Assembly: GCF_012295615.1 (NCBI RefSeq) | Contig: NZ_CP051183.1 | Span: 2,135,001 to 2,199,000, forward strand | Source of the DNA: Bermanella marisrubri | Lineage (GTDB): Bacteria > Pseudomonadota > Gammaproteobacteria > Pseudomonadales > Oceanobacteraceae | Direction: 5' to 3' | DNA: 64,000 bases | In this document: positions 1 through 64,000 of the stretch, in pieces | How positions within the stretch are numbered: the first letter of the stretch is position 1 | Layout: each line of letters starts with the position of its first letter | Notes under the pieces: model-generated | Database searches by the model: none | The model's input: only the letters and a program-made list of their open reading frames with translations | What the model was told of the DNA's origin: nothing | Program-made: the position numbers and the translations under genes

Positions 1-748
1 GTTACCGGCAGACATTACGGGAAGCGAAGTTTATCGCGCTGAAACTGGTAAATTTGAGTTTCAAGCTGGCCCTCTATTTCATAATTTGATCCTTGCCGAT
101 GAAATTAATCGTGCCCCAGCCAAGGTACAATCTGCTTTGTTAGAAGCCATGGCCGAGCGCCAGGTGAGTGTTGCCGGCACAACCTATCCACTAGACAAAT
201 TGTTCTTAGTGATGGCGACACAAAACCCTATCGAACAGGAAGGCACTTACCCTTTGCCAGAAGCTCAATTAGACCGCTTCCTGATGCACGTGCGTATTGA
301 CTATCCAGATGCCCAATCCGAACTGCAAATTTTACGACTGGCGCGCGGTGAAGCACTGATGGATGAAGATAGCGTCCAACTACCTATATTGAGCGCTGAC
401 AATATTTTTACTGCTCGCAAAGAAGTATTGGAAATGCACCTCAGCGAGCGTGTAGAGGAATATATAGTGCAACTAGTCATGGCTACCCGACAGCCACAAG
501 CCTATGGCGAGGACATGGCAGGTTGGATTGAATTTGGCGCCAGCCCTCGCGCTACCATTGCCTTAGATCGATGCGCACGTGCCCACGCTTGGCTTGCTGG
601 CAAAGACTATGTTAGTCCTGATGATGTACAAGCGGTTATTCACAATGTGTTACGCCACCGCATATTAGTGAGTTTTGAAGCCGAAGCATCGGGATTAAAC
701 TCCGATCGTATCATTAATGAGCTTATCTTAAGAGTTGCTGTGCCATAG
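1..748 (+). CDS. moxR: MoxR-family AAA+ ATPase, 5' end outside window
   Basis: This is the C-terminal part of a MoxR AAA+ ATPase. The reading frame is open from base 2, so the gene starts before the window. The visible part carries the Walker B segment LILADEINRAP, a sensor-1 region (ATQNPIEQEGTYPLPEAQLDRF) and the C-terminal lid with the GASPRA arginine motif typical of MoxR. MoxR ATPases act as chaperone-like partners of von Willebrand factor A proteins. That fits the genes downstream, which begin only 2 bp after this stop and include a DUF58 protein and two VWA proteins. Family call is very safe; the substrate is not known. Confidence 0.93.
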   Translation, partial: LPADITGSEVYRAETGKFEFQAGPLFHNLILADEINRAPAKVQSALLEAMAERQVSVAGTTYPLDKLFLVMATQNPIEQEGTYPLPEAQLDRFLMHVRIDYPDAQSELQILRLARGEALMDEDSVQLPILSADNIFTARKEVLEMHLSERVEEYIVQLVMATRQPQAYGEDMAGWIEFGASPRATIALDRCARAHAWLAGKDYVSPDDVQAVIHNVLRHRILVSFEAEASGLNSDRIINELILRVAVP

Positions 749-750
749 CC

Positions 751-1710
751 ATGACGTCTCAAGCTTCTACCACTCAAGCAGCTCTAGAACCATTTTTTCC
801 TGCGGGCGCTTTATGCGAAGAAAAGCATCTGGTGCATTTGCGCATGCTTGCTAAACGTATTCGCATGGCAAGTCTGCCGCAACTACAAGGAATGCTCGCG
901 GGTACACATCTTAGTAAACAGAAAGGTCGTGGTCTGGATCTTGATGAACTTCGCATTTATCAGCCAGGTGATGATATTCGAACCATAGACTGGCGCGTAA
1001 CAGCAAGAACACAGCTTCCTCATACTCGCCTTTATAAAGAAGAACGCGAACGGCCGGTAATGATCTTATGCGACCAACGCTCCCCCATGTTCTTTGGTTC
1101 AAAACGCTGTTTTAAATCGGTCACAGCCGCACAGTGCTTTTCACTTATTGCATGGGCCGCCATTGAGCATGGTGATAAAGTGGGCGCTTTTTTATTAGGT
1201 GATAATGGCGAAATAGACTTTCGCCCTAAGCAGCGAGCGCAGCACGTACTGCATATTTTACAACACTTAATCCAATTTAATCGTCAACTAGCGAACAGCG
1301 ACCACAATATCCAACGATCACTCAGCGAAAGCCTTCAGCATATTAAACGCTCCCTTAAACCAGGTACCACACTTTTTCTGATCAGTGACTTTTATGATTT
1401 AAACGAGGCCGACAAAGAAGTTTTGTTTCAATTAAAGCGGCATAATCATGTTGTAGCGCTGCAGGTTTTTGATCCGCTGGAGCGTGAAGTTCCACCAACC
1501 GGCACTTATGGCGTCAATGATGGTGTTCAAGAGTCGGTTCTCAATATTCAAGGAAACAACCGCAAACAGTACAAAGAAGCCTTAGATATTTGGCAGCAAG
1601 GCTTAAACTCACTCTTTCAAAAACTATCCGTCAGTCATCACCTTGTTAGTGCCGGTGACATCCCCTACTCCGCTATAAAATTGGCGTTAGAACAAAAGGG
1701 ACGTGTGTAA
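751..1710 (+). CDS. DUF58 domain protein of the MoxR/Bat operon
   Basis: A 319-residue DUF58 protein. The family hallmark is visible near residues 60-90: LDELRIYQPGDDIRTIDWR followed by TART, then a VWA-like fold with the stretch MILCDQRSPMFFG. DUF58 proteins normally sit immediately after moxR and are thought to connect the ATPase with the membrane-bound VWA proteins. Here it starts 2 bp after moxR and is followed within 3 bp by a DUF4381 gene, so translation is probably coupled. No membrane segment is evident, so it is likely cytoplasmic. The biochemical role is not established. Confidence 0.9.
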   Translation: MTSQASTTQAALEPFFPAGALCEEKHLVHLRMLAKRIRMASLPQLQGMLAGTHLSKQKGRGLDLDELRIYQPGDDIRTIDWRVTARTQLPHTRLYKEERERPVMILCDQRSPMFFGSKRCFKSVTAAQCFSLIAWAAIEHGDKVGAFLLGDNGEIDFRPKQRAQHVLHILQHLIQFNRQLANSDHNIQRSLSESLQHIKRSLKPGTTLFLISDFYDLNEADKEVLFQLKRHNHVVALQVFDPLEREVPPTGTYGVNDGVQESVLNIQGNNRKQYKEALDIWQQGLNSLFQKLSVSHHLVSAGDIPYSAIKLALEQKGRV

Positions 1711-1713
1711 TCC

Positions 1714-2154
1714 ATGCGAGCAATGCAACCAGATCCTTTGGCACAGTTACAAGATATAGAGTTACCACCAGAAGTTGGCTTTTGGCCGCCCGCTTGGCCT
1801 TGGTGGCTGCTAGTTATTGCCATTATTTGTCTCGCTACGGCCAGTGTCATTTATTATCGCCGCAATCGTTGGCGTAGAGCCGCAATTGCGCGTTTAAATG
1901 AATTAAATAGCAAAGATAATCAAGAGTACGTTATCGCCATTAATCGCTTACTGAAACAAATATATGTTAGCCGTTATGGACAGGGACAATCGCTATCAGG
2001 TATCAAATGGCTTGCCAGCCTTGATCGTAAAACAAAAACGCCACTATTTTTGCCAGACCTCGAAGACTTTGCACATGCTCCAGATTCAGGGCAAACCTTG
2101 GACGTAAACTTACTCAAAATGCGAGCACAGCAATGGATCAGGAGGGCTAAATGA
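1714..2154 (+). CDS. DUF4381 domain membrane protein
   Basis: A 146-residue protein with a short proline/tryptophan-rich N-terminus (LPPEVGFWPPAWPWW), one transmembrane helix at about residues 27-46 and a basic cytoplasmic tail (YYRRNRWRR). This matches the DUF4381 family, which occupies this slot between DUF58 and BatA in gammaproteobacterial Bat operons. The 3' end overlaps batA by 4 bp (ATGA), which points to translational coupling. It probably anchors or scaffolds the VWA complex in the inner membrane, but that role is inference from position only. Confidence 0.82.
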   Translation: MRAMQPDPLAQLQDIELPPEVGFWPPAWPWWLLVIAIICLATASVIYYRRNRWRRAAIARLNELNSKDNQEYVIAINRLLKQIYVSRYGQGQSLSGIKWLASLDRKTKTPLFLPDLEDFAHAPDSGQTLDVNLLKMRAQQWIRRAK

Positions 2155-3173
2155 TTCACTTTGAATACCCTTGGCTATTTCTATTGTTGCCACTCCCTTT
2201 ATTTGTTTATTTTTTGGCGCCTGCCCGTGAGCGCAGTAACGAATCCATTTATGCGCCAAGCTTGATGATGCTCGCAGAAGAACAACCTGCAGCAGAACAT
2301 AATTCTTCGAAATTATTGATAAGTTTAGTCACCTTAACTTGGTTGAGCTTTATAACAGCGATGGCACAACCAATGTTTGTTGGCGAACCTAAAGCCTTGC
2401 AGCAAACTGATCGAAATATGATGCTGGCGGTCGATATCTCAAAAAGTATGTTAGAAGAAGACATGCAATACCAGGGTCGGCTAGTTAATCGCTTACAAAC
2501 CGTAAAAGCGGTGGTTACGGATTTTGTTGAAGAACGCAAAGGGGATCGTTTAGGGCTCATTTTGTTTGGCGAACAAGCCTATATTCAAACTCCATTAACG
2601 TTCGATCTTAGCACCGTAAAACGTTTATTGGATGAAGCGGTTGTCGGGCTTGCAGGAAACAAAACTGCTATTGGTGATGCTATTGGTTTGGGTGTCAAAC
2701 GTTTACAAGATTTGCCCGAATCCAACCGTGTGTTAATTCTATTAACGGATGGTCAAAATACGGCAGGAGAGATCGAACCTTTGAAAGCGGCGGAACTCGC
2801 TGAAAAAGCGGGTGTTAAAATTTATGCTATTGGTATTGGCGCTGATGAGATGGTCATCCAAGGATTCTTCGGTCCGCGCCGAGTCAACCCCAGTCGAGAT
2901 CTAGATGAAGATACACTAACAGCCATTGCAGAAAATACCGGTGGGCAATATTACCGTGCTCGCAATGTAAATGAACTTGAACAGATTTATGATGTACTTA
3001 ACCAGATAGAAGAAATCGAAAGCGAAGATAAAACCTTCCGTCCAGAGAAATCATTATTACATTATCCACTGCTGCTTTGCCTAGTGTTCGGTTTGATAGT
3101 GTATCTAAATCAACTAGGTTGGCACAGACGCGCACACACTCTATTGAATGATCAAAAAAAGAGGGCTAAATAA
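2151..3173 (+). CDS. batA: BatA-like VWA domain membrane protein
   Basis: A 340-residue protein with N-terminal membrane helices (about residues 7-25 and 55-75), a von Willebrand factor A domain with a metal-binding MIDAS motif (AVDISKSM, Asp near residue 94, plus LLTDGQNTAGE later) and a C-terminal helix near residues 305-322. This is the BatA layout: two membrane anchors flanking a periplasmic or cytoplasmic VWA domain. Bat proteins were named for Bacteroides aerotolerance, but in proteobacteria the role is less clear, perhaps envelope stress. It overlaps the previous gene by 4 bp and the next by 1 bp (TAATG). Confidence 0.9.
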   Translation: MIHFEYPWLFLLLPLPLFVYFLAPARERSNESIYAPSLMMLAEEQPAAEHNSSKLLISLVTLTWLSFITAMAQPMFVGEPKALQQTDRNMMLAVDISKSMLEEDMQYQGRLVNRLQTVKAVVTDFVEERKGDRLGLILFGEQAYIQTPLTFDLSTVKRLLDEAVVGLAGNKTAIGDAIGLGVKRLQDLPESNRVLILLTDGQNTAGEIEPLKAAELAEKAGVKIYAIGIGADEMVIQGFFGPRRVNPSRDLDEDTLTAIAENTGGQYYRARNVNELEQIYDVLNQIEEIESEDKTFRPEKSLLHYPLLLCLVFGLIVYLNQLGWHRRAHTLLNDQKKRAK

Positions 3174-5038
3174 TGCATTTTCTTCGCCCCGAGTTTTTGT
3201 GGTTACTTCTACTTTTACCGACCTTGTATTGGTTGCAATATACACGACAGCGTTCAATAGGTTCGTGGAGCCAACTTATCGCCAAGCAGTTACAGCCCTA
3301 TATGCTTAGCAAAACACAAAAAAAAGATGCCTTTGCAAAGTGGTACAGTCCGCTACTGATGCTAATTCTGGTGTTGATCATCATTGCGTTATCAGGGCCA
3401 AGTTGGAAAAAACACCAATCCGATATTTATGACGCGCAATCCGGTCTGGTCATAGCCTTAGACTTATCTTTAAGCATGACAGCACAAGATGTCGCCCCTT
3501 CGCGACTGCAGCGAGCAAAATTCAAAATCATCGATGTACTAGATCAGTATCCAGATATGAATACAGCGCTTATGGCCTATGCCGGTGATGCTCATGTGGC
3601 TTCTCCGCTGACAAAAGACAACAAGACGGTTAAAGCCATGCTAAGCGCACTGGATCCTTACATTATGCCTGAACCCGGTAGCAATCTAATAAGACTAGTT
3701 GAACAGGCCTCTGAACTATTTGAACAAGGACAAACTCAAAATCGTCAATTACTATTGGTAACGGATGGCGTAGAGCAGCAAGATATTATGCCCGCCGCAG
3801 AGCTGCTCAATAAAGCTAATATACAATTAAGTATATTAGCCATCGGCACTGAACAAGGTGCTCCAATCGTTAAACCTAGTGGCCAGTTTTTTAAAGACGC
3901 TCAAGGTCAAGTCATAATGCCTGGGCTTGAATTGAGTGATCTACAAACATTAGCTGAGCAAAGCAATGCCAAACTTATGCGCTTAAGAAGTGACGATCGT
4001 GATATTCAGTACCTAATTCGACAAGATATCAATAGCGCAGTTACTAAGTCAGACACTAATATTGTGTTTGACCAGTGGGCCGACAATGGTAATTGGTTTT
4101 TATGGTTGGCCCTGCCCTTTACCTTACTCCTGTTTCGTCGAGGAATCGTATTAGGTATGGCACTGGTGATTCTGTTATCGCCAAACCATGACGCATGGGC
4201 AGAGCCGTATGAAAACACACCGAATTGGCTGCTGAATGATGACCAACAAGCACGCAAAATTCTAGAATCAAAACCTGAACAAGCAGCCACATTATTTGAT
4301 GACCCCAAATGGCAGGCCAGCAGTCATTACAAAGCCGGAGAATACGAAAAAGCTTTAGAAAAATGGCAGCAGTTTGATGATGCAAACAGCCTTTACAACC
4401 AAGGTAATGCACTTTCAAAGTTAAATCGTTTTGATGAAGCCATCAATGCCTATCAAGCTGCTTTGGAAAAGTCACCCGATCACGAAAAAGCTAAATTTAA
4501 CAAGCAATTAATCGAACAGATCCAGCAGCAGCAACAGAACCAACAACAAGGTCAGCAGGAAAACGCAAACGAACAGAACAATAGCGATCAACAAAGCAGC
4601 AGTGAGCAAAACTCAGACAATCAATCTGATCAGCAAAGCGATTTACAGTCCGAAAATCAATCAGATAATAATTCTAAATCACCCAATAACAACTCACAGC
4701 AAGACTTTGATGAAAAAGCGGCTTCTGAGAACCCAAACAAATCCTCTGATGACGAACAAGAATCTGATATACAAAACCAGCAACAAGAAAAACAGCAAGA
4801 CGCGAGAAACACTAGCGACGAGCAAAAAGAATCGCAGCTTCAACAAGATGAACAAAAAGAACCGGTTTCGCAACAAAGTACAGCACAGCGTCGTCAACAA
4901 AGTGAGCATGAACAAGCTATGCAACAATGGATGGAACGCATCCCTGATGATCCTGGTGGACTGCTAAGAAATAAATTCTTATACCAATATAAAAATCGTA
5001 ATCGCGATGAAAGCAATGGAGATCGTAAACCATGGTAA
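3173..5038 (+). CDS. batB: BatB/BatC-type fused VWA and TPR protein
   Basis: A 621-residue fusion. Residues about 5-75 hold two membrane helices, 90-280 a VWA domain with the MIDAS motif DLSLS (Asp near 97), then another membrane helix pair near 305-340, then tetratricopeptide repeats (about 385-450, with YNQGNALSKLNRFDEAINAY). The C-terminal 150 residues are a highly charged, Gln/Asn/Ser-rich low-complexity tail ending in a short conserved segment MQQWMERIPDDPGGLLR. In Bacteroides BatB and BatC are separate; the fused form is common in gammaproteobacteria. The tail is probably disordered. The gene overlaps batD by 7 bp. Confidence 0.9.
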   Translation: MHFLRPEFLWLLLLLPTLYWLQYTRQRSIGSWSQLIAKQLQPYMLSKTQKKDAFAKWYSPLLMLILVLIIIALSGPSWKKHQSDIYDAQSGLVIALDLSLSMTAQDVAPSRLQRAKFKIIDVLDQYPDMNTALMAYAGDAHVASPLTKDNKTVKAMLSALDPYIMPEPGSNLIRLVEQASELFEQGQTQNRQLLLVTDGVEQQDIMPAAELLNKANIQLSILAIGTEQGAPIVKPSGQFFKDAQGQVIMPGLELSDLQTLAEQSNAKLMRLRSDDRDIQYLIRQDINSAVTKSDTNIVFDQWADNGNWFLWLALPFTLLLFRRGIVLGMALVILLSPNHDAWAEPYENTPNWLLNDDQQARKILESKPEQAATLFDDPKWQASSHYKAGEYEKALEKWQQFDDANSLYNQGNALSKLNRFDEAINAYQAALEKSPDHEKAKFNKQLIEQIQQQQQNQQQGQQENANEQNNSDQQSSSEQNSDNQSDQQSDLQSENQSDNNSKSPNNNSQQDFDEKAASENPNKSSDDEQESDIQNQQQEKQQDARNTSDEQKESQLQQDEQKEPVSQQSTAQRRQQSEHEQAMQQWMERIPDDPGGLLRNKFLYQYKNRNRDESNGDRKPW

Positions 5039-6708
5039 GGCATTTCATCCTCGCACTCACTGTGAGTCTTTATTCATTGTTGGGATGGGCCTCCACTGCA
5101 TTTGAGGCTACTGTGGACCGCAACAAAGTCAGTGAAGGTGATACGGTCATTTTAACCGTTCGCTATGCAGCTAATGTTTTCAGCGACAGTCCCAACTTTC
5201 GTCCTCTGACACAAGATTTTCGAATTGTTAATCAACAGCGAAAAAGCAGTTTTCAATTCATCAACGGAAAAAGCGAAAATTGGACAGTATGGACACTATC
5301 ACTCAGTCCAAAGCGCAAGGGTAAACTGCAAATTCCACCGCTCAAGTTCGAAGGTGAAGTAACCAAACCTATTTGGATTGAAGTAGCAGAAATGTCACAA
5401 CGCATTCAGAATCAGCAAGATGATGTGTTTTTTGATACTCAAGTTGATGTATCTAAAGCCTACGTGCAAGGGCAAATATTGTATACAGAGAAGTTATTTT
5501 TTGCGGTCCCTCTGGATAACGGGCAGTTAAATGAACTGGCTGTAGACGAAGCGGTAGTAACTCCATTGGGAGAAATTAAACAGTATAATACCCGCGTCAA
5601 TGGTCGAAACTTTAATGTCTATGAACGACAGTTTGCTATTTTCCCACAAACCAGCGGAGAGATGGTTATCCCTGGGCCCCGCTATACGGGCGAAATAAGT
5701 AACGGACCATGGCGTCCTGGTCGCCCTATTAGTCTGGGGCATCCTCCCAAAAAGATTGAAGTGTTACCTAAACCTAGCAGCTATCCAAATGCACCTTGGA
5801 TCCCAGCCAAGAACTTCTCAGTCAGTGCTAATTGGCAAGGCGATCCACAGCAAATTAAGATAGGAGACCCCATTACTCTAACAATTAATATAGAAGCAAA
5901 GGGGTTAAGTTCGGCACAAATTCCGGCTGTCGCGATACCCGAATTAGATGGGTTTAAATACTATCCAGATCAAGCGCAAACACAGGACCAAGATACCGCC
6001 TCGGGACTGATTTCTAGCCGCAAACAAAGTATCGCCGTCGTCGCTACAAAGCCGGGACAATTTCGTTTGCCTGAAATTCGCATTCCTTGGTGGAACACAC
6101 AAACTAATCGAGTAGAATATGCAACCATTGACGCGCAAGCCTTAACGGTGGAGACAAAAGCGTCACCAGCTCAAAGAACACAGAATTCAACTGAGGCTAT
6201 CCAAGCACCACTGGCGGTCAATGCTCAGAAAGCGCTGCTACCACCGGAAACAGTTAGAGAAAACGAGTGGAGCCCATGGATGCTTTCAACACTCCTATTT
6301 GCCATTCTCTGGCTCGCCACTATTTTGTATATTGTCTGGCAGAGAGATCGCAAAAGCACTTTGGTAACCGCAGAGTCAACAGCTGCTGATACTAGCAAGC
6401 CATTAAAAGCCCTCAAAAAAGCGTGCAGAGAAAACCAGCCGGACATGGCACGACACGCGTTACTTAATTGGGCAAATACCACCCTACCCCATGCTCCATA
6501 CGGGCGCCTTACTGATATTTGTAAGGACCTCAATGACAAAGCTTTAATCAGCGCTATTCAAGAACTGGATTACACTCTATATAGCGCCACAGGAAACAGT
6601 GCATGGCAAGGTGAATACTTGTGGCAATTAGTCAACCAATACAAACCCATGGCGCAATCCTCACAAAATCAGGATAATGGTCTAAAGCCTCTGTATCCAA
6701 CGAGTTAA
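5032..6708 (+). CDS. batD: BatD-like protein (oxygen-tolerance family)
   Basis: A 558-residue protein with a Sec signal peptide (cleavage near LLGWASTAFE), a long beta-rich periplasmic part and one transmembrane helix near residues 420-440 followed by a helical cytoplasmic tail. The opening EATVDRNKVSEGDTVILTV is typical of the BatD family, which resembles immunoglobulin-like extracellular domains. It closes the Bat operon, overlapping batB by 7 bp, so the encoded VWA proteins, BatD and MoxR probably form one membrane assembly. The family call is secure; the function of the complex in this organism is inference. Confidence 0.9.
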   Translation: MVRHFILALTVSLYSLLGWASTAFEATVDRNKVSEGDTVILTVRYAANVFSDSPNFRPLTQDFRIVNQQRKSSFQFINGKSENWTVWTLSLSPKRKGKLQIPPLKFEGEVTKPIWIEVAEMSQRIQNQQDDVFFDTQVDVSKAYVQGQILYTEKLFFAVPLDNGQLNELAVDEAVVTPLGEIKQYNTRVNGRNFNVYERQFAIFPQTSGEMVIPGPRYTGEISNGPWRPGRPISLGHPPKKIEVLPKPSSYPNAPWIPAKNFSVSANWQGDPQQIKIGDPITLTINIEAKGLSSAQIPAVAIPELDGFKYYPDQAQTQDQDTASGLISSRKQSIAVVATKPGQFRLPEIRIPWWNTQTNRVEYATIDAQALTVETKASPAQRTQNSTEAIQAPLAVNAQKALLPPETVRENEWSPWMLSTLLFAILWLATILYIVWQRDRKSTLVTAESTAADTSKPLKALKKACRENQPDMARHALLNWANTTLPHAPYGRLTDICKDLNDKALISAIQELDYTLYSATGNSAWQGEYLWQLVNQYKPMAQSSQNQDNGLKPLYPTS

Positions 6709-6715
6709 ATAAAAT

Positions 6716-6886
6716 ATGAGTGACGATAAAGAACTTTGTCCTTGTGAAAGTGGCAAGCTTTATAAAGACTGCTGTAAAAAAGCCTATGATCAAGGCAATG
6801 CTCGTCAGGCTATTCTTGATGCTTTAAAGGATTCTCAAAAGGCGAAAGAATTAAGAGAATTGTTAAAGTCGAACCAGTCTGAATGA
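6716..6886 (+). CDS. 56-residue SEC-C zinc-binding protein
   Basis: A very small protein starting at ATG 6716 and ending at the TGA that overlaps the next start by 4 bp (ATGA). It opens with the SEC-C zinc motif CPCESGKLYKDCC (Cys8, Cys10, Cys19, Cys20), the same motif found at the end of SecA and in YecA-like proteins, followed by a charged helix. It sits 7 bp after batD and is translationally coupled to the transporter gene downstream. SEC-C motifs bind zinc and often contact the ribosome or SecB; the specific role here is unknown. The clear motif and gene spacing support a real gene. Confidence 0.8.
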   Translation: MSDDKELCPCESGKLYKDCCKKAYDQGNARQAILDALKDSQKAKELRELLKSNQSE

Positions 6887-7767
6887 AGCTATTCATCACA
6901 ACACTGATCGCACTGATTGCCTTTGCAGGCAACAGTGTTGTATGCCGTCTAGCCCTAGCAGAAGGCAGTATCGATGCAAATACGTTTACTATCGTGCGAC
7001 TTATTAGCGGGGCATCTGCCTTACTAATTTTTGCGGTGCTTTTTAAGAATGGGAATACGCTAAAAGCAAGTTTGACGAAATCCAAACTAAAAACAATTGA
7101 ACCTTGGTTGTCAGCATTTTTGTTATGGCTTTATGCCATCACTTTTTCCTTTGCTTATATAGAGTTGGGTGCCGCCGCTGGAGCACTGATTTTGTTTGCG
7201 AGTGTTCAGATTACTTTAGCCATAAAGCACAAGCTCAATGGTCAGCCAACGCTTGGGAGCGATATAACTGGTTTACTATTAGCTTTCTCAGGTTTGCTGT
7301 ATTGGTTAGGACCACAGTCCAGTGGACCCTCAATGCTTGGAAGTGCCATCATGATGATCGGCGGTATTGCGTGGGCCGGTTACACCTATATGGGAATGGT
7401 CAATACACTACCAGCAAAGACCTCAACCACGCGAAACTTTATCCTAAGCGTTCCGTTGGCTTTGCTCTCTTTGGTATTCTTTTACTGGGTTGAACCGGTA
7501 TTTAGCTCAACCGGAGTTTTACTTGCAATATTCTCAGGTGTCGTCACTTCGGCCCTTGGCTATTGGTTGTGGTACCAAGTATTGCCTCATTTTAGTGGCC
7601 TGATTGCAGGTGTATTACAACTGAGCGTGCCGATCATTGCCGCATTGGGTGGCATTGTTGTCAACCAAGAACCGATTACCCTCTCCTTTATTATTGCTTC
7701 ATCTTTGATCCTTGTAGGCATCTTTTTCATGCTGAAGAGTCAAGCCAATCAGGCTAAATCTAACTAG
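6883..7767 (+). CDS. EamA/DMT superfamily transporter
   Basis: A 294-residue, almost entirely hydrophobic protein with about ten membrane helices in two EamA halves (a GNSVVCRLAL-type first helix and the second half starting near SGPSMLGSAIMMIGG). This is the drug/metabolite transporter superfamily, typically exporting small metabolites or amino acids. The substrate cannot be read from the sequence. Its start codon overlaps the stop of the SEC-C gene, so it appears to be the last gene of the Bat transcription unit or a short unit of its own. Confidence 0.85.
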   Translation: MKLFITTLIALIAFAGNSVVCRLALAEGSIDANTFTIVRLISGASALLIFAVLFKNGNTLKASLTKSKLKTIEPWLSAFLLWLYAITFSFAYIELGAAAGALILFASVQITLAIKHKLNGQPTLGSDITGLLLAFSGLLYWLGPQSSGPSMLGSAIMMIGGIAWAGYTYMGMVNTLPAKTSTTRNFILSVPLALLSLVFFYWVEPVFSSTGVLLAIFSGVVTSALGYWLWYQVLPHFSGLIAGVLQLSVPIIAALGGIVVNQEPITLSFIIASSLILVGIFFMLKSQANQAKSN

Positions 7768-7795
7768 CGTACGCACACTGATTTAACATCTAGAA

Positions 7796-7843
7796 AAAAC
7801 GCCTATCGTTTATGACCATTTCTTCCATTAAGATTGGCGTTTT
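7796..7843 (+). terminator. Possible weak terminator after EamA gene
   Basis: An 8-bp perfect inverted repeat (AAAACGCC at 7796 and GGCGTTTT at 7836) flanks a 32-nt loop downstream of the transporter stop. The loop is long for an intrinsic terminator, so this is tentative. Confidence 0.3.
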
Positions 7844-7948
7844 ACACCCTTTCGCACTTTGGGCCTATTTCGACCTTTTCGTCCAGTGGTGCAAAGGCTA
7901 GACTCATTTTAATAATAAGAGCAAGAATAAAAATAAATGGGCTTATAA

Positions 7949-10900
7949 ATGTCGTCTAGTGATTCAAATGCAACACCACCATTACGATTTGTCACTGCTG
8001 CCAGTCTTTTTGATGGTCATGATGCTGCTATCAATATTATGCGTCGGCTTATTCAGGATAAGGGGGTTGAAGTTATTCATCTTGGTCACAACCGCAGCGT
8101 CCAGGAAGTTATTGATACAGCTATAGATGAAGACGCCGACGCCATTTGCATCAGCTCATACCAAGGTGGTCACCTTGAATATTTTAAATACTTAATCGAT
8201 GGGCTCAGAAACAAAGACGCAAACCATATTGCTGTATTTGGAGGCGGTGGAGGAACCATTACTCCGGAAGAAATCAATGAGCTACACCAATTTGGCGTTG
8301 AGCGTATTTATCACCCCAACGACGGTATGCAAATGGGTTTATTAGGCATGATTAACGATGTTGTTGATCGTGCACAGGCTCGCCGTCTGAAAAACATTCG
8401 AAATACGAAGACAAACCAAAATCATGCAAAAACTCCCTTACAGGTAGCCGAATTGATAAGCGCATTGGAAAACAATGAATTTAATCAGGATACGCTTAAC
8501 GACTTTCGCGCTGATTGGAAAGCCAATAAAAAGGCCGCGGTCATTGGCATCACTGGAACTGGGGGAGCTGGAAAATCTAGCTTGACCGACGAACTGCTCA
8601 ACCGATTTAATCAATACTTGCCCAACCTCAATATCGCCGTATTGGCTGTGGATCCAACCCGTCGTCGAACCGGCGGAGCCCTATTAGGTGACCGTATTCG
8701 TATGAATGCCCTACGCCATGGAAACATTTTCATGCGATCCATGGCAACACGGCGCCAGCATCTGTCGACCACAGAAATTCTTCAAGATGTCATCGATTTT
8801 TTGAGTGCCCAATACTTTGACTTTGTCATTGTAGAAACAGCTGGCATCGGACAAAGCGATTCCGAGATCGTCGACTATGTAGATCACGCTATGTATGTCA
8901 TGACCAGTGAATTTGGAGCTGCCAGTCAACTAGAAAAAATTGATATGCTGGATTTTGCCGACAGCATCGTTATCAACAAATTTGAAAAAGCCGCCAGTGA
9001 AGACGCAATACGAGATGTAAGAAAACAATATCGCCGCAATCGCAATGAATTTACAACAGCGGATGATGAATTACCTGTATTCGCTACCATCGCCAGCCAA
9101 TTTAATGATCCTGGGGTCAACTGGCTATTTCAAAGTTTACTCAATCGTATCTGCAAGCAATTTCCTCAATTGGCAGATGGTGCCAAGCTGTCAACTAACT
9201 TTGGGCCAGAGAACCCAAAAGGTCTTGCGTTAATTCCTGGTTCACGAACTCGCTATCTCGCAGAAATCGCAGAGAATGGTCGCAAGCAATCACAATTTGC
9301 CATACAACAAAAAGAATATGCCTCACGAGCGCAACACCTATACGAAACCCTTAAAGCGCTGAAAGATCCGTTACTTCCCACTCCATTAGAATATTACGAA
9401 TCAAACGTTCTATCCCAAGCATACGAATGGCAAGCCCTTCGCCAATATTACCAAGAGGCTTTGCATGCCATCGATGCTGATTTACGTACACAGTTAATCG
9501 CTTGGCCTAAAAATAAACAAGACGTAAAAGATGAAACTTATGAATATCAGGTTCGAGATAAAACCATCAAAGGTGAAAACTATCGTGAGAGCTTGAGTCA
9601 TCTATCTATATGCAAAGTCGCTCCATTAAATAGTTCTGATTGGGGTGAATGGGCACTGTATTTAACCCAAGAAAACTTACCGGGTTACTACCCTTTTACC
9701 GCAGGTGTTTTCCCCTACCGCCGCCAAGGAGAAGACCCTATCCGTATGTTTGCTGGAGAAGGTACACCAGAGCGTACCAATCGCCGATTCCACTACCTAA
9801 GCTTAGGACAACCAGCCGCTCGTTTATCAACGGCCTTTGATAGCGTAACGCTATACGGAGAGAATCCAGCATCACGACCAGATATTTATGGAAAGGTAGG
9901 TAATAGTGGCGTGAGCATCGCTAGTTTGGACGATATGAAAAAACTCTATTCAGGTTTTGACTTATGCGATCCAAGTACTTCTGTTTCTATGACCATCAAT
10001 GGACCGGCTCCGATTATTCTTGCTTTTTTTATAAACGCCGCCATTGATCAGCAAGTCGAAAAATACGTAAAAGAAAACGGCCAGTGGCATCAGCTAGAAA
10101 CTGCATTGAAAGAAAAATATAAAGATCAAACAGCCCCGCAGTACGAAGGTGTATTACCAGAAGGCAATAACGGGCTAGGTTTAGGCTTGCTGGGCATTAC
10201 TGGCGACCAAGTACTTGATAAAGATACTTATGAGAAAATCAAAGCTGCCACTCTCAAGCAAATTCGCGGTACCGTTCAAGCGGATATTTTGAAAGAAGAT
10301 CAAGCACAAAATACTTGTATTTTTTCTACTGAATTTGCAATGCATATGATGGGAGATATTCAGTCTTATTTTATTGATCATCAGGTCAAAAATTTTTACA
10401 GCGTTTCCATCAGTGGATATCACATTGCAGAAGCCGGGGCCAATCCCATCACGCAATTGGCCTTCACCCTAGCAAATGGCTTCACAATCGTAGAATATTA
10501 TTTAAGTCGCGGTATGCATATCGATGACTTTGCTGCGAATTTAAGCTTTTTCTTCAGCAATGGGATGGATCCGGAATATGCCGTCATTGGTCGAGTAGCA
10601 CGCAGGATTTGGGCGCGCGCGTTGAAGAATCTATACAACGCCAATGAGCGCTCACAAAAACTGAAATACCACATTCAAACCAGCGGTCGCTCATTGCATG
10701 CCCAAGAAATTCAATTCAATGACATACGCACCACTCTTCAAGCCATGTATGCATTGTTTGATAATTGCAACAGCCTACACACTAATGCTTATGATGAAGC
10801 ACTTACCACGCCCACGGAAGAAAGTGTCAGACGGGCCGTAGCGATTCAAATGATCATCAACAAAGAATTAGGTTTGAATCAATGTGAAAACCCCCTTCAG

Positions 10901-11365
10901 GGCAGTTACTTTATAGAATCGTTAACGGATCTAGTGGAAGAGGCTGTCTACGAAGAGTTTGAACGCTTAAATGATCGAGGAGGCGTGCTCGGGGCAATGG
11001 ACACCATGTACCAGCGTTCTAAAATTCAAGATGAATCCATGTTTTACGAACATAAAAAACATGATGGCTCACTTGAAATTGTAGGTGTTAATACTTTTAT
11101 CTCAGACCATAGCGACGGTGTCACAGCCGACCTTACTCTTGCTCGCTCAAGTGAAGAGGAAAAAAACCAGCAAATCAAAAACATACAAGCCTTCGAATTG
11201 CGACATCGCGATGAAATTGAAACAGCATTAAATCAATTAAAAAACACTGCAAAAATAAGGGGAAATACCTTCGCAATGTTAATGGAGGCCGTTAAGTGCG
11301 CCAGCTTAGGGCAGATCAGTCACGCCCTCTATGAAGCAGGCGGCGAATATCGACGTAACATGTAA
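7949..11365 (+). CDS. icmF: Fused B12-dependent isobutyryl-CoA mutase type enzyme (IcmF)
   Basis: An 1138-residue three-part enzyme. Residues about 10-150 form the B12-binding domain, with the adenosylcobalamin signature DGHDAAIN (His24 as axial ligand). Residues about 195-420 form a MeaI/ArgK-type G-protein chaperone domain with the P-loop GITGTGGAGKSS near 205 and a NKFEKA guanine-recognition motif. The rest, from about 560, is the TIM-barrel acyl-CoA mutase domain. This order is that of IcmF, which interconverts isobutyryl-CoA and butyryl-CoA or related branched acyl-CoAs while loading its own cofactor. Some relatives prefer isovaleryl/pivalyl-CoA, so the substrate is not settled. It is monocistronic; the next upstream ATG runs into a stop after two codons, which fixes this start. 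Confidence 0.92.
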   Translation: MSSSDSNATPPLRFVTAASLFDGHDAAINIMRRLIQDKGVEVIHLGHNRSVQEVIDTAIDEDADAICISSYQGGHLEYFKYLIDGLRNKDANHIAVFGGGGGTITPEEINELHQFGVERIYHPNDGMQMGLLGMINDVVDRAQARRLKNIRNTKTNQNHAKTPLQVAELISALENNEFNQDTLNDFRADWKANKKAAVIGITGTGGAGKSSLTDELLNRFNQYLPNLNIAVLAVDPTRRRTGGALLGDRIRMNALRHGNIFMRSMATRRQHLSTTEILQDVIDFLSAQYFDFVIVETAGIGQSDSEIVDYVDHAMYVMTSEFGAASQLEKIDMLDFADSIVINKFEKAASEDAIRDVRKQYRRNRNEFTTADDELPVFATIASQFNDPGVNWLFQSLLNRICKQFPQLADGAKLSTNFGPENPKGLALIPGSRTRYLAEIAENGRKQSQFAIQQKEYASRAQHLYETLKALKDPLLPTPLEYYESNVLSQAYEWQALRQYYQEALHAIDADLRTQLIAWPKNKQDVKDETYEYQVRDKTIKGENYRESLSHLSICKVAPLNSSDWGEWALYLTQENLPGYYPFTAGVFPYRRQGEDPIRMFAGEGTPERTNRRFHYLSLGQPAARLSTAFDSVTLYGENPASRPDIYGKVGNSGVSIASLDDMKKLYSGFDLCDPSTSVSMTINGPAPIILAFFINAAIDQQVEKYVKENGQWHQLETALKEKYKDQTAPQYEGVLPEGNNGLGLGLLGITGDQVLDKDTYEKIKAATLKQIRGTVQADILKEDQAQNTCIFSTEFAMHMMGDIQSYFIDHQVKNFYSVSISGYHIAEAGANPITQLAFTLANGFTIVEYYLSRGMHIDDFAANLSFFFSNGMDPEYAVIGRVARRIWARALKNLYNANERSQKLKYHIQTSGRSLHAQEIQFNDIRTTLQAMYALFDNCNSLHTNAYDEALTTPTEESVRRAVAIQMIINKELGLNQCENPLQGSYFIESLTDLVEEAVYEEFERLNDRGGVLGAMDTMYQRSKIQDESMFYEHKKHDGSLEIVGVNTFISDHSDGVTADLTLARSSEEEKNQQIKNIQAFELRHRDEIETALNQLKNTAKIRGNTFAMLMEAVKCASLGQISHALYEAGGEYRRNM

Positions 11366-11763
<398 letters not shown>

Positions 11764-11775
11764 TCTTGCTTGAGC

Positions 11776-11803
11776 AAAAAAAGCGGCTGAGGCCGCTTTT
11801 TTT
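11776..11803 (+). terminator. Intrinsic terminator of the cold-shock gene
   Basis: A GC-rich stem AGCGGC/GCCGCT (extended by A-T pairs) with a TGAG loop is followed by seven T residues. It lies just after the csp stop codon. Confidence 0.92.
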
Positions 11804-11879
11804 ATGCCTGCTTCCTAAGTACCTACCCCTCCAATATTCATGCTAAGATCTTACTAACCGCTTGATCTAAAGGAAGTTT

Positions 11880-13274
11880 ATGTCTGATTCAATGACGTGT
11901 ACCAGCCGCCACTGTGACAGTATTGTGCATAGCCAAGATGGCATTCCATTGAAATTATTTTCAGTTACTGAATACGAAAGCTGGCTGCAACTGCAAGATA
12001 GCTTTACGCAGAATATCTTACAGCCATTACACCTACACAAATCCGGTGCAGCCACTATTCCGAATATCAAAGGTGAGACCGCGTTGGCAATCGCCGTTAG
12101 TGCCGATCCAAGTGATTTATGGGCCTTTGCTAATCTTCCTAAACAACTCCCAGCGCAGCAATATAAATTAGAAGATAGCCCATATGGTGACAATCTTGCC
12201 ATGACTTGGGGATTAGCCACCTATCAATTTTCTCGCTATTTAAAACAGCAAGAGGATCAGACCCATATCACTCTGGCAATCCCTGACAAAAATTTATATG
12301 AAGAGGCGCAGCGCCAAATCCAAGCCGTCACACTCGTTAGGGACCTTGTGAACACCCCAGCAGGCGATATGATGCCTCAGGATCTTGCAGCTACGACCAA
12401 GTACCTAGCTGAAGAATTCAACGGCTCGTTTAATGAAATCGTAGATGCTTCATTAATTGAGCAAAACTACCCAATGATCCATGCTGTTGGACGTGCTAGC
12501 GAAAATCGACCGCGCTTACTGGAACTCAAGTGGGGTAAGGAGTCGGACCCAAAGGTCACACTTGTTGGTAAAGGAGTGTGCTTTGATAGCGGCGGCCTTG
12601 ATCTTAAACCAGCCAATGCTATGCGGCTTATGAAAAAAGACATGGGTGGTGCTGCTCACGTATTGGGTGTTGCTCACTTGGTCATGAGCCATGCCCTACC
12701 CGTTCAATTGCGGGTATTAATTCCCGCGGTAGAAAACGCTGTCAGCGCCAATGCTTTCCGACCCGGTGATGTGCTCAATACAAGAAAGGGATTGAAAGTA
12801 GAAATCGACAACACGGATGCAGAAGGACGTCTCGTCCTTTGTGACGCGTTAACCGATGCTTGTGAACAAAATCCAGACCTTATCATTGATTTCGCCACCC
12901 TGACGGGTGCGTGTCGAATTGCACTGGGTACAGAGCTGCCTGGCTACTTTAGCAATAGCAATGAAATAGCCCATGCCCTGTTCCAAGCTGGCAGTCAAAC
13001 ACAAGATCCGGTTTGGCAGCTGCCTTTACACACCCCGTACAAAGATATGATTAAGAGTGATGTTGCCGATATGGTCAACAGCGCGGCTTCGCCGTTTGGC
13101 GGCGCGATTACAGCTGCGCTCTATCTTCAGGCGTTCATTGAAAACGACACGCCTTGGATCCATTTCGATGTAATGGCTTGGAACAACCGGACGCTTCCTG
13201 GCCGTCCTTCTGGCGGAGAGGCAATGGGGGTTCGCGCTGTTTTTGAAATGCTACAGGGTCGCTACGGTCAGTAA
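11880..13274 (+). CDS. Leucyl aminopeptidase, peptidase family M17
   Basis: A 464-residue cytosolic metallo-aminopeptidase. The M17 active-site signature NTDAEGRLVL is at about residues 310-319, and the metal-binding lysine/aspartate segment GKGVCFDSGGLDLKPA is at about 222-237; a further metal-binding aspartate lies in KKDMGGAA. It is shorter than PepA (about 500 residues) and matches the shorter PepA/PepB-like branch. It removes N-terminal amino acids from peptides. The start ATG follows AAAGGAAGTTT, a good ribosome-binding site. It appears to be a single-gene unit between two terminators. Confidence 0.93.
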   Translation: MSDSMTCTSRHCDSIVHSQDGIPLKLFSVTEYESWLQLQDSFTQNILQPLHLHKSGAATIPNIKGETALAIAVSADPSDLWAFANLPKQLPAQQYKLEDSPYGDNLAMTWGLATYQFSRYLKQQEDQTHITLAIPDKNLYEEAQRQIQAVTLVRDLVNTPAGDMMPQDLAATTKYLAEEFNGSFNEIVDASLIEQNYPMIHAVGRASENRPRLLELKWGKESDPKVTLVGKGVCFDSGGLDLKPANAMRLMKKDMGGAAHVLGVAHLVMSHALPVQLRVLIPAVENAVSANAFRPGDVLNTRKGLKVEIDNTDAEGRLVLCDALTDACEQNPDLIIDFATLTGACRIALGTELPGYFSNSNEIAHALFQAGSQTQDPVWQLPLHTPYKDMIKSDVADMVNSAASPFGGAITAALYLQAFIENDTPWIHFDVMAWNNRTLPGRPSGGEAMGVRAVFEMLQGRYGQ

Positions 13275-13290
13275 CATTATATAAATAAAA

Positions 13291-13308
13291 AAGGGCCTTT
13301 GGGCCCTT
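13291..13308 (+). terminator. Hairpin after the aminopeptidase gene
   Basis: A 7-bp perfect stem AAGGGCC/GGCCCTT with a TTTG loop follows the stop codon, but the T-run after it is interrupted, so termination may be partial. The A-run before it would serve transcription from the opposite side. Confidence 0.6.
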
Positions 13309-13392
13309 CACTTTCCCGTCATCATCCCTATAATTGCGCCCTCAAAATCAACCAAGCGCCGAATTTACGTTTCGGTGAGCAGGAGAAGCTAT

Positions 13393-14403
13393 ATGAGTGA
13401 AACTCAAGGCAGCATTGTCGTATGCGCCATGTACAAGTTTGTCACACTAGATGACTATCAATCCATCCGCGCACCCCTTCATAACTTCATGGAAACTCAG
13501 GGTATACGCGGTACACTTCTACTTGCCAACGAGGGTATCAATGGCACCGTGGCTGGAAGTCGAACGGCCATCGACGCCTTACTTGATTGGTTGCGTAAAG
13601 ACGAACGCCTAGCGGATATTGATTATAAAGAATCGTATACCGACACCCCCCCTTTCCACCGTACAAAAGTGAAACTCAAGAAAGAAATTGTGACCATGGG
13701 TGTTGAGGGTATTGATCCCAAGCGCGTGGTTGGTACCTACGTCGAAGCTAAAGATTGGAATGATTTGATCAGTGACCCTGATGTTGTTTTGGTCGATACA
13801 CGCAATGATTATGAGTTCCAAGTGGGCACGTTCAAAAATGCGATCAATCCGAATACAGAGACCTTTCGAGAATTCCCTCAATACGTAAAAGAAAATCTAG
13901 ATCCCAATAAAAATAAAAAAGTTGCTATGTTCTGTACCGGTGGCATCCGCTGTGAGAAATCCACTGCGTACTTGAAAGAGCAAGGCTTCGACGAAGTTTA
14001 TCACCTTAAAGGCGGCATCCTTAAATACCTTGAGGAAGTACCGCAAGAAGAAACAATGTGGGATGGCGAATGCTTTGTTTTTGATGAACGCGTCACCGTC
14101 AATCATCAGTTAGAGAAAGGTCAGTATGATCAATGCCATGCTTGTCGCTTGCCAATCACCGAAGAGGAAAAGCAAAGTGAAAAGTATCAAAAAGGAGTGA
14201 GCTGCCCGCATTGTTATGACAAGCTAACTGAAGAACAACGCCAACGCTTTGCTGAGCGAGAGCGTCAAGTGGAGTTGGCTAAGAAACGCGGTGAAGCGCA
14301 TATAGGTTCGGATGTGAAAAAGACCATTGAGCAACATCGCCAAGAAAAAGAGGCTGAACGGGAACGTCAAAGACTTCGAAGTTTAAAAGGTCAATCCGTT
14401 TAA
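13393..14403 (+). CDS. trhO: tRNA uridine-34 hydroxylase TrhO (YceA, rhodanese type)
   Basis: A 336-residue protein of the YceA/TrhO family, which hydroxylates uridine at position 34 of certain tRNAs using oxygen (ho5U biosynthesis). An N-terminal ferredoxin-like domain is followed by a rhodanese domain with the catalytic loop [10 protein letters not shown] (Cys near residue 181) and a C-terminal Cys-rich segment (CHACRLPI ... CPHCYDKL). The ATG at 13393 is preferred over the in-frame GTG 18 bp upstream because it has AGCAGGAGAAGC before it and gives the usual N-terminus. The charged C-terminal helix is typical of the family. Confidence 0.93.
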
Positions 14404-14411
14404 CATCCAAG

Positions 14412-14438
14412 AAAAAAGGGCCAAATGGCCCTTTTTTA
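14412..14438. terminator. Bidirectional terminator between trhO and tpx
   Basis: A stem AAAAAAGGGCC/GGCCCTTTTTT with a short AAAT loop lies between two convergent genes. The A-run and T-run on either side let it work in both directions. Confidence 0.93.
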
Positions 14439-14460
14439 TTATCACTTTAAACGACAACAA

Positions 14461-14958
14461 TTAAGCCAAAGCTTTCAATGCTTCTTCGTAATCTGGCTCA
14501 TCCGCAGTTTCTGCCACTTGCTCGGTATAAATTACCTTGCCGTCGGCATTGATAACCACAACGGCTCTGGATAGCAAGCCAGTCAAAGGTCCTGTAGCGA
14601 AATCAACACCATAGTCTTTACCAAAACTTGAGCGGAAACTTGAACCATTGATAACGTTTTCGAGCCCTTCTGCACCGCAAAAGCGATTCATGGCAAAAGG
14701 AAGATCAGCAGAAACACAGACCACTTTAGTATTATCTAAAGAAGATGCCTTTTCATTAAATTTGCGCACCGAAGTCGCACAAGTTGGTGTATCTACCGAT
14801 GGGAAAATGTTTAGGACGATGTTACTGCCCTTAAGATCGGCTAATGTTAAATCGGCGAGGTCAACTTGAGTCAGCTTGAAGTCTGGGGCTTGATTACCTA
14901 CCTTCGGCAATTCTCCGCAGGTTTCAAACGCATTGCCTTGAAGAGTTACTGTTGCCAT
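14461..14958 (-). CDS. tpx: Thiol peroxidase Tpx
   Basis: A 165-residue atypical 2-Cys peroxiredoxin. The peroxidatic cysteine is in SVDTPTCATSVRKFNE (about Cys60) and the resolving cysteine in NRFCGAEG (about Cys94), the same spacing as in E. coli Tpx. It reduces lipid and alkyl hydroperoxides with thioredoxin as electron donor. The open frame extends upstream, but the start at 14958 has AAGGAGAAAAAC before it and gives the normal N-terminus MATVTLQGN. It is a single-gene unit ending at a shared terminator with trhO. Confidence 0.96.
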   Translation of the reverse strand: MATVTLQGNAFETCGELPKVGNQAPDFKLTQVDLADLTLADLKGSNIVLNIFPSVDTPTCATSVRKFNEKASSLDNTKVVCVSADLPFAMNRFCGAEGLENVINGSSFRSSFGKDYGVDFATGPLTGLLSRAVVVINADGKVIYTEQVAETADEPDYEEALKALA

Positions 14959-15040
14959 GTTTTTCTCCTTATTAATTTTACTGAAGTGTATTGCTACAGT
15001 ATGACCTGTAGTTACGCATGGCAAGATATTTTGGATGATA

Positions 15041-15475
15041 TTATTGTGTTTTGATCGCGTCGCGTAATTGGGTAAATACCAACCAATCCGCATCCTCTTC
15101 CGAGGAGACTTCAATCGGATACAGACCTGTATCCGTTGGAATAGAATCTAGCGCCAATGTAACTTCTTCATTGCTTGTCGCATAAAGAATCCATTGATTA
15201 ATCCCTTGAGAAGTAAGAACCATCACCAACAGACCACATGGCTTGCTCTCTATGGCTTGCATCAGTTTTTGGTTAAACGCATCTATCTTTATGAGTTCAG
15301 CCTGATTTGGATATCCGGTGTCTGCATCCACATCAGACGCTTCCCAAACAATCTGAATACAATGTGGGTACTGACCAGACCCCTTTTCATCTTCGACACC
15401 ATCGCGATAGCGGATTGTAATCGGATCATTTTGAAACGTACCGTCAGCAGTAATCCAGCGATTTGAGAAGGCCAT
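15041..15475 (-). CDS. Hypothetical protein, DUF695-like
   Basis: A 144-residue acidic soluble protein without signal peptide or membrane segment. The opening (NRWITADGTFQNDPITIRYR) and the segment NQWILYATSNEEV resemble the DUF695 family, which is of unknown function; this assignment is tentative. The start is preceded by ATAGGTACGAGT. It is transcribed away from the ArsR-type regulator gene, and the two share a 154-bp promoter region that contains operator-like repeats, so it could be a target of that regulator. No function can be assigned. Confidence 0.72.
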   Translation of the reverse strand: MAFSNRWITADGTFQNDPITIRYRDGVEDEKGSGQYPHCIQIVWEASDVDADTGYPNQAELIKIDAFNQKLMQAIESKPCGLLVMVLTSQGINQWILYATSNEEVTLALDSIPTDTGLYPIEVSSEEDADWLVFTQLRDAIKTQ

Positions 15476-15580
15476 ACTCGTACCTATCCATGATGGTTTT
15501 TCTTAAAAACTAGCAGATTATAATTAGATTGCACAACACATTGGCTTTTTATGCCTAAATTAAGAGCCCCACACTCTATA

Positions 15581-15614
15581 TTAGATTTACCTAAATTAGT
15601 TATGCTAATATTAG
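15581..15614. promoter_or_regulatory. Operator-like palindromes upstream of the ArsR-type regulator
   Basis: Three overlapping dyads built from TTAG and CTAA lie 16-49 bp before the regulator start: TTAG-N6-CTAA at 15581-15594, ATTAG-N5-CTAAT at 15595-15609 and the perfect palindrome CTAATATTAG at 15605-15614. AT-rich dyads at the promoter are usual for autoregulated ArsR-family repressors. Confidence 0.55.
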
Positions 15615-15629
15615 AAAGATCAACTGTAT

Positions 15630-15962
15630 ATGAGAACTTTTATGGATACACCTATTCTCGCAGAAGAGATGCAAAAGCACGCGCGCGACGCGTCACAACT
15701 TCTTAAAGCACTGGCCAATGAAAATCGCCTGATGATTCTGTGTTCACTAGGTCAAGGAGAACTGAGCGTATCAGAGCTAAACGAACGACTCACATTAAGC
15801 CAAAGTGCATTAAGCCAACATCTAGCTTGGCTAAGAAGAGAGGATCTTGTGCAAACCCGCCGAGATGCTCAAACAATCTATTACGCGTTACATGGCACTA
15901 AGGCGAAAGCCATTATCGACGTATTACAAAGCATTTATTGTGCAGATCTGGTGACAAACTAG
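15630..15962 (+). CDS. ArsR-family regulator of the BigR/SqrR persulfide-sensor type
   Basis: A 110-residue winged-helix repressor. The DNA-recognition region is LSVSELNERLTLSQSALSQH. Two cysteines at residues 38 (ILCSLG) and 104 (IYCAD) are 66 residues apart, the same spacing as the redox-sensing pair of BigR and SqrR, which respond to sulfane sulfur or hydrogen sulfide. The start may instead be the ATG four codons later (15642). The stop is 2 bp before the start of a SulP transporter, so the two are probably co-transcribed and the regulator controls a sulfur-related operon. Ligand is inferred from the cysteines only. Confidence 0.87.
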   Translation: MRTFMDTPILAEEMQKHARDASQLLKALANENRLMILCSLGQGELSVSELNERLTLSQSALSQHLAWLRREDLVQTRRDAQTIYYALHGTKAKAIIDVLQSIYCADLVTN

Positions 15963-15964
15963 AG

Positions 15965-17602
15965 ATGTTCGTTCCATGGCGCAGCAAACCTCTGGAGTTG
16001 GGTAATAACCTTTCTGCGGGCATCATTGTAGCCTTTCTGATCATTCCGCAAGCCATCGGCTATGGCCTATTGGCCAATGTGCCAGCAAATATTGCTCTCG
16101 CTGCAGCCACACTTCCTTTAATCGCTTACGCTTTATTTGGCGGCAGTCGGTCGATGGCAGTCGGCCCCGTCGCAATTGTCAGCCTCATGGTTGCTGAGGC
16201 TACTACTGACATGAGTGCCAATGAAATAGCTCTAAGCGTTCCTTTGTTAGCCTTAATGGTCGGAACAATCCTACTGACTATTCGATTCCTGAGCCTAGGT
16301 AAGTTGGTAAATTTTATAGGCCATCCTGTCATTCAAGGTTTCACATCTGCCGCCGCTGTTTTGATCATATTCAAGCAGCTCGAACTAATGCTTGGTTTGC
16401 CTTCTGATGTATTCAACGTCAACACGTGGCACCTTCCAAGCCTTCTACTAAGCACGCTCAGCCTTATTTCACTAATAATTGTGAAAGGTTTTATGCCATC
16501 GCCCTTGAACAAGCTAGGCCCTTTAATGGTTCTACTTGCCGGTATGATAATCGCCTTAAACCTGCCAAATTTGAAAATAGAAACGATTGGTTATCATGCC
16601 ACTGGTGACATCTTCACCCTTTTCTCACCGTGGAATCAGGATACGAACGCACTCTCAAATACGCTATTAACCCTGCTTCCGAGTGCTGTCATTATCTCTG
16701 TGTTAGTGTTCTTAGAAAGCACTTCGGTGGCTAAAGTTGTGGCAAAAAAACATGATGAACGTATATCTCCCAATCAAGAGCTAATGGGATTAGGCAGCGC
16801 CAATATCATCGCAGGGTTCTCGGGCGCCTTTCCGGTAGCCGGTGGATTTGGGCGGACGATGGTCAATGAAGAAGCTGGTTCTACGTCTCCGCTGGCTGGG
16901 GTGTTCACAGCATTATTCGTTCTGCTATTCATCAATTTTATTCCAGAATCCATCAATTACATGATGAAACCCGTGCTCGGTGCTATTATCGCCATGGCCG
17001 TTTGGAGCCTGATTGATCTATCGCCACTCTATAGCCATTGGAAAATACACCCACAAGACAATGCCATTTGGCTTGCCAGTTTTTTGGGTGTTTTTATTCT
17101 GGGCGTTGAAAGCGGCATAATGATCGGCGTTGGCCTTTCCATTGCATTTTTGCTTCGAAACGCAGCCCACCCACATATCGCCATTATCGGTCGTATCCCA
17201 AATACAAGCCATTTTAGAAATGTACGCAGACACAAAGTCGAAACCCATCCTCATGTGTTGGCGATTCGAATAGATGAAGGACTAACGTTTGCCAACGCTG
17301 AAAACATAGAAGATTTTATCGCTCGAGCTATTTTCGATCATCCAAAAACTAGGCATCTCCTATTGGTCTTTTCAGCGGTCAATCAAATCGACAGCGACGG
17401 ACTAGAAAGGTTAGAAAGCATCATTCGCAGACAAAAAAAGGAAGGTATCCTCACTCATCTGGCCGAGGTGAAAGGCCCTATTATGGACAAACTGCAACAT
17501 TTACATTTAGAGAAACTTTTAGCTCCAGGTCAAATCTATATGAGTACACATGAAGCATTTGAGGCTTTGGAGAATCAAAATGACAACGAACACAAAAGCT
17601 AA
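15965..17602 (+). CDS. SulP-family anion transporter with STAS domain
   Basis: A 545-residue inner-membrane transporter. About ten to twelve membrane helices cover residues 15-400, with the SulP signature region AGIIVAFLIIPQAIGYGLLA near the start, and a cytoplasmic STAS domain follows (about 430-540, including LLLVFSAVNQIDSDGLERLE). SulP proteins move sulfate, bicarbonate or other anions. The ATG at 15965 is preferred over a TTG nine codons earlier because that one lies inside the regulator gene. The persulfide-sensor-like regulator just before it suggests a sulfur anion as substrate, but this is inference. Confidence 0.92.
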   Translation: MFVPWRSKPLELGNNLSAGIIVAFLIIPQAIGYGLLANVPANIALAAATLPLIAYALFGGSRSMAVGPVAIVSLMVAEATTDMSANEIALSVPLLALMVGTILLTIRFLSLGKLVNFIGHPVIQGFTSAAAVLIIFKQLELMLGLPSDVFNVNTWHLPSLLLSTLSLISLIIVKGFMPSPLNKLGPLMVLLAGMIIALNLPNLKIETIGYHATGDIFTLFSPWNQDTNALSNTLLTLLPSAVIISVLVFLESTSVAKVVAKKHDERISPNQELMGLGSANIIAGFSGAFPVAGGFGRTMVNEEAGSTSPLAGVFTALFVLLFINFIPESINYMMKPVLGAIIAMAVWSLIDLSPLYSHWKIHPQDNAIWLASFLGVFILGVESGIMIGVGLSIAFLLRNAAHPHIAIIGRIPNTSHFRNVRRHKVETHPHVLAIRIDEGLTFANAENIEDFIARAIFDHPKTRHLLLVFSAVNQIDSDGLERLESIIRRQKKEGILTHLAEVKGPIMDKLQHLHLEKLLAPGQIYMSTHEAFEALENQNDNEHKS

Positions 17603-17732
17603 AAACCAAACTTGTGACTTAAATATGCAACGCCCCTACTTCGAGGTCTCTAACCAGCGTGGAAAAAGCTCATCTAAAGTGCGCTATGTAGAAAGCAACC
17701 ACGCTAAAAGCTGCCGCCTAAGCCAGGACTAA
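17580..17732 (+). CDS. Possible 50-residue basic protein
   Basis: A small open frame begins at ATG 17580 inside the end of the SulP gene, with TTGGAG about 6 bases upstream. The product is basic and polar (QRPYFEVSNQRGKSSSKVR) with two cysteines and no membrane segment. No family is recognised. Its support is the ribosome-binding site and position; it may be a real small gene or a chance frame. Confidence 0.4.
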   Translation: MTTNTKAKNQTCDLNMQRPYFEVSNQRGKSSSKVRYVESNHAKSCRLSQD

Positions 17733-17798
17733 ACAACACTCGAGCCCCTTGTGAATTCCTTATGAAACCCCATAATAGGTACAAATCTCGGAGGTAGT

Positions 17799-18269
17799 AT
17801 GGTTTATTTAGTTACAGCAGCCATCGCTGTTATTGTCATATTGAGCGGAATCGCGGCTTATTATTTGGTCAAGTTAAAGCACGCAAAAGACGCGCAAAGA
17901 AAAGCGATTGCTGAAGGTGAAGCGGCTTGGCGCAACAAGCAGGAAGAAATTGCATCAGATATTCGGTTCATTGCCAATGCCATGGTCCAAGAACAGTGCG
18001 AGATTACAGAGGGCTGTATGCGCCTGACAGTCCTGATGGATCGTCTTGATGAAGACCTGCGCTTCCAACCAGAGTTCAGTTCCATAAAAGCGCATTATGA
18101 GGCCACTGCTCACATGCCAACTCACGATGCGTACAAAGCACTAAAGCCAAAACAACGCTTTGAGTTAGATAAGCAACGTTTTGAGCTAGAAGAAACAAAT
18201 AAGCGTGCGGTTTTACGAGATGCCAAAATACTGGTAACGCAAAAGTTTAAAGCATTAGAGCTACACTAA
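17799..18269 (+). CDS. DUF2489 domain membrane-anchored protein
   Basis: A 156-residue protein with one N-terminal membrane helix (about residues 3-24) and a helical cytoplasmic part. The segment ITEGCMRLTVLMDRLDED and the later MPTHDAYKALKPKQRFELD are characteristic of DUF2489, a family of unknown function found in gammaproteobacteria. GGAGGTAGT lies directly before the start, a strong ribosome-binding site. It precedes a lipoprotein gene on the same strand by 65 bp and may be in its own unit. Confidence 0.82.
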   Translation: MVYLVTAAIAVIVILSGIAAYYLVKLKHAKDAQRKAIAEGEAAWRNKQEEIASDIRFIANAMVQEQCEITEGCMRLTVLMDRLDEDLRFQPEFSSIKAHYEATAHMPTHDAYKALKPKQRFELDKQRFELEETNKRAVLRDAKILVTQKFKALELH

Positions 18270-18334
18270 AATCCAAAAACTGAGCTCTTCGAAGTCTTAC
18301 GAATTAATACTTATCACTCTAATAAGGACCTCTC

Positions 18335-19531
18335 ATGCTTCTTCGCCTTAGCCTGATAATTTTACCGGTTCTTGTTTCTGCCTGCGCGGGCCCTCAGTTA
18401 AAAGATACAAAGCAAATTGAAATGCAAGCAATTGAGCAAGCCCAAAGTGCGGACGTTTCTATTGAAAGCGTATTCGAGCGGGTACGCAATATACAGACTG
18501 ACGCACGAAAAGAAGATCTATATTTCTACAGCCCAAACTACATGGCCAATGGCGAAACCGCCATGACCAAAGCGGAATCTGCTTTAAATGCGAATAACCA
18601 AGCTTTAGCCATGACCGAAGCCTTAAAGGCAGAAGCATTTTTCAAGCGTGGTTTAGCCATAAAACCCTTGGCTCTGCAGCAACTAGATGATGTATTTAGG
18701 GGCATGGATATGCTTCGGGGCTTGAAAGCGAATCAATATTTAGCGTCAGATTTCCAAGATATCCAAGCTGACATTCAAGAGACCATTGAACTCATTGAAC
18801 AAGGCAATACATCTGAGTTGGCAGATGAGCAAAAAAGCTTGCTAAACGACATTTATGAATTAGAAATTGAAACTCTGCGGGTGATCTTTCTTCGCCCGGT
18901 GGAAATTGCGCTCGAAAGTGCAGAAGATGTCGATGCGGATGAATTTGCAGCTCAGTCCTATGCTGAAGCAGAGAAAGCCATGGATCGACTTGAAGAGTTA
19001 ATTAAACAGCAGCCCAAGCAACGAGAGCAAATTAAGATTGACTCGCAAAATGCTGTTCGCCTTGCCCAGCACGCACTGCATGTGGCTCAAGCAGCGAAAC
19101 CCCTGTTGCGACTGGATTCTAAATCTGCAGAAAAGCACATATTATCGATCGAACAGTTCCTGATGCGAATTGGTACCGCTCTAGGCGAGAAAGACGTCAC
19201 TCATCTCCCGTTAAATAGTCAGTCTATTGCCCTAGCGCAAACAGCCGAAATTCTAGCAAAGCAAGCCAAATCTAAGCTTGAACAACAACTTGAACAAAAC
19301 CGAACACAAAACGAGAACCAGCAATTACAGCAACGCATCAAAAAACTCGAACGCTTACTAGAAGATGCTCAGAACAAAGCAAGATCAAATTCAGTTGACC
19401 CTCAACCGCCTACACCTGCTAAGTCAACACAGGTAAATCCAGACAACAATGCTAACAAGTCAGTTATTGTCGACACGCAAACCAGTGAGAGTCCCAAAGA
19501 AACTAATATGAATAATAAAAGCGCCGAATAA
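18335..19531 (+). CDS. Lipoprotein with long coiled-coil region
   Basis: A 398-residue predicted lipoprotein. The signal peptide ends in a lipobox VSAC (Cys at residue 17), so it should be lipid-anchored, most likely to the outer membrane because the residue after Cys is not Asp. The body is mostly alpha-helical and rich in Ala, Glu, Gln and Leu, with a predicted coiled coil at about residues 320-350 and a disordered Pro/Asn/Ser-rich end. AAGGACC precedes the start. It is not a family I recognise; it may be a structural envelope protein linked to the beta-barrel gene that follows 143 bp later. Confidence 0.78.
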   Translation: MLLRLSLIILPVLVSACAGPQLKDTKQIEMQAIEQAQSADVSIESVFERVRNIQTDARKEDLYFYSPNYMANGETAMTKAESALNANNQALAMTEALKAEAFFKRGLAIKPLALQQLDDVFRGMDMLRGLKANQYLASDFQDIQADIQETIELIEQGNTSELADEQKSLLNDIYELEIETLRVIFLRPVEIALESAEDVDADEFAAQSYAEAEKAMDRLEELIKQQPKQREQIKIDSQNAVRLAQHALHVAQAAKPLLRLDSKSAEKHILSIEQFLMRIGTALGEKDVTHLPLNSQSIALAQTAEILAKQAKSKLEQQLEQNRTQNENQQLQQRIKKLERLLEDAQNKARSNSVDPQPPTPAKSTQVNPDNNANKSVIVDTQTSESPKETNMNNKSAE

Positions 19532-19673
19532 GAATCTGCTTAACACAGATGGGTTTGGTACTTTTTACTGATTTATTCAATGTAAGCCCAATTTAAAAAC
19601 CATGACAGACGTCACCTGTCTGGTTAGAATACCTCGCACTTTCTCACAGAAAACAATAATAACGAGAGTTTCA

Positions 19674-20381
19674 ATGATGCGAATTATCATTTCCATCGCA
19701 TGCCTATTTTTAGCATTGCCAAGCCAAGCCGGTTATTTAGGCGCTGGATACAGTTTGACTAGCACAAACAGCTATGACGAAGTCGACGATGGTTATCGCT
19801 TCGATTTTGGCACGGAACTAACAGATTGGCTTGATTTAGAATGGGGTTATATCAATTACGGTGAAAGCCGGTTCGATGATCCTACATACATTCCAGCAGA
19901 CGAAGACAATGACGAAGCCGCTCGATTTGAGAATATTGGTTTTGGTGATTTTGGAGGAAACGAATTTAACGGTATCACTTCCGCCGAAACTCAAGGTATC
20001 AGTGCTGGACTCAAGTTCAAAAAATCAGTGAACAATTGGTTTCAACTTTATGCTCGAGTAAGCTTTTTGGCTTGGCAAAGTGATACAACTCGAGTCACAA
20101 TTTTTGGTGCTGAAACACCCGTCGATGCAGACGGCAACGAGGTAAACGATCTCGCTGATGCAACGAACATTAATGATTGCGGTACCACCAGCTACTGTCG
20201 CCTCACAGAAGAAGGCGAATCTCATCAGGCTGTAGACTTTTGGTACGGCTATGGTTTTATACTAAAGCCATTCTCTTGGGTTTCATTCAGAACGGAATAC
20301 GCGATCGTCACTATGAACGCTATTGATTACCCGAAAAATACATTTGAGGGGATCACTACAAGCCTGCAAATCCACTTCTAA
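19674..20381 (+). CDS. Outer-membrane beta-barrel protein
   Basis: A 235-residue protein with a signal peptide cleaved near LALPSQAG, followed by alternating aromatic and glycine-rich strands (GYLGAGYSLTS, DWLDLEWGYINYG, WVSFRTEYAIV) and a terminal phenylalanine (SLQIHF), features of a small outer-membrane barrel. Two start codons, 19674 and 19677, are adjacent; an upstream in-frame ATG at 19602 gives an N-terminal extension that destroys the signal peptide and is not favoured. A loop is acidic (DEDNDEAARFENIGF). The transported or bound molecule is unknown. Confidence 0.78.
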   Translation: MMRIIISIACLFLALPSQAGYLGAGYSLTSTNSYDEVDDGYRFDFGTELTDWLDLEWGYINYGESRFDDPTYIPADEDNDEAARFENIGFGDFGGNEFNGITSAETQGISAGLKFKKSVNNWFQLYARVSFLAWQSDTTRVTIFGAETPVDADGNEVNDLADATNINDCGTTSYCRLTEEGESHQAVDFWYGYGFILKPFSWVSFRTEYAIVTMNAIDYPKNTFEGITTSLQIHF

Positions 20382-20421
20382 TTTAAAGGAAAGGGTAAAA
20401 TATTCACACTTTTCTTACCCA

Positions 20422-20456
20422 TGTTGTTACCTGTTTGGTTACAAGAGGTAACAACA
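20422..20456. repeat. 11-bp perfect inverted repeat in the barrel/AraC gap
   Basis: TGTTGTTACCT at 20422 and AGGTAACAACA at 20446 face each other across 13 nt; the loop holds another GGTTAC. There is no T-run after it, so it is a candidate regulator-binding site or mRNA end structure. The rest of the 232-bp gap (20382-20613) shows a second short GGGTAA/TTACCC dyad and nothing else. Confidence 0.6.
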
Positions 20457-20613
20457 AACACTTAAAGAACCAAGCTAATTAAACCATTTTCATTAAAAAA
20501 ACCTAGCCAATACCTGCCATGTTTTCGGTTCTAATACATATGGCACATTTAGTGCATTTAGTAACTTAAGGACAGAGATCCCAACAATAAAAATAAAAAC
20601 AAGGATCAGTACG

Positions 20614-21660
20614 GTGACTTCCGACTGTGTATCTGTATCACTCATCAATCCAGTAATCAGCCATGTGAAATCCATGGGATTCGATACTCGCACTGCTATT
20701 AGCAAAGCAGGTATTAACCCTGATTTACTGAAAGATCCAGACAATCGTCTGCCTGTGTCCCAGGTGGATGCGTTGTTCAACGGTCTTGTGTCGATCAGTA
20801 ATAAGATGGATCTAGGTCTAAGCGCTGGAGCCAGCTTAGAGGCGCGTTCGTATAATCTATTACAACACCTTCTTTTATGCTGTTCGACGCTGAGTGAAGC
20901 ATTGGTCTACCTCAACCGTTACTTTATCTTGTTCAGTGATGAAGCACCGCCAACATTCAGTCGCAAAGGCGATGGTAGCGTCAAAATTTCGTTCCCTCTT
21001 GCCCACTCTTTTACCGAAGAGCAAAGAGTAAGAATGGACTTAGTCCTATCCATCACTTGCCATTGGCTGCGACAAGTGTGCGGTCGTGAATTCAAACTTA
21101 CCCAACTTTTGTTGCCATTTAGTCCTCCGAGCTACATGGCGTCGTACGAAAGATGGTTACGTGCTCCCGTCCGGTTTAACTGTCAGGAAGTATCAGCAGT
21201 ATTCCCTGCTTTCTGGCTTGACAAGCAACTTCACCAGTCGAACCCACACATTATGAATATGATAAAAACAGAAGTGAAAAACCTGGCCGAGAAAATCAAT
21301 AACCGCGCTCTGCTAAGCGATCGTATTCGCCAAGCATTAACGCAGAACCGTATTGAGTTCAGCGCCACGCAAAAAGAAGTCGCAGAATTGTTTCATATCA
21401 GTTCACGCACCTTGAATCGCCACCTTCAGCAAGAAGGCACTTCGCTTAAGTCTATTCTTACGCAATCGCGTATTGATGAAGCGAAGACCATGCTTGAAGA
21501 AAACAAACAAAGCATCGAACAAATCGCAATGAAAATCGGATTCTCTGGTCGTCGCACCTTAGATCGTATCTTCATTAAATATGTGGGAATGAGTCCTGCT
21601 CAGTATCGTAGCAAAAGCGCGACAGAGGGCAGTCGAGAAGACTCAAGCGAAGTCGCTTAA
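20614..21660 (+). CDS. AraC-family regulator (Arabinose_bd type)
   Basis: A 348-residue transcription factor. The N-terminal part (residues about 5-200) fits the AraC-type ligand domain of the PF12625 group, and the C-terminal 100 residues form two helix-turn-helix motifs (QKEVAELFHISSRTLNRHLQ and IEQIAMKIGFSGRRTLDRIF followed by YVGMSPAQYR). The start is GTG at 20614 with AAGGA nine bases upstream; no better ATG exists. The ligand is unknown. It faces a convergent PLP enzyme gene, which is not necessarily its target. Confidence 0.9.
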   Translation: MTSDCVSVSLINPVISHVKSMGFDTRTAISKAGINPDLLKDPDNRLPVSQVDALFNGLVSISNKMDLGLSAGASLEARSYNLLQHLLLCCSTLSEALVYLNRYFILFSDEAPPTFSRKGDGSVKISFPLAHSFTEEQRVRMDLVLSITCHWLRQVCGREFKLTQLLLPFSPPSYMASYERWLRAPVRFNCQEVSAVFPAFWLDKQLHQSNPHIMNMIKTEVKNLAEKINNRALLSDRIRQALTQNRIEFSATQKEVAELFHISSRTLNRHLQQEGTSLKSILTQSRIDEAKTMLEENKQSIEQIAMKIGFSGRRTLDRIFIKYVGMSPAQYRSKSATEGSREDSSEVA

Positions 21661-21673
21661 TGCCATAATAGGC

Positions 21674-21716
21674 GCAATGGGCGACACCAGTGATCTGTGG
21701 TGTTATCGCCCATTGC
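21674..21716. terminator. Long hairpin between convergent genes
   Basis: An 11-bp arm GCAATGGGCGA pairs with TCGCCCATTGC, and an inner ACACCA pairs with TGGTGT, forming a near-continuous 17-bp stem. It lacks a T-run, but the position between two convergent genes suggests a transcription-end structure for both. Confidence 0.7.
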
Positions 21717-21721
21717 AGGCT

Positions 21722-22582
21722 TTAGCGCCAGCCTTGCAAGCCACCAGTATGGATAAATAAGACTCGCTCGTTCGAAGGAATTATTTGCTCGTGTATCATT
21801 TCATGTAAAGCAAACCACGCTTTAGCCGTATAAATTGGCTCAAGTGGTAGGAATTTATTTTCCCGTTCAATAAAGTCCAATAGCTCTCGTGGTCGTTTGG
21901 CATAACCACCAAATGTATAGTCTTCAAATACCGACCATTGCTTCCCTGATATACAGAGTTCATCGAGATAATGACTAATTTCGTTCTCAAGCCATTGCTT
22001 GGCCTTTAACGCCGCTATGACATGAACTTTAGTGGCACTAGACACGTTAGCAATAATACCTGCTGCGGTGGTTCCTGTACCGGCGGCCACAACAATATGG
22101 TCAAAGCTTTTGGCTTGTTCAACGCTTACCATGCCCATGCTACCTTTTACGCCCAAAATACCACTGCCCCCCTCAGGTATTATGTACATATTCGGATAAA
22201 AGGCTTGATACGCTTTTAAAGTTCTAAGGTCATGCTTGAGTTTGTATTGTTGTCGTGAGATGGGAATTAAGGTCATCCCCCAATCAACACAATCTCTTAG
22301 AGTAGGATTCAACGGTAGAATTTGTTCGCCTCGAATAAAACCTATAGTCCTAACACCTTTCTCCTTTCCAGCATAAGCCAACGCATGCAAATGGTTACTG
22401 TAAGGGCCACCAAAGCTGGCCAAGCAATCATATTGACCACCAAAAAAAGCCTGGAAATGATATTTTAATTTATACCATTTGTTACCACTGATGATCGGAT
22501 GCACTTGATCATCGCGTTTTACACAGACAGTAACTTTCTGTTGTTTAAATAGAGGATGCTCAATTAACTGAATAGAAGACAT
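21722..22582 (-). CDS. PLP enzyme of the ACC deaminase / D-cysteine desulfhydrase family
   Basis: A 286-residue pyridoxal-phosphate enzyme. The cofactor lysine lies in IISGNKWYKLKYHF, and ASFGGPYSNHLHALAYAG and GTGTTAAGII are typical phosphate-binding loops of the fold type II family containing 1-aminocyclopropane-1-carboxylate deaminase and D-cysteine desulfhydrase. These cannot be told apart by eye. The start at 22582 is the first ATG that gives a normal N-terminus (SSIQLIEHPLFKQQ); the frame continues upstream through a hairpin to a TTG, which is not likely used. Weak ribosome-binding site. Confidence 0.83.
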   Translation of the reverse strand: MSSIQLIEHPLFKQQKVTVCVKRDDQVHPIISGNKWYKLKYHFQAFFGGQYDCLASFGGPYSNHLHALAYAGKEKGVRTIGFIRGEQILPLNPTLRDCVDWGMTLIPISRQQYKLKHDLRTLKAYQAFYPNMYIIPEGGSGILGVKGSMGMVSVEQAKSFDHIVVAAGTGTTAAGIIANVSSATKVHVIAALKAKQWLENEISHYLDELCISGKQWSVFEDYTFGGYAKRPRELLDFIERENKFLPLEPIYTAKAWFALHEMIHEQIIPSNERVLFIHTGGLQGWR

Positions 22583-22586
22583 ATAA

Positions 22587-22610
22587 AACGCCCGTACTTG
22601 TGTGGGCGTT
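22587..22610 (-). terminator. Intrinsic terminator of the coiled-coil gene
   Basis: On the minus strand, AACGCCC and GGGCGTT pair across a 10-nt loop and are followed by TTTTATAT. It lies 21 bp after the stop of the upstream gene and just before the PLP enzyme start. Confidence 0.7.
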
Positions 22611-22630
22611 AGTCTGTCATAAGCCAAGCA

Positions 22631-23662
22631 TCATGCAATAGGCTTATGAGCGTCACAGTAGATATCCACTTCAGCATCAAAAATTTGTGGATCAGCAATA
22701 ATGGCAATTTTCTCATCGCAAACCTCACAACATCCCGATTCATAATGTTTAAGCCACTGGCCGTAATGAAATTTACTCATACCTAAATAGTGAGCTGCAT
22801 AGGCTTTAGGGTCTTGTAAGTATTCGATGAGCTCATAGGGCGAAAGATTAATGTGTCCTGCCCCTGGGTGAAATACGACACTCATAACCTCGTTTTGCTG
22901 CATGGCCTCTACGATCTTAGGTTCATCAGTTTGAGATTGTGATTGTCTTAGTTTTTCATTAGTCACTTCCAATTCTCTAATTCTCATAGCCTGACGCTCT
23001 GCTTTCTGACGCAATACATGATGATCAATACGCTCTTCTTTGCTCATCGACTCTACTGAGGTATTCACAGGCTGCGTATTTAACTTATTCAATAAGCGTT
23101 CATTTAAGAGGCGTTGCTGCTCAAGCTCTTGCTGAAGCTGCTGTAATTCATTTCGATATCCGGCCGTTTCGTTTCGGAACTGACGAATTAAAAAGTCGGT
23201 ATTAATTTCAGCTTGTCCAGGCAATTCTTTAGCGTGCTTAGCAACCACTTGCTTAAGATTGGCAAAAATTCGAGGTGTTGGATCCCACAACAAGGGCTGC
23301 AACCAAGATATAGAACACTGACTGCGACACGCCAAGCGAATACGCCCACTACCTAGGTTAGGTCCTCGACCCGCGGTATGAGCAAGACGTTGCAATGGCA
23401 TATGCCATCCCTCAGCACAGCGGCCATCGTCATCCAACGGCAGTTTGAACAATACCACGGCTTGAATCAGCCCAGAATCGTTATACTCCACATAAGCTAG
23501 AGAAATTGAGCCACGCTCTTGAAATGTTCGCTGACGTTCCAGAGCCTTTTCAAAAGCCTCATGTCCGAGGATTTGGCTTATATCTTTGCCCGAGAACAAG
23601 CAATAGGCACTATTACTGCCATAGCCCTTTTCGGTTTGCACAAGTAATGATTGAGTTGCCAT
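22631..23662 (-). CDS. Conserved-looking hypothetical protein with coiled coil and Cys motif
   Basis: A 343-residue soluble protein without signal peptide. Residues about 1-150 look globular, 160-250 are a long Gln/Glu/Arg-rich coiled coil (NELQQLQQELEQQRLLNERLL), and the C-terminus holds CCEVCDEKI plus YCDAHKPIA, which could bind a metal. The start has TTAGGGAAGAT before it. I do not recognise a family with confidence. It is an isolated gene, ending at the hairpin that precedes the PLP enzyme. Confidence 0.75.
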   Translation of the reverse strand: MATQSLLVQTEKGYGSNSAYCLFSGKDISQILGHEAFEKALERQRTFQERGSISLAYVEYNDSGLIQAVVLFKLPLDDDGRCAEGWHMPLQRLAHTAGRGPNLGSGRIRLACRSQCSISWLQPLLWDPTPRIFANLKQVVAKHAKELPGQAEINTDFLIRQFRNETAGYRNELQQLQQELEQQRLLNERLLNKLNTQPVNTSVESMSKEERIDHHVLRQKAERQAMRIRELEVTNEKLRQSQSQTDEPKIVEAMQQNEVMSVVFHPGAGHINLSPYELIEYLQDPKAYAAHYLGMSKFHYGQWLKHYESGCCEVCDEKIAIIADPQIFDAEVDIYCDAHKPIA

Positions 23663-23836
23663 ATCTTCCCTAACTTTCGACCAGATGGAATGAGTTTAGG
23701 TGAGATTTGGCCATGTAGGTGTGACGAAATTATCAGATTCCTGTGTAAGATTTGGTCAAATCCGGTCGTTGCGCAAAATTAATGAGGGTCTCCATTAACC
23801 GAAACCATGAAGACCCCATTAATCCATCCAAATGGC

Positions 23837-25864
23837 TTAGACTTGAAGTGCTAACTCTGTGCCCTGCTTGATTGCACGCTTAGCATCTAGCTCGGCCGCT
23901 TTGTCCGCACCACCAATCAAGTGGGTAGATATCCCAGCAGCCTGTAACGCATCATACATATCTCGTTTCGGGTCTTGTCCCGCACAAACAATAACATTAT
24001 CGACTTCTAAGACTTTTGGCTCATCATTCACAAGAATGTGCAGACCTTGGTCATCGATTTTACTGTAAGACACATTATTCATCATATGCACCCCCTTATG
24101 CTTGAGGGTCGTGCGATGAATCCAGCCAGTAGTTTTACCCAAACCAGCTCCAACTTTGGACTTCTTACGTTGCAGCAAAAATACCTCTCTAGGAGATGGT
24201 TCAACCTTAGGATCGGTATTGAGGCCTCCGGCATGGGAGACAGTCAAATCAACGCCCCATTCTTCCATGAAAGCTTGCTTGTCTAGACTAGGCAGCTTCT
24301 CACCGTGTGTCAGGTACTCACTCACATCAAAACCAATGCCGCCCGCACCAATTACGGCAACTTTTTTACCCACTGGCTTTTTATGCTTGAGGACATCTAA
24401 ATAGCCCATAACTTTCTCATGATTGATATCAGGAATATCAGGCATACGAGGCTCAATACCCGTGGCTAAGAATACCTCGTCAAAGCCAGCTTTCTGCAAT
24501 GATTCAGCATCAACTTTTGTGTTTAACTGAAGATTAACACCATGCTTTTCAATCATTTTGGCAAAATAGCGAATGGTTTCGTGAAATTCCTCTTTACCAG
24601 GAATTTGCTTGGCAATATTAAACTGACCGCCAATTTCCCCATCAGCATCAAACAATGTGACATCATGGCCACGCTCCGCTGCTGTGGTCGCCGCGGCTAA
24701 TCCAGCAGGCCCAGCTCCAACAACCGCCACTTTCTTTTTCGTTGTAGCAGGCTCGAGAACCAGTTTAGTTTCATTGCAAGCATAAGGATTCACCAAACAG
24801 GAGACTTCACCGCCACTAAAGACATGATCTAAACACGCCTGATTACAGCCAATACAGGTATTTATCTCATCCGCCCGACCTTCAGCCGCCTTACTCACAA
24901 AATACGGGTCAGCTAGCATGGGACGAGCCATAGACACCATATCCGCCTGTCCTTCAGCAATAATGCTATTCGCAACGTCTGGGTCATTAATACGGTTCGT
25001 AGTTATGAGCGGCACGCTTAGTTCTTTTTTCATACGCGCTGTGACTTCAACAAACGCTGCACGGGGAACACTAGTGGCAATCGTTGGAACACGAGCTTCG
25101 TGCCAACCAATCCCTGTATTAATGATAGTTACACCACACTTCTCTAGTTCTTTACCCAAATAAACAATTTCTTCCCAAGTACTGCCTTCTTCCACTAGAT
25201 CCAGCATGGACAGTCTAAAAATAATAATGAATTTTTCGCCCACCGCTTCACGGGTACGACGCACAACTTCTTTGGCTAGACGAATACGATTCTCATAGCT
25301 ACCGCCCCACTCGTCGTCACGCTTATTAGTACGCGTCACAATAAACTGATTAATGAAGTAGCCTTCAGAACCCATAATCTCAACACCATCGTAACCGGCT
25401 TTCTGGGCTAATAAGGCACAATTCACAAAATCTTGAATTTGAACTTCGATTTCGTCTTTGCTTAATTCTTTTGGTGGAAATGGATGGATTGGGGACTTCA
25501 CAGCAGACGGCGCGACCGCTTCATTATTATAGGCGTAGCGGCCGGTATGAAGTATTTGCATGCATATAAGTGCGCCATCCACCTCGTGCACAGCATCCGT
25601 CACTATCTTGTGATTTGGAACCTCTTTTTCATCATTTAAAATAGCACCACCCTGAACTCCTACACCTTGAGTATTCGGACCAATACCACCTGTTACAATG
25701 ATACCTACGCCCCCTTCTGCACGTTGACGAAAGTACTCCGCCTGACGCTCCCAACCGCCTTTTCTCTCTTCAAGACCGGTATGCATTGAACCCATTAATA
25801 CGCGGCTACGTGCCTGAGTGAATCCTAAATCAAGTGGGGCTAAAAGATGCTCGTATTGGGACAT
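23837..25864 (-). CDS. fadH: 2,4-dienoyl-CoA reductase (NADPH), FadH
   Basis: A 675-residue multi-domain flavoenzyme. The N-terminal FMN-binding TIM barrel (residues about 1-330) is of the old-yellow-enzyme type; a [4Fe-4S] cluster is bound by CIGCNQAC (first Cys near 334) plus a Cys in the following SCLVNP; the remainder has FAD and NADPH Rossmann folds (VAVVGAGPAGLAAA and VAVIGAGGIGFDV). It reduces 2,4-dienoyl-CoA during beta-oxidation of unsaturated fatty acids. The ATG at 25864 is chosen because of GGAGAG before it; the upstream TTG is not needed. A divergent AraC regulator is next to it. Confidence 0.95.
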   Translation of the reverse strand: MSQYEHLLAPLDLGFTQARSRVLMGSMHTGLEERKGGWERQAEYFRQRAEGGVGIIVTGGIGPNTQGVGVQGGAILNDEKEVPNHKIVTDAVHEVDGALICMQILHTGRYAYNNEAVAPSAVKSPIHPFPPKELSKDEIEVQIQDFVNCALLAQKAGYDGVEIMGSEGYFINQFIVTRTNKRDDEWGGSYENRIRLAKEVVRRTREAVGEKFIIIFRLSMLDLVEEGSTWEEIVYLGKELEKCGVTIINTGIGWHEARVPTIATSVPRAAFVEVTARMKKELSVPLITTNRINDPDVANSIIAEGQADMVSMARPMLADPYFVSKAAEGRADEINTCIGCNQACLDHVFSGGEVSCLVNPYACNETKLVLEPATTKKKVAVVGAGPAGLAAATTAAERGHDVTLFDADGEIGGQFNIAKQIPGKEEFHETIRYFAKMIEKHGVNLQLNTKVDAESLQKAGFDEVFLATGIEPRMPDIPDINHEKVMGYLDVLKHKKPVGKKVAVIGAGGIGFDVSEYLTHGEKLPSLDKQAFMEEWGVDLTVSHAGGLNTDPKVEPSPREVFLLQRKKSKVGAGLGKTTGWIHRTTLKHKGVHMMNNVSYSKIDDQGLHILVNDEPKVLEVDNVIVCAGQDPKRDMYDALQAAGISTHLIGGADKAAELDAKRAIKQGTELALQV

Positions 25865-26003
25865 GGCTCTCTCCAAAAACTGATAATTGTCGTTATTTAT
25901 TTTTTTATTGAACGTTCAGCACTGGTTTTCAGATTAATTTCCCTGATACACTTTGACTATATCCTGTTTGAACAAAATTCTAGCCAAAGTAAACAAATTA
26001 AGC
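25865..26003. promoter_or_regulatory. Divergent promoter region of fadH and its neighbouring regulator
   Basis: A 139-bp AT-rich gap separates the two opposite starts. I see no clear sigma-70 pair or single perfect palindrome, but the head-to-head layout suggests the AraC protein regulates fadH. Confidence 0.45.
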
Positions 26004-27023
26004 ATGAAACTTGGGGACATTTCCGTCAGTTATGCCCGAAGCCTACTCGAAACCGCAGACGCGCTGGGCGGGAACAGTCGAGAGCTTCAACAGCAGTTTA
26101 GTCTTTCGGATAGCAAATTATCACAACCTGAAGGTCGTATAAGCATTCCACGCTTTATGCGTTTGGGATTCGCCGCCATTGAACAAACCGGTCGCGCAGA
26201 CCTAGGTCTAGAGATGGGCAAGCGTGTTCGCATTCCTCTACTGGGCCTACCCGGTTTTTTAGCCATGACCGCCAAAGACATAGAGTCTGCCTGCTTAATC
26301 ATTGCCCACTACGAACGCTTATCCAGCACCAATTGCCGAGGGCAATCACGCTTCTATATGGATCAAGGCAAAGGCGTTGCGTCTTTCTATTCAATCAGCC
26401 CATACAATGATTACAACCTCTTTGTTGTTGATTCAGTGCTCGCATCCCAGCATAAAATTTTAGAATGGATGTGCGGGCGCAGCGGTGCAGTTGAGCGCGT
26501 GGAGGTTGAATTTGCAGCGCCTGATTACGCGAGTGCTTACGAGGACTACTTTGAATGTCCTGTTCTATTTGGACAGCAGAGGAATGCTCTCATCATTAAG
26601 TCTGACGCTCTAAGTTGGCCTCTACTCCAGCACGATAAAAATGCATTCCTCAACCTAAAAAGCATTTGTGATGAGCGTCTAGCGCAAGCGAGTAGAGAGC
26701 GAGACTTAAGCGAAAAAGTCATGGACGAGATAGGCCCACTCTTAGAGGGTCAAACTCCGACCATTGAGCAAGTAGCAGATAGCCTAGGTATGCCACCGTG
26801 GACATTAAGGCGCAAATTACAAGATCACGATACTTCTTTTCAAAATCTACTGAATGAAACTCGCCGCGGACTGGCTGAGAGTTATATGAAGGATACAGAT
26901 CTCGCGATCGGCGAAATCGCTTATCTACTAGGCTTCAGCTCACCTACGGCATTTCAGCGCGCATTTAAGCGATGGACGTCGTTGTCACCTGGTCAATATA
27001 GGAAAATTAAACGAAGCGCTTGA
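26004..27023 (+). CDS. AraC-family regulator divergent to fadH
   Basis: A 339-residue transcription factor with an N-terminal Arabinose_bd-like domain (residues about 15-200) and a C-terminal double helix-turn-helix (TIEQVADSLGMPPWTLRRKL, then IGEIAYLLGFSSPTAFQRAF and WTSLSPGQYRK). The start at ATG 26004 gives the family's usual N-terminus; the open frame extends 17 codons further upstream from a weaker codon. It is likely to control the adjacent fadH in response to a fatty-acid-derived signal, but only the gene arrangement supports that. Confidence 0.88.
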   Translation: MKLGDISVSYARSLLETADALGGNSRELQQQFSLSDSKLSQPEGRISIPRFMRLGFAAIEQTGRADLGLEMGKRVRIPLLGLPGFLAMTAKDIESACLIIAHYERLSSTNCRGQSRFYMDQGKGVASFYSISPYNDYNLFVVDSVLASQHKILEWMCGRSGAVERVEVEFAAPDYASAYEDYFECPVLFGQQRNALIIKSDALSWPLLQHDKNAFLNLKSICDERLAQASRERDLSEKVMDEIGPLLEGQTPTIEQVADSLGMPPWTLRRKLQDHDTSFQNLLNETRRGLAESYMKDTDLAIGEIAYLLGFSSPTAFQRAFKRWTSLSPGQYRKIKRSA

Positions 27024-27073
27024 GTAAGGCTGATAAGGTTTAAACAGAAATGAAATAAAGATTTTATTTGCCC

Positions 27074-27100
27074 CAAGCCGATGGCTGAATGCCATGCTTG
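27074..27100 (-). terminator. Hairpin after the small acidic gene
   Basis: CAAGC-ATGGC and GCCAT-GCTTG pair with a two-base bulge and a 5-nt loop. On the minus strand it follows the 26-residue gene; the T-content after it is only moderate. Confidence 0.4.
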
Positions 27101-27115
27101 CCTGGGAACCGTAAG

Positions 27116-27196
27116 TTAAAGCTCGAAACCATCATCAACGACATCGTCGTCATCAAATTCAAAAGTTTCTAAAAGCTCCTCTTCGTAATCACTCAT
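27116..27196 (-). CDS. Possible 26-residue acidic peptide gene
   Basis: A short frame with an ideal ribosome-binding site (AGGAGG seven bases before ATG). The product is extremely acidic: it starts MSDYEEELLETFEF and has a run of four Asp in the middle. It is too short for normal gene-finding. No family is recognised. The strength of the Shine-Dalgarno sequence and the clear bias toward Asp/Glu codons argue that it is translated. Confidence 0.5.
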   Translation of the reverse strand: MSDYEEELLETFEFDDDDVVDDGFEL

Positions 27197-27340
27197 ATTT
27201 GTCCTCCTAGACGTACGTGCATCAAAATATACGCAATAAATATGACACTTATATGACAAATAGTTCAAATTACGAACAACTAATTAGTAAGAAAAGTCGA
27301 GATTATAAGAAATGTAACGAAATAATCAGATACATAGGAA

Positions 27341-27500
27341 AAGTGGCGGACTGGACGAGACTACGACCGGGCTGACGCTTCAGCTCGCGACTCAGGTCAA
27401 AAGAATTATATATAAAGGAAAAGTGGCGGACTGGACGAGACTACGACCGGGCTGACGCTTCAGCTCGCGACCCAGGTCAAAAGAATTATACATAAAGGAA
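27341..27500 (-). repeat. Two 80-bp tandem repeats carrying the tRNA-Asp 3' end
   Basis: Units 27341-27420 and 27421-27500 differ at only two of 80 positions and run straight into the last tRNA-Asp. Each begins with a 19-nt copy of the tRNA-Asp 3' end (TGGCGGACTGGACGAGACT on the plus strand), then a 21-nt insert, then CTCGCGAC of the T-arm, then an AT-rich spacer. They lack the rest of the tRNA and cannot fold into one. They lie at the 3' tail of the minus-strand tRNA operon. Flanking sequence at 27310-27340 looks like a decayed third unit. Confidence 0.9.
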
Positions 27501-27503
27501 AAG

Positions 27504-27580
27504 TGGCGGACTGGACGAGACTCGAACTCGCGACCCCCGGCGTGACAGGCCGGTATTCTAACCAACTGAACTACCAGTCC
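27504..27580 (-). tRNA. tRNA-Asp (GTC), copy nearest operon end
   Basis: A 77-nt cloverleaf with encoded CCA. Acceptor stem GGACTGG/CCAGTCC, anticodon loop CTGTCAC (GTC), T-arm GCGAG-TTCGAGT-CTCGT. It is identical to the other two Asp copies. Confidence 0.97.
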
Positions 27581-27611
27581 ACTTTTTGGGATCCAACTTA
27601 TTAATTAAAGT

Positions 27612-27687
27612 TGGTGGGTGATGACAGGATCGAACTGCCGACCCCCTCCTTGTAAGGGAGGTGCTCTCCCAGCTGAGCTAATCACCC
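27612..27687 (-). tRNA. tRNA-Val (TAC)
   Basis: A 76-nt cloverleaf with encoded CCA: acceptor GGGTGAT/ATCACCC, anticodon loop CTTACAA (TAC), T-loop TTCGATC. It is part of the Val-Asp repeat array. Confidence 0.97.
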
Positions 27688-27713
27688 AAACTGTGCCTAT
27701 GATGAATTTAAAG

Positions 27714-27790
27714 TGGCGGACTGGACGAGACTCGAACTCGCGACCCCCGGCGTGACAGGCCGGTATTCTAACCAACTGAACTACCAGTCC
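27714..27790 (-). tRNA. tRNA-Asp (GTC), middle copy
   Basis: Same 77-nt sequence as the copy at 27504, including the CCA end and the GTC anticodon. Confidence 0.97.
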
Positions 27791-27811
27791 ACTTTAAAAC
27801 CAACTTAAAGT

Positions 27812-27887
27812 TGGTGGGTGATGACAGGATCGAACTGCCGACCCCCTCCTTGTAAGGGAGGTGCTCTCCCAGCTGAGCTAATCACCC
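27812..27887 (-). tRNA. tRNA-Val (TAC), middle copy
   Basis: Same 76-nt sequence as the copy at 27612, anticodon TAC, CCA encoded. Confidence 0.97.
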
Positions 27888-27937
27888 AAATGCATCATCA
27901 ATGCAAACCCGTTTTACATCCGGCGATGGGTTTAAAT

Positions 27938-28014
27938 TGGCGGACTGGACGAGACTCGAACTCGCGACCCCCGGCGTGACAGGCCGGTATTCTAACCAAC
28001 TGAACTACCAGTCC
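27938..28014 (-). tRNA. tRNA-Asp (GTC), first copy in the operon
   Basis: Same 77-nt sequence as the other Asp copies, anticodon GTC, CCA encoded. Confidence 0.97.
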
Positions 28015-28050
28015 ATTTAAACCAACGCTTGCACAAGCCCAAATAAAATT

Positions 28051-28126
28051 TGGTGGGTGATGACAGGATCGAACTGCCGACCCCCTCCTTGTAAGGGAGG
28101 TGCTCTCCCAGCTGAGCTAATCACCC
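28051..28126 (-). tRNA. tRNA-Val (TAC), promoter-proximal copy
   Basis: Same 76-nt sequence as the other Val copies, anticodon TAC, CCA encoded. It is first in the operon, 17 bp after the -10 element. Confidence 0.97.
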
Positions 28127-28143
28127 GTGCCAAGCGAGTGCGC

Positions 28144-28171
28144 ATTTTATAGAAGTTTCGATCTCTGTCAA
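28144..28171 (-). promoter_or_regulatory. Sigma-70 promoter of the Val-Asp tRNA operon
   Basis: On the minus strand a consensus -35 TTGACA (28166-28171) and -10 TAAAAT (28144-28149) are 16 bp apart. A GC-rich discriminator GCGCAC follows, typical of stable-RNA promoters under stringent control. Confidence 0.88.
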
Positions 28172-28256
28172 TCGTCTTTTTAATATTTTTTCTATTAATT
28201 GCAATGACTTAGCTTATTTGATTAGGTTTTAATCAGAATAGTAAAAGCGGCAAAGA

Positions 28257-28288
28257 AAAAGCCTCGCGCGATAACCCACGAGGCTTTT
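28257..28288 (-). terminator. Intrinsic terminator of comEA
   Basis: A 10-bp stem AAAAGCCTCG/CGAGGCTTTT with a 12-nt loop lies 45 bp after the comEA stop. The A-run on the plus strand gives a U-run in the minus-strand transcript. The remaining gap up to the tRNA promoter shows nothing further. Confidence 0.9.
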
Positions 28289-28332
28289 AAGTTCTATCTT
28301 TGAGCCAATCACTCTGTATATCGCGGGCGGTT

Positions 28333-28647
28333 TTATTGACCTACAAGCATGCGATCACGATTCTTGTGGATTGTTGTCGAACCAATCCCCTTGACGTTCT
28401 GTAAATCTTCTAGATCTTTAAACGGCCCATTGCTCTCACGGTAATCGATAATCGCCTGAGCTTTATTGGGCCCTATATTATCCAGTTGTGTTAATTGCTC
28501 GGCCGAAGCCGTATTGATGTCTATCGTTTCAATTTGTTGAGCGGCCTGTTCAGAACCTTGCTGATGGCCAGGCTCAGCCATAACCTGAAACGAAAAAAGG
28601 CTTACAAAAGCGACGAAAACGATCGATGCAAAACGCTTAATAAACAT
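28333..28647 (-). CDS. comEA: ComEA-type helix-hairpin-helix DNA-binding protein
   Basis: A 104-residue exported protein. A signal peptide ([20 protein letters not shown], cleavage near QVMAEPG) is followed by a helix-hairpin-helix pair ([27 protein letters not shown] and [20 protein letters not shown]). Short periplasmic proteins of this kind bind incoming DNA; they are related to the C-terminus of ComEA and are often found as single genes in gammaproteobacteria. AAGGAATC precedes the start. Whether this organism is naturally competent is not shown here. Confidence 0.9.
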
Positions 28648-28726
28648 GAATGATTCCTTATTAGATTGAATTGAACATTCAGCCTAACAAGCCATCTACA
28701 AGCGACCAATCAGAGGATTGTATGAT

Positions 28727-29425
28727 TTATAAGCCAGTAATTTCGTTTTGAATCAAATTCAGCGCTTGCAATGGGTCTTTTGCCTGAGTAATTGGACGCC
28801 CAATCACCATGTAGTCAACCCCAGCTTTTAAAGCATCAGAAGGCGTCATAACTCGTCGCTGATCACCTGCCTGAGCAAAGCTAGGTCTAATACCTGGTGT
28901 CACTAGTTGAAAATCTTGTCCCAAACTTTGCTTAAGCATCTGAGCTTCTTGTGCGGAACACACTACACCATCAAGCCCTGATGATTGTGTAAGCTTGGCC
29001 AAACGCAAAACATGCTCCTGAGGGTCAACATCTAACCCAATGTCACTTAAGTCAACACGTTCCATGCTTGTTAGCACAGTTACCGCAATCAGCTTAGGTT
29101 TATTCTTATAGTTGGCTAGGGCATCTGCAGACGCTTCCATCATTCGTCGACCACCACTGGCATGCACATTGACCATCCACACCCCCAACTCTGCAGCTGC
29201 TTTAACGGCTTTTGAACACGTATTGGGAATGTCATGAAATTTTAGATCCAAAAATACGTCAAACCCCATACTCTGTACTTTCTCAACCAAAGCAGGGCCT
29301 TCAGAGGTAAATAATTCTTTACCGATCTTAAGACGGCATTGCGAAGCATCTAACTTACTCACTAGGTCGAGGGCTGGCTCTGCACGGTCATAATCGAGAG
29401 CGACTAAGATGGGTTTAAAACTCAT
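28727..29425 (-). CDS. pyrF: Orotidine 5'-phosphate decarboxylase
   Basis: A 232-residue TIM-barrel enzyme that decarboxylates OMP to UMP, the last step of pyrimidine synthesis. The catalytic segment [10 protein letters not shown] (Lys near residue 62) and the phosphate-binding end TPGIRPS and [11 protein letters not shown] are intact. Its start overlaps the 3' end of lapB by 11 bp and has AAGGAAAACTC before it. The lapA-lapB-pyrF order is also found in E. coli and Pseudomonas relatives, so this is a conserved cluster. Confidence 0.97.
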
Positions 29426-30581
29426 GAGTTTTCCTTGGTTTGGTTGGCGCCATATTCAATGTTGCGAGTTTAGGAACCATGGTTTCCCATTGCTTACAGC
29501 TTGGGCAACGCCAATGGTGCTGATCCGTTTCAAGACCACACTGTTTACAAAAATAATGATCTTCTCCCCGACCGAGTTGATCGAGAATGTCTTTTAAATG
29601 CTGCATATCAGCCAAGGGTAAAGGCTCACCCTTAGCTATAAGTTGCTTCAGCAACAATCTAAAGCCTTCGATAGTTGGTACTTTCGCAATGGAATAGGTT
29701 AACTGAGAAATAGCTTCGTCTAAGCTCTCATACTTGGCCAAATGCTCAGCATAACTGTGCAGCGAGAGCGGCATTGGGGATTCGATCCATAGCTCTTCTA
29801 AAATCTGCTCTAATTCGTGGGGACGATGGCGAGATTCAAACGTCTCTTTCAAATTCGGCAGTATCACATGCAGCTGAGCAGGGTCGTATTGCAAGGCTTC
29901 TTTGAGCGACGCGACCATTTTATTGGGCAAGCCCTGTTCTTCATGAACTTTGGCTTCCAAAATAAGAGCCCAAATGCACTTGCTGTCTATCTTTAGCGCG
30001 CGATCAATGTAACTTTGAGCCTCACGCCATTCATGCTTTTTGATTGATTGATCGGCCAATTCACAACAAGCATAGGCCACTGACTTAATGTTCTTGAAAT
30101 TTTTTACCTCACTAGCGAGGGATAAAATACTCTCCCAGTCTTGCTCCTCTTCGTATAAGACGACAAGCTTGTCGAGCACTTTACTCTTCATGTTTTGGTG
30201 TGTTTTAAGTAAATCCAATAGCAGCCTTTCAGCGCGATCAAATAAACCCGACTGTAGATAGTCACTAGCTAGAGCAAATTGCACTTGACCGGCTAAGTCT
30301 TTGTCCAGATCTGGGCGAGCAAATAAACTCTGATGAATAGAAACCGCCTTATCCAACTCGCCTCTACGTCGATAAAATGTGCCAAGATTAAGCTGCAACT
30401 CAACGGCCTCCTCTCGTTGAGCCATATCCAATATCGCCTGCATCGTATCGCTTTGGCCACCGGCCAACATATCCAGACTAGGCAGCGGAGTATCCTTAGA
30501 GCGCTTGTTTTCTTGCCGTCCAAGCAACCAGCCTGCAGCTACAGCAGCGACCAAAACAAGCAGCAAAGTCCAATCCATCAT
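29415..30581 (-). CDS. lapB: LapB (YciM), lipopolysaccharide assembly regulator
   Basis: A 388-residue inner-membrane protein with an N-terminal membrane helix (about residues 4-20), a series of TPR repeats (residues about 65-340) and a C-terminal rubredoxin-like metal site [18 protein letters not shown] near 358-375. LapB works with the protease FtsH to degrade LpxC and so balance LPS synthesis. Two ATG codons are adjacent at 30581 and 30578. It follows lapA by 10 bp and overlaps pyrF, so the three are one operon. Confidence 0.95.
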
Positions 30582-30591
30582 GAGGCGAGAT

Positions 30592-30873
30592 TTATCCTAA
30601 GTGGTCCAAACGAGCTTGTACGCTCTTCATTTGCTTTTGCAAGTACTTATTCTGACGACGAGTTCGCCACACCACAGCACTGCTTGCCAGAATCCCTAAA
30701 ACAGCACCAATCAGTAACATAATCAGAATGACCGACCCTAAAGGCAGTTCAGGAGCTTGCCACCAATACAAATCGACACGGGCGAGCTGACTATTATTCA
30801 CACTAATCAATACGCCCAAAAGTACGATTGATAATCCAATTGCTGCATAAATAAAACGCAATATCCAACTCAT
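30592..30873 (-). CDS. lapA: LapA (YciS, DUF1049)
   Basis: A 93-residue membrane protein with two helices (about residues 5-25 and 45-68) and a basic coiled-coil tail (RRQNKYLQKQMKSVQARLDHLG). This is the LapA/YciS family, partner of LapB. The ATG at 30873 with AGGGTG before it is preferred to the GTG two codons earlier. The Trp-rich loop (VDLYWWQAPELPLG) between the helices is a family feature. Confidence 0.9.
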   Translation of the reverse strand: MSWILRFIYAAIGLSIVLLGVLISVNNSQLARVDLYWWQAPELPLGSVILIMLLIGAVLGILASSAVVWRTRRQNKYLQKQMKSVQARLDHLG

Positions 30874-30901
30874 TTGCACACCCTATTTGCTCTCCAGCGC
30901 A

Positions 30902-31693
30902 TTATCTCTGCGATACTGCTGACTTGTAAACCTCTGGCAGATATCGCAGCCCCTTCAAATTAATCGCTAACTCACAATCCGTTTTCAATGTCACCATCTT
31001 ACGTGCCCGCAAAGCAATCCGAAAATGATTTTCCAATTGTCGACCAACCTTCCCACTAATCTCATCACTGTGAATCAGTATACTGTCTAAATCCCCAAAC
31101 TGATCCAGCAACTTTCCTGCAGTTTTTTGGCCTATTCCATCAACTCCTGGGACCTCATTAGTACTATCACCAACCAGTGAAAGAAAATCGACTAGTTGTG
31201 ATGGTTCAAAGCCGAGTATTGATCGGACATCATCTAAGTTCAATTGTTTGCGATCAAAGTGATGATACAGCGAGGTTTGCTCATCCATAATCTGCATGTA
31301 CCCCTTATCGGTCGATACAATACAGACTGACTTCCCCCTTTGCTGCGATTTAACCGCTAAAGTTGCTATTACGTCGTCGGCTTCCAAATAATCATATAGT
31401 AAACAGCGAATACCAATCTGTTCAAAGCGTCGATGAAATTCGGGCAAAGCAGCACTTAAATCCTTGGGCATTGGGTTTCGATTTGCTTTGTAGGCCGGAT
31501 AAATCGTATGACGCCATGTTTTACTGTGACCGTCGAATACACAAGCCACATGACTGGGACGAAAATGCTCGATATCTTTCAACATGGCGTTTTGACTCAA
31601 CAATAAGGTATTTTCAACGCCATCCGGTTTATCTTGTTGCGTGGCATATATACGACGAATCAAATTCATCGCGTCGAACAGCAATACATCCAC
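30902..31693 (-). CDS. xni: Flap endonuclease Xni (exonuclease IX)
   Basis: A 263-residue homologue of the 5'-3' exonuclease domain of DNA polymerase I. Metal-binding acidic residues are visible in FDAMNLIRR, CVFDGH, DYLEADDVIATLA and STDKGYMQ, and the helix-hairpin-helix region in VPGVDGIGQKTAGKLLDQFG. The start is a GTG (31693) that overlaps the stop of the ABC transporter by one base (TAGTG) and has GAGGAAAC upstream; this gives the usual length, while the upstream frame would add an unrelated tail. Translation is probably coupled to the transporter. Confidence 0.9.
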   Translation of the reverse strand: MDVLLFDAMNLIRRIYATQQDKPDGVENTLLLSQNAMLKDIEHFRPSHVACVFDGHSKTWRHTIYPAYKANRNPMPKDLSAALPEFHRRFEQIGIRCLLYDYLEADDVIATLAVKSQQRGKSVCIVSTDKGYMQIMDEQTSLYHHFDRKQLNLDDVRSILGFEPSQLVDFLSLVGDSTNEVPGVDGIGQKTAGKLLDQFGDLDSILIHSDEISGKVGRQLENHFRIALRARKMVTLKTDCELAINLKGLRYLPEVYKSAVSQR

Positions 31694-33486
31694 TATTCTG
31701 TTTCCTCGTGTTGCTGCACTGCCCATAAGCGAGAATACAAACCACCAAGAGCTAGCAACTCAGCATGACTGCCCTGCTCCCTCACTTCACCCTCTTCCAA
31801 CACCAAAATACGATCGGCATTTACAATGGTCGAGAGCCGGTGCGCGATCATGAGACTGGTCTTACCCTTGGATACTGCTTCAATAGCCTCAAGTACCGCT
31901 TTTTCACTATGACTATCAAGGGAGCTTGTAGCCTCATCAAACAACAAAATTTTTGGTTGCTTCAAGATGGTTCTCGCAATTGCCACACGCTGTTTTTCAC
32001 CACCAGACAATTTCAATCCACGTTCACCAACTTCTGTATCAAGGCCGTTTGGTAACTGAGAAATAAAAGAGTCTAAGTGAGCGAGACGCAAAGCTTCACT
32101 TACTTCCTGCTCAGACGCATCAGGGCGCCCGTAGCGAACGTTCTCTAACAGCGATGTATTAAACAACACGCAATCTTGTGGCACCACACCGATAGAGGAG
32201 CGTAAACTGTGATGAGTGACGGTTTGAATATCTTGCCCATCAATACGAATACTACCTTCGTCTATATCGTAAAACCGAAACAGCAATTTGGCGACAGTGG
32301 ATTTACCCGCGCCACTACTTCCTACAATTGCTACTTTTTCCCCAGCACGGACGGCAAAATTTAAATTCTTAATAATCTGCCGCTCGTCATAAGAAAAACA
32401 AACTCCATTAAACTCTATGTCGCCATGATCAACCTTTAATACCGAGGCGTCGCTAGATTCGGGGACCTGAGATTTAATCTTGAGTAGATCAAACATTTTC
32501 TCAATGTTTGCCATAGACGCCTTAATTTCACGATAAACAAAACCTAAAAAATTTAAAGGTACAAATATTTGCATCATAAACGCATTCACTAATACAAAAT
32601 CACCGATCGTCATCACGCCATTCGACACATCATAAGCTGCAAGCAACAGCATCAATGTCATCGATATACTAACGATAAGCATTTGACCTGCATTTAAAAG
32701 AAATAACGTTAAACGATTTTTGCGCCTCGCTTGTTCCCAGTATTCTAAGTTCTTGTCGTACAGTTCTGACTCATATTGCTCATTGGTGAAATATTTAACA
32801 GTTTCAAAGTTAATCAGGCTGTCAATGGCCCGTGTGTTCGATACGTTATCCGCATCATTTGCTTCACGAATAAATTGTGTACGCCAGTCCGTTGTGACCT
32901 TAGAGAACCAAACATAAGCGATTACAGAAAACAACACGATTAGTGCATATTCGACGCGGTATTCAATCCATAATATTCCCATCACGAAGATCAGCTCTAG
33001 GAACGTAGGAACAATATTAAAAACCAAAAACCTCATTAAGAAACTTATGCCGCTGGTGCCTCGCTCTATATCCCTCGATAAACCACCAGTACGCCGGTTC
33101 AAATGAAAAGCAAGATCTAAACTATGCAGATGCTTAAAGACTCGAAGGCCAACTCGACGCATGGCATGCTCTGTAACACGCCCGAAAAGCGTATCGCGAA
33201 TCTGCCCCAATACAACATTGGCAAAACGCACAAAACCATATGCGATCAATAAAGCAATGGGCACAGAAACTAAAGCCAGGGAGTTTGCATCTAACTGAGC
33301 ATCAAGATCATCGACCACATTTTTGAGAATAAACGGCATGGTGACACTGGCCACCTTGGCACCCACAAGACAAAGCAAAGCTAAGAAAACGCGATAGCGA
33401 TATTCAAAAAGGTAGGGGCCCATCTGTCGAATCACGGACCAATCTATTTTTTTGTCTGGATCAAAATTTGAGGTCATACCTCGCAT
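31693..33486 (-). CDS. Atm1-type ABC exporter
   Basis: A 597-residue half-transporter with six membrane helices (residues about 35-320) and an ATP-binding domain with Walker A GSSGAGKST, signature LSGGEKQR and Walker B ILLFDEATSSLD. The membrane domain contains the Atm1/ABCB7 hallmark FETVKYFTNE and RRTGGLSRDIERG. Members export glutathione conjugates or metal-linked thiols and matter for iron-sulfur or heavy-metal homeostasis. A second start is possible three codons later (33477). It is followed by xni with a one-base overlap. Confidence 0.93.
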   Translation of the reverse strand: MRGMTSNFDPDKKIDWSVIRQMGPYLFEYRYRVFLALLCLVGAKVASVTMPFILKNVVDDLDAQLDANSLALVSVPIALLIAYGFVRFANVVLGQIRDTLFGRVTEHAMRRVGLRVFKHLHSLDLAFHLNRRTGGLSRDIERGTSGISFLMRFLVFNIVPTFLELIFVMGILWIEYRVEYALIVLFSVIAYVWFSKVTTDWRTQFIREANDADNVSNTRAIDSLINFETVKYFTNEQYESELYDKNLEYWEQARRKNRLTLFLLNAGQMLIVSISMTLMLLLAAYDVSNGVMTIGDFVLVNAFMMQIFVPLNFLGFVYREIKASMANIEKMFDLLKIKSQVPESSDASVLKVDHGDIEFNGVCFSYDERQIIKNLNFAVRAGEKVAIVGSSGAGKSTVAKLLFRFYDIDEGSIRIDGQDIQTVTHHSLRSSIGVVPQDCVLFNTSLLENVRYGRPDASEQEVSEALRLAHLDSFISQLPNGLDTEVGERGLKLSGGEKQRVAIARTILKQPKILLFDEATSSLDSHSEKAVLEAIEAVSKGKTSLMIAHRLSTIVNADRILVLEEGEVREQGSHAELLALGGLYSRLWAVQQHEETE

Positions 33487-33579
33487 GGAATGAGAAATCC
33501 TTATAAGTAAGTAAGTGCATTGTATCTTTGTAGAAATGGATTGCCAGCGGTTACATTCAGAAACGTTTGCGATACTTTA

Positions 33580-33595
33580 TGTGACCCACGTCACA
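33580..33595. promoter_or_regulatory. CRP/Vfr-like binding site upstream of the HDOD gene
   Basis: TGTGA-N6-TCACA with both half-sites perfect, centred about 55 bp upstream of the HDOD start. A possible -10 TATAGT is at 33609-33614, so the centre would be near the -35 region, the class II position. Confidence 0.7.
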
Positions 33596-33642
33596 CTCAA
33601 TTCGCACTATAGTACTCAAAAATATCTGAGTACCAAACGTTT

Positions 33643-34470
33643 ATGAACGACCTTTCTATACCACCGCGACCGCAAATCATGCTCGAACTTACTCAACTCA
33701 TGAAAGACGATGATCTTGAGTTAACGCGTTTAGCCGCCCTAATCAAACAAGATGTAGCTCTTTATTCAGCTCTGCTTGCTGCAGTAAACAGTCCATGGAT
33801 GGGGCTACCTGAGTCAGTGGATTGTATAGAGAACGCCGTGACTATTATGGGTATGAGCAAAGTAGTCAGCCTGATTCAGGCGATGACGGTCAGAACAACG
33901 TTTAAAAACGTGCCATTACTCGAGAGCTTTTGGGAATCGGCAGCAGAAGTCGCCAGTATCAGTGATTTCTTGGCTAAACGATACCGCCTACCTAATGCTG
34001 ACCAAGCCTACACCTCCGGCATGCTGCATAACGCGGGTGTCGCGATCATGATACAATCACTGCCCGAGTATAAAACGTTTTTTGATACTCACGGTAAACA
34101 GCCGACTCATGAGTTATGTGCTTTAGAACGCCAACACTTTTCTACCGACCATTTCTTTCAGGGTGCCATGCTCACAAAAAAATGGTTTATGCCTGGCGAA
34201 GTTGCACTCTCCATCCGTTACCAACCCATCGCACACAGCGTGCTGACTGGTAAAAAAACCTTACCAACCAGTGTGGCCGACCTCTTGGCTATTTTGGTTC
34301 TGGCTAAAAGCATTAGTCAAGAGTATCAAAATTACTGGAAAGTTGAGAAAAGTGATTTAGAGCAACGAACTCTGCTGGCCGCGCTCGATTATCTAGAAAT
34401 TCATGAGGTAGAGTTCAATGAGCTAAGAGAAGACTTGCTAGAGTCTATGTCTAATTCTGCGGTGGCTTGA
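33643..34470 (+). CDS. HDOD domain signalling protein
   Basis: A 275-residue protein. HDOD covers about residues 5-200 (SIPPRPQIMLELTQLMKDDD, then ITSGMLHNAG-like YTSGMLHNAGVAIM). HDOD proteins are catalytically inert relatives of HD phosphohydrolases and act as scaffolds in signalling, competence or stress pathways. No second output domain is present. The 3' end overlaps the convergent dinB gene by 70 bp. A perfect CRP-like palindrome lies upstream. Exact role unknown. Confidence 0.9.
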   Translation: MNDLSIPPRPQIMLELTQLMKDDDLELTRLAALIKQDVALYSALLAAVNSPWMGLPESVDCIENAVTIMGMSKVVSLIQAMTVRTTFKNVPLLESFWESAAEVASISDFLAKRYRLPNADQAYTSGMLHNAGVAIMIQSLPEYKTFFDTHGKQPTHELCALERQHFSTDHFFQGAMLTKKWFMPGEVALSIRYQPIAHSVLTGKKTLPTSVADLLAILVLAKSISQEYQNYWKVEKSDLEQRTLLAALDYLEIHEVEFNELREDLLESMSNSAVA

Positions 34471-35501
34471 TCAAAGAGTTCCATTTGAGTCAAATTCTGC
34501 TTTAAACGCGCGCCAATACCAATCAATCGAATAGATTTTTCTTGGCGCCGCCTAGCCTGTTGTATGAGCTCGATAAAACTATCTAAATCCACCGTTTTTT
34601 GATGGTTCGCCAACGTGGTGACTTGAAAATCTGCAAATTTCACTTTTACAAACGGTGTCACATCTCTTAAGCGAATTGCATTGGCCTCAATACGGGATTG
34701 AAAGCGCAACCATAAATCTTGTGCTACTTGCTGTAACTCTTCTTCGCTTTCTATATCATTTGCGAAAGTACGTTCAACGCTTAAAGATTTACGTTCACGC
34801 CCATTCGATAGAGTTCGATCGTCGATGCCTCGACTTCGGTCATACAGTTTTTTTCCAAATTGGCCAAAACGCTTCAAAAGATCCGCAAGTTCTATGGCTT
34901 GCACATCCGCGCATGAGTGTATCCCCATGTTTGCCAATTTTTCTGCACTTTTAGGCCCCACACCCGGAATTTTACCTACGGGCAAAGTTCTCACAAATTC
35001 GTTCAACGCTTGAGGTTCTACTACAAACTGACCATTTGGCTTATTCCAATCACTGGCTACTTTGGCTAAATACTTATTCGGCGCGATCCCTACGGATACT
35101 GTGATACCAATTTCAGCTTCAACCTGCTGGCGTATTTGCTGCGCGATGATCTTTCCGGGGGAATGAGGTGAGATTTCAATATAAGCTTCATCAATGGATA
35201 CCTGCTCGAAGGCTAACCCATAGCTTTCCACAATGCTCATTACTTCACGAGAGACACGGCGGTACTTTTCCATGTCACCTCGAATAAGCATGAGGTCTGG
35301 ACATAACTTTAAAGCTTGACCCGAGGGCATGGCGCTACGAACACCATAGGCTCTGGCGACATAGTTGCAAGTTGAAATCACTCCACGACGATCGCTCGAG
35401 CCGCCAATAGCTAAAGGAATATCACGATATTGAGGGCTATCTCGCATCTCGACCGCAGCGAAGAAGCAATCACAATCGACATGCAGAACTTGACGAGGCA
35501 T
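34401..35501 (-). CDS. dinB: DNA polymerase IV (Y-family), DinB
   Basis: A 366-residue translesion DNA polymerase. Catalytic carboxylates lie in HVDCDCFFAAVE near residue 8 and SIDEAYIEI near 103; the thumb contains PVGKIPGVGPKSAEKLANMG. The C-terminus has QMELF, the beta-clamp-binding motif. ATG 35501 is the true start, as the upstream codon is TTG. A LexA box is 10 bp upstream. The last 70 bp are antisense to the HDOD gene. Confidence 0.96.
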   Translation of the reverse strand: MPRQVLHVDCDCFFAAVEMRDSPQYRDIPLAIGGSSDRRGVISTCNYVARAYGVRSAMPSGQALKLCPDLMLIRGDMEKYRRVSREVMSIVESYGLAFEQVSIDEAYIEISPHSPGKIIAQQIRQQVEAEIGITVSVGIAPNKYLAKVASDWNKPNGQFVVEPQALNEFVRTLPVGKIPGVGPKSAEKLANMGIHSCADVQAIELADLLKRFGQFGKKLYDRSRGIDDRTLSNGRERKSLSVERTFANDIESEEELQQVAQDLWLRFQSRIEANAIRLRDVTPFVKVKFADFQVTTLANHQKTVDLDSFIELIQQARRRQEKSIRLIGIGARLKQNLTQMELFDQATAELDIDSSKSSLSSLNSTS

Positions 35502-35510
35502 AATCAAAAT

Positions 35511-35528
35511 ACTGTATTAACATACAGT
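35511..35528. promoter_or_regulatory. LexA (SOS) box of dinB
   Basis: ACTGTATTAACATACAGT contains CTGT-N8-ACAG, the perfect gammaproteobacterial LexA consensus, and lies 10 bp before the dinB start. It predicts DNA-damage induction of dinB. Confidence 0.93.
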
Positions 35529-35570
35529 GATTATAAGTAAGTATGAGTTGAAAACAAGCGCCTAGCGAGA

Positions 35571-36455
35571 TCAATAGTCTAAACTGGTCTCTAACTCTTC
35601 ATCGGGTTTTTCTAAGCGGATAGTGACACGTCGATTTTGCGCTCGCCCAGCCGCGGTTGCATTAGAAGCCACGGGATATCGTTCACCATGATATCGAGTG
35701 GTAATAATCTCGGCATCCAAACCACGCTCGATTAGATATTCGTTCACCTTCAATGCACGATCCTCAGATAAACGACGATTGTTATAACGTCGACCTAATG
35801 CGTCACTGTGCCCATCAATATAAATCGCTTGAACTTCTGGATCCGCCTTGACATAAAGAGCGATTAAATCGAGTTTCTTCCGAGCCTGTTTGTCCAACGC
35901 AGCTCCACCACCTGGGAAAAATACCTTGCTGCGCGATACTTGCCCAAAATTCACTGGCAATAAGCCGGCCACACAACCTAGATAATCATTATAAAAACTA
36001 TTAAAACGAGCAGGAGACACCGCCACTCGAATAGATTGAGATGGGTCATACCGAGCTCGCCGCGTAAACGTTGGTCTGAGCCCCTGCATTAAGCTCTGCA
36101 TCATTTTATTAGCTCGATCGTGGTCTACTCGGATGGGTTTGCTGCTGTTCTTAACATCGACGAGACCAAGATCTTGTGCCATCTGACTTGGCAACCACTC
36201 AGGTGGTTCGATATGAAGAGCTGCCATCCCCTCACCCATCAGGTTTTTCTTGGTCCTCAGATGAAACAACAGGTCTTCGCCTGCCTCATGATAAAACACA
36301 GCCTCGCCATAATTGGGAATAGGCTGAGTAAACTCACATTCAAAAATCGATGGGCTTAAACGCCACTCGGTCTGCTCCACCTCAGCCTGAAATACCAATC
36401 CGTGGCTCACATTGGCTAAACAAGCGATATAAAGCAAAAATAAAATACGTTTCAT
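35571..36455 (-). CDS. motY: MotY, sodium-type flagellar motor protein
   Basis: A 294-residue exported protein. A signal peptide (MKRILFLLYIACLANVSHG) is followed by the MotY N-terminal domain (CEFTQPIPNYGEAVFYHEAG) and a C-terminal OmpA-like peptidoglycan-binding domain (IYIDGHSDALGRRYNNRRLSEDRA). MotY forms the T ring around sodium-driven stators. It neighbours rnt, as in Pseudomonas, which supports the call. The upstream frame continues to 36590 but the ATG at 36455 starts the signal peptide. Confidence 0.9.
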   Translation of the reverse strand: MKRILFLLYIACLANVSHGLVFQAEVEQTEWRLSPSIFECEFTQPIPNYGEAVFYHEAGEDLLFHLRTKKNLMGEGMAALHIEPPEWLPSQMAQDLGLVDVKNSSKPIRVDHDRANKMMQSLMQGLRPTFTRRARYDPSQSIRVAVSPARFNSFYNDYLGCVAGLLPVNFGQVSRSKVFFPGGGAALDKQARKKLDLIALYVKADPEVQAIYIDGHSDALGRRYNNRRLSEDRALKVNEYLIERGLDAEIITTRYHGERYPVASNATAAGRAQNRRVTIRLEKPDEELETSLDY

Positions 36456-36588
36456 GGACGATAACCGAGACTCGATGAACACTATCTCTAATGTTATCGG
36501 CCAATTTTGTACTTTCTTCAATCCTGTATAGCTGAATGAACTAAGCAGATACGCTACAATGCGGCAATTTATTAGATTAAGGGCTCTC

Positions 36589-37257
36589 ATGGGTGATTAC
36601 TTTGAAGATCCGCTGGTGTCTCGATTTCGTGGTTACTTGCCTGTTGTCGTAGACGTAGAAACCGCAGGGTTTAATTCTCAAACGGATGCATTGTTAGAAA
36701 TTGCCATGGTGATCATGGATATGGACGAACAAGGCAATATGCTCCCTGGCCCGGCCATGTCTGCTCACATTAAGCCTTTTGAGGGAGCGAATTTAGAGCA
36801 AAGCGCGTTGGACTTTACTGGTATCGATCCATTTGACCCCGATCGTCGCGCCGAAGACGAAGGCCCTGCCCTTAAAGATATGTTTAAAACGATCCGTAAA
36901 GCCATGAAAGTAAAAGGTTGCAAACGCGCGATTTTGGTCGGCCATAATGCCCATTTCGACCTCGGCTTTCTAAATGCAGCTATCGAGCGCAACAACATAA
37001 AGCGCAGCCCATTTCACCCATTCTCTGGTTTCGACACAGCTACGCTTAGTGGACTTGCATTAGGCCACACAGTTCTTGCGCGTTCATGCAAGCTAGCGGG
37101 TATCGACTTTGATAATCACTCGGCTCACAGCGCCTTGTATGACACGCAAAAAACCGCTGAGCTATTTGCCCTCATCGTTAATAAATGGAAACAACTTGGC
37201 GGCTGGGATTGGGCCTATGAACAGCACGTTAAGGAAAACGAAAAGGACGAAGACTAA
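36589..37257 (+). CDS. rnt: Ribonuclease T
   Basis: A 222-residue DEDDh 3'-5' exoribonuclease that trims tRNA, 5S and 23S rRNA ends. Exo [11 protein letters not shown], Exo [14 protein letters not shown] and Exo [21 protein letters not shown] are all present. The ATG at 36589 follows AAGGGCTCTC; the frame opens ten codons earlier but without such a site. It is divergent from motY and precedes a YeeE-like pair. Confidence 0.96.
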
Positions 37258-37327
37258 TCGTTACTTCCTCGGCTAGTTATTACTTTTACAGCGCTTTAAT
37301 AAAAAACGTTATCTGAGACGCAAGACC

Positions 37328-37771
37328 ATGCTTTCACTATTTGATCAAGTATCTTGGCTTCATGTGCTTGGCGGCGGTATCGCCATTGGCCTATCTTCAA
37401 GTGTTTTATTTGCTATGAACGGCCGCATTGCAGGCATCTGCGGCATGGCCTTTTCGCTTATGGCCACAAACATGCGCAATAACCTCTGGCGTATCACCTT
37501 TTTAGTCGCCATGATTGCGGGCACGCAACTTTTTCACTTGGTTTCGCAACGTCCTTTTCCCGATGCGCCAGACAGTTCCTTACCCCTATTAATCATCGGT
37601 GGGCTATTAGTGGGCATTGGTACCTCCATGGCTAATGGCTGCACCAGTGGACATGGCATTGCAGGTATCGCCCGGTTTTCCAAACGCTCCATCGTCGCTA
37701 CGCTCGCCTTCATGGGCGCAGCTATTGCCTGTTACTTTATCGCGCAACATTTACTTGGCTGGGAGGTTTAA
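37328..37771 (+). CDS. YeeE/YedE-family sulfur transporter subunit (PmpA-like)
   Basis: A 147-residue protein with about four membrane helices and the family motif [22 protein letters not shown], whose Cys is conserved in YeeE thiosulfate channels. Shorter family members like this work as two-gene pairs (PmpA and PmpB). Its partner starts 271 bp downstream, but an inverted-repeat element lies between them. The stop TAA is followed immediately by ATG (TAATG) as if the partner had originally overlapped it, with GGGAGG as ribosome-binding site. Confidence 0.85.
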
Positions 37772-37773
37772 TG

Positions 37774-38040
37774 AAGGGCACCTCTTGTAAGTCAATTTGA
37801 CTCTGCAAGATGCCTGTAGTGCTTTCATTCAAGGAAGGCTTCGCAGCGTAATGACGAGTCCTTTCCCAGAAGGCTGACACAAAAGGAAAGTGGTACAGGC
37901 CTTGCCCTTCGGGGCATTGCTCGTGTTCCAACATCTGTGTTGTGATATTTCGATTTAACCAGTTAGACCTTCAATAACACGCCTTGATCTTGAAACACGA
38001 TCAAGGCCAGAGCTTAAAGTGACTTACAAGAGGTGCCCTT
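37774..38040. mobile_element. MITE-like element with 20-bp terminal inverted repeats
   Basis: The ends AAGGGCACCTCTTGTAAGTC (37774-37793) and its exact complement (38021-38040) enclose 227 bp without a credible gene. Inside are a TGCCC-TTCG-GGGCA hairpin (37903-37916) and a GCCTTGATC/GATCAAGGC stem (37981-38007). The left flank ...TTTAATG and right flank AAATG could be a 4-bp target duplication (AATG). The element sits exactly between two genes normally adjacent. Confidence 0.78.
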
Positions 38041-38042
38041 AA

Positions 38043-38471
38043 ATGTATTTAATTATCTCAGCCATATGCGGATTACTTTTTGGTATTGGATTGGCCGCAA
38101 GTGATATGAATAATCCAGAGCGCGTACAAAGCTTCTTAGACATTGCTGGAAATTGGGACCCAAGCTTAATGTTCGTCATGGTGGGCGCTCTATTGATTGC
38201 TATTCCTAGTTTTCAATGGGTTTTACACAAACGTAACCGACCGGTTCTCGATAAAGACTTCCATTTAGCCAATAAACAAAAAATAGATGGGAAACTGATT
38301 GGTGGCGCGATTATATTTGGTATCGGCTGGGCCTTGGTGGGTTACTGCCCAGGACCTGCCATTGCCGCCCTCAGTTATGGCTATACAGACGTAATTATTT
38401 TTGTGGTTGCCATGATGATAGGCGCTAAAGCCCATCAACTTATGGACAAACCACAAAAAAACCGAGCCTAG
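38043..38471 (+). CDS. YeeE/YedE-family sulfur transporter subunit (PmpB-like)
   Basis: A 142-residue protein with about four membrane helices, GLLFGIGLAASDMNNPERVQSFLD near the start and GIGWALVGYCPGPAIAALS with the conserved Cys in the second half. It is the second half of a PmpA/PmpB-type pair that imports thiosulfate or another reduced sulfur compound. Its ribosome-binding site (AAGAGGTG) belongs to the right end of the inserted inverted-repeat element. The stop lies inside the terminator stem. Confidence 0.87.
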   Translation: MYLIISAICGLLFGIGLAASDMNNPERVQSFLDIAGNWDPSLMFVMVGALLIAIPSFQWVLHKRNRPVLDKDFHLANKQKIDGKLIGGAIIFGIGWALVGYCPGPAIAALSYGYTDVIIFVVAMMIGAKAHQLMDKPQKNRA

Positions 38472-38484
38472 GCTCGGTTTTTTT
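38455..38484. terminator. Bidirectional terminator between pmpB-like gene and peroxiredoxin
   Basis: A stem AAAAAACCGAGCC/GGCTCGGTTTTTT with a TA centre and T-runs on both sides. It overlaps the pmpB stop and serves both convergent genes. Confidence 0.93.
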
Positions 38485-38519
38485 ATCTAGTAATCTAATC
38501 CTAACGGAACAGTACTAGA

Positions 38520-39143
38520 TTAAAGCTTGTCAGCTTCTTCAGATAGGTACTTAGCTACACCTTCTGGCGTATTAACCATACCAGAATCGCCTTTGTTCCA
38601 ACCTGCAGGACATACCTGACCATTCTCTTCGAAGAACTGAAGCGCTTCAACGATACGAACCACTTCGTCCATGTTACGACCTAGAGGCTCATCGTTAACA
38701 ACCTGGTGACGTACAACACCATTTTGGTCAATAACAAACGTTGCTCGCATGGCTACGCCCGCTGGGTAGTAAGACTCACCGCCTTCTGATTCGATACCAT
38801 AGGCACGGCAAATCGCATGATCCATATCAGCCGCTAGAGTGTACTGAAGCTGGCCGATACCACCTTCGTTTACTGGAGTATTTCGCCATGCATTGTGCGT
38901 GAAGTGAGAGTCGATAGACACACCAATCACTTCTGTGTTGAGTTCTTTAAGCTTTTCAACGCGATGATCCATAGCGATAATTTCTGAAGGACACACAAAG
39001 GTAAAGTCCAATGGATAGAAGAAAACAACCGCGTACTTGCCTTTGATGGTGTCAGACAAAGAGAAGTTATCAACGATAGAACCGTCACCCTTCACAGCAG
39101 CAGTTGTAAAGTCAGGGGCTTTTTTACCTACAAGGATACTCAT
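38520..39143 (-). CDS. Typical 2-Cys peroxiredoxin (AhpC/Prx1 type)
   Basis: A 207-residue peroxiredoxin. The peroxidatic cysteine is in DFTFVCPSEI and the resolving cysteine in NGQVCPAGWNKG, with the GGIGQ-type loop also present. It reduces hydrogen peroxide and organic peroxides. ATG 39143 is favoured by GGAGTGATT; a GTG two codons earlier is possible. A 14-bp perfect palindrome 28 bp upstream may bind a regulator. A peroxiredoxin near rnt and motY also occurs in Pseudomonas. Confidence 0.95.
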   Translation of the reverse strand: MSILVGKKAPDFTTAAVKGDGSIVDNFSLSDTIKGKYAVVFFYPLDFTFVCPSEIIAMDHRVEKLKELNTEVIGVSIDSHFTHNAWRNTPVNEGGIGQLQYTLAADMDHAICRAYGIESEGGESYYPAGVAMRATFVIDQNGVVRHQVVNDEPLGRNMDEVVRIVEALQFFEENGQVCPAGWNKGDSGMVNTPEGVAKYLSEEADKL

Positions 39144-39170
39144 AATCACTCCAAACGTTTATTGTGGTTA

Positions 39171-39184
39171 TAGTGTGCACACTA
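39171..39184. promoter_or_regulatory. Perfect 14-bp palindrome upstream of the peroxiredoxin
   Basis: TAGTGTGCACACTA lies 28 bp upstream of the peroxiredoxin start, next to a TATAAC-like -10 element on the minus strand, so it is placed like an operator. Confidence 0.5.
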
Positions 39185-39281
39185 AGCAAAATACTCAGAG
39201 GCGGTTAGTAAGAAAGGATAAGCGCGTTATAATACATTGGCCGTCACTTAAATCCTACCGTCAAACTAGGGATAATTTTTA

Positions 39282-39884
39282 ATGCATTTGCGCTATCTCT
39301 TAGCTTTGCTCATATCGATCGTTTTTCACGGATTACTGTTTGTACAATGGCAAAGTGAAAAACCACAGGCATCCAGCAAAGGTAGCGCTCATATATTACT
39401 TCTTGAAGACTCAAAACATTGGCAAAGTGAAAGTCAGAAGCTAGTCCATAAAAAACAAGAAGATAGCTCGATGATCAACGCTAAAACCAGCCAACAACAA
39501 ACGACACAAGCAAAAACACAAGCCAACCAAATTCACTCTGAAGATCGCCGAGTACAGTTCACCAAAACAGGTCAGGACAAAGACCTATCCGGCACGGTAT
39601 TAACTGCGGAACAAAGCTATCGCAATGCTGTCATTCAGCATCTACTCACTACAATGGAAGAGGCCCCCACACTTGGACAGACATCAGTCACAATCTGGCT
39701 AATGCCCTCTGGCATTGCTTACAAAATAAAAACAGATGCCAGTAGCGAAAACCAGAACTATAAAGATTGGGTAAAGAAAAAGGTGTTGTCGGCTAATCCC
39801 TATCCGCCGATACCGAAAGACATCTCTACAAGCAATTTAATGCTTCGCTTTGAAGTAAGTCATCAAGCTGATGACCTGAATTAG
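39282..39884 (+). CDS. TonB-like periplasmic protein
   Basis: A 200-residue protein with one N-terminal membrane helix (about residues 5-22), a Gln/Lys/Thr-rich linker (about 40-105) and a C-terminal domain (about 110-195, with PTLGQTSVTIWLMPSGIAYKI and KKKVLSANPYPPIPKDI) whose pattern resembles TonB/TolA C-terminal domains. It lacks the Pro-rich repeats of classical TonB. A role in energy coupling is suggested but not proven. It converges with miaE with a 4-bp overlap. Confidence 0.65.
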   Translation: MHLRYLLALLISIVFHGLLFVQWQSEKPQASSKGSAHILLLEDSKHWQSESQKLVHKKQEDSSMINAKTSQQQTTQAKTQANQIHSEDRRVQFTKTGQDKDLSGTVLTAEQSYRNAVIQHLLTTMEEAPTLGQTSVTIWLMPSGIAYKIKTDASSENQNYKDWVKKKVLSANPYPPIPKDISTSNLMLRFEVSHQADDLN

Positions 39885-40513
39885 ACTCTGAGATTATCCG
39901 TGGGCATTCCGGAGTGCAAACGCATTAAGTTATCTGCACCCAGTATTGCCTGTTGTTCTTTTTGCAAGAAAAACTGCACTCGCTCTTCAATAGGCTCCTT
40001 ACTATATTTTTGCGCCAGTCCTAAATAGTCCTTGAAATGGCGTGATTCTGACTTGAGCAATGAGATATAAAATTTTTCTAACTCTTCATCAAGGTAAGGA
40101 GCAAGTGCATGGAAACGCTCACAAGAACGGGCTTCGATAATACTCCCAATAATCAACGAATCCACCAAAATTCCGTCATTGGTATTGCGAATAAACTTCG
40201 CCATTTTACCAGCGTAAGGACTCGCCTTCAGCGCTTGATATTTAATACCACGCTTTTTAAGAATTTTCATGACTTGCTCGAAATGCAATAATTCTTCGCG
40301 AGCCAGTTTTGACATTTTGTCCAATATATCCAATTTATGTGGATTCTTAGACATGAGTGTCATTGCCGACTGAGCTGCCTTTAGTTCATTAGCGGCATGA
40401 TCGATAAGTATGGTTTCGGGGTATTGCAAAGCCGCGTCAATCCACTCTTTAGGTGTGCGACAATGCAAATAACCTAATACCGGTTCCATTAATTCATCAA
40501 TGGTTTTAGCCAT
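39881..40513 (-). CDS. miaE: tRNA 2-methylthio-N6-isopentenyl adenosine-37 hydroxylase MiaE
   Basis: A 210-residue ferritin-like diiron enzyme. Metal ligands are seen as paired carboxylate/histidine motifs: REELLHFEQVMKIL, IIEARSCERFHAL and SESRHFKDYL. MiaE hydroxylates ms2i6A at position 37 of certain tRNAs using oxygen. The start at 40513 (MAKTIDELMEPVLGYLHCRTP) matches the family. It is followed by no gene on the same strand. Confidence 0.92.
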   Translation of the reverse strand: MAKTIDELMEPVLGYLHCRTPKEWIDAALQYPETILIDHAANELKAAQSAMTLMSKNPHKLDILDKMSKLAREELLHFEQVMKILKKRGIKYQALKASPYAGKMAKFIRNTNDGILVDSLIIGSIIEARSCERFHALAPYLDEELEKFYISLLKSESRHFKDYLGLAQKYSKEPIEERVQFFLQKEQQAILGADNLMRLHSGMPTDNLRV

Positions 40514-40598
40514 ACTTAATTCCTAGCATTCAAGGTAATTGCAAAGATGTGGTTATTTTACTGCCTTATCTTAAAAACCCAAGGCAAACCTATTCGGC

Positions 40599-41009
40599 TT
40601 AGCTGTCTTTTGAAGACATAGTCGTAAGCAATTCTCGAATATCACCTTCTATAGGCACTGCCACATGCTGGTCTTGATCCAACACACAAAAAGTCACATC
40701 GGCATCCGCTACCAAGGTGTCAGTGCCCTTCAATACGAGTGCCTGATGAATAGTACAACTTCTATTTCCAATACGGGAAACCTGTGTACGAATCTCTATG
40801 ACCTCATTTACAAATGCTGGTCGACGATAGTTAATATTAATATTGACTAAAACGAACGCGTAGTTTGATTTATGTACAGTTTGCACCAACGGATATTGTT
40901 CAAAGAACGACCAGCGAGCCTCTTCTAAAAATTCAAGATAGCGAGCATTGTTAACATGCTGGTAGATATCGAGATGATAGCCTCGCACTTTCACTTCAGA
41001 TACAAACAT
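40599..41009 (-). CDS. Hotdog-fold acyl-CoA thioesterase (YbgC/4HBT type)
   Basis: A 136-residue hotdog enzyme. The signature near the N-terminus (VRGYHLDIYQHVNNARYLEF, with Asp in DIYQHVNN as catalytic residue) is typical of the 4-hydroxybenzoyl-CoA thioesterase family. It probably hydrolyses short- or medium-chain acyl-CoAs; the physiological substrate is unknown. A strong promoter sits 39 bp upstream. Confidence 0.9.
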   Translation of the reverse strand: MFVSEVKVRGYHLDIYQHVNNARYLEFLEEARWSFFEQYPLVQTVHKSNYAFVLVNININYRRPAFVNEVIEIRTQVSRIGNRSCTIHQALVLKGTDTLVADADVTFCVLDQDQHVAVPIEGDIRELLTTMSSKDS

Positions 41010-41047
41010 AGAGTGGACCCGGTCACCTTAATTAGAAAAAGCGCGCC

Positions 41048-41076
41048 ATTATAGAGACTTAAATAGCAAGACACAA
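41048..41076 (-). promoter_or_regulatory. Sigma-70 promoter of the thioesterase gene
   Basis: On the minus strand TTGTGT (41071-41076) and a perfect TATAAT (41048-41053) are 17 bp apart. Confidence 0.75.
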
Positions 41077-41211
41077 AACCCATTGGTTCAAATATGAGGA
41101 AGGCGCTGTTAGGTTACTTTCTACGCAATAGTGTTAAATCAGTACACTCGAATAAGAGACGATATCAGCAAAAGAAATAAAAATAATGTTGAAATGTTGA
41201 ATGATTTTGAT

Positions 41212-41288
41212 TGGTCGGGACAGTAGGATTTGAACCTACGACCCCCAGCACCCCATGCTGGTGCGCTACCAGACTGCGCTATGCCCCG
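41212..41288 (-). tRNA. tRNA-Pro (GGG)
   Basis: A 77-nt cloverleaf with CCA encoded. Acceptor CGGGGCA/TGTCCCG, anticodon stem CCAGC/GCTGG around loop ATGGGGT (GGG), T-loop TTCAAAT. It is transcribed alone. Confidence 0.96.
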
Positions 41289-41324
41289 ACAAAGGCTTCA
41301 GGAGAGATCCTGAAAGATTGCGGA

Positions 41325-41353
41325 ACTATATACTAAGCAATTGATTTTGTGAA
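41325..41353 (-). promoter_or_regulatory. Promoter of tRNA-Pro with a leader palindrome
   Basis: On the minus strand TTCACA (41348-41353) and TATAGT (41325-41330) are 17 bp apart. Between the -10 and the tRNA there is a 7-bp dyad TTCAGGA/TCCTGAA (41297-41314). Confidence 0.7.
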
Positions 41354-41406
41354 GGTTTTTATTCCCTACTAACACTTTCGAAAATTGCCTTCGGTTTCAA
41401 CGGGCA

Positions 41407-41434
41407 TAAAAAAACCCAGTTAAAAACTGGGTTC
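41407..41434 (-). terminator. Intrinsic terminator of the thrS-ihfA operon
   Basis: A 9-bp stem AACCCAGTT/AACTGGGTT with an AAA loop, followed on the minus strand by a run of T. It lies 12 bp after the ihfA stop. Confidence 0.93.
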
Positions 41435-41445
41435 TTTTTCGCGTT

Positions 41446-41760
41446 TTACGCAGGATGATCCGGATTGGCTTCGTTATAGGCTTCTACCTGAACTTTCAGT
41501 TTTTGCCCCGGACGAAAAGTGACCACACAGCGGGCGCTGATAGGAATCTCTTCTCCCGTTTTTGGGTTGCGGCCAGGGCGCTGGCGCTTTTCCCTTAAAT
41601 CGAAGTTTCCGAACCCGGACAGCTTAACCTGTTCTTTTTCGGTTAAGCAGTGGCGGATCTCTTCAAAAAAGATATCCACCATCTCTTTGGCTTCACGCTT
41701 GTTGAGACCAAGTTCATCGAATAGCTTTTCTGCCATATCGGCCTTGGTGACGGCGGTCAT
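41446..41760 (-). CDS. ihfA: Integration host factor alpha subunit
   Basis: A 104-residue DNA-bending protein. It has the IHF/HU fold with the arm [27 protein letters not shown], and the opening ([27 protein letters not shown]) that distinguishes IhfA from IhfB and HU. It starts 2 bp after the pheT stop, with GAGGTTAG inside the pheT end as ribosome-binding site. It is the last gene of the operon, as in E. coli. Confidence 0.97.
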
Positions 41761-41762
41761 AA

Positions 41763-44153
41763 CTAACCTCGTAGTTGTGCGTCTAATCCCTCAGCCAGTG
41801 ATTGAACGATGTCGTTCACCCAACTGGTTATTTCTTCATCATTGAGAGTGCGCGAAGCATCCTGCCATGTCAAGCCTAAAGCGAGACTTTTTCTACCATT
41901 TTCAATACCTTGGCCGCGATAGACGTCAAATAATGTGACGTTAATGAGCTTGTCACCGGCCTTTTCGCGGATGATATCTTCCACTTGAGACCAGGTCACA
42001 GACTCTTCAACCACAAAGGCCAAATCACGGCTCACCTCTGGATATTTGGACAATGGCGCAAAATGAGGCAAGACGCCTTCACTCACGGCATTTAAATCCA
42101 GCTCAAACACAAATAGTGGCGTCTTGATTCCTAACTGCTTTTGCAGCTCTGGATGCAAGGCCCCTAGCAGACCAATATCCTTGCCATTTTTAACCACTTT
42201 AGCTGCTTGACCCGGATGCAGAGCAGAGTGCTCACCACGCTCAAAGCGAATATCGCTCGCGCCATTGAGGCCCAACATGGCTTCCACATCCCCTTTCAAG
42301 TCATAAAAATCCACTTTAGCAGAAGGGTTTGTCCAGCCCTTGCTTACTTGCTGGCCACACAAGATACCGGAGATCATAGGAGTTTGCTCAAGCTCGCCAT
42401 TGGCCTGAGGCACAAAGCGTAGACCTGTTTCAAACAAACGAACGGTGTCTTGCTGACGGTTCAAGTTATGTTCAGCGGCTTTTATCAAACCGACCCAAAG
42501 AGTTGAACGCATGACGCCCATGTCAGCAGAAATAGGGTTAGCAAGTGCTAGCGCATCAATACTTGGGTCCACTAATTTTTGAATTTTAGGATCAACAAAG
42601 CTATAGGTAATGGCTTCTTGATAGCCAAGATCCACCCAAAGCTGCTTAATCACTTCCACTGGGGTTTGCACTTCTTCTTGAACTTGCAAACCAATAGCCG
42701 CACTTGGCGTATTCACTGGCAACTTGTTATAACCGTAGATACGCGCGATCTCTTCGATCAAATCCGCCTCAATAGCCATATCAAAACGATAACTAGGCGC
42801 GTCCACTTTCCAGCCCGCATCTGTGCTGCTCACTTTCATACCCAAGCGAGTCAGCATTTCTTCGATTTGTTCTGCAGGTAACTCAAGAGCCAAAATTTCT
42901 TTTACACGATCTGCACGCAAATCGATACTCGCACTAGCTGGCATCGCCGTCTGTTCGATGGACTCAACAACGGGACCGGCTTCACCACCGCAAATTTCAA
43001 GAATCAGCTGAGTTGCACGTTCCATAGCAGGTGCTTGTAGTTCAAAGTCCACACCACGCTCAAAACGGTGACTAGAATCTGTATGCAAACCATATTTACG
43101 CGCCTTGCCAGCAATGGCAATTGGGTTGAAATAGGCAACTTCTAAGAAGATATATTGTGTGTCACTATTTACACCCGAATCTTCACCACCCATGACACCG
43201 GCAATAGCCAATGCTTTTTGATCATCGGCAATCACCAATGTATCGTCGTCCAGCTTCACTTCTTGGCCGTCGAGCAGGGTTAGCTTTTCATCTTGCTTGG
43301 CCTTGCGAACATGAATTTGACCATTCAGTTTCGCTAAATCAAAACCATGCATTGGCTGACCTTGCTCAAGCAAAACATAATTAGTGACATCTACAATCGG
43401 ATCGATCGAACGAATACCACTACGACGTAAACGCTCAACCATCCATAACGGTGTTTGTGCAGATACGTCCACACCTTTAATAACGCGACCTAAGTACTTA
43501 GGGCAAGACTCTGCATCTTCTAGAGTTACTTTAAATGTATCTTGAATGCTCGCGCTAACTGCTTCAATTTTTGGCTCGCATACATCTTCATTATTCAGTG
43601 TGCCCACTTCGCGTGCTAGACCTTTAAGGCTCAAGCAATCCGCTCGGTTGGGTGTCAGGTCCACTTCGATAATGCTGTCATTTAGACCTAAGTATTCACG
43701 AAAATCCTGACCCACAGGTGCGTCGGCTGGTAACTCCATCAAGCCTTCGTAGGCATCACTTAATTGCAACTCGGCTTCTGCACACAACATGCCTTGGCTT
43801 TCTACACCGCGAAGTTTTGCCTTTTTAATTTTAAAGGGCTTACCGTCTTTACCCGGTGGTAACAAAGCACCAATCTTTGCGAATGGAATCTTTAGTCCTT
43901 CACGAACATTGGGTGCACCACACACAACCTGAAATGTCTCTGAACCATCACTAACGACACATAGTGCTAATTTATCTGCATCCGGGTGCTGTTCTTTTTT
44001 AACGACCTCACCCACAACTACGCCACTAAATTCACCTGCAACAGGCTCTACTGCATCGACTTCAAGACCTGCCATGGTGATTTGGGCGACTAACTCATCG
44101 GTACTTAATTTGGGATTAACCCATTCGCGTAACCAATTTTCACTGAATTTCAT
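41763..44153 (-). CDS. pheT: Phenylalanyl-tRNA synthetase beta chain
   Basis: A 796-residue subunit of the alpha2-beta2 enzyme. It opens with the EMAP-II-like tRNA-binding domain ([21 protein letters not shown]), followed by the B3/B4 editing region (YNPI-like [28 protein letters not shown]) and the C-terminal anticodon-binding ferredoxin fold ([18 protein letters not shown]). Length matches E. coli (795). It starts 92 bp after pheS and is followed by ihfA after 2 bp. Confidence 0.97.
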
Positions 44154-44245
44154 TATTTGCTTCCTGAATTCTTTTGTTTGCTATTTGCTCTCTGATGTTC
44201 ATTTCTAGCGTCACAACTCGACACTCTGCTTTGTTTTAAAATGAA

Positions 44246-45370
<1,125 letters not shown>

Positions 45371-45424
45371 TCACCTTAGTCTTATTCAGATGCTAAGCAT
45401 CTGTTTAAGCGATCTGTCAGCTTA

Positions 45425-45778
45425 TTAAAGCGACGCTTTAGCTTTCTCAACAAGAGCAGCAAAAGCAGCTTTTTCGTTAACGGCTAAATCAGCTAACACC
45501 TTACGATCGATTTCGATAGAGGCATTTTTTAGACCGTTAATAAATCGGCTGTAAGACAAACCGTTGATGCGTGCACCAGCGTTGATACGCGCGATCCATA
45601 GAGCACGGAACTGACGCTTACGCTGACGACGGTCACGGTATGCATATTGACCAGCTTTAATAACAGCTTGCTTAGCTACGCGGAATACACGTGAACGTGC
45701 ACCGTAATAACCTTTAGCTTGCTTTAGAACTTTCTTGTGACGACGGCGTGCTACCACACCACGTTTTACACGAGCCAT
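45425..45778 (-). CDS. rplT: Ribosomal protein L20
   Basis: A 117-residue very basic protein with the unmistakable L20 sequence ([20 protein letters not shown] and [20 protein letters not shown]). It binds 23S rRNA during early 50S assembly and in E. coli represses the rpmI-rplT genes. It follows rpmI by 28 bp and precedes the pheS hairpin. Length is normal. Confidence 0.98.
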
Positions 45779-45806
45779 AATGAACTCCTCTTAACCAATA
45801 AAAAAA

Positions 45807-46004
45807 TTAAACACCAGGTAGCATACGCTTGATCAACGGTACGTCAGATGCATGTACTTGCAACTGAGGACGTAGCTGACGCTTACGCTTAGTGCTTTTC
45901 TTGGTCAAGATGTGTGAACGGTGTGCTTGACGGTGTTTGAAGCCGTTACCAGTCTTCTTGAAGCGCTTTGCAGCGCCACTGTTACTTTTGATTTTATAAG
46001 CCAT
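45807..46004 (-). CDS. rpmI: Ribosomal protein L35
   Basis: A 65-residue basic ribosomal protein ([19 protein letters not shown] and [16 protein letters not shown] are typical). The ATG at 46004 is the standard start; the frame continues seven codons upstream but without family support. It lies between infC and rplT, with a 228-bp structured gap before it. Confidence 0.97.
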
Positions 46005-46095
46005 GGCTTTAAATCTCACTCGCATTGGGTTAATAACAGCAGCAGGCGGCCTTTTGGGCTTACGTCTAGTTACAAACGCTATCGCTACGTTGATC

Positions 46096-46145
46096 GGATA
46101 TTTTGTGTGCTCACTTAGTACACTAAGCTGCGCGCCAAAATATCC
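46096..46145 (-). promoter_or_regulatory. Large hairpin in the infC-rpmI gap
   Basis: A 10-bp perfect stem GGATATTTTG/CAAAATATCC encloses a 30-nt loop with an inner CTTAG/CTAAG hairpin. In E. coli this gap carries the L20 translational operator; a similar role is possible but the shape is different. Confidence 0.5.
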
Positions 46146-46184
46146 TCTCGCCTTGCGCTAGCGTTCTCACTGACGCCGTAACCC

Positions 46185-46209
46185 TCAAAAGTACATGGAT
46201 TACTTTTGA
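46185..46209 (-). promoter_or_regulatory. Second hairpin just after infC
   Basis: TCAAAAGTA and TACTTTTGA form a 9-bp perfect stem with a 7-nt loop, 23 bp after the infC stop. No T-run follows, so it is more likely an mRNA processing or stability element than a terminator. Confidence 0.45.
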
Positions 46210-46232
46210 AGAGGCACTTGATACAGGCCTAA

Positions 46233-46772
46233 CTACTTCTTCTTAATGGGGGCTAACACCATGGTTAGCTGACGACCTTCCATCTTAGGACGCAATTCAA
46301 CGTTAGCCAGATCTTGAAGATCTTCTTCTACACGCTTAAGTAATTGCATACCCAATTCTTGGTGAGCCATCTCACGACCGCGAAAACGTAATGTAATCTT
46401 GGCCTTGTCCCCGTGCTCAAGGAACTTAATCAGGTTGCGAAGTTTTACCTGATAGTCCCCTTCCTCAGTACCAGGACGGAATTTAATTTCCTTCACCTGG
46501 GTCTGAACTTGCTTCTTCTTAGCAGCGGCTTTGGCTTTCTTCTCTTCATAGAGTTTCTTGCCGTAATCCATGATCTTACATACGATCGGATCGCCGTCTG
46601 ATATTTGTACTAAATCTAATTCGGCTTCTTGAGCAGCTTCAAGGGCTTCGTTCATGGGCACCACGCCCAACTGTTCCCCATCAGCACTAATTAGTCGGCA
46701 TTCCCGAGCTTTGATGTTGTCATTAATCGGCGCCTTCTCTTGGCGGCCTCTGTTTCGGTTATCGCGTCTAAT
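46233..46772 (-). CDS. infC: Translation initiation factor IF-3 with AUU start
   Basis: A 179-residue IF3 (E. coli: 180). The start is an ATT at 46772, with GGAGATATAACG just before it; no ATG lies in frame until residue 39 (VVPMNEA). The N-domain ([17 protein letters not shown]) and C-domain ([19 protein letters not shown] and [13 protein letters not shown]) are complete. AUU initiation allows IF3 to repress its own synthesis and is conserved in many bacteria. It follows thrS by 26 bp. Confidence 0.94.
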
Positions 46773-46798
46773 CGTTATATCTCCATTTTACTCAAAAA

Positions 46799-48715
46799 TC
46801 ACTGACCGCGGTTCTGGTTTTCGCTTTCTAACAACTTCGCGAAGTCTTCCAGACTCATGGTACCTAGGTCTTCACCTGAGCGGGTACGTACGGCAACAGC
46901 ATCCGAAGCCACTTCTTTGTCCCCTGTAACCAACAAATAAGGGACCTTTTGTAAAGTGTGCTCGCGGATTTTAAAGCCGATCTTCTCATTTCTCAAGTCC
47001 GAGTCCACTCTAAAGCCCTGTTTGGCGAGGGTTTGCTGCACTTTTTTCACATAATCGGCCTGATTATCGGTAATATTCATGATCATGGCCTGTGTTGGCG
47101 CCAACCAAGTTGGCAATGCGCCCGCATAATGCTCAATCAAAATACCGATAAAACGCTCCAAAGAGCCCAAAATCGCGCGGTGAATCATTACTGGTGTCTG
47201 GCGATCACCATTCTCATCTACGTATTGCGCCCCAAGACGACCCGGCATTGAGAAATCCAACTGAATCGTACCGCACTGCCAAGCACGATCTAAGCAATCA
47301 AACAGTGTAAATTCGATCTTAGGACCGTAAAACGCGCCTTCACCTTCTTGAATTTCATAGTCTAATTCGTTCGCTTTAAGTGCATCAGCCAAACCTTTCT
47401 CGGCTTTATCCCAAATTTCGTCGCTACCAATGCGCTTTTCAGGACGAGTAGACAGTTTAACGCTCAGATTCTGGTCGAAACCAAAGTCTTTATACACGTC
47501 AAAAACCATCTGAATACATTTAGTCACTTCTTCTAGAATCTGTTCTTCGGTACAGAAAACGTGCGCATCATCCTGAGTAAATGAACGAACACGCATCAAA
47601 CCGTGTAAAGATCCAGAGGGCTCGTTACGGTGAACAATACCAAATTCCGCCATGCGGTACGGCAAATCACGGTAACTCTTCAGGCCTTGATTGAAGATCT
47701 GTAAGTGGCCAGGGCAGTTCATTGGCTTAACCGCGTAGGTACGCTTTTCTGACTCAGTGGCAAAAATATTGTCTTGGTACTTATCCCAGTGACCGGATTT
47801 CTCCCACATGGAAACATCCATCACCATTGGTGCACGCACTTCTTCATATTGGTACTCCACCAACTTCTTGCGCATATAGTCTTCAAGAATGTTGTATATG
47901 GTCCAACCTTTAGAATGCCAGAACACCATACCTGGCGCTTCTTCTTGCCAATGGAACAGGTCTAGGGCTTTACCCAGTTTACGGTGATCACGTTTCTCTG
48001 CTTCTTCTAATCGCTGTAAGTAGGCCTTCAATGCCTTTTTGTCTGCCCATGCCGTACCGTAAATACGCTGCAACATTTTGTTGTCGCTATCGCCGCGCCA
48101 GTAAGCACCTGCCACCTTCATCAGTTTAAAGTTCTGACAGAACTTCATGTTCGGTACGTGAGGACCACGACACATGTCAATGTATTCTTCATGGTGATAT
48201 AACGCAGGCGTACTGTCTTTTGGAATATTCTCATCCAAAATTTCCATCTTATAGCTCTCGCCACGCTTCTCGAATGTGTCGCGAGCGGTTTGCCAAGATA
48301 CCACCTCTTTAACAACTGGATAGCTGGTTTTTGCCAGCTCATTCATGCGTTTTTCCAGCTGCTTTAATTCTTCTTCATTAATTGGAAAGTCTGCGTCTAC
48401 GTCGTAGTAAAAGCCATTGTCGATAACCGGACCGATGGCCATCTTGGTTTGTGGCCATAGCTGCTTGATGGCATGACCTAAAAGGTGAGCACAAGAGTGA
48501 CGCAGGATCTCAAGGCCTTCTTCATCCTTCGCTGTGATAATGCGTAACTGGGCGTCATGTTCGATTTTGTCGCAGGCATCGATAAGTTGACCATCGACTT
48601 CACCAGCAATGGTGGCTTTGGCTAAACCAGGGCCAATATCGTTGGCTACATCTAAAACGGATACGGCTTCATCAAAAGCACGTTGAGAGCCATCAGGCAG
48701 AGTAATCACAGGCAT
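46799..48715 (-). CDS. thrS: Threonyl-tRNA synthetase
   Basis: A 638-residue class II synthetase with TGS domain (residues 1-60), editing domain ([20 protein letters not shown]), catalytic core (zinc-binding Cys in PVNCPGH-like [10 protein letters not shown] and the class II motifs [15 protein letters not shown] and [19 protein letters not shown]) and anticodon-binding end ([14 protein letters not shown]). It is the first gene of the operon and has a structured leader with a tRNA-like hairpin. Confidence 0.98.
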
Positions 48716-48800
48716 GTTGTTTCTTCCTATCAGTGGTGAGGCCTACTAAGCCGCACATGGTTTTTGCCGTGCTTTGGGTATTGCTACCCGCCACCTGCTT

Positions 48801-48841
48801 ATGCAAGCGCAATAGTACTTACCAAGTACAGCCACTTGCAT
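48801..48841 (-). promoter_or_regulatory. Candidate ThrRS translational operator (tRNA-Thr anticodon mimic)
   Basis: On the minus strand, a 7-bp outer stem (ATGCAAG/CTTGCAT) and an internal loop lead to GTAC/GTAC closing a 7-nt loop TTGGTAA. Loop positions 34-36 read GGT, the anticodon of tRNA-Thr, with U at 33 and A at 37. A GGGTA-GCAA-TACCC hairpin lies 12 nt downstream. E. coli ThrRS represses thrS by binding such an anticodon-like arm; here it is about 86 nt before the start codon. Confidence 0.6.
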
Positions 48842-48983
48842 CGCCCAGTAGTGAGACACGACGATTTACTACAAATTTCAAAGGGCCAATATTAAAGCAG
48901 AAAATCTACGCCAGATAAACGGCCAAGACCCCATAAACATGGTGCTATACAACGAAAATCTTGAGGAATTACCAACACTTAGC

Positions 48984-49011
48984 TTGCCAAGTGCAATTTT
49001 TTAAGTAAAAT
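48984..49011 (+). promoter_or_regulatory. Promoter of tRNA-Val(GAC)
   Basis: TTGCCA (48984-48989) and TAAAAT (49006-49011) are 16 bp apart, followed by a GC-rich discriminator GCCCGC and the tRNA 13 bp on. The spacing and -10 are the same as in the Val-Asp operon promoter. Confidence 0.8.
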
Positions 49012-49024
49012 TGCCCGCACTTGA

Positions 49025-49101
49025 AGTCGCGTAGCTCAGTTGGTTAGAGCACCACCTTGACATGGTGGGGGTCGTTGGTTCAAATCCAATCGCGACTACC
49101 A
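49025..49101 (+). tRNA. tRNA-Val (GAC)
   Basis: A 77-nt cloverleaf with CCA encoded: acceptor AGTCGCG/CGCGACT, anticodon stem CCACC/GGTGG around TTGACAT (GAC), T-loop TTCAAAT. Single gene, divergent from thrS. Confidence 0.96.
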
Positions 49102-49107
49102 GAATTT

Positions 49108-49143
49108 AAAAAGCCCCGCTTGGCTGTGCCAGCGGGGCTTTTT
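49108..49143 (+). terminator. Intrinsic terminator of tRNA-Val
   Basis: AAAAAGCCCCGCT and AGCGGGGCTTTTT form a 13-bp stem with a 10-nt loop, ending in a T-run. Confidence 0.95.
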
Positions 49144-49283
49144 GTTTGCTAGATGGTAGCCGCCACTCGATAGGGCTAGTGAAGCCATATCGAGAAACAA
49201 AAAAGAGGACTAGCGTCCTCTATACCACATTTAAAAATAAACCGCTAATTCGCGCTATCCATACTACACCCGAATAGAGAACT

Positions 49284-50150
49284 TTAGAGCAGTACAGCGC
49301 CAGACCAGGTGTCTTTTCCAATACAGGTGGTAGTAGTTTCATTATACTTTTCGACATTTTCATACTCAGATCTGCCCAGTACCTGGCCGGTTTCACCAGC
49401 TATTTTAAGCTGATATTTAAATTCTGATGTAGTAGTCGTATTCAAAAACTGATCTTTATCTGAGCCCTGATGCTCAAAGCGATTACTAGATAGACTTACC
49501 AAGTTAAACTTAGTCTCCCCTGAGCGCAAATAAAGATCAGCTATATTTACAATCATCCCCAAAGAATAAGACTGCTCTTCTGTACCCGTTTCATGTAAAT
49601 TAGTGGACTCGCAAGTCTCTCTCCCTTCAATAGAAACACCCAACCAATATTCATTAACTGCCAATCCCAATCGCTCACGATTTGCGTCTGCAACGATTAA
49701 GGAGTACTCATACTCAACATCCAGCTGCTCAAGATAAATAGAGACCTCTACACTATAAGTAACACCCTTTTCAGCCTGCAATACTAAAATATCGTTGCCA
49801 CCACCAATACCAAGGAGATTCAAACCATCTTCATCACCCTCTACATAAACGCGTAAATCCGCTTCCACTGATGACGTTATGAGCTCCATCACAACCAAAC
49901 CGCTTTTGTCAGGAGAAAAACTGAAGGCATGATCATAACCTTCCTCATAGGAAGAGATCATCATAGAGCCCGTATACTCGTAGTTTAGATACAAAGGATT
50001 GCCATCTACCAAATCGTCTGATGTTAGCTCCGGCTCAAGTTCGAGACCTTTGAATTGATCTAAATTAATTAACGTCTCATCCTCTGAGCCACATGCAGCT
50101 AATACCAATAGAAAGGTTAAACTGACAAGAATCTTTAATTGCATTTTCAT
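49284..50150 (-). CDS. Lipoprotein with PPC-like beta domain
   Basis: A 288-residue predicted lipoprotein with lipobox LAAC (Cys near residue 20). The part near residues 65-155 (FSFSPDKSGLVVMELITSS ... EKGVTYSVEVSIYLEQ) looks like a pre-peptidase C-terminal or related beta-sandwich domain; the rest is unassigned. ATG 50150 is chosen, but 50156 and 50144 are also possible. It is not obviously linked to the toxin genes upstream. No family is certain. Confidence 0.7.
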   Translation of the reverse strand: MKMQLKILVSLTFLLVLAACGSEDETLINLDQFKGLELEPELTSDDLVDGNPLYLNYEYTGSMMISSYEEGYDHAFSFSPDKSGLVVMELITSSVEADLRVYVEGDEDGLNLLGIGGGNDILVLQAEKGVTYSVEVSIYLEQLDVEYEYSLIVADANRERLGLAVNEYWLGVSIEGRETCESTNLHETGTEEQSYSLGMIVNIADLYLRSGETKFNLVSLSSNRFEHQGSDKDQFLNTTTTSEFKYQLKIAGETGQVLGRSEYENVEKYNETTTTCIGKDTWSGAVLL

Positions 50151-50607
50151 ACACATCCATCACTTATATTGAAGCGAAACCTGTAACTATAAGAACCGAA
50201 AATAATGAAGTTTAGTTAATTATCTACGAGACTTTTAGATCGTGATTATCGTTTTCTAATTGGCTTGTATCTAAAATGACAAGGCCAATGATGACTTTTT
50301 AATCAACACTTGATAAAAGTCGCGGCATAATAACGATTGATCAATTAATGAGCAACAACTAAGTTTAAGAATGGAACCGACATCACACTAAGGTAGAGTA
50401 ACTACTCAAAAAGAAATAAGCAGCAGGCTTTAATCTACAAGTCAAATCAAAAACAGCATAAGACACATGAAAAAGAAATCACCTCATTTGATCAGATAAC
50501 ATCATAGTTGGACGCGGGCATAATGAAAGCGAAGTGTCTGGATAGTGTGGACAGGACACAAGTACTATCTATCCTCTCTGGTATTTCATACTTGTTACTT
50601 CATTGAA
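50151..50607. other. Non-coding gap after the orphan immunity gene
   Basis: 457 bp, AT-rich, without a convincing open frame or RNA gene. It contains only the repeat described at 50482. Confidence 0.6.
50482..50560. repeat. Downstream-module repeat, copy A
   Basis: Matches copy B at 53535: identical ATTTGATCAGATAACAT (50486-50502) and AATGAAAGCGAAGTGTCTGGA (50522-50542), with a similar spacer. It lies after the second immunity-like gene. The stem that copy B forms is not preserved here. Confidence 0.8.
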
Positions 50608-51261
50608 TCAATCCATCTTAGATATATTCTTTCGATAACAATAAGGAGTCACATCACCATTATCAATATTCAACACATAACGATAATGTCCTGAAGACAC
50701 AAGAAAAAGATAGTTATCTAAACCACTTTCTAAATCAACTTTCCCATACTCAACAAAACCTTTACATCCAGATTTCTTCTTATTTTTAAATTCTTCACTA
50801 TTAAGTTCAACCAAGGTACTCGACTCTCTATCCACACAATAAACAACACTGCAATTAAAGACTTTCTCAACAGAAAAACCCCTTTCAAACTCATAGTAAT
50901 TAAGACCTTCATCGAAATCAGAAATTCTTCCCCCATGATCTTTCGCATAGAGTAATCTATTTGGAAAATAGCCTTTATTGTCGATATAAAAAACCTCTAA
51001 AGATTCATATTCACCATTCTCTTGAAAATATTGCTGCTTTTTTCCTCCCCATGAAAAAGATGGAGAAATTTGCCACAGTATTTCTCGCCTAAACTTGCTT
51101 ATTTTGTAGATATTACACTTATCATCACCCTGAATAGAATTCATAGTATAGAATATATAGTCATCACCTATATCAGCAATAGATAGAATATCTGCACCTT
51201 CAGGAAATTCAAATTCATTCCCTCTATTATCTATAAATATTCGCTCATCTATTAATTTCAT
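50608..51261 (-). CDS. Candidate immunity protein of the orphan toxin module
   Basis: A 217-residue AT-rich-coded soluble protein with many aromatic and charged residues and no signal peptide or membrane segment (FEFPEGADILSIADIGDDYIF; FVEYGKVDLESGLDNYLFLV). It starts 2 bp after the stop of the CdiA-C-terminal-like gene, the standard position for a cognate immunity gene. No family is recognised. The call rests on context and on low GC. Confidence 0.62.
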   Translation of the reverse strand: MKLIDERIFIDNRGNEFEFPEGADILSIADIGDDYIFYTMNSIQGDDKCNIYKISKFRREILWQISPSFSWGGKKQQYFQENGEYESLEVFYIDNKGYFPNRLLYAKDHGGRISDFDEGLNYYEFERGFSVEKVFNCSVVYCVDRESSTLVELNSEEFKNKKKSGCKGFVEYGKVDLESGLDNYLFLVSSGHYRYVLNIDNGDVTPYCYRKNISKMD

Positions 51262-51263
51262 AT

Positions 51264-53489
51264 TTAATCATCGTTAGTTTGCACTGTATCTTTATGAAAG
51301 TCTTTTCTATCTGTTTTTTCTATAATTTTAATCTGTGTCCCATCAGGGTTTTCACTCCATTCATTCTTACCAACAGGACCTAGCAAAGCCGTCTTATCAC
51401 TATCACCTTTATAACTTGTGATACTAGCTGCTTGACTCTGAGGAGGTAGAGCAAGGGTGTCTTGAATTTGATTTGGCTGCTTTAATGATCCATCACTATT
51501 TTTAAAATTACCCGTGGGTGCCAAATAACTCCCCTGAGGCCTTGTGGGATTATTATGCGCTCGAGAAATAACATCCTCTGGCTGACCAGAAGGAACTATT
51601 CCTTTTTTAACAATATCATCGTCATTCCATTCTGGGATATAACTATCGCCATATTGCTCACGCCCTAAATCATTAGCTCTTTTACCCGTAATAGCTCCTA
51701 CTTCTTGAAAACCCATTTCATTCTCAAATTCTTTTTGAATGCCCCTTTGGGTAATTTTCTGATTTAGCCTTTGATTATAATTTTCATTATTTTGACCTAT
51801 ATTTAAATCATTCGAGTGGCTAGCTTCAGGATTTTTTATTCCAGTATCAGTAGCAGAATTCTGCCCTATCATCTCATTATCTACAGAAATATCTGAGCTA
51901 TTAGGGTCTACACCCTGACGATCTTTCTCCCTTAGCGCCTGAACTACTGGATCCTGATCTAAAGCTGAATGACCAACCTCGTTATCCGAAATAGCCATGT
52001 CTGGTTTTGGTCCATGTGAAACATCAGCTTTATTGACCTTAGCGATTATAGCAGCGGGGATTGCTGCCTCACCTGCTACCGAAATCAATGACCGTAATGC
52101 TGATGGGTCCATTTCCGCGAGTCGATTCGGGTAGTCTTGGAGCTTTGTAAGAATAGCTGTGGCTATTTCTTGCTTATTCTCGTATGCACTTTCAATTGAA
52201 GAAAGGTCTCGCGCAATATTATCAAGTGCTTCTGCTTTAAGGTCTCCACCAAATAAACCTACAGCTCCAATTACATCGGTGGTTTTGTCCACGATAGTAA
52301 CGGCCGCATCCGTAACATTAATAACAATATCCCCTGCTGCTGCAGCCATAGATAATGCTGTGCCAACACCATCACCTTTGAGATTTGCACTGGCTTGTTG
52401 GCTTTTTTCTTGATGATCTCTAACAGCTTTACGAGCGTCTTTAACGAATTCAGGCAGTAACGCATCACCTTTGGTTTTATCTAAGCCTGAGTATTCAACA
52501 TTGTTTGCAATTATTAATGCGCTATCATTACCTACATGATTGTTGCTTGTAGCCAAGCCATCATTGTGGCCATTAATATCCAGCGCCATAGCAGTGTAAT
52601 CAACCAGTCCTTCTCCAATATTATGCGCATAGGTTTCACGGTCTTCTTTTGAGTATTGCTGGTTGCTGCCATCACGATCATCCATGGCGTGTGCCATTTC
52701 ATGACCTGCTGTTTCAACTAACTGCCCATTGTCATCTATGTACGAGTCGTTGATATAGGCATCGCCTGTTTCTTCTGAATAGAAGCCTTGGCGGGTACTG
52801 TTCTCATTCGCTGTGACTTTATTGTTATAGCCTTCGGTTTCGTAACCTAGTTCTTGCATTACGGTATGCGTGAGCTGGTTTAAAACGTGTTGTTTCTCTT
52901 CTGGGTTTAAATCAGAACTCTGAAGTTTCGCGGCTAATATTGGGTCTTTCGCAATTTCTAATTTAACGGCTTCATAGGTGTTGTTCTGCTTGCCTATTTC
53001 ACTGTTTAAATCCGTTATACCAATGCGCTCGGTTGTGACCATTCTTTCAACCGCTTCACGCAACATATCTGTTTTCATGAAGTCTTCTGAAATTTTGTCG
53101 CGCCCTTCCTCACTAGCTAAGCGATGATCAACCGTTACTTCCGCATCTAAGCCACCTAGCTCATGGTCTTTGGTGATTTCTTGGGCGTTATTGGTGTCGC
53201 GGTTTACATCAATATCGGTATCCGCAAGTGCTTTTCCGCCCACCTGTACATTGCCATTACCAATCGTGGCTTTGGTGGTTTGGCGTTTATCGTGACCTGA
53301 GTAGTTAGCTCCAACGGTGGTGGTGCTGGTACCTGTGTTGAGGCTAAAGCCCTTGTCGCTGGCGGTGTCGTGGTCTTGGATGTTTTCAACAGTTAGGCTG
53401 TTGGCTGTGCTGATATATGAAGCATGCACACTCATATTCGTGATGAGGCTTATCACTATCAAAAGAATATAAGTCAGCGTACGATGCAT
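51264..53489 (-). CDS. Stand-alone CdiA C-terminal-like toxin protein with signal peptide
   Basis: A 741-residue protein. A clear signal peptide (MHRTLTYILLIVISLI, cleavage near VHASYIS) leads into a segment almost identical to CdiA residues about 2213-2313 (LTVENIQDHDTASDKGFSLN). It then has a zincin-like motif AGHEMAHAMDD (HEMAH near residues 263-267) with a downstream GEGLVDY, a hydrophobic stretch near 400-430, and a C-terminal toxin-like region after about 590 that I cannot assign. AGGAT is eight bases before the ATG, so it looks translated. Normal orphan cdiA-CT modules lack such start signals. Confidence 0.72.
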   Translation of the reverse strand: MHRTLTYILLIVISLITNMSVHASYISTANSLTVENIQDHDTASDKGFSLNTGTSTTTVGANYSGHDKRQTTKATIGNGNVQVGGKALADTDIDVNRDTNNAQEITKDHELGGLDAEVTVDHRLASEEGRDKISEDFMKTDMLREAVERMVTTERIGITDLNSEIGKQNNTYEAVKLEIAKDPILAAKLQSSDLNPEEKQHVLNQLTHTVMQELGYETEGYNNKVTANENSTRQGFYSEETGDAYINDSYIDDNGQLVETAGHEMAHAMDDRDGSNQQYSKEDRETYAHNIGEGLVDYTAMALDINGHNDGLATSNNHVGNDSALIIANNVEYSGLDKTKGDALLPEFVKDARKAVRDHQEKSQQASANLKGDGVGTALSMAAAAGDIVINVTDAAVTIVDKTTDVIGAVGLFGGDLKAEALDNIARDLSSIESAYENKQEIATAILTKLQDYPNRLAEMDPSALRSLISVAGEAAIPAAIIAKVNKADVSHGPKPDMAISDNEVGHSALDQDPVVQALREKDRQGVDPNSSDISVDNEMIGQNSATDTGIKNPEASHSNDLNIGQNNENYNQRLNQKITQRGIQKEFENEMGFQEVGAITGKRANDLGREQYGDSYIPEWNDDDIVKKGIVPSGQPEDVISRAHNNPTRPQGSYLAPTGNFKNSDGSLKQPNQIQDTLALPPQSQAASITSYKGDSDKTALLGPVGKNEWSENPDGTQIKIIEKTDRKDFHKDTVQTNDD
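53101..53400 (-). repeat. Pre-toxin duplication, orphan copy
   Basis: About 300 bp of the orphan gene closely matches 55807-56107 in cdiA in the same orientation and reading frame, with mostly synonymous differences. Confidence 0.88.
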
Positions 53490-53534
53490 TCGGTATATCC
53501 TATTTTTGCTTTAGTTTTTTACTATTTAACAAGC

Positions 53535-53610
53535 AAACCCCGCCTAATTTGATCAGATAACATAAAAATTAGGCGGGAAGAATGAAAGCGAAGTGTCTGG
53601 ACAGTATTGG
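53535..53610. repeat. Downstream-module repeat, copy B, with 12-bp stem
   Basis: Shares two blocks with copy A at 50482 (see there). In addition CCCGCCTAATTT (53539-53550) and AAATTAGGCGGG (53566-53577) form a perfect 12-bp stem with a 15-nt loop. It lies 8 bp after the cdiI-like stop and before the orphan gene. Confidence 0.82.
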
Positions 53611-53617
53611 CAGGGCG

Positions 53618-54052
53618 CTACATGTCGTCTTTGTCGCGGTCTAACAAAGGGAAATATTTAAAATATCGATCATCAACATCTCTAGAATCAAAGTCTTTTA
53701 ATCTTGGAAGAAGCTCTTCATTAAAATCCCCATGAATAATGGCCAAGTTTATCAGATCTGTCGCATACAAGGACAGGTACACCTTTTCACTTTTATTTAA
53801 TACTTTTGATTTATTAATTTTATCTAAAGCCAGCAGTGATAGTTGTTTGATTTTTTCAAAGTCAGACTTGGACAATAGAACCTGAGCCTCTAAAAGCAAG
53901 AAATTTATACTTTTGCTTTTAGAAAAGTACAGCGACTTATCTAAGTATTTTAAAGCCTTTTCTTTCATGCCCTTCGATGAACATATCATTGCTTCCTGCC
54001 AAAAATACTCAGCGGGAATTAATCTAAAAAACCTAAAAAATTTATTCAGCAC
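53618..54052 (-). CDS. cdiI: Candidate CdiI immunity protein
   Basis: A 144-residue, probably all-helical protein with TPR-like helices (AMICSSKGMKEKALKYLDKSLYFSK; IHGDFNEELLPRLKDFDSRD). It overlaps the 3' end of cdiA by 11 bp, the standard immunity position. Its base composition is lower in GC than neighbours. No family is recognised; the partner toxin is the last part of the CdiA upstream. Confidence 0.65.
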   Translation of the reverse strand: MLNKFFRFFRLIPAEYFWQEAMICSSKGMKEKALKYLDKSLYFSKSKSINFLLLEAQVLLSKSDFEKIKQLSLLALDKINKSKVLNKSEKVYLSLYATDLINLAIIHGDFNEELLPRLKDFDSRDVDDRYFKYFPLLDRDKDDM

Positions 54053-57000
54053 TATCTAGTCCTTCTAAAATATTTTTTATACCTGTTAATATTCTATCCC
54101 CAGCATCAAAACCAGCCGACTTTGGATCTCGTTTATATTCAGGTTCAGTCCTTTGCTCGGCTCTCTTCAAATCTTCATATAGTTTCAAGTCTTCAGCTTT
54201 GTTGTTCTTAGTATATGCACCAGTAATTTCTTGGGCAGAAAGTAGCTTACTTTCAACCAGTTCCTTTTTAGCTTGCAAATCTGTCTCTTGAGCAGTTGAA
54301 TCAGACGGATTCTTACCATCAAAATCATTTTCTGCATTATAACTGCCGTTTGTCCCTGCACCTATCTGAGTATCGACCGTCTGACCAGATAAATCTATAT
54401 TTTTCAACTTAAGAACAACTGGCAAAACTGGTGCTACTTCACCCGCCAATTCAATATTATTATTGGATACTGCAGATTCTCGATCACCCTGTAATAAATC
54501 TACGAATGCTCTATCCCCTGAGTAGCCTTCTCTAGGATCACTCAATACGCAATCAAGTCCTGCATCAACACAGCCACCAACACCATCGCGTATGACTTGA
54601 ACCATATCGTCCATAGTTCCTGGATAATCTTCAATTAAACCCTCCCCTATCGAGATTGCACCATTAACAATCCCATCTACGGTTTCACCAACCTGCTGCA
54701 TAGGTGTCAGCTCAACTGATAACTCGCCATTTTCAGTAGCATATTTACTCATATAGTTATCTTCGCCAGCAGCACCGTCTTCAATCATTCTGGCTTGATT
54801 AGCGTTTATATACTGATTTTCTTTGTCTGGAGGTGTCGCGATGAAAGCTCCAACCAAACCACCATTAACGTACGCATCCTTAATAGGAGGTATTTCAGCT
54901 GCAATCTCTTTTAACCCTTCTCTTGCTCGATCATTTTCTTGGATATGTGCTTGGTCGGCCCATTCACTATCGACCTGTAACAAGGCTTGTTGAGTTAGCT
55001 CCTGCTTGGCTTGGTCTAGTGAAATGTCATGTCTATCTGCATAAGTTTGTGCGTGATCAATAATGGCTTTTGCTTCTGACACATAAAGCTGCCTATGCTC
55101 AACTATTGCATTGCCTACTGTGTTGGCTTTTTGTGTACCTGCTTGTACCGCTTGGCTGTTCTTTAGGTTATTGGAGAAGTCGGCACCGCCAGTACTATCA
55201 AGGTTACCACCTGCTGCTTGGTTGATGCGGTCGCTGAATTGTTCACCAAAGGCGTTGGCTAAGCTTTCTTGTTGACTATCAGTGTTGGTTCCGAATAAGC
55301 CACCGGTTAGGCTGCTGTCTTTGCCTTGGAAGTCTTGGCTTTCCAGCACTTCGTGACCCAGTGTATTGGCCATATCGGTTTTGCTGGCACCATCTCCAGC
55401 GTCAACAAAAATATCCCCTGCGTTTGCGTTGTTTTTGTCTACAACAGTGCCGCCTTTTACATCAGTTAGCGCGTTATCACCTAACGAACCACTGGTGGTT
55501 TTTTCACCGTCGTATAGATCCACTTCTGATAGGTCTAAACCAAATTTCGCTTGCGCTAGCTGACCTAAGTCTTTAACCGCTTGCGCATACACTTCAGGGT
55601 CATCACTTTTTAGACCGGCTAACAGTTCAGCATTTTCGGGATTGCGTACTAAATCATTTTTGAGCTGTGTGGCTTGTGCATTGTTATGCAGAGTTTCGCC
55701 AAAGTTCAGCGCATTGAGATTGTCGTCTTCTATAAGCTTGGAGGTTGTACGCGCTATGTCTTGACCGTGTTCCGCTGTATCCTCAAAGTCATTGGCAATA
55801 TCTTGACGACCTTCCTCACTGGCCAACCTATGATCCACTGTTACTGTGGCGTCCAAGCCACCAAGCTCATGGTTCTTGGTGATTTCTTGGGCGTTGCTGG
55901 TGTCGCGGTTTACATCAATATCAGTTTCGGCTAGTTGTTCGCCGCCCACTGTAACGTTGCCATTACCTATAGTGGCTTTGGTGGTTTGACGTTTATCGTG
56001 ACCGGAATAGTTGGCACCTACGGTGGTGGTGCTGGCGCCTGTGTTTAGGCTAAAGCCTTTGTCACTTGAGGTGTCGTGGTCTTGGATGTTTTCAACAGTT
56101 AGGGTGTCCGTTACAAAGTTAAGGTTGCCGTTATCGGCTCCATTTTCATCTTGTGCTGCTATCAAGCCACCTCTTAGTGTGGTGTCTTTGGCTTTGATTG
56201 ATACATTGCCACCTGTGATGGAGCTTTGCTGGTCGACCCAAGCAGAGCTGGATTCTGATTGTTGTTGGTTGATACCACCTGAGGTTGGTGGTGCAACGCC
56301 ACCTAAGGACAGGTTTGCTCCTTGGGTTTGGCTATTGGAGGTGGAGGTGTTTTGTAGGCTTTCGACTAATAAGTTTTCAGTTGAAATGTCCACTACGCCT
56401 GCATCGACATTGGCGCCGCTTAGGGTGAGGTTTTCACTGTCGCTGCTTAAGCTGCCGGCTACGATTTGTGTATTGGTGTAATACTGGGACTCACTGCTGC
56501 TTTCGGTTTTATTGGCACTTAAGCTGCCACTTGGGCCGCCATTGGTGCTATAGCTAGCGCTTTCGGTATGGCTGCTGCTATCGCTGCTGGTTTGTGTGCT
56601 GTTTTCACCCGCAAGTAGATTGATATCCTCGGCGTCTAACTGTAATTCTCCGCCAACGGCGACATTTGAGCCTTTTACTTGGATTTCATCTTGGGCTTGC
56701 AGTGTTGCGTTGCCGCCTAGGTTTACATTAGAGCCATTCCACGTGCTACTGACTTCTGTGGACGAAGATTCATTGGTTTCTACGCTAGCATTGCCAGTAG
56801 CATAAAAACCGCCTGTACCGGTTGTGCCAGCGGCGGTGGCGCCAGCGGAGGCAACAGCTATGGTTGCATTGGTTAAGTTCGCTGTGGCGGCGGCAATATT
56901 GGTTTCAAAGTACTTCAGTTCGCTTGCTGGCATTTGGCCGTCTGCGATTTTTTGCTTAGCGTCGTCGTAAGCTTGCTTAGCATCGCGTACAGCATTTTTA

Positions 57001-60000
57001 GCCGAGTTCAATTCTTCGATCGCTTGTGCTGTATCAACATATGCGTTCTTTACACCCACGCTAACGGTTTTTATTTCTTCTTTCAGCGTTGTTGTGGTTT
57101 CAGTGGTATCTTGGCGCCCTGATACCACTATATCTTCTGCTTGAATGTCAGTATCACCTTGCACCGTCACATCACTGCTAACAATATTGACAGCTTTGTC
57201 GGTATTTATGTTGAGGTTACCGGCATTCAAACTAGAACCAGACCAAGTGGTCGATGTGGTCGCTTCCGTTGTACTGGTTTTGGTTTCACTCAGGTTGGCT
57301 ACTGTAATTTCATTTTCACCAACCGAAGGCGCTGATGAGGACACCGTGGTTGTACTTTCGGTTTTGGAATAAGAGCTGCTCTCTTTTGCTGCGTCCATGG
57401 TAAAGCTTTGAGCATCAATATTAGCCGTATCCTGCACTGTGGCATTGGAACCGATAACGGCTACATCACCAGCCACATCAACATTCAAGTTCTTAGCCTG
57501 TAAATTAGATGCTTGCTGTATGGTTTGCTGGCTGCGCTCACTACTGCTGCTACCGACTTCGATCTCGGCATCCACTGGAATCCCTGCGGTTGCAGCCACA
57601 GAGCTGACCATTAGGCTTACACCGCTGGCGATGTCTTTTAATATGCCGCTAAAACCAGAGGATTTTTCATTCCAGCTTTCATTTTTAAGTTCTTGTGTCG
57701 TAACCGTGACATTGCCAACTTGCTCCCCTTCTTGGTTAACAAACTGTCCATCTGGACTTAATTGGGCGCTACCGTCCTGTGACTGTGCAATCACATCGTC
57801 GCCGATGGTCATGGTTTCTTGGGCGCTTAGATCTGAGCCTTTAACCGTGACGTTACCAGCAGTATTAATATTTAGGTTAGTGCCTGCACTGATACTCGAA
57901 GCAATGGCTTCTTGAGTCTTTGCCCCTTTGTTTTGCGAGCTTTGTGTGAAGCTGCCTTTTTTGGTTTTAGTATATTGGTTGAAGCTGTCATTAACGGCTG
58001 CGCTTACGAGTAAATCACCGGTCGCGTCTAAATTTACATTTTCGCCAGCTTCAATTGTCGAGCCCACCAAGGCGGTATTGCCACCGGATTGAATTGTGAT
58101 ACTACCATCAGAGTTAATACTGCTTCCCAAGTGCGTCAGTGATTCGTTTATTTCGGTACTGGCTCTTCGAGTACTACCACCAAAACCGGAGCTCTTCGAG
58201 GTCTTGTCAACTCGACTAGTATTGAGTGCTGTTTCGGTAGCAAGTAAAACATTCCCCTCGGCGGATAGGTTAACGCCATCTTTGCCGCTAAATTGAGTCC
58301 CTTTCGATATAATGTCGTTTTTACTTGATAGTGTTAACACGCCATCAGATGTAAACGCAGAGGCAATTACTTCTTCACTGTGGCTTTGCGTATGCTCTGT
58401 ATCGCCACCGCCGTAGTTATAAAAGATGTCTTTATCTTCGGTATTCTTAACGGCGAGCAATTGAATGTCGTTGGCATCAATTTCAAGATTACCATCAGAT
58501 GCGACTTTGGCGCCTTCTGATTTAACGGTTCCTCCCGCTATCATCAACACGGTACCCGCACCAATTTCTGTCGTTTGATGCTGAGTTGAACTGACGTTAT
58601 AGAAGTTACCACTGATCGCTTCTTCAATGATTTTCGCGGTGGTCATTTCAATGTTATTGACCGCTTCAACTACCAAATCACCTTCTACATTCACGTCACT
58701 ACCGATAAACTTCACATCGTTTCCAGCCGTGATATTCAACTCTTGAGCGTTAATGGTTGCGGTATCACCGACTAAGCTTTGCTTAAACGTGCTGTTTGCG
58801 CCACTGAGATCGACTACCTCTACCTGTGTTTGGTTTATGAAATCACGACCCGCGTTAATGTTTATGCGTGCACTGTCGATTAACCCACTGGCATTGTGGA
58901 TGTCCCGTTGAGCAACGAGATCCATTTCATTTTTGGAGACTAGTTTGTTGGTGTTTTTAATATCGTTAGCAACCAGCTTCAGTTTGTCTTTAGCTTTTAT
59001 CACACCTGCATTTGCAATTTCATTGGTCGCCTCTAGGTCAACAGTGTCAGCAGCTATGAGAGCTCCATCCTCACGTAACGATAAGCCCATGGTATCGTTA
59101 AAATAGACTTGAGGAACAAGTGCTGTTTTTACTCCATCTTTTGTTTCGAATTGTTTTTCAACCATCCAAACGATGGGCTTATCTAAGGCCTCTATCTGTT
59201 CGAGTGTTAGTTCCACACCAATCGATAGGGTTAGGTTTTCTTTCGCAGTAAGAGCATTTTCCATTAGCGCAATATATTGATCCTGAATGCTTTGACTGTC
59301 ATCAACAAACTGAACACCCGTTAAATCTAATATCTGATCACGTACAAGGTCTTGCTCAAAATAGCCATCACCTAAACGAACAGCATCATTTTCGTTGATG
59401 TCTACACCCATGCGTTCAAGCATATAATCAGATGAGATGAAGTTTTGGTATTCGGTAAAGTTTGGATTGGTTTCGATTAGGTAACCGTGATTACCGTTAT
59501 CCACTTGAGAAAATAATGCGCCATAAGAAAGATCATCTAGATTTGAACCAGCGTTTATTATTTCTGATGTAATAATGTCAGTTGATTTATCAGAAACGTC
59601 CTTAGGTGCGTTTATAACGACACTATCGCTCTCGTTTGCTTTATCTGAGGTACCATTTGATATTGTTTCAGCTTTAATGCTCAACTTTTTGTTTGCTGAG
59701 ATAGTGGACACGACTTTTTTAAAATCTGAATTATTACTACTATCTACGACCTTTGGTGGATGACGTATATCTCTTGGGTTTGAGGGTGCTCGATCTCGTC
59801 CTTTTAGGCAGCGTTCAGGCCAGTTACACTTACTGAGAATTACAAAAGTATATTTTCCAGTTTTTTTATCAATTTGCTTTTCTTCAAATTCAAAATTGAT
59901 CACATCAAAAGATGCAGCATCATTATTTCCTAACGCACTTATTGTGGAATATTCATTTCTTATGGCTCCTTTAATATTTAAATCAATATTATCTCCGGAC

Positions 60001-62744
60001 AATATAAAGGACTCCTGAGACATTTCTTCAATGGTAAATACCTCTCTAGTTGTTATAGAGTTCTCAACCATTTTATGAATATAGCCTCCAGGCAATCGAT
60101 CCTTTTCTATTAAGTCATAAATATAATTCGGAAAATAATCTTCAAGGTCCGTAGCTATCACATAATTTGTTCTGCGATCTATGTCATAATCATCTACATC
60201 TGTAATAAAGACAGTTCTTTTATTAGTTAGCTCACCTGCAGTAATGAATAAGGACCCACTGGTTTCAATAATAGATGACTCATTCAGCAATGTACCATCA
60301 ACATCAAAACCTGCGGATCCAAAACTATACAGCACCCCACCGTTTCTGTTTCTTAAGTCCCCTAATGTGGTTTTCATTCTTAAGTTTTCATGGGCTAGTA
60401 CCAGTGCCTTGTCACCATCATTGTCAATCGTCTTAGCGGTTATATCGAGTTTGTTTCCACCCACAAAGCCATAGTTATCCCAATCAGTGGAATTAAATGT
60501 CGCTTCTCCATTGACCGCCTTTACGACACCGGTACTCTCGTTATGAAATAGGCCTTGATCTTGATTAAAGTTACCATTGGATTGAATAGCGGCTACTTTG
60601 TTGTAAAGACTACCCGTTACGCTCATATCACCGGATGAAACAAGATAGCCTTTTTCATTGTGGTGAGTATTCTTCTGGTTATAAATTCGCTCTGCATCTA
60701 TGCTTAAGGCTCCTAGAGTCTCTACAATACCGGAGTCATTATAAAAATATCCTTGACTGCTAAGTGAGGCGACTCCTTCACTGAAAATGAGCGCGCCCAT
60801 TTTGTTATACCAGGTCTGGATTGCGGCGATTGAAAGCGATTCTTTTGCTTGAATTTGAGCATCGACACCCGAGTTCGTTATAGCGTCAGTGGTGATATCA
60901 ACTTGTGCACCTGCAATTAAACCCGTATTTGAAATAGCACCACTATTATCCATATCAAGCAAACCATTTTCGGTGGCGATAACAGAGCCTAAAGAATTGT
61001 TGATTTGGTTCGTTGAAAGCGTCGCATTGCCAACCACTTGCAATGCAGCAAAGTTATTGTTCGAATCAGCACTGTAGTTATTGAAAGCTTGACCAACAAA
61101 ATCAAAATCCCCATCAGCCGCCAGAATCGCGTTACTATTATTTACGTTATTTTGAGTTGTTAAAGATGTATTGCCAGCACTATAAATAAGAGCGCCTTCG
61201 GTATTATTAATATCTGATTCTACGTCGATACTAATACTACTGCCTGCTTGTATCTTTGCTTGGCGACCGTGATTACGGAACTGTTGCGAAGCAATTTGAA
61301 TACTATCGCCTGCGATTAATGCAGTATTTTCTAATTCAGTGGTTTGAATATTAAGCTGCCCTTCTCTTGCAACGATCGTTGGTAGAGCATCAGTGCTGCC
61401 TGCGTTGTCTTGCCCGTTAATGACTGCATTTGAGGTGAGGTTAATATTATTACTGGCCTCTATGCTATTTCGATTAACAATTGATTTGTCGTTTGCGTCA
61501 AGATTGACAGTATCACCTGCATAAATGACACCCTCATTCACAATATCGTCATTGGTTACATCAATGCTTAGCTCATTTTTGGCGTGTAATTTTGCCTGAT
61601 TACCTGCATTGGAAAACAAAGCGGTCGTCACATCAGTATTATTACCTTGAACAAGGCCTGTGTTTGCAAAGCTCTGTGTGTCTATCGTTAGGTTTTGATC
61701 AGAGGTAATTGCACCACTATTTTCTAGACGCTCTGATAACGAGATCGCACTACCACCGTCGGCTGATATCAGCTTACCCTTCTCATTGTTTATTAAGCTT
61801 TGAGCGGTAAAATCAACTTGGTTTGCGGCAATGGTTCCTGAGTTTGTGATATTCCCGCTTTGATCTAAGGTAAAGTTCGAAGTGGCAATAACATCACCAC
61901 CCAAGTTCACCCCTAAACCCTGTTCCGTACCAACCAGATGAATTCTATTAGCGTACATGCCGCCGATGGCAGCTACATCGAGTGAGAATTCAGGAGTGCT
62001 TGATTCATCCGAAGTAGCTAAGGTGTTTTTTTCGATCTGTTCTAAATCGGTAGATATCGTGTTTTGCCCAGTGACGAGATTAAGTTGATTCGCCCAGAGA
62101 TCACCATTGATATCAATACTACGCGCCAATATGTCTATCTGCTCAACATTACTGCCGTTAAAACCTAGCTCTCCAATATCAACTTTTCCCTTTGAGACAT
62201 CAAAGCCGCTAAACTGAGCGCCATCAAACATTAATTGGCCCGTTGTTAATGTCGCACGCGGTGTGTTGATAAATCCGCAACCGTTACACGTGATACCATT
62301 TTGGTTTGCGATAACAACTTCTGCTTGCTGACCTGCGACTTCGGTATACCCCAATAGCTGCGATGGATTGGCGCCGATAACTTCATTGAGGATAATGCTT
62401 GCCTGCTGCCCCTCTAAACGGCTATTTCCATCGATATAGCCTGCTAGTTGCGTTGCTACTATGTCTGGAGAGTTGTTTAAGATTAAACCTTCTTCACCAA
62501 CGTTAAACTGATTGTATTCATTGCGAGACACGCCTCCGTCAGAGGGCTTATTAATATTGACAACAGGGATACCGTTTGCCGATTCTTCAAGCGCTACCCC
62601 CTTGCCGTTTATCGCTGATACGACACCTTGTGCAACAACAAGATTGGGCAGTGATGCATAAACAATAAGGGTGAATAGCGCTAACGGCTTTTTATAGGCA
62701 CGAAACAGAGAGAGAACAGGTTTTGTCGAAGATACAGCAGGCAT
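54042..62744 (-). CDS. cdiA: CdiA-like two-partner secretion effector, 2900 residues
   Basis: A giant exoprotein. Signal peptide ends near LVVAQG (about residue 38); the TPS secretion domain follows (residues about 40-300, with GITCNGCGFINTPRATLTTG near 145-165). Filament repeats fill about 300-2150 (many N-A-G-x-L/DINT-type strands and a Ser/Thr-rich part from about 1600). The pre-toxin part about 2210-2500 includes a degenerate HExxH (LGHEVLES near 2460). The last 120 residues (after PVLPVVLKLKNID) form a short unassigned toxin. No VENN motif is seen. Followed by cdiI with 11-bp overlap. Confidence 0.9.
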   Translation of the reverse strand: MPAVSSTKPVLSLFRAYKKPLALFTLIVYASLPNLVVAQGVVSAINGKGVALEESANGIPVVNINKPSDGGVSRNEYNQFNVGEEGLILNNSPDIVATQLAGYIDGNSRLEGQQASIILNEVIGANPSQLLGYTEVAGQQAEVVIANQNGITCNGCGFINTPRATLTTGQLMFDGAQFSGFDVSKGKVDIGELGFNGSNVEQIDILARSIDINGDLWANQLNLVTGQNTISTDLEQIEKNTLATSDESSTPEFSLDVAAIGGMYANRIHLVGTEQGLGVNLGGDVIATSNFTLDQSGNITNSGTIAANQVDFTAQSLINNEKGKLISADGGSAISLSERLENSGAITSDQNLTIDTQSFANTGLVQGNNTDVTTALFSNAGNQAKLHAKNELSIDVTNDDIVNEGVIYAGDTVNLDANDKSIVNRNSIEASNNINLTSNAVINGQDNAGSTDALPTIVAREGQLNIQTTELENTALIAGDSIQIASQQFRNHGRQAKIQAGSSISIDVESDINNTEGALIYSAGNTSLTTQNNVNNSNAILAADGDFDFVGQAFNNYSADSNNNFAALQVVGNATLSTNQINNSLGSVIATENGLLDMDNSGAISNTGLIAGAQVDITTDAITNSGVDAQIQAKESLSIAAIQTWYNKMGALIFSEGVASLSSQGYFYNDSGIVETLGALSIDAERIYNQKNTHHNEKGYLVSSGDMSVTGSLYNKVAAIQSNGNFNQDQGLFHNESTGVVKAVNGEATFNSTDWDNYGFVGGNKLDITAKTIDNDGDKALVLAHENLRMKTTLGDLRNRNGGVLYSFGSAGFDVDGTLLNESSIIETSGSLFITAGELTNKRTVFITDVDDYDIDRRTNYVIATDLEDYFPNYIYDLIEKDRLPGGYIHKMVENSITTREVFTIEEMSQESFILSGDNIDLNIKGAIRNEYSTISALGNNDAASFDVINFEFEEKQIDKKTGKYTFVILSKCNWPERCLKGRDRAPSNPRDIRHPPKVVDSSNNSDFKKVVSTISANKKLSIKAETISNGTSDKANESDSVVINAPKDVSDKSTDIITSEIINAGSNLDDLSYGALFSQVDNGNHGYLIETNPNFTEYQNFISSDYMLERMGVDINENDAVRLGDGYFEQDLVRDQILDLTGVQFVDDSQSIQDQYIALMENALTAKENLTLSIGVELTLEQIEALDKPIVWMVEKQFETKDGVKTALVPQVYFNDTMGLSLREDGALIAADTVDLEATNEIANAGVIKAKDKLKLVANDIKNTNKLVSKNEMDLVAQRDIHNASGLIDSARININAGRDFINQTQVEVVDLSGANSTFKQSLVGDTATINAQELNITAGNDVKFIGSDVNVEGDLVVEAVNNIEMTTAKIIEEAISGNFYNVSSTQHQTTEIGAGTVLMIAGGTVKSEGAKVASDGNLEIDANDIQLLAVKNTEDKDIFYNYGGGDTEHTQSHSEEVIASAFTSDGVLTLSSKNDIISKGTQFSGKDGVNLSAEGNVLLATETALNTSRVDKTSKSSGFGGSTRRASTEINESLTHLGSSINSDGSITIQSGGNTALVGSTIEAGENVNLDATGDLLVSAAVNDSFNQYTKTKKGSFTQSSQNKGAKTQEAIASSISAGTNLNINTAGNVTVKGSDLSAQETMTIGDDVIAQSQDGSAQLSPDGQFVNQEGEQVGNVTVTTQELKNESWNEKSSGFSGILKDIASGVSLMVSSVAATAGIPVDAEIEVGSSSSERSQQTIQQASNLQAKNLNVDVAGDVAVIGSNATVQDTANIDAQSFTMDAAKESSSYSKTESTTTVSSSAPSVGENEITVANLSETKTSTTEATTSTTWSGSSLNAGNLNINTDKAVNIVSSDVTVQGDTDIQAEDIVVSGRQDTTETTTTLKEEIKTVSVGVKNAYVDTAQAIEELNSAKNAVRDAKQAYDDAKQKIADGQMPASELKYFETNIAAATANLTNATIAVASAGATAAGTTGTGGFYATGNASVETNESSSTEVSSTWNGSNVNLGGNATLQAQDEIQVKGSNVAVGGELQLDAEDINLLAGENSTQTSSDSSSHTESASYSTNGGPSGSLSANKTESSSESQYYTNTQIVAGSLSSDSENLTLSGANVDAGVVDISTENLLVESLQNTSTSNSQTQGANLSLGGVAPPTSGGINQQQSESSSAWVDQQSSITGGNVSIKAKDTTLRGGLIAAQDENGADNGNLNFVTDTLTVENIQDHDTSSDKGFSLNTGASTTTVGANYSGHDKRQTTKATIGNGNVTVGGEQLAETDIDVNRDTSNAQEITKNHELGGLDATVTVDHRLASEEGRQDIANDFEDTAEHGQDIARTTSKLIEDDNLNALNFGETLHNNAQATQLKNDLVRNPENAELLAGLKSDDPEVYAQAVKDLGQLAQAKFGLDLSEVDLYDGEKTTSGSLGDNALTDVKGGTVVDKNNANAGDIFVDAGDGASKTDMANTLGHEVLESQDFQGKDSSLTGGLFGTNTDSQQESLANAFGEQFSDRINQAAGGNLDSTGGADFSNNLKNSQAVQAGTQKANTVGNAIVEHRQLYVSEAKAIIDHAQTYADRHDISLDQAKQELTQQALLQVDSEWADQAHIQENDRAREGLKEIAAEIPPIKDAYVNGGLVGAFIATPPDKENQYINANQARMIEDGAAGEDNYMSKYATENGELSVELTPMQQVGETVDGIVNGAISIGEGLIEDYPGTMDDMVQVIRDGVGGCVDAGLDCVLSDPREGYSGDRAFVDLLQGDRESAVSNNNIELAGEVAPVLPVVLKLKNIDLSGQTVDTQIGAGTNGSYNAENDFDGKNPSDSTAQETDLQAKKELVESKLLSAQEITGAYTKNNKAEDLKLYEDLKRAEQRTEPEYKRDPKSAGFDAGDRILTGIKNILEGLDSAE
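55807..56107 (-). repeat. Pre-toxin duplication, CdiA copy
   Basis: Counterpart of 53101-53400 in the orphan gene, same strand and frame. The shared segment begins with the LTVENIQDHDT stretch. Confidence 0.88.
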
Positions 62745-62919
62745 TGATCAGCTTCCATGTGTTCAACCACTGTCAAACCGCGTGTCTGATAGTGGAGGTT
62801 TATCAAAGGACGCGGACTTTATAACCTGTTCACATTTCAGTCAATCGCTTACATAATAAACATGATGAGCGTCACATTTAATTAAAGCCATTGCTCTACT
62901 TTTTTAAAAATGCAAGACT

Positions 62920-64000
62920 TTAAAAACTCAAGCTAACACGCCCGGCCAGTGTGCAGCAATTTGACACGCCTTCGGGCTTATAAAAAACTGGCTGAGAAAT
63001 GGTAAAGTCAAAACCCACACTACTAACCGCACCTTTTACACCAAGGCTTAGACCCGCGAGAATATCGTCTTCGTAATTGCTTGCCCCTTCACCATCGATA
63101 CCGCCAATATCAAACCCTATGTATAGTGACGTACGGGTTTCTCGTAAGGGGTAGGCTAAATCATTTCTAATTCTCCACCCATCAGCTGCACTCACTGTAT
63201 TTTTTGATTCGTAACCTCGAACCGTGTATCGACTTCCATTACTGAACCAGTCCAAGGTATACAGTTGAGTATCAGCTTTTTGCAGATAAACCTGAGCGGA
63301 ATAGTTTAATTTTTGTGCAAATGAAGAAAAGTGTGTATTAATGAGTAAGCTCGCAGTGAAATACCGATAATCAGAACCGATAATGCCGTTTGCATCGTTG
63401 CTTTGCTCTGCACCAAACCAATCCAAACCTTGATAAGCTGAAAAGGACATATCATAGACAGCTGCGCTACCGTAATATTTATAGAGCAGTGATAATTTAA
63501 TATCTGTTAGCCTACGCTTTTGCAGTTTGACTTCTGTGTCGTTTATATAACCTGCGCGACTGCGCTTACGCAGCTCTACATCCGTTGTTAGCTTGCTATT
63601 ATTGTCTCGATTAACAAGATATTTGGCCGATAGATATTCATCGTGGGAATCCCCACTGCTGACAAAATCCTGAACGGCGCCACTCACTGCTTGAGTATAA
63701 TCTGAACCGGTAAGGCGTGTAGAAAGCAACCAGTAGCCAATCGGAACCTCCCAACCTAATCGATAGTTATAACTACCATTGGCGCTATCTTGATCTAAAT
63801 CTCGTCCACCGCCAAAGGATAAACGATCTTGAATGCCTACTAAATTGTCGATGTTCGCAGAAGCGGATAATTGATATTTCCCCGTCGCTTCACTACCGGC
63901 ATCGTCAATCGCGAGGTTGCCATAAATTCGGTTTCCCTCTTGAACCTTAGCTCGCAGCTTACTCGTTCCCACCTCTTCACCAGGTAATATATCAAACTTG
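62920..64000 (-). CDS. cdiB: CdiB-like TpsB outer-membrane transporter, 5' end outside window
   Basis: The C-terminal 360 residues of an Omp85-family two-partner secretion porin (ShlB/FhaC type). Beta strands alternate through the whole part (GDSHDEYLSAKYLVNRDN, FTASLLINTHFSSF, RYTVRGYESKNTV with the conserved RGY/F-type motif), ending in Phe (RVSLSF). It is 175 bp upstream of cdiA on the same strand, the usual TpsB-TpsA order. The frame remains open to the window edge, so the POTRA domains and signal peptide lie outside. Confidence 0.93.
   Translation of the reverse strand, partial: KFDILPGEEVGTSKLRAKVQEGNRIYGNLAIDDAGSEATGKYQLSASANIDNLVGIQDRLSFGGGRDLDQDSANGSYNYRLGWEVPIGYWLLSTRLTGSDYTQAVSGAVQDFVSSGDSHDEYLSAKYLVNRDNNSKLTTDVELRKRSRAGYINDTEVKLQKRRLTDIKLSLLYKYYGSAAVYDMSFSAYQGLDWFGAEQSNDANGIIGSDYRYFTASLLINTHFSSFAQKLNYSAQVYLQKADTQLYTLDWFSNGSRYTVRGYESKNTVSAADGWRIRNDLAYPLRETRTSLYIGFDIGGIDGEGASNYEDDILAGLSLGVKGAVSSVGFDFTISQPVFYKPEGVSNCCTLAGRVSLSF

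Follow-up and report, generated by a model that had tools for sequence, protein, structure and literature searches.

The 267-bp element that separates two sulfur-transport genes of Bermanella marisrubri, within the 64,000-nucleotide stretch of genome analysed here (the window), belongs to a widespread and apparently undescribed family of ~265-bp non-coding MITEs. These are probably IS5-mobilised MITEs whose structured core is under selection, in RNA form more likely than in DNA form, while the ends change. Being non-autonomous, such a MITE would depend on an IS5-type DDE transposase that is supplied in trans and acts on the terminal repeats, and its transposition would leave a 4-bp, T-rich target duplication. 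Unlike in an ordinary MITE, selection would act on the folded single strand of the inverted-dimer interior, RNA being likelier than DNA, and the folded core would be kept while the terminal repeats diverged or were swapped, so that the same cargo could be borne by ends of many sequences across Gammaproteobacteria. The multiple copies, empty sites, target duplications, covariation, dimer symmetry, breadth and end diversity reported below come directly from computation. The features of the window locus are as follows.

37328..37771, plus strand: upstream Sulf_transp (YeeE/PmpA-like) gene, PF04143, hereafter gene 1
37761..37766, plus strand: GGGAGG within the gene 1 end; probably served gene 2 as native Shine-Dalgarno, now apart from gene 2
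37771..37800, plus strand: nine-codon frame that opens at the gene 1 stop and traverses the left arm
37772..37775, plus strand: presumed 4-bp target duplication, left copy, TGAA
37774..38040, plus strand: whole non-coding element, 267 bp, with 10 full copies in the genome and empty sites in all six relatives with gene 2
37774..37794, plus strand: left terminal inverted repeat, AAGGGCACCTCTTGTAAGTCA, a perfect 21-bp match to the right arm
37776-38038: conserved core of the subfamily, GGGC...GCCC, inside the 267-bp element
37811..37901, plus strand: hairpin unit 1 (P2) with loop motif GCAGCGTAATGACGAGTCCTTTCC; 78.4 bits with covariance model R2, and covariation
37904..37915, plus strand: central mini-hairpin GCCCTTCGGGGC (P3), the symmetry centre, from alignment and RNAalifold
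37913..38008, plus strand: hairpin domain P4, from model R1 and covariation
37916-38005, minus strand: hairpin unit 2 (P4 read on the other strand), R2 match of 27.5 bits
38020..38040, minus strand: right terminal inverted repeat, 21 bp, pairing perfectly with the left arm
38030..38035, plus strand: GAGGTG, Shine-Dalgarno-like, within the right end, 7 nt before ATG 38043
38039-38042: presumed 4-bp target duplication, right copy, TTAA, with one mismatch to the left TGAA
38043..38471, plus strand: downstream DUF6691/Sulf_transp (PmpB-like) gene, PF20398 and PF04143, intact, hereafter gene 2

The sequence-only reading had taken the element for a mobile insertion. That it is one, and not a chance arrangement, is borne out by 10 full-length copies in the genome and by empty sites in all six same-genus relatives that have gene 2. 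The 18 matching places in the own genome comprise these 10 copies (91-100% identity), five right-end fragments, one internal match of 28 bp and two self-matches, in which the arms of the window copy match one another. The end repeat also occurs elsewhere in the genome, since its 18-bp end found 17 matches at three or fewer mismatches, against one for the reversed control. Comparison with relatives revealed empty sites there, so that the sequence is not common to all of them. By nucleotide search, full copies were absent from the eight other genomes of the genus and from all 43 same-family genomes besides its own (these eight included), where matches were short. Target duplications of 4 bp are exact in four of nine own-genome insertions, a count reached by 744 of 20000 shuffles, and in 11 of the 16 relatives ending in GGGGACATC, where 0.99 would be expected and none of 20000 shuffles reached the count. 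The element thus combines the features of MITEs, being short, non-coding and multicopy, with terminal inverted repeats, target duplication and empty sites. Its terminal repeats are perfect inverted repeats, as had been noted, although they measure 21 bp and not the 20 bp given before. Copies are mostly intergenic (103 of 106, by rough ORF calls), and the same copy set shows no clear orientation preference relative to genes. A coding element was considered and rejected, as the longest stop-free frame per reading frame differs between copies and no shared ORF was seen. Two full copies (L006 and L009, own genome 1609759-1610293) stand head to tail with a 3-bp TAA junction in common, as though the end of one had been the target of the other.

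Within the family, two genomes of a different genus contain related elements (L045-L049) with an internal motif in common, and a scan of GTDB contigs for this motif gave 75 matches in 73 stretches. The hosts included Oceanobacter, Parathalassolituus, Saccharospirillaceae, Nitrincolaceae, Amphritea, Motiliproteus, Marinobacterium, an Osedax symbiont, Vibrio penaeicida and Pseudoalteromonas phenolica. An element filter (240-300 bp, arms matching at 16/20 or more) was passed by 58 of the matches; the other 17 failed on arms or length or were set aside by hand. Covariance model R1, built on P4, found units in 66 of the 390 genomes examined for the order, belonging to 36 of 142 genera. Model R2, built on P2, did so in 53 of 369 for the class, from 42 of 272 genera, and in 20 of 398 genomes sampled across the phylum, among which eight lie outside the class. 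Of the 18 loci that the phylum sample yielded, 16 are flanked by inverted ends agreeing at 16-18 of 18 positions, and none of 68 displaced control windows exceeded 14; of the two exceptions, L271 had an end match of 12 and L280 gave no result. One Vibrio penaeicida assembly alone contained 177 end matches. Beside full elements of this species lie ~60-bp palindromes consisting of two end repeats with almost no core (L143 at 596-656 and L145 at 1476-1535), which resemble REP-sized remnants. Some Oceanobacter/Parathalassolituus copies carry short unit 1 loop insertions or rearranged cores (L141 at 500-1000, L142 at 600-1100), the latter being mosaics of two end types.

No Rfam 15 family matched any element. 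The sole gathering-level match, a glycine riboswitch (RF00504, 59.5 bits; L222 at 1599-1703, genome G422), lies outside the element, ~160 bp from a copy, and a TwoAYGGAY RNA match in L047 (2500-2629) stayed just below threshold at 40.4 bits against a cut-off of 43. Spread by plasmids or phages was considered and set aside, one copy each from G017 and G439 giving no match; the one partial match, obtained with a G422 copy, turned out to be a complete element carried by an Azotobacter chroococcum plasmid. No description of the ~265-bp family was recognised in searches of open-access journal articles.

The interior of the element is an inverted dimer, with two ~90-nt hairpin units facing each other around a small central hairpin. 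RNAalifold, applied to 21 non-redundant elements after three with insertions had been left out, gave an end stem, the long hairpin P2, the small central hairpin and the second long hairpin P4. Rows with deletions, N runs or unresolved ends were dropped, 3 of 21 for alignment A1 and 7 of 21 for A2. In P2, 94.8% of cells are paired and covariation reaches 0.813 against 0.237 when shuffled; the corresponding values for P4 are 91.0%, 0.765 and 0.236. None of 500 shuffles reached the score of either stem, controls with slid partners gave covariation of at most 0.181, and 47 of the 55 base pairs tested have changed on both sides. The 41 units found by model (40 class-wide and one from Azotobacter) show covariation of 0.794 against 0.199 shuffled and keep the motif gCAAGGCGC.g..CGC.gG.AATG...CCTTT.CAAG....GCAACGC.G, in alignments that were fitted to the model and are tilted in its favour. 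The loop motif in A1 and A2 was partly fixed by the search pattern, so that its conservation there is no evidence. On the opposite strand, P4 of the window copy is recognised by model R2 (27.5 bits), and the same holds for 8 of 10 fetched G234 loci, for L242, for the Azotobacter copy and for 11 of a set of 30 loci, the second unit falling below the cut-off in the rest. The window element folds with z = -8.55, and in a single strand of it all parts pair, ends included.

Stem cells hold more G.U than A.C (34:5 in A1, 18:11 in A2, 98:18 in A3 and 62:4 in A4), also when units of each orientation are counted apart. Model-found rows are biased towards G.U, alignments A3 and A4 being fitted to the model and leaning towards the structure, and A2, which is not model-fitted, shows a mild excess only. 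The G.U excess hints that a single strand is functional, for which RNA is the best explanation.

Under this core the ends vary widely. Inverted ends matching at 15/18 or more were found in 26 of the 30 loci tested, and 34 arms (eight reference arms from other lineages included) formed 14 groups at 70% identity. Several of the groups are IS5-like, with GGRRCCTCTGAATAA as the end consensus, and others could not be aligned to IS5-like ends. One conserved core carries terminal repeats of about 14 sequence groups. Within a genome, both arms of a copy tend to be closer to each other than to the arms of other copies: in G692 their identity is 0.952 within copies against 0.739 between (0/5000 shuffles), in the own genome 0.909 against 0.861 (59/20000 shuffles; nine copies, one dropped for an indel), and within-copy matching was reached by 1 of 5000 shuffles in G422 and by 46 of 5000 in G234. 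No within-copy arm concordance was found in G036.

From these results we infer which transposase is involved, selection and not only mutation bias on the structure, RNA as the folded form and a role for the core, and other accounts of the same data need to be weighed. The element could be an ordinary MITE with an unselected core, in which stems stay paired through template switching or quasipalindrome correction between the arms. The joint change of the arms of one copy, strong in G692 and weaker in G422, G234 and the own genome, agrees with this, within-copy homogenisation being the outcome expected of template switching. However, template switching does not conserve loops, and the unpaired or internal-loop motifs CAAGG...GCAAC and CGC.GG.AATG persist all the way from the window element to a second class of the phylum, as do unit lengths of ~88-93 nt; G.U cells outnumber A.C cells, and G036 lacks arm concordance, so that we regard purely mutational pairing as unlikely. 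Equally doubtful to us is that DNA is the relevant fold and RNA irrelevant, a single-stranded element (for example on the lagging strand) presenting its end stem to the transposase. That all parts including the ends pair in one strand, that many copies have perfectly pairing ends, that the two ends of a copy co-vary, and that no orientation relative to genes is clearly preferred would fit such a role. Against it, IS5-type DDE transposases act on double-stranded ends, and an excess of G.U is what RNA would more naturally show, although DNA tolerates G.T as well. That the element is instead a native cis-regulatory RNA of the operon has its strong fold (z -8.55) and its position exactly between partner genes in its favour; it is already refuted, and almost certainly wrong, given 10 copies in other contexts, empty sites in six of six relatives and the target duplications.

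The assignment to IS5 rests on end similarity in another genus and is likely for the window subfamily, as judged from sequence. Loci of DUF772 transposases were sought in five genomes, DUF772 being the sole Pfam family searched in the own genome. G036, a same-family genome that carries the MITE, has a DUF772 locus within a 1156-bp IS with ends GGAGACTCTGAATAAGTCC / GGAAGGTCTGAATAACTGCC, similar but not identical to the ends of the MITE copies in that genome. This locus encodes an IS5 family transposase of 333 aa (NF033581, 333.8 bits). A Marinobacter nauticus VT8 plasmid carries an IS with 85.6% identity to that of G036. None of the IS loci L250-L265 gave an R2 hairpin-unit match. Among the five DUF772 loci of the own genome, no transposase gene has ends matching the window subfamily; these loci (L252, L255, L258, L260 and L262) have GAGGCTGTAGAAAAACC- or CTGTAGAAAAACC-type ends, unrelated to those of the element. 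End scans of V. penaeicida and Oceanobacter/Parathalassolituus gave no autonomous version with the same ends, and the single ends at contig edges that were read belong to element copies and not to an IS.

Among known systems, REPINs are mobile units made of two inverted hairpin units, a plan shared by the element. REP units are ~20-40 nt, carry a GTAG/CGTC tag and depend on RAYT Y1 transposases, whereas the units described here are ~90 nt and lie inside IS5-like terminal repeats with target duplication. The IS5 family (the IS in L251; NF033581) has similar ends of the TCTGAATAAGTCC type but differs in that the IS has a transposase and no hairpin unit. As far as the consulted part of a review of bacterial MITEs goes (PMC10969869), the element resembles them in being shorter than 500 bp and intergenic, with terminal inverted repeats, short target duplications, a stable fold and no transposase; it differs in its inverted-dimer plan, in the many end sequences on one core, and in a core whose covariation is maintained throughout at least one class and in part outside it. 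The same part of the review describes transcript folds in general and no such family (PMC10969869). QMITE1 of Coxiella burnetii, compared by its description, is similar in size (300-400 bp), in its 21-28-nt terminal repeats and 2-4 bp duplications, and has a very stable palindromic fold transcribed as small RNAs; its authors reported no orthologues elsewhere (PMC5896051).

At the window locus, the insertion lies within what is otherwise a tight gene pair. Gene 2 is present in seven of the nine genomes of the genus (its own included), and without the insertion genes 1 and 2 overlap by one base (TAATG) in L039, L043 and L044 and lie one base apart in L040, L041 and L042. Because this holds for six of six relatives, the element split a coupled pair, as had been proposed for the operon from the sequence. 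The place matching GGGAGG reads GGAG or GGGAG in five of the six and GGAAC in L044, and GGGAGG-TTTAATG is present in the window sequence at 37761-37773. A nine-codon frame does open at ATG 37771 (37771-37800), but the suggestion that this ATG was the original start of the partner gene found no support: the N-terminus of gene 2 (MYLIISAICG...) aligns without extension to that of its relatives (MQKIIALLAG...), and this common protein start makes ATG 38043 the most likely native start and 37771 most likely not one. The boundaries GGGC...GCCC of other copies imply flanks TGAA/TTAA and hence a pre-insertion site TAA-T(T/G)AA-ATG with the current ATG as start; by reading of this reconstruction, the native GGGAGG stood 9 nt upstream of ATG. 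We consider it rather improbable that AATG was the duplicated target, with both ATGs copies of one start, a view which has the TAATG of three relatives on its side but needs an extra A.

The proposed replacement of a ribosome-binding site holds only in part. The element parted the sulfur-transport partner gene from its probable native Shine-Dalgarno, GGGAGG having moved away from the start, as the sequence-only reading implied, but in read-through mRNA the GAGGTG of the element is predicted to be buried in the stem of the two ends. The new signal it was thought to supply is well spaced, yet GAGGTG has an unpaired probability of 0.0 in read-through RNA from gene 1, where the left arm pairs with all of it. 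A search for promoter-like sites inside the window element gave none, and the sole terminator-like site lies upstream of it, in gene 1. The unpaired probability of GAGGTG rises to 0.20 with a ribosome held over 37771-37800 and is 0.28 in an RNA starting at 37790. Translation of gene 2 would now rely on GAGGTG in the right end, hidden by the 21-bp end stem of read-through RNA, and a ribosome reinitiating at ATG 37771 and reading nine codons across the left arm could open that stem, so that the folding model points to possible coupling via reinitiation. Since GAGGTG belongs to the transposon end, any service as a Shine-Dalgarno is incidental. Co-option of the element at this locus as an RNA switch, where opening of the end stem by the nine-codon leader would link gene 2 translation to gene 1, is consistent with the TAATG reinitiation site adjoining GGGAGG, with the change in accessibility from 0.0 to 0.20 and with an intact gene 2; nevertheless, the computed effect is modest and concerns one locus only, and we think such co-option quite improbable.

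MITE interiors are usually taken as passive filler, and here a fold is kept class-wide while the sequences that a transposase would be expected to read keep changing. The family allows the direct question of whether MITEs carry selected RNA or DNA structure and what binds it, and also lets one ask whether an old core can recruit new ends, while the covariance models could serve annotators of high-copy elements that Rfam does not name. Tentatively, and with less than even confidence, the 90-nt hairpin unit could itself be the selfish entity, an RNA or single-stranded DNA module whose persistence across Pseudomonadota would come from transport between different DDE transposon ends, its folded state keeping both ends of each copy matched. 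If true, mobile DNA would here have a lineage that is based on structure and tied to no single transposase.

What the first reader, a model, noticed from the sequence alone, without database searches (positions are those of the whole stretch)
48801..48841. thrS leader hairpin with a tRNA-Thr anticodon loop
The loop TTGGTAA has U33, GGU at 34-36 and A37, as in tRNA-Thr(GGU), on a stem closed by GTAC/GTAC and a 7-bp outer helix. E. coli uses CGU in its operator; here a different Thr anticodon would be mimicked. It sits farther from the start than in E. coli, so the mode of repression could differ.
Basis: partly seen in the sequence, partly recalled or inferred. Interest (0 to 1): 0.65.

Follow-up and report, generated by a model that had tools for sequence, protein, structure and literature searches.

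The report
Two-armed thrS translational operator
The hairpin copies the anticodon loop of threonine tRNA and is the upstream half of a two-hairpin switch in the threonyl-tRNA synthetase mRNA; the same kind of self-repression switch is known from E. coli, so this is an ordinary new example, with a lineage-specific stem.

Summary
On the minus strand, 86-126 nt upstream of thrS, the hairpin 48801-48841 has a 9-bp outer helix, a 3x5 internal loop, a GUAC/GUAC stem and a loop UUGGUAA. That loop is letter for letter the anticodon loop of this genome's own tRNA-Thr(GGU). It is unique in the 64-kb window, rare in shuffles, and present in all seven same-genus leaders read, with covariation in the stem.

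The interpretation needs correcting. It aligns without gaps to domain 2 of the E. coli thrS operator and covaries strongly. G35-U36 is present in 75 of 75 distinct sequences, while base 34 is free. The finding's hairpin is therefore the counterpart of E. coli domain 4, at much the same distance (-126..-86 versus -117..-74). A new mode of repression is not implied, and "GGU" rather than "CGU" carries little meaning.

Best reading: a classical autogenous ThrRS operator, and so a new member of a known kind. Modest extras: domain 4 here is an elaborated arm found only in this genus, related genera in the same family have one arm only, and two order-level relatives have two or three domain-2-like arms.

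The parts
46799..48715 (-). thrS coding sequence, 638 aa ThrRS, 72% identical to E. coli ThrS over 636 residues
   Evidence: single full-length copy in the genome
48723..48728 (-). Shine-Dalgarno-like AGGAAG, 7 nt before the ATG at 48715
   Evidence: sequence
48731..48760 (-).
48761..48788 (-). Linker between the arms (domain 3 position); not U-rich; holds most of a small hairpin GGGUA-GCAA-UACCC, 48776-48789
48801..48841 (-). The finding: domain-4-type anticodon-arm mimic; outer helix 48833-48841 with 48801-48809, inner GUAC stem 48826-48829 with 48815-48818, loop UUGGUAA 48819-48825 (GGU at 48821-48823)
48789..48853 (-). Extended domain-4 arm conserved in the genus: covarying 6-bp helix 48847-48852 with 48790-48795, and an invariant internal-loop motif UGGGCG (48847-48842) opposite UAAGCA (48800-48795)
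48766..48862 (-). Span closed by a predicted basal helix 48856-48862 with 48766-48772; counterparts predicted in most genus members
   Evidence: prediction only

Best explanation
The thrS mRNA of this gammaproteobacterium carries a classical ThrRS translational operator made of two tRNA-Thr anticodon-arm mimics. One is a domain-2-type arm (48731-48760) right before the Shine-Dalgarno sequence. The other is a domain-4-type arm (48801-48841, the finding), about 40 nt further upstream. Surplus dimeric ThrRS would bind both loops through G35-U36, one per anticodon-binding site, and keep the 30S subunit off the start site. Uncharged tRNA-Thr would compete for the enzyme and relieve repression. Shown here: both arms, their conservation and covariation, G35-U36 invariance in the domain-2 arm, and the identity of the domain-4 loop to the own tRNA-Thr(GGU) loop. 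Inferred from E. coli: ThrRS binding, symmetry and competition with the ribosome.
For: The domain-4 loop is identical to the own tRNA-Thr(GGU) anticodon loop, and the nine bases CUUGGUAAG are shared. The arm is present in all seven same-genus leaders with readable upstream sequence, six of them distinct: 7 pairs with changes on both sides, 96% of cells paired, 0/500 shuffles reach the covariation score. The domain-2 arm aligns gaplessly to E. coli K-12 thrS. On 59 distinct arms 96.4% of cells pair, 6 of 9 pairs have changes on both sides, and the covariation score is 0.395 against 0.184 shuffled, 0/500. G35-U36 is in 75/75 distinct arms with base 34 free (G34 C22 A13 U6). A covariance model of it finds thrS leaders: 111 of 274 class genomes have a hit, and all of the best 30 lie just before a thrS gene. 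The own genome has one strong hit. ThrS is 72% identical to E. coli's with its N-terminal region intact. E. coli thrS has two anticodon-arm mimics bound by ThrRS (PMC7373986; PMC9976931; PMC3858243).
Against: No binding, probing or expression data. Within the genus the domain-4 loop GGU never varies, so it gives no covariation of its own. The linker is not the U-rich single strand described for E. coli. The window's domain-2 stem has a C.U mismatch. The folding z-score of the leader is weak. The extended domain-4 model finds nothing outside the genus in 195 order genomes sampled, so homology with E. coli domain 4, as opposed to analogy, is not shown.
Confidence: 0.88

Rival explanations
1. Only the domain-2 arm is a ThrRS site; the upstream hairpin has another role (mRNA stability, S1 or ribosome standby, 5'-end protection) and its anticodon-like loop is coincidence.
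For: The domain-2 arm is nearly universal in the leaders read, whereas same-family genera have only that arm, with a promoter-like TTTACA-N16..18-TANA[GC]T ending 13-23 nt before it in 19 of 25 leaders (shuffle rate 0.0004), so one arm apparently suffices there. The upstream arm has conserved internal-loop features with no tRNA counterpart.
Against: The loop equals the own tRNA-Thr(GGU) loop and stays invariant in the genus while helices around it vary. In other lineages upstream arms again carry N-G-U (UGU in E. coli and Shewanella; CGU in Pseudoalteromonas; CGU, UGU and AGU in Rheinheimera relatives). GU is the commonest 35-36 pair in hairpins of this zone: 16 of 89 dissimilar leaders against a mean of 3.8 for other pairs, stem of at least 6.
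Confidence: 0.08
2. Transcription attenuation: a T-box-like or leader-peptide system or an intrinsic terminator senses threonine.
For: It is a structured leader of an aminoacyl-tRNA synthetase gene, as in T-box systems.
Against: No Rfam match, T-box included, at E up to 10; no terminator-like site in the leader; no Thr-rich small ORF in the leader.
Confidence: 0.02
3. Chance hairpin without function.
For: Folding z-scores of the leader are weak; shuffled leaders give a comparable hairpin in about 0.5% of trials.
Against: Conserved in all seven genus leaders read, with compensatory changes.
Confidence: 0.02

Closest known systems
E. coli thrS translational operator (domains 2 and 4, bound by ThrRS)
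   Same: thrS leader; anticodon-like arm directly before the SD with identical layout (gapless 30-nt alignment, CACCACUG 3' flank); a second anticodon-like arm about 40 nt further upstream with outer helix, internal loop, short inner stem and an N-G-U loop; ThrRS 72% identical
   Different: Domain-2 loop AGU instead of CGU; domain-4 loop GGU (7 nt) instead of UGU (8 nt as read from the K-12 sequence); domain-4 arm longer, with an invariant UGGGCG/UAAGCA internal-loop motif and a basal helix; linker not U-rich
Yeast AspRS mRNA anticodon mimic
   Same: Aminoacyl-tRNA synthetase represses its own mRNA through an anticodon-arm mimic (PMC7373986)
   Different: Eukaryotic, Asp, different RNA and protein parts; analogy only
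T-box leaders of aminoacyl-tRNA synthetase genes
   Same: Synthetase gene leader that reads tRNA status
   Different: T-box RNA binds the tRNA; here the RNA imitates it. No T-box match

Membership tests
thrS translational operator (E. coli type) | Located in the 5' leader of thrS, with SD and AUG just downstream | tested here: met
thrS translational operator (E. coli type) | Domain-2 anticodon-arm mimic with G35-U36 directly 5' of the SD | tested here: met
   48731-48760
thrS translational operator (E. coli type) | Second anticodon-arm mimic (domain 4) upstream | tested here: met
   48801-48841
thrS translational operator (E. coli type) | Threonine identity bases G35-U36 in both anticodon-like loops (base 34, CGU in E. 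coli domain 2, is not treated as defining) | tested here: met
   AGU and GGU here, so the E. coli CGU itself is not matched; base 34 varies freely in 75 distinct domain-2 arms and among upstream arms, whereas the G and U are the conserved identity bases (PMC7373986)
thrS translational operator (E. coli type) | Unstructured, U-rich linker between the arms (second half of the split ribosome-binding site) | tested here: inconclusive
   Linker 48761-48788 is about 28 nt, not U-rich, and overlaps a small predicted hairpin; its length varies in the genus
thrS translational operator (E. coli type) | ThrRS with the N-terminal region needed for repression | tested here: met
   Full-length 638-aa protein aligned from residue 1 with E. 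coli ThrS
thrS translational operator (E. coli type) | ThrRS binds both arms and blocks 30S binding; tRNA-Thr competes | not testable with these tools
   Needs binding, toeprint and reporter assays
T-box leader | T-box and specifier-loop covariance model match, with terminator/antiterminator | tested here: not met
   No Rfam hit at E up to 10; no terminator-like site

The most novel reading that the evidence does not exclude
The thrS operator is modular in evolution: one near-universal G35-U36 arm before the SD, to which lineages add none, one or two further arms of unrelated stem sequence. In this genus the added arm has gained a rigid extension with an invariant UGGGCG/UAAGCA internal-loop motif that may position it on the ThrRS dimer or contact something else.
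Probability: 0.3. Interest if true: 0.4.

Novelty: new member of a known kind. Interest (0 to 1): 0.25.

Why it matters
It extends a textbook case of RNA mimicry of tRNA, studied in E. coli, across Gammaproteobacteria. Neither this leader nor E. coli's own gives an Rfam match at E up to 10, so annotation pipelines built on Rfam will not see it. The comparison shows what is kept (G35-U36 in an arm before the SD) and what is not (base 34, number of arms, upstream stem). Natural one-, two- and three-arm leaders would allow a direct test of whether symmetrical two-arm binding to the ThrRS dimer is needed for repression.

Tried and rejected
Rfam searches of the window leader and of the E. coli leader: no match. 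T-box, terminator and leader-peptide readings: rejected. Folding energy as evidence: weak. Domain-4 covariance model in 195 order genomes: found only the window's own locus, so no sequence-level homologue outside the genus was seen; that sample used strict filters and showed no other genus member among the listed genomes. Two weak own-genome hits of the domain-2 model (L157, L158) show no start codon right after them and look like matches inside coding sequence; treated as chance. A simple scan for upstream arms with 7-nt loops and 5-bp stems gave only mild enrichment of GU (16 leaders against 10 for the next pair); a looser scan was also mild; the scan restricted to 100 nt and 6-bp stems was clearer.

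Full report
WHAT IS THERE. thrS occupies 46799-48715 on the minus strand and encodes a 638-aa ThrRS that is 72% identical to E. coli ThrS over 636 residues. It is the only full-length copy in the genome. The finding lies in its leader. Read on the minus strand, 48841-48801 is AUGCAAGUG GCU GUAC UUGGUAA GUAC UAUUG CGCUUGCAU: a 9-bp outer helix, a 3x5 internal loop, a 4-bp inner stem and a 7-nt loop.

IS IT MORE THAN CHANCE. The exact loop in this architecture occurs once in the 64-kb window on both strands. Shuffled leaders give a comparable U33-N-G-U hairpin in 14 of 3000 trials, or 2 of 3000 if the outer helix must reach 9 bp. Folding energy alone is not striking. Comparison is what decides. 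All seven same-genus leaders with readable upstream sequence have the arm, and six of those are distinct. Loop UUGGUA(A/G) and the GUAC stem never change otherwise, while the outer helices show 7 pairs with changes on both sides, 96% of cells paired, and no shuffle of 500 reaching the covariation score. A covariance model of this 65-nt arm hits the window at 85.7 bits and nothing else in 195 sampled genomes of the order.

THE tRNA IT COPIES. The genome has a tRNA-Thr(GGU) with anticodon arm CAUCCUUGGUAAGGAUG and a tRNA-Thr(UGU) with arm ACUGACUUGUAAUCAGU. The hairpin's loop UUGGUAA and its closing C-G pair are identical to the former.

Directly before the Shine-Dalgarno sequence is a second arm, 48760-48731: CCAUGUGCGGCUUAGUAGGCCUCACCACUG. 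Its 7-nt loop UUAGUAG has U33, A34-G35-U36, A37. It aligns without a gap to the E. coli K-12 leader, GUAUGUGAUCUUUCGUGUGGGUCACCACUG, at the place of operator domain 2. Nearly every gammaproteobacterial thrS leader read has it. In 75 distinct sequences G35 and U36 are present in all; base 34 is G 34, C 22, A 13, U 6; CCACUG follows in all, partly because that flank was used to pick them out. Six of nine pairs show changes on both sides and the covariation score is about twice the shuffled mean, 0/500. A model of it gives hits in 111 of 274 sampled class genomes under strict filters, and the best 30 all lie just before a thrS gene.

SO WHAT IS THE FINDING. E. coli's thrS operator has two anticodon-arm mimics, one next to the SD and one further upstream, both bound by ThrRS (PMC9976931; PMC7373986; PMC3858243). 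In K-12 the upstream arm is AUUGCGAACC..UAGC-AUUUGUUG-GCUA..GGUUUCGCAAU at -117 to -74; the finding lies at -126 to -86. It has the same layout: outer helix, internal loop, short inner stem, N-G-U loop. It is therefore the domain-4 counterpart. One review says both E. coli loops hold CGU; the K-12 sequence as read here shows UGU in the upstream one.

MECHANISM. Most likely free ThrRS dimer binds both loops through G35 and U36, blocks the 30S subunit, and is titrated away by uncharged tRNA-Thr. The RNA anatomy is shown here; the protein and ribosome steps are inferred from E. coli.

COMPARATIVE EXTRAS. Second arms occur elsewhere with other stems and other base-34 letters: CGU in Pseudoalteromonas, CGU, UGU and AGU in Rheinheimera relatives, GGU in Idiomarina, UGU in Shewanella. 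In hairpins upstream of domain 2, GU is the most frequent pair at 35-36: 16 of 89 dissimilar leaders against a mean of 3.8 for other pairs, the next highest being 9. This enrichment is real but not overwhelming, and individual cases outside the clear ones may be chance. In other genera of the window's own family, 19 of 25 leaders have a promoter-like TTTACA-N16..18-TANA[GC]T ending 13-23 nt before domain 2, so their transcripts probably hold one arm only. Two order-level relatives have two (L131) or three (L123) domain-2-like arms.

VERDICT. New member of a known kind; interest low to moderate because of the comparative picture.

Noticed in passing
L131 (G043:C1:549201-549680): thrS leader with two tandem domain-2-type arms directly before the start codon (loops UUCGUUU and AACGUAG).
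   Followed up: partly
L123 (G041:C83:36584-37063, reverse strand): thrS leader with three anticodon-like arms (GGU each) and a short ORF MPLTAKN between the last arm and the assigned start.
   Followed up: partly
L118, L132, L134: Order-level thrS upstream regions with no recognisable domain-2 arm; for L132 and L134 the start codon assignment is uncertain.
   Followed up: no
window 49025-49101: tRNA-Val(GAC) lies just upstream of thrS but on the opposite strand; in L006, L007, L033 and several order-level relatives it is on the same strand, so an inversion seems to have occurred within the genus.
   Followed up: partly
window 51264-53489 (-): 741-aa ORF with a signal-peptide-like start followed by a stretch nearly identical to part of the 2900-aa haemagglutinin/CdiA-like protein encoded at 54042-62744; looks like a displaced C-terminal module.
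   Followed up: no
window 27504-28126 (-): Three tandem repeats of a tRNA-Val(UAC)/tRNA-Asp(GUC) pair.
   Followed up: no
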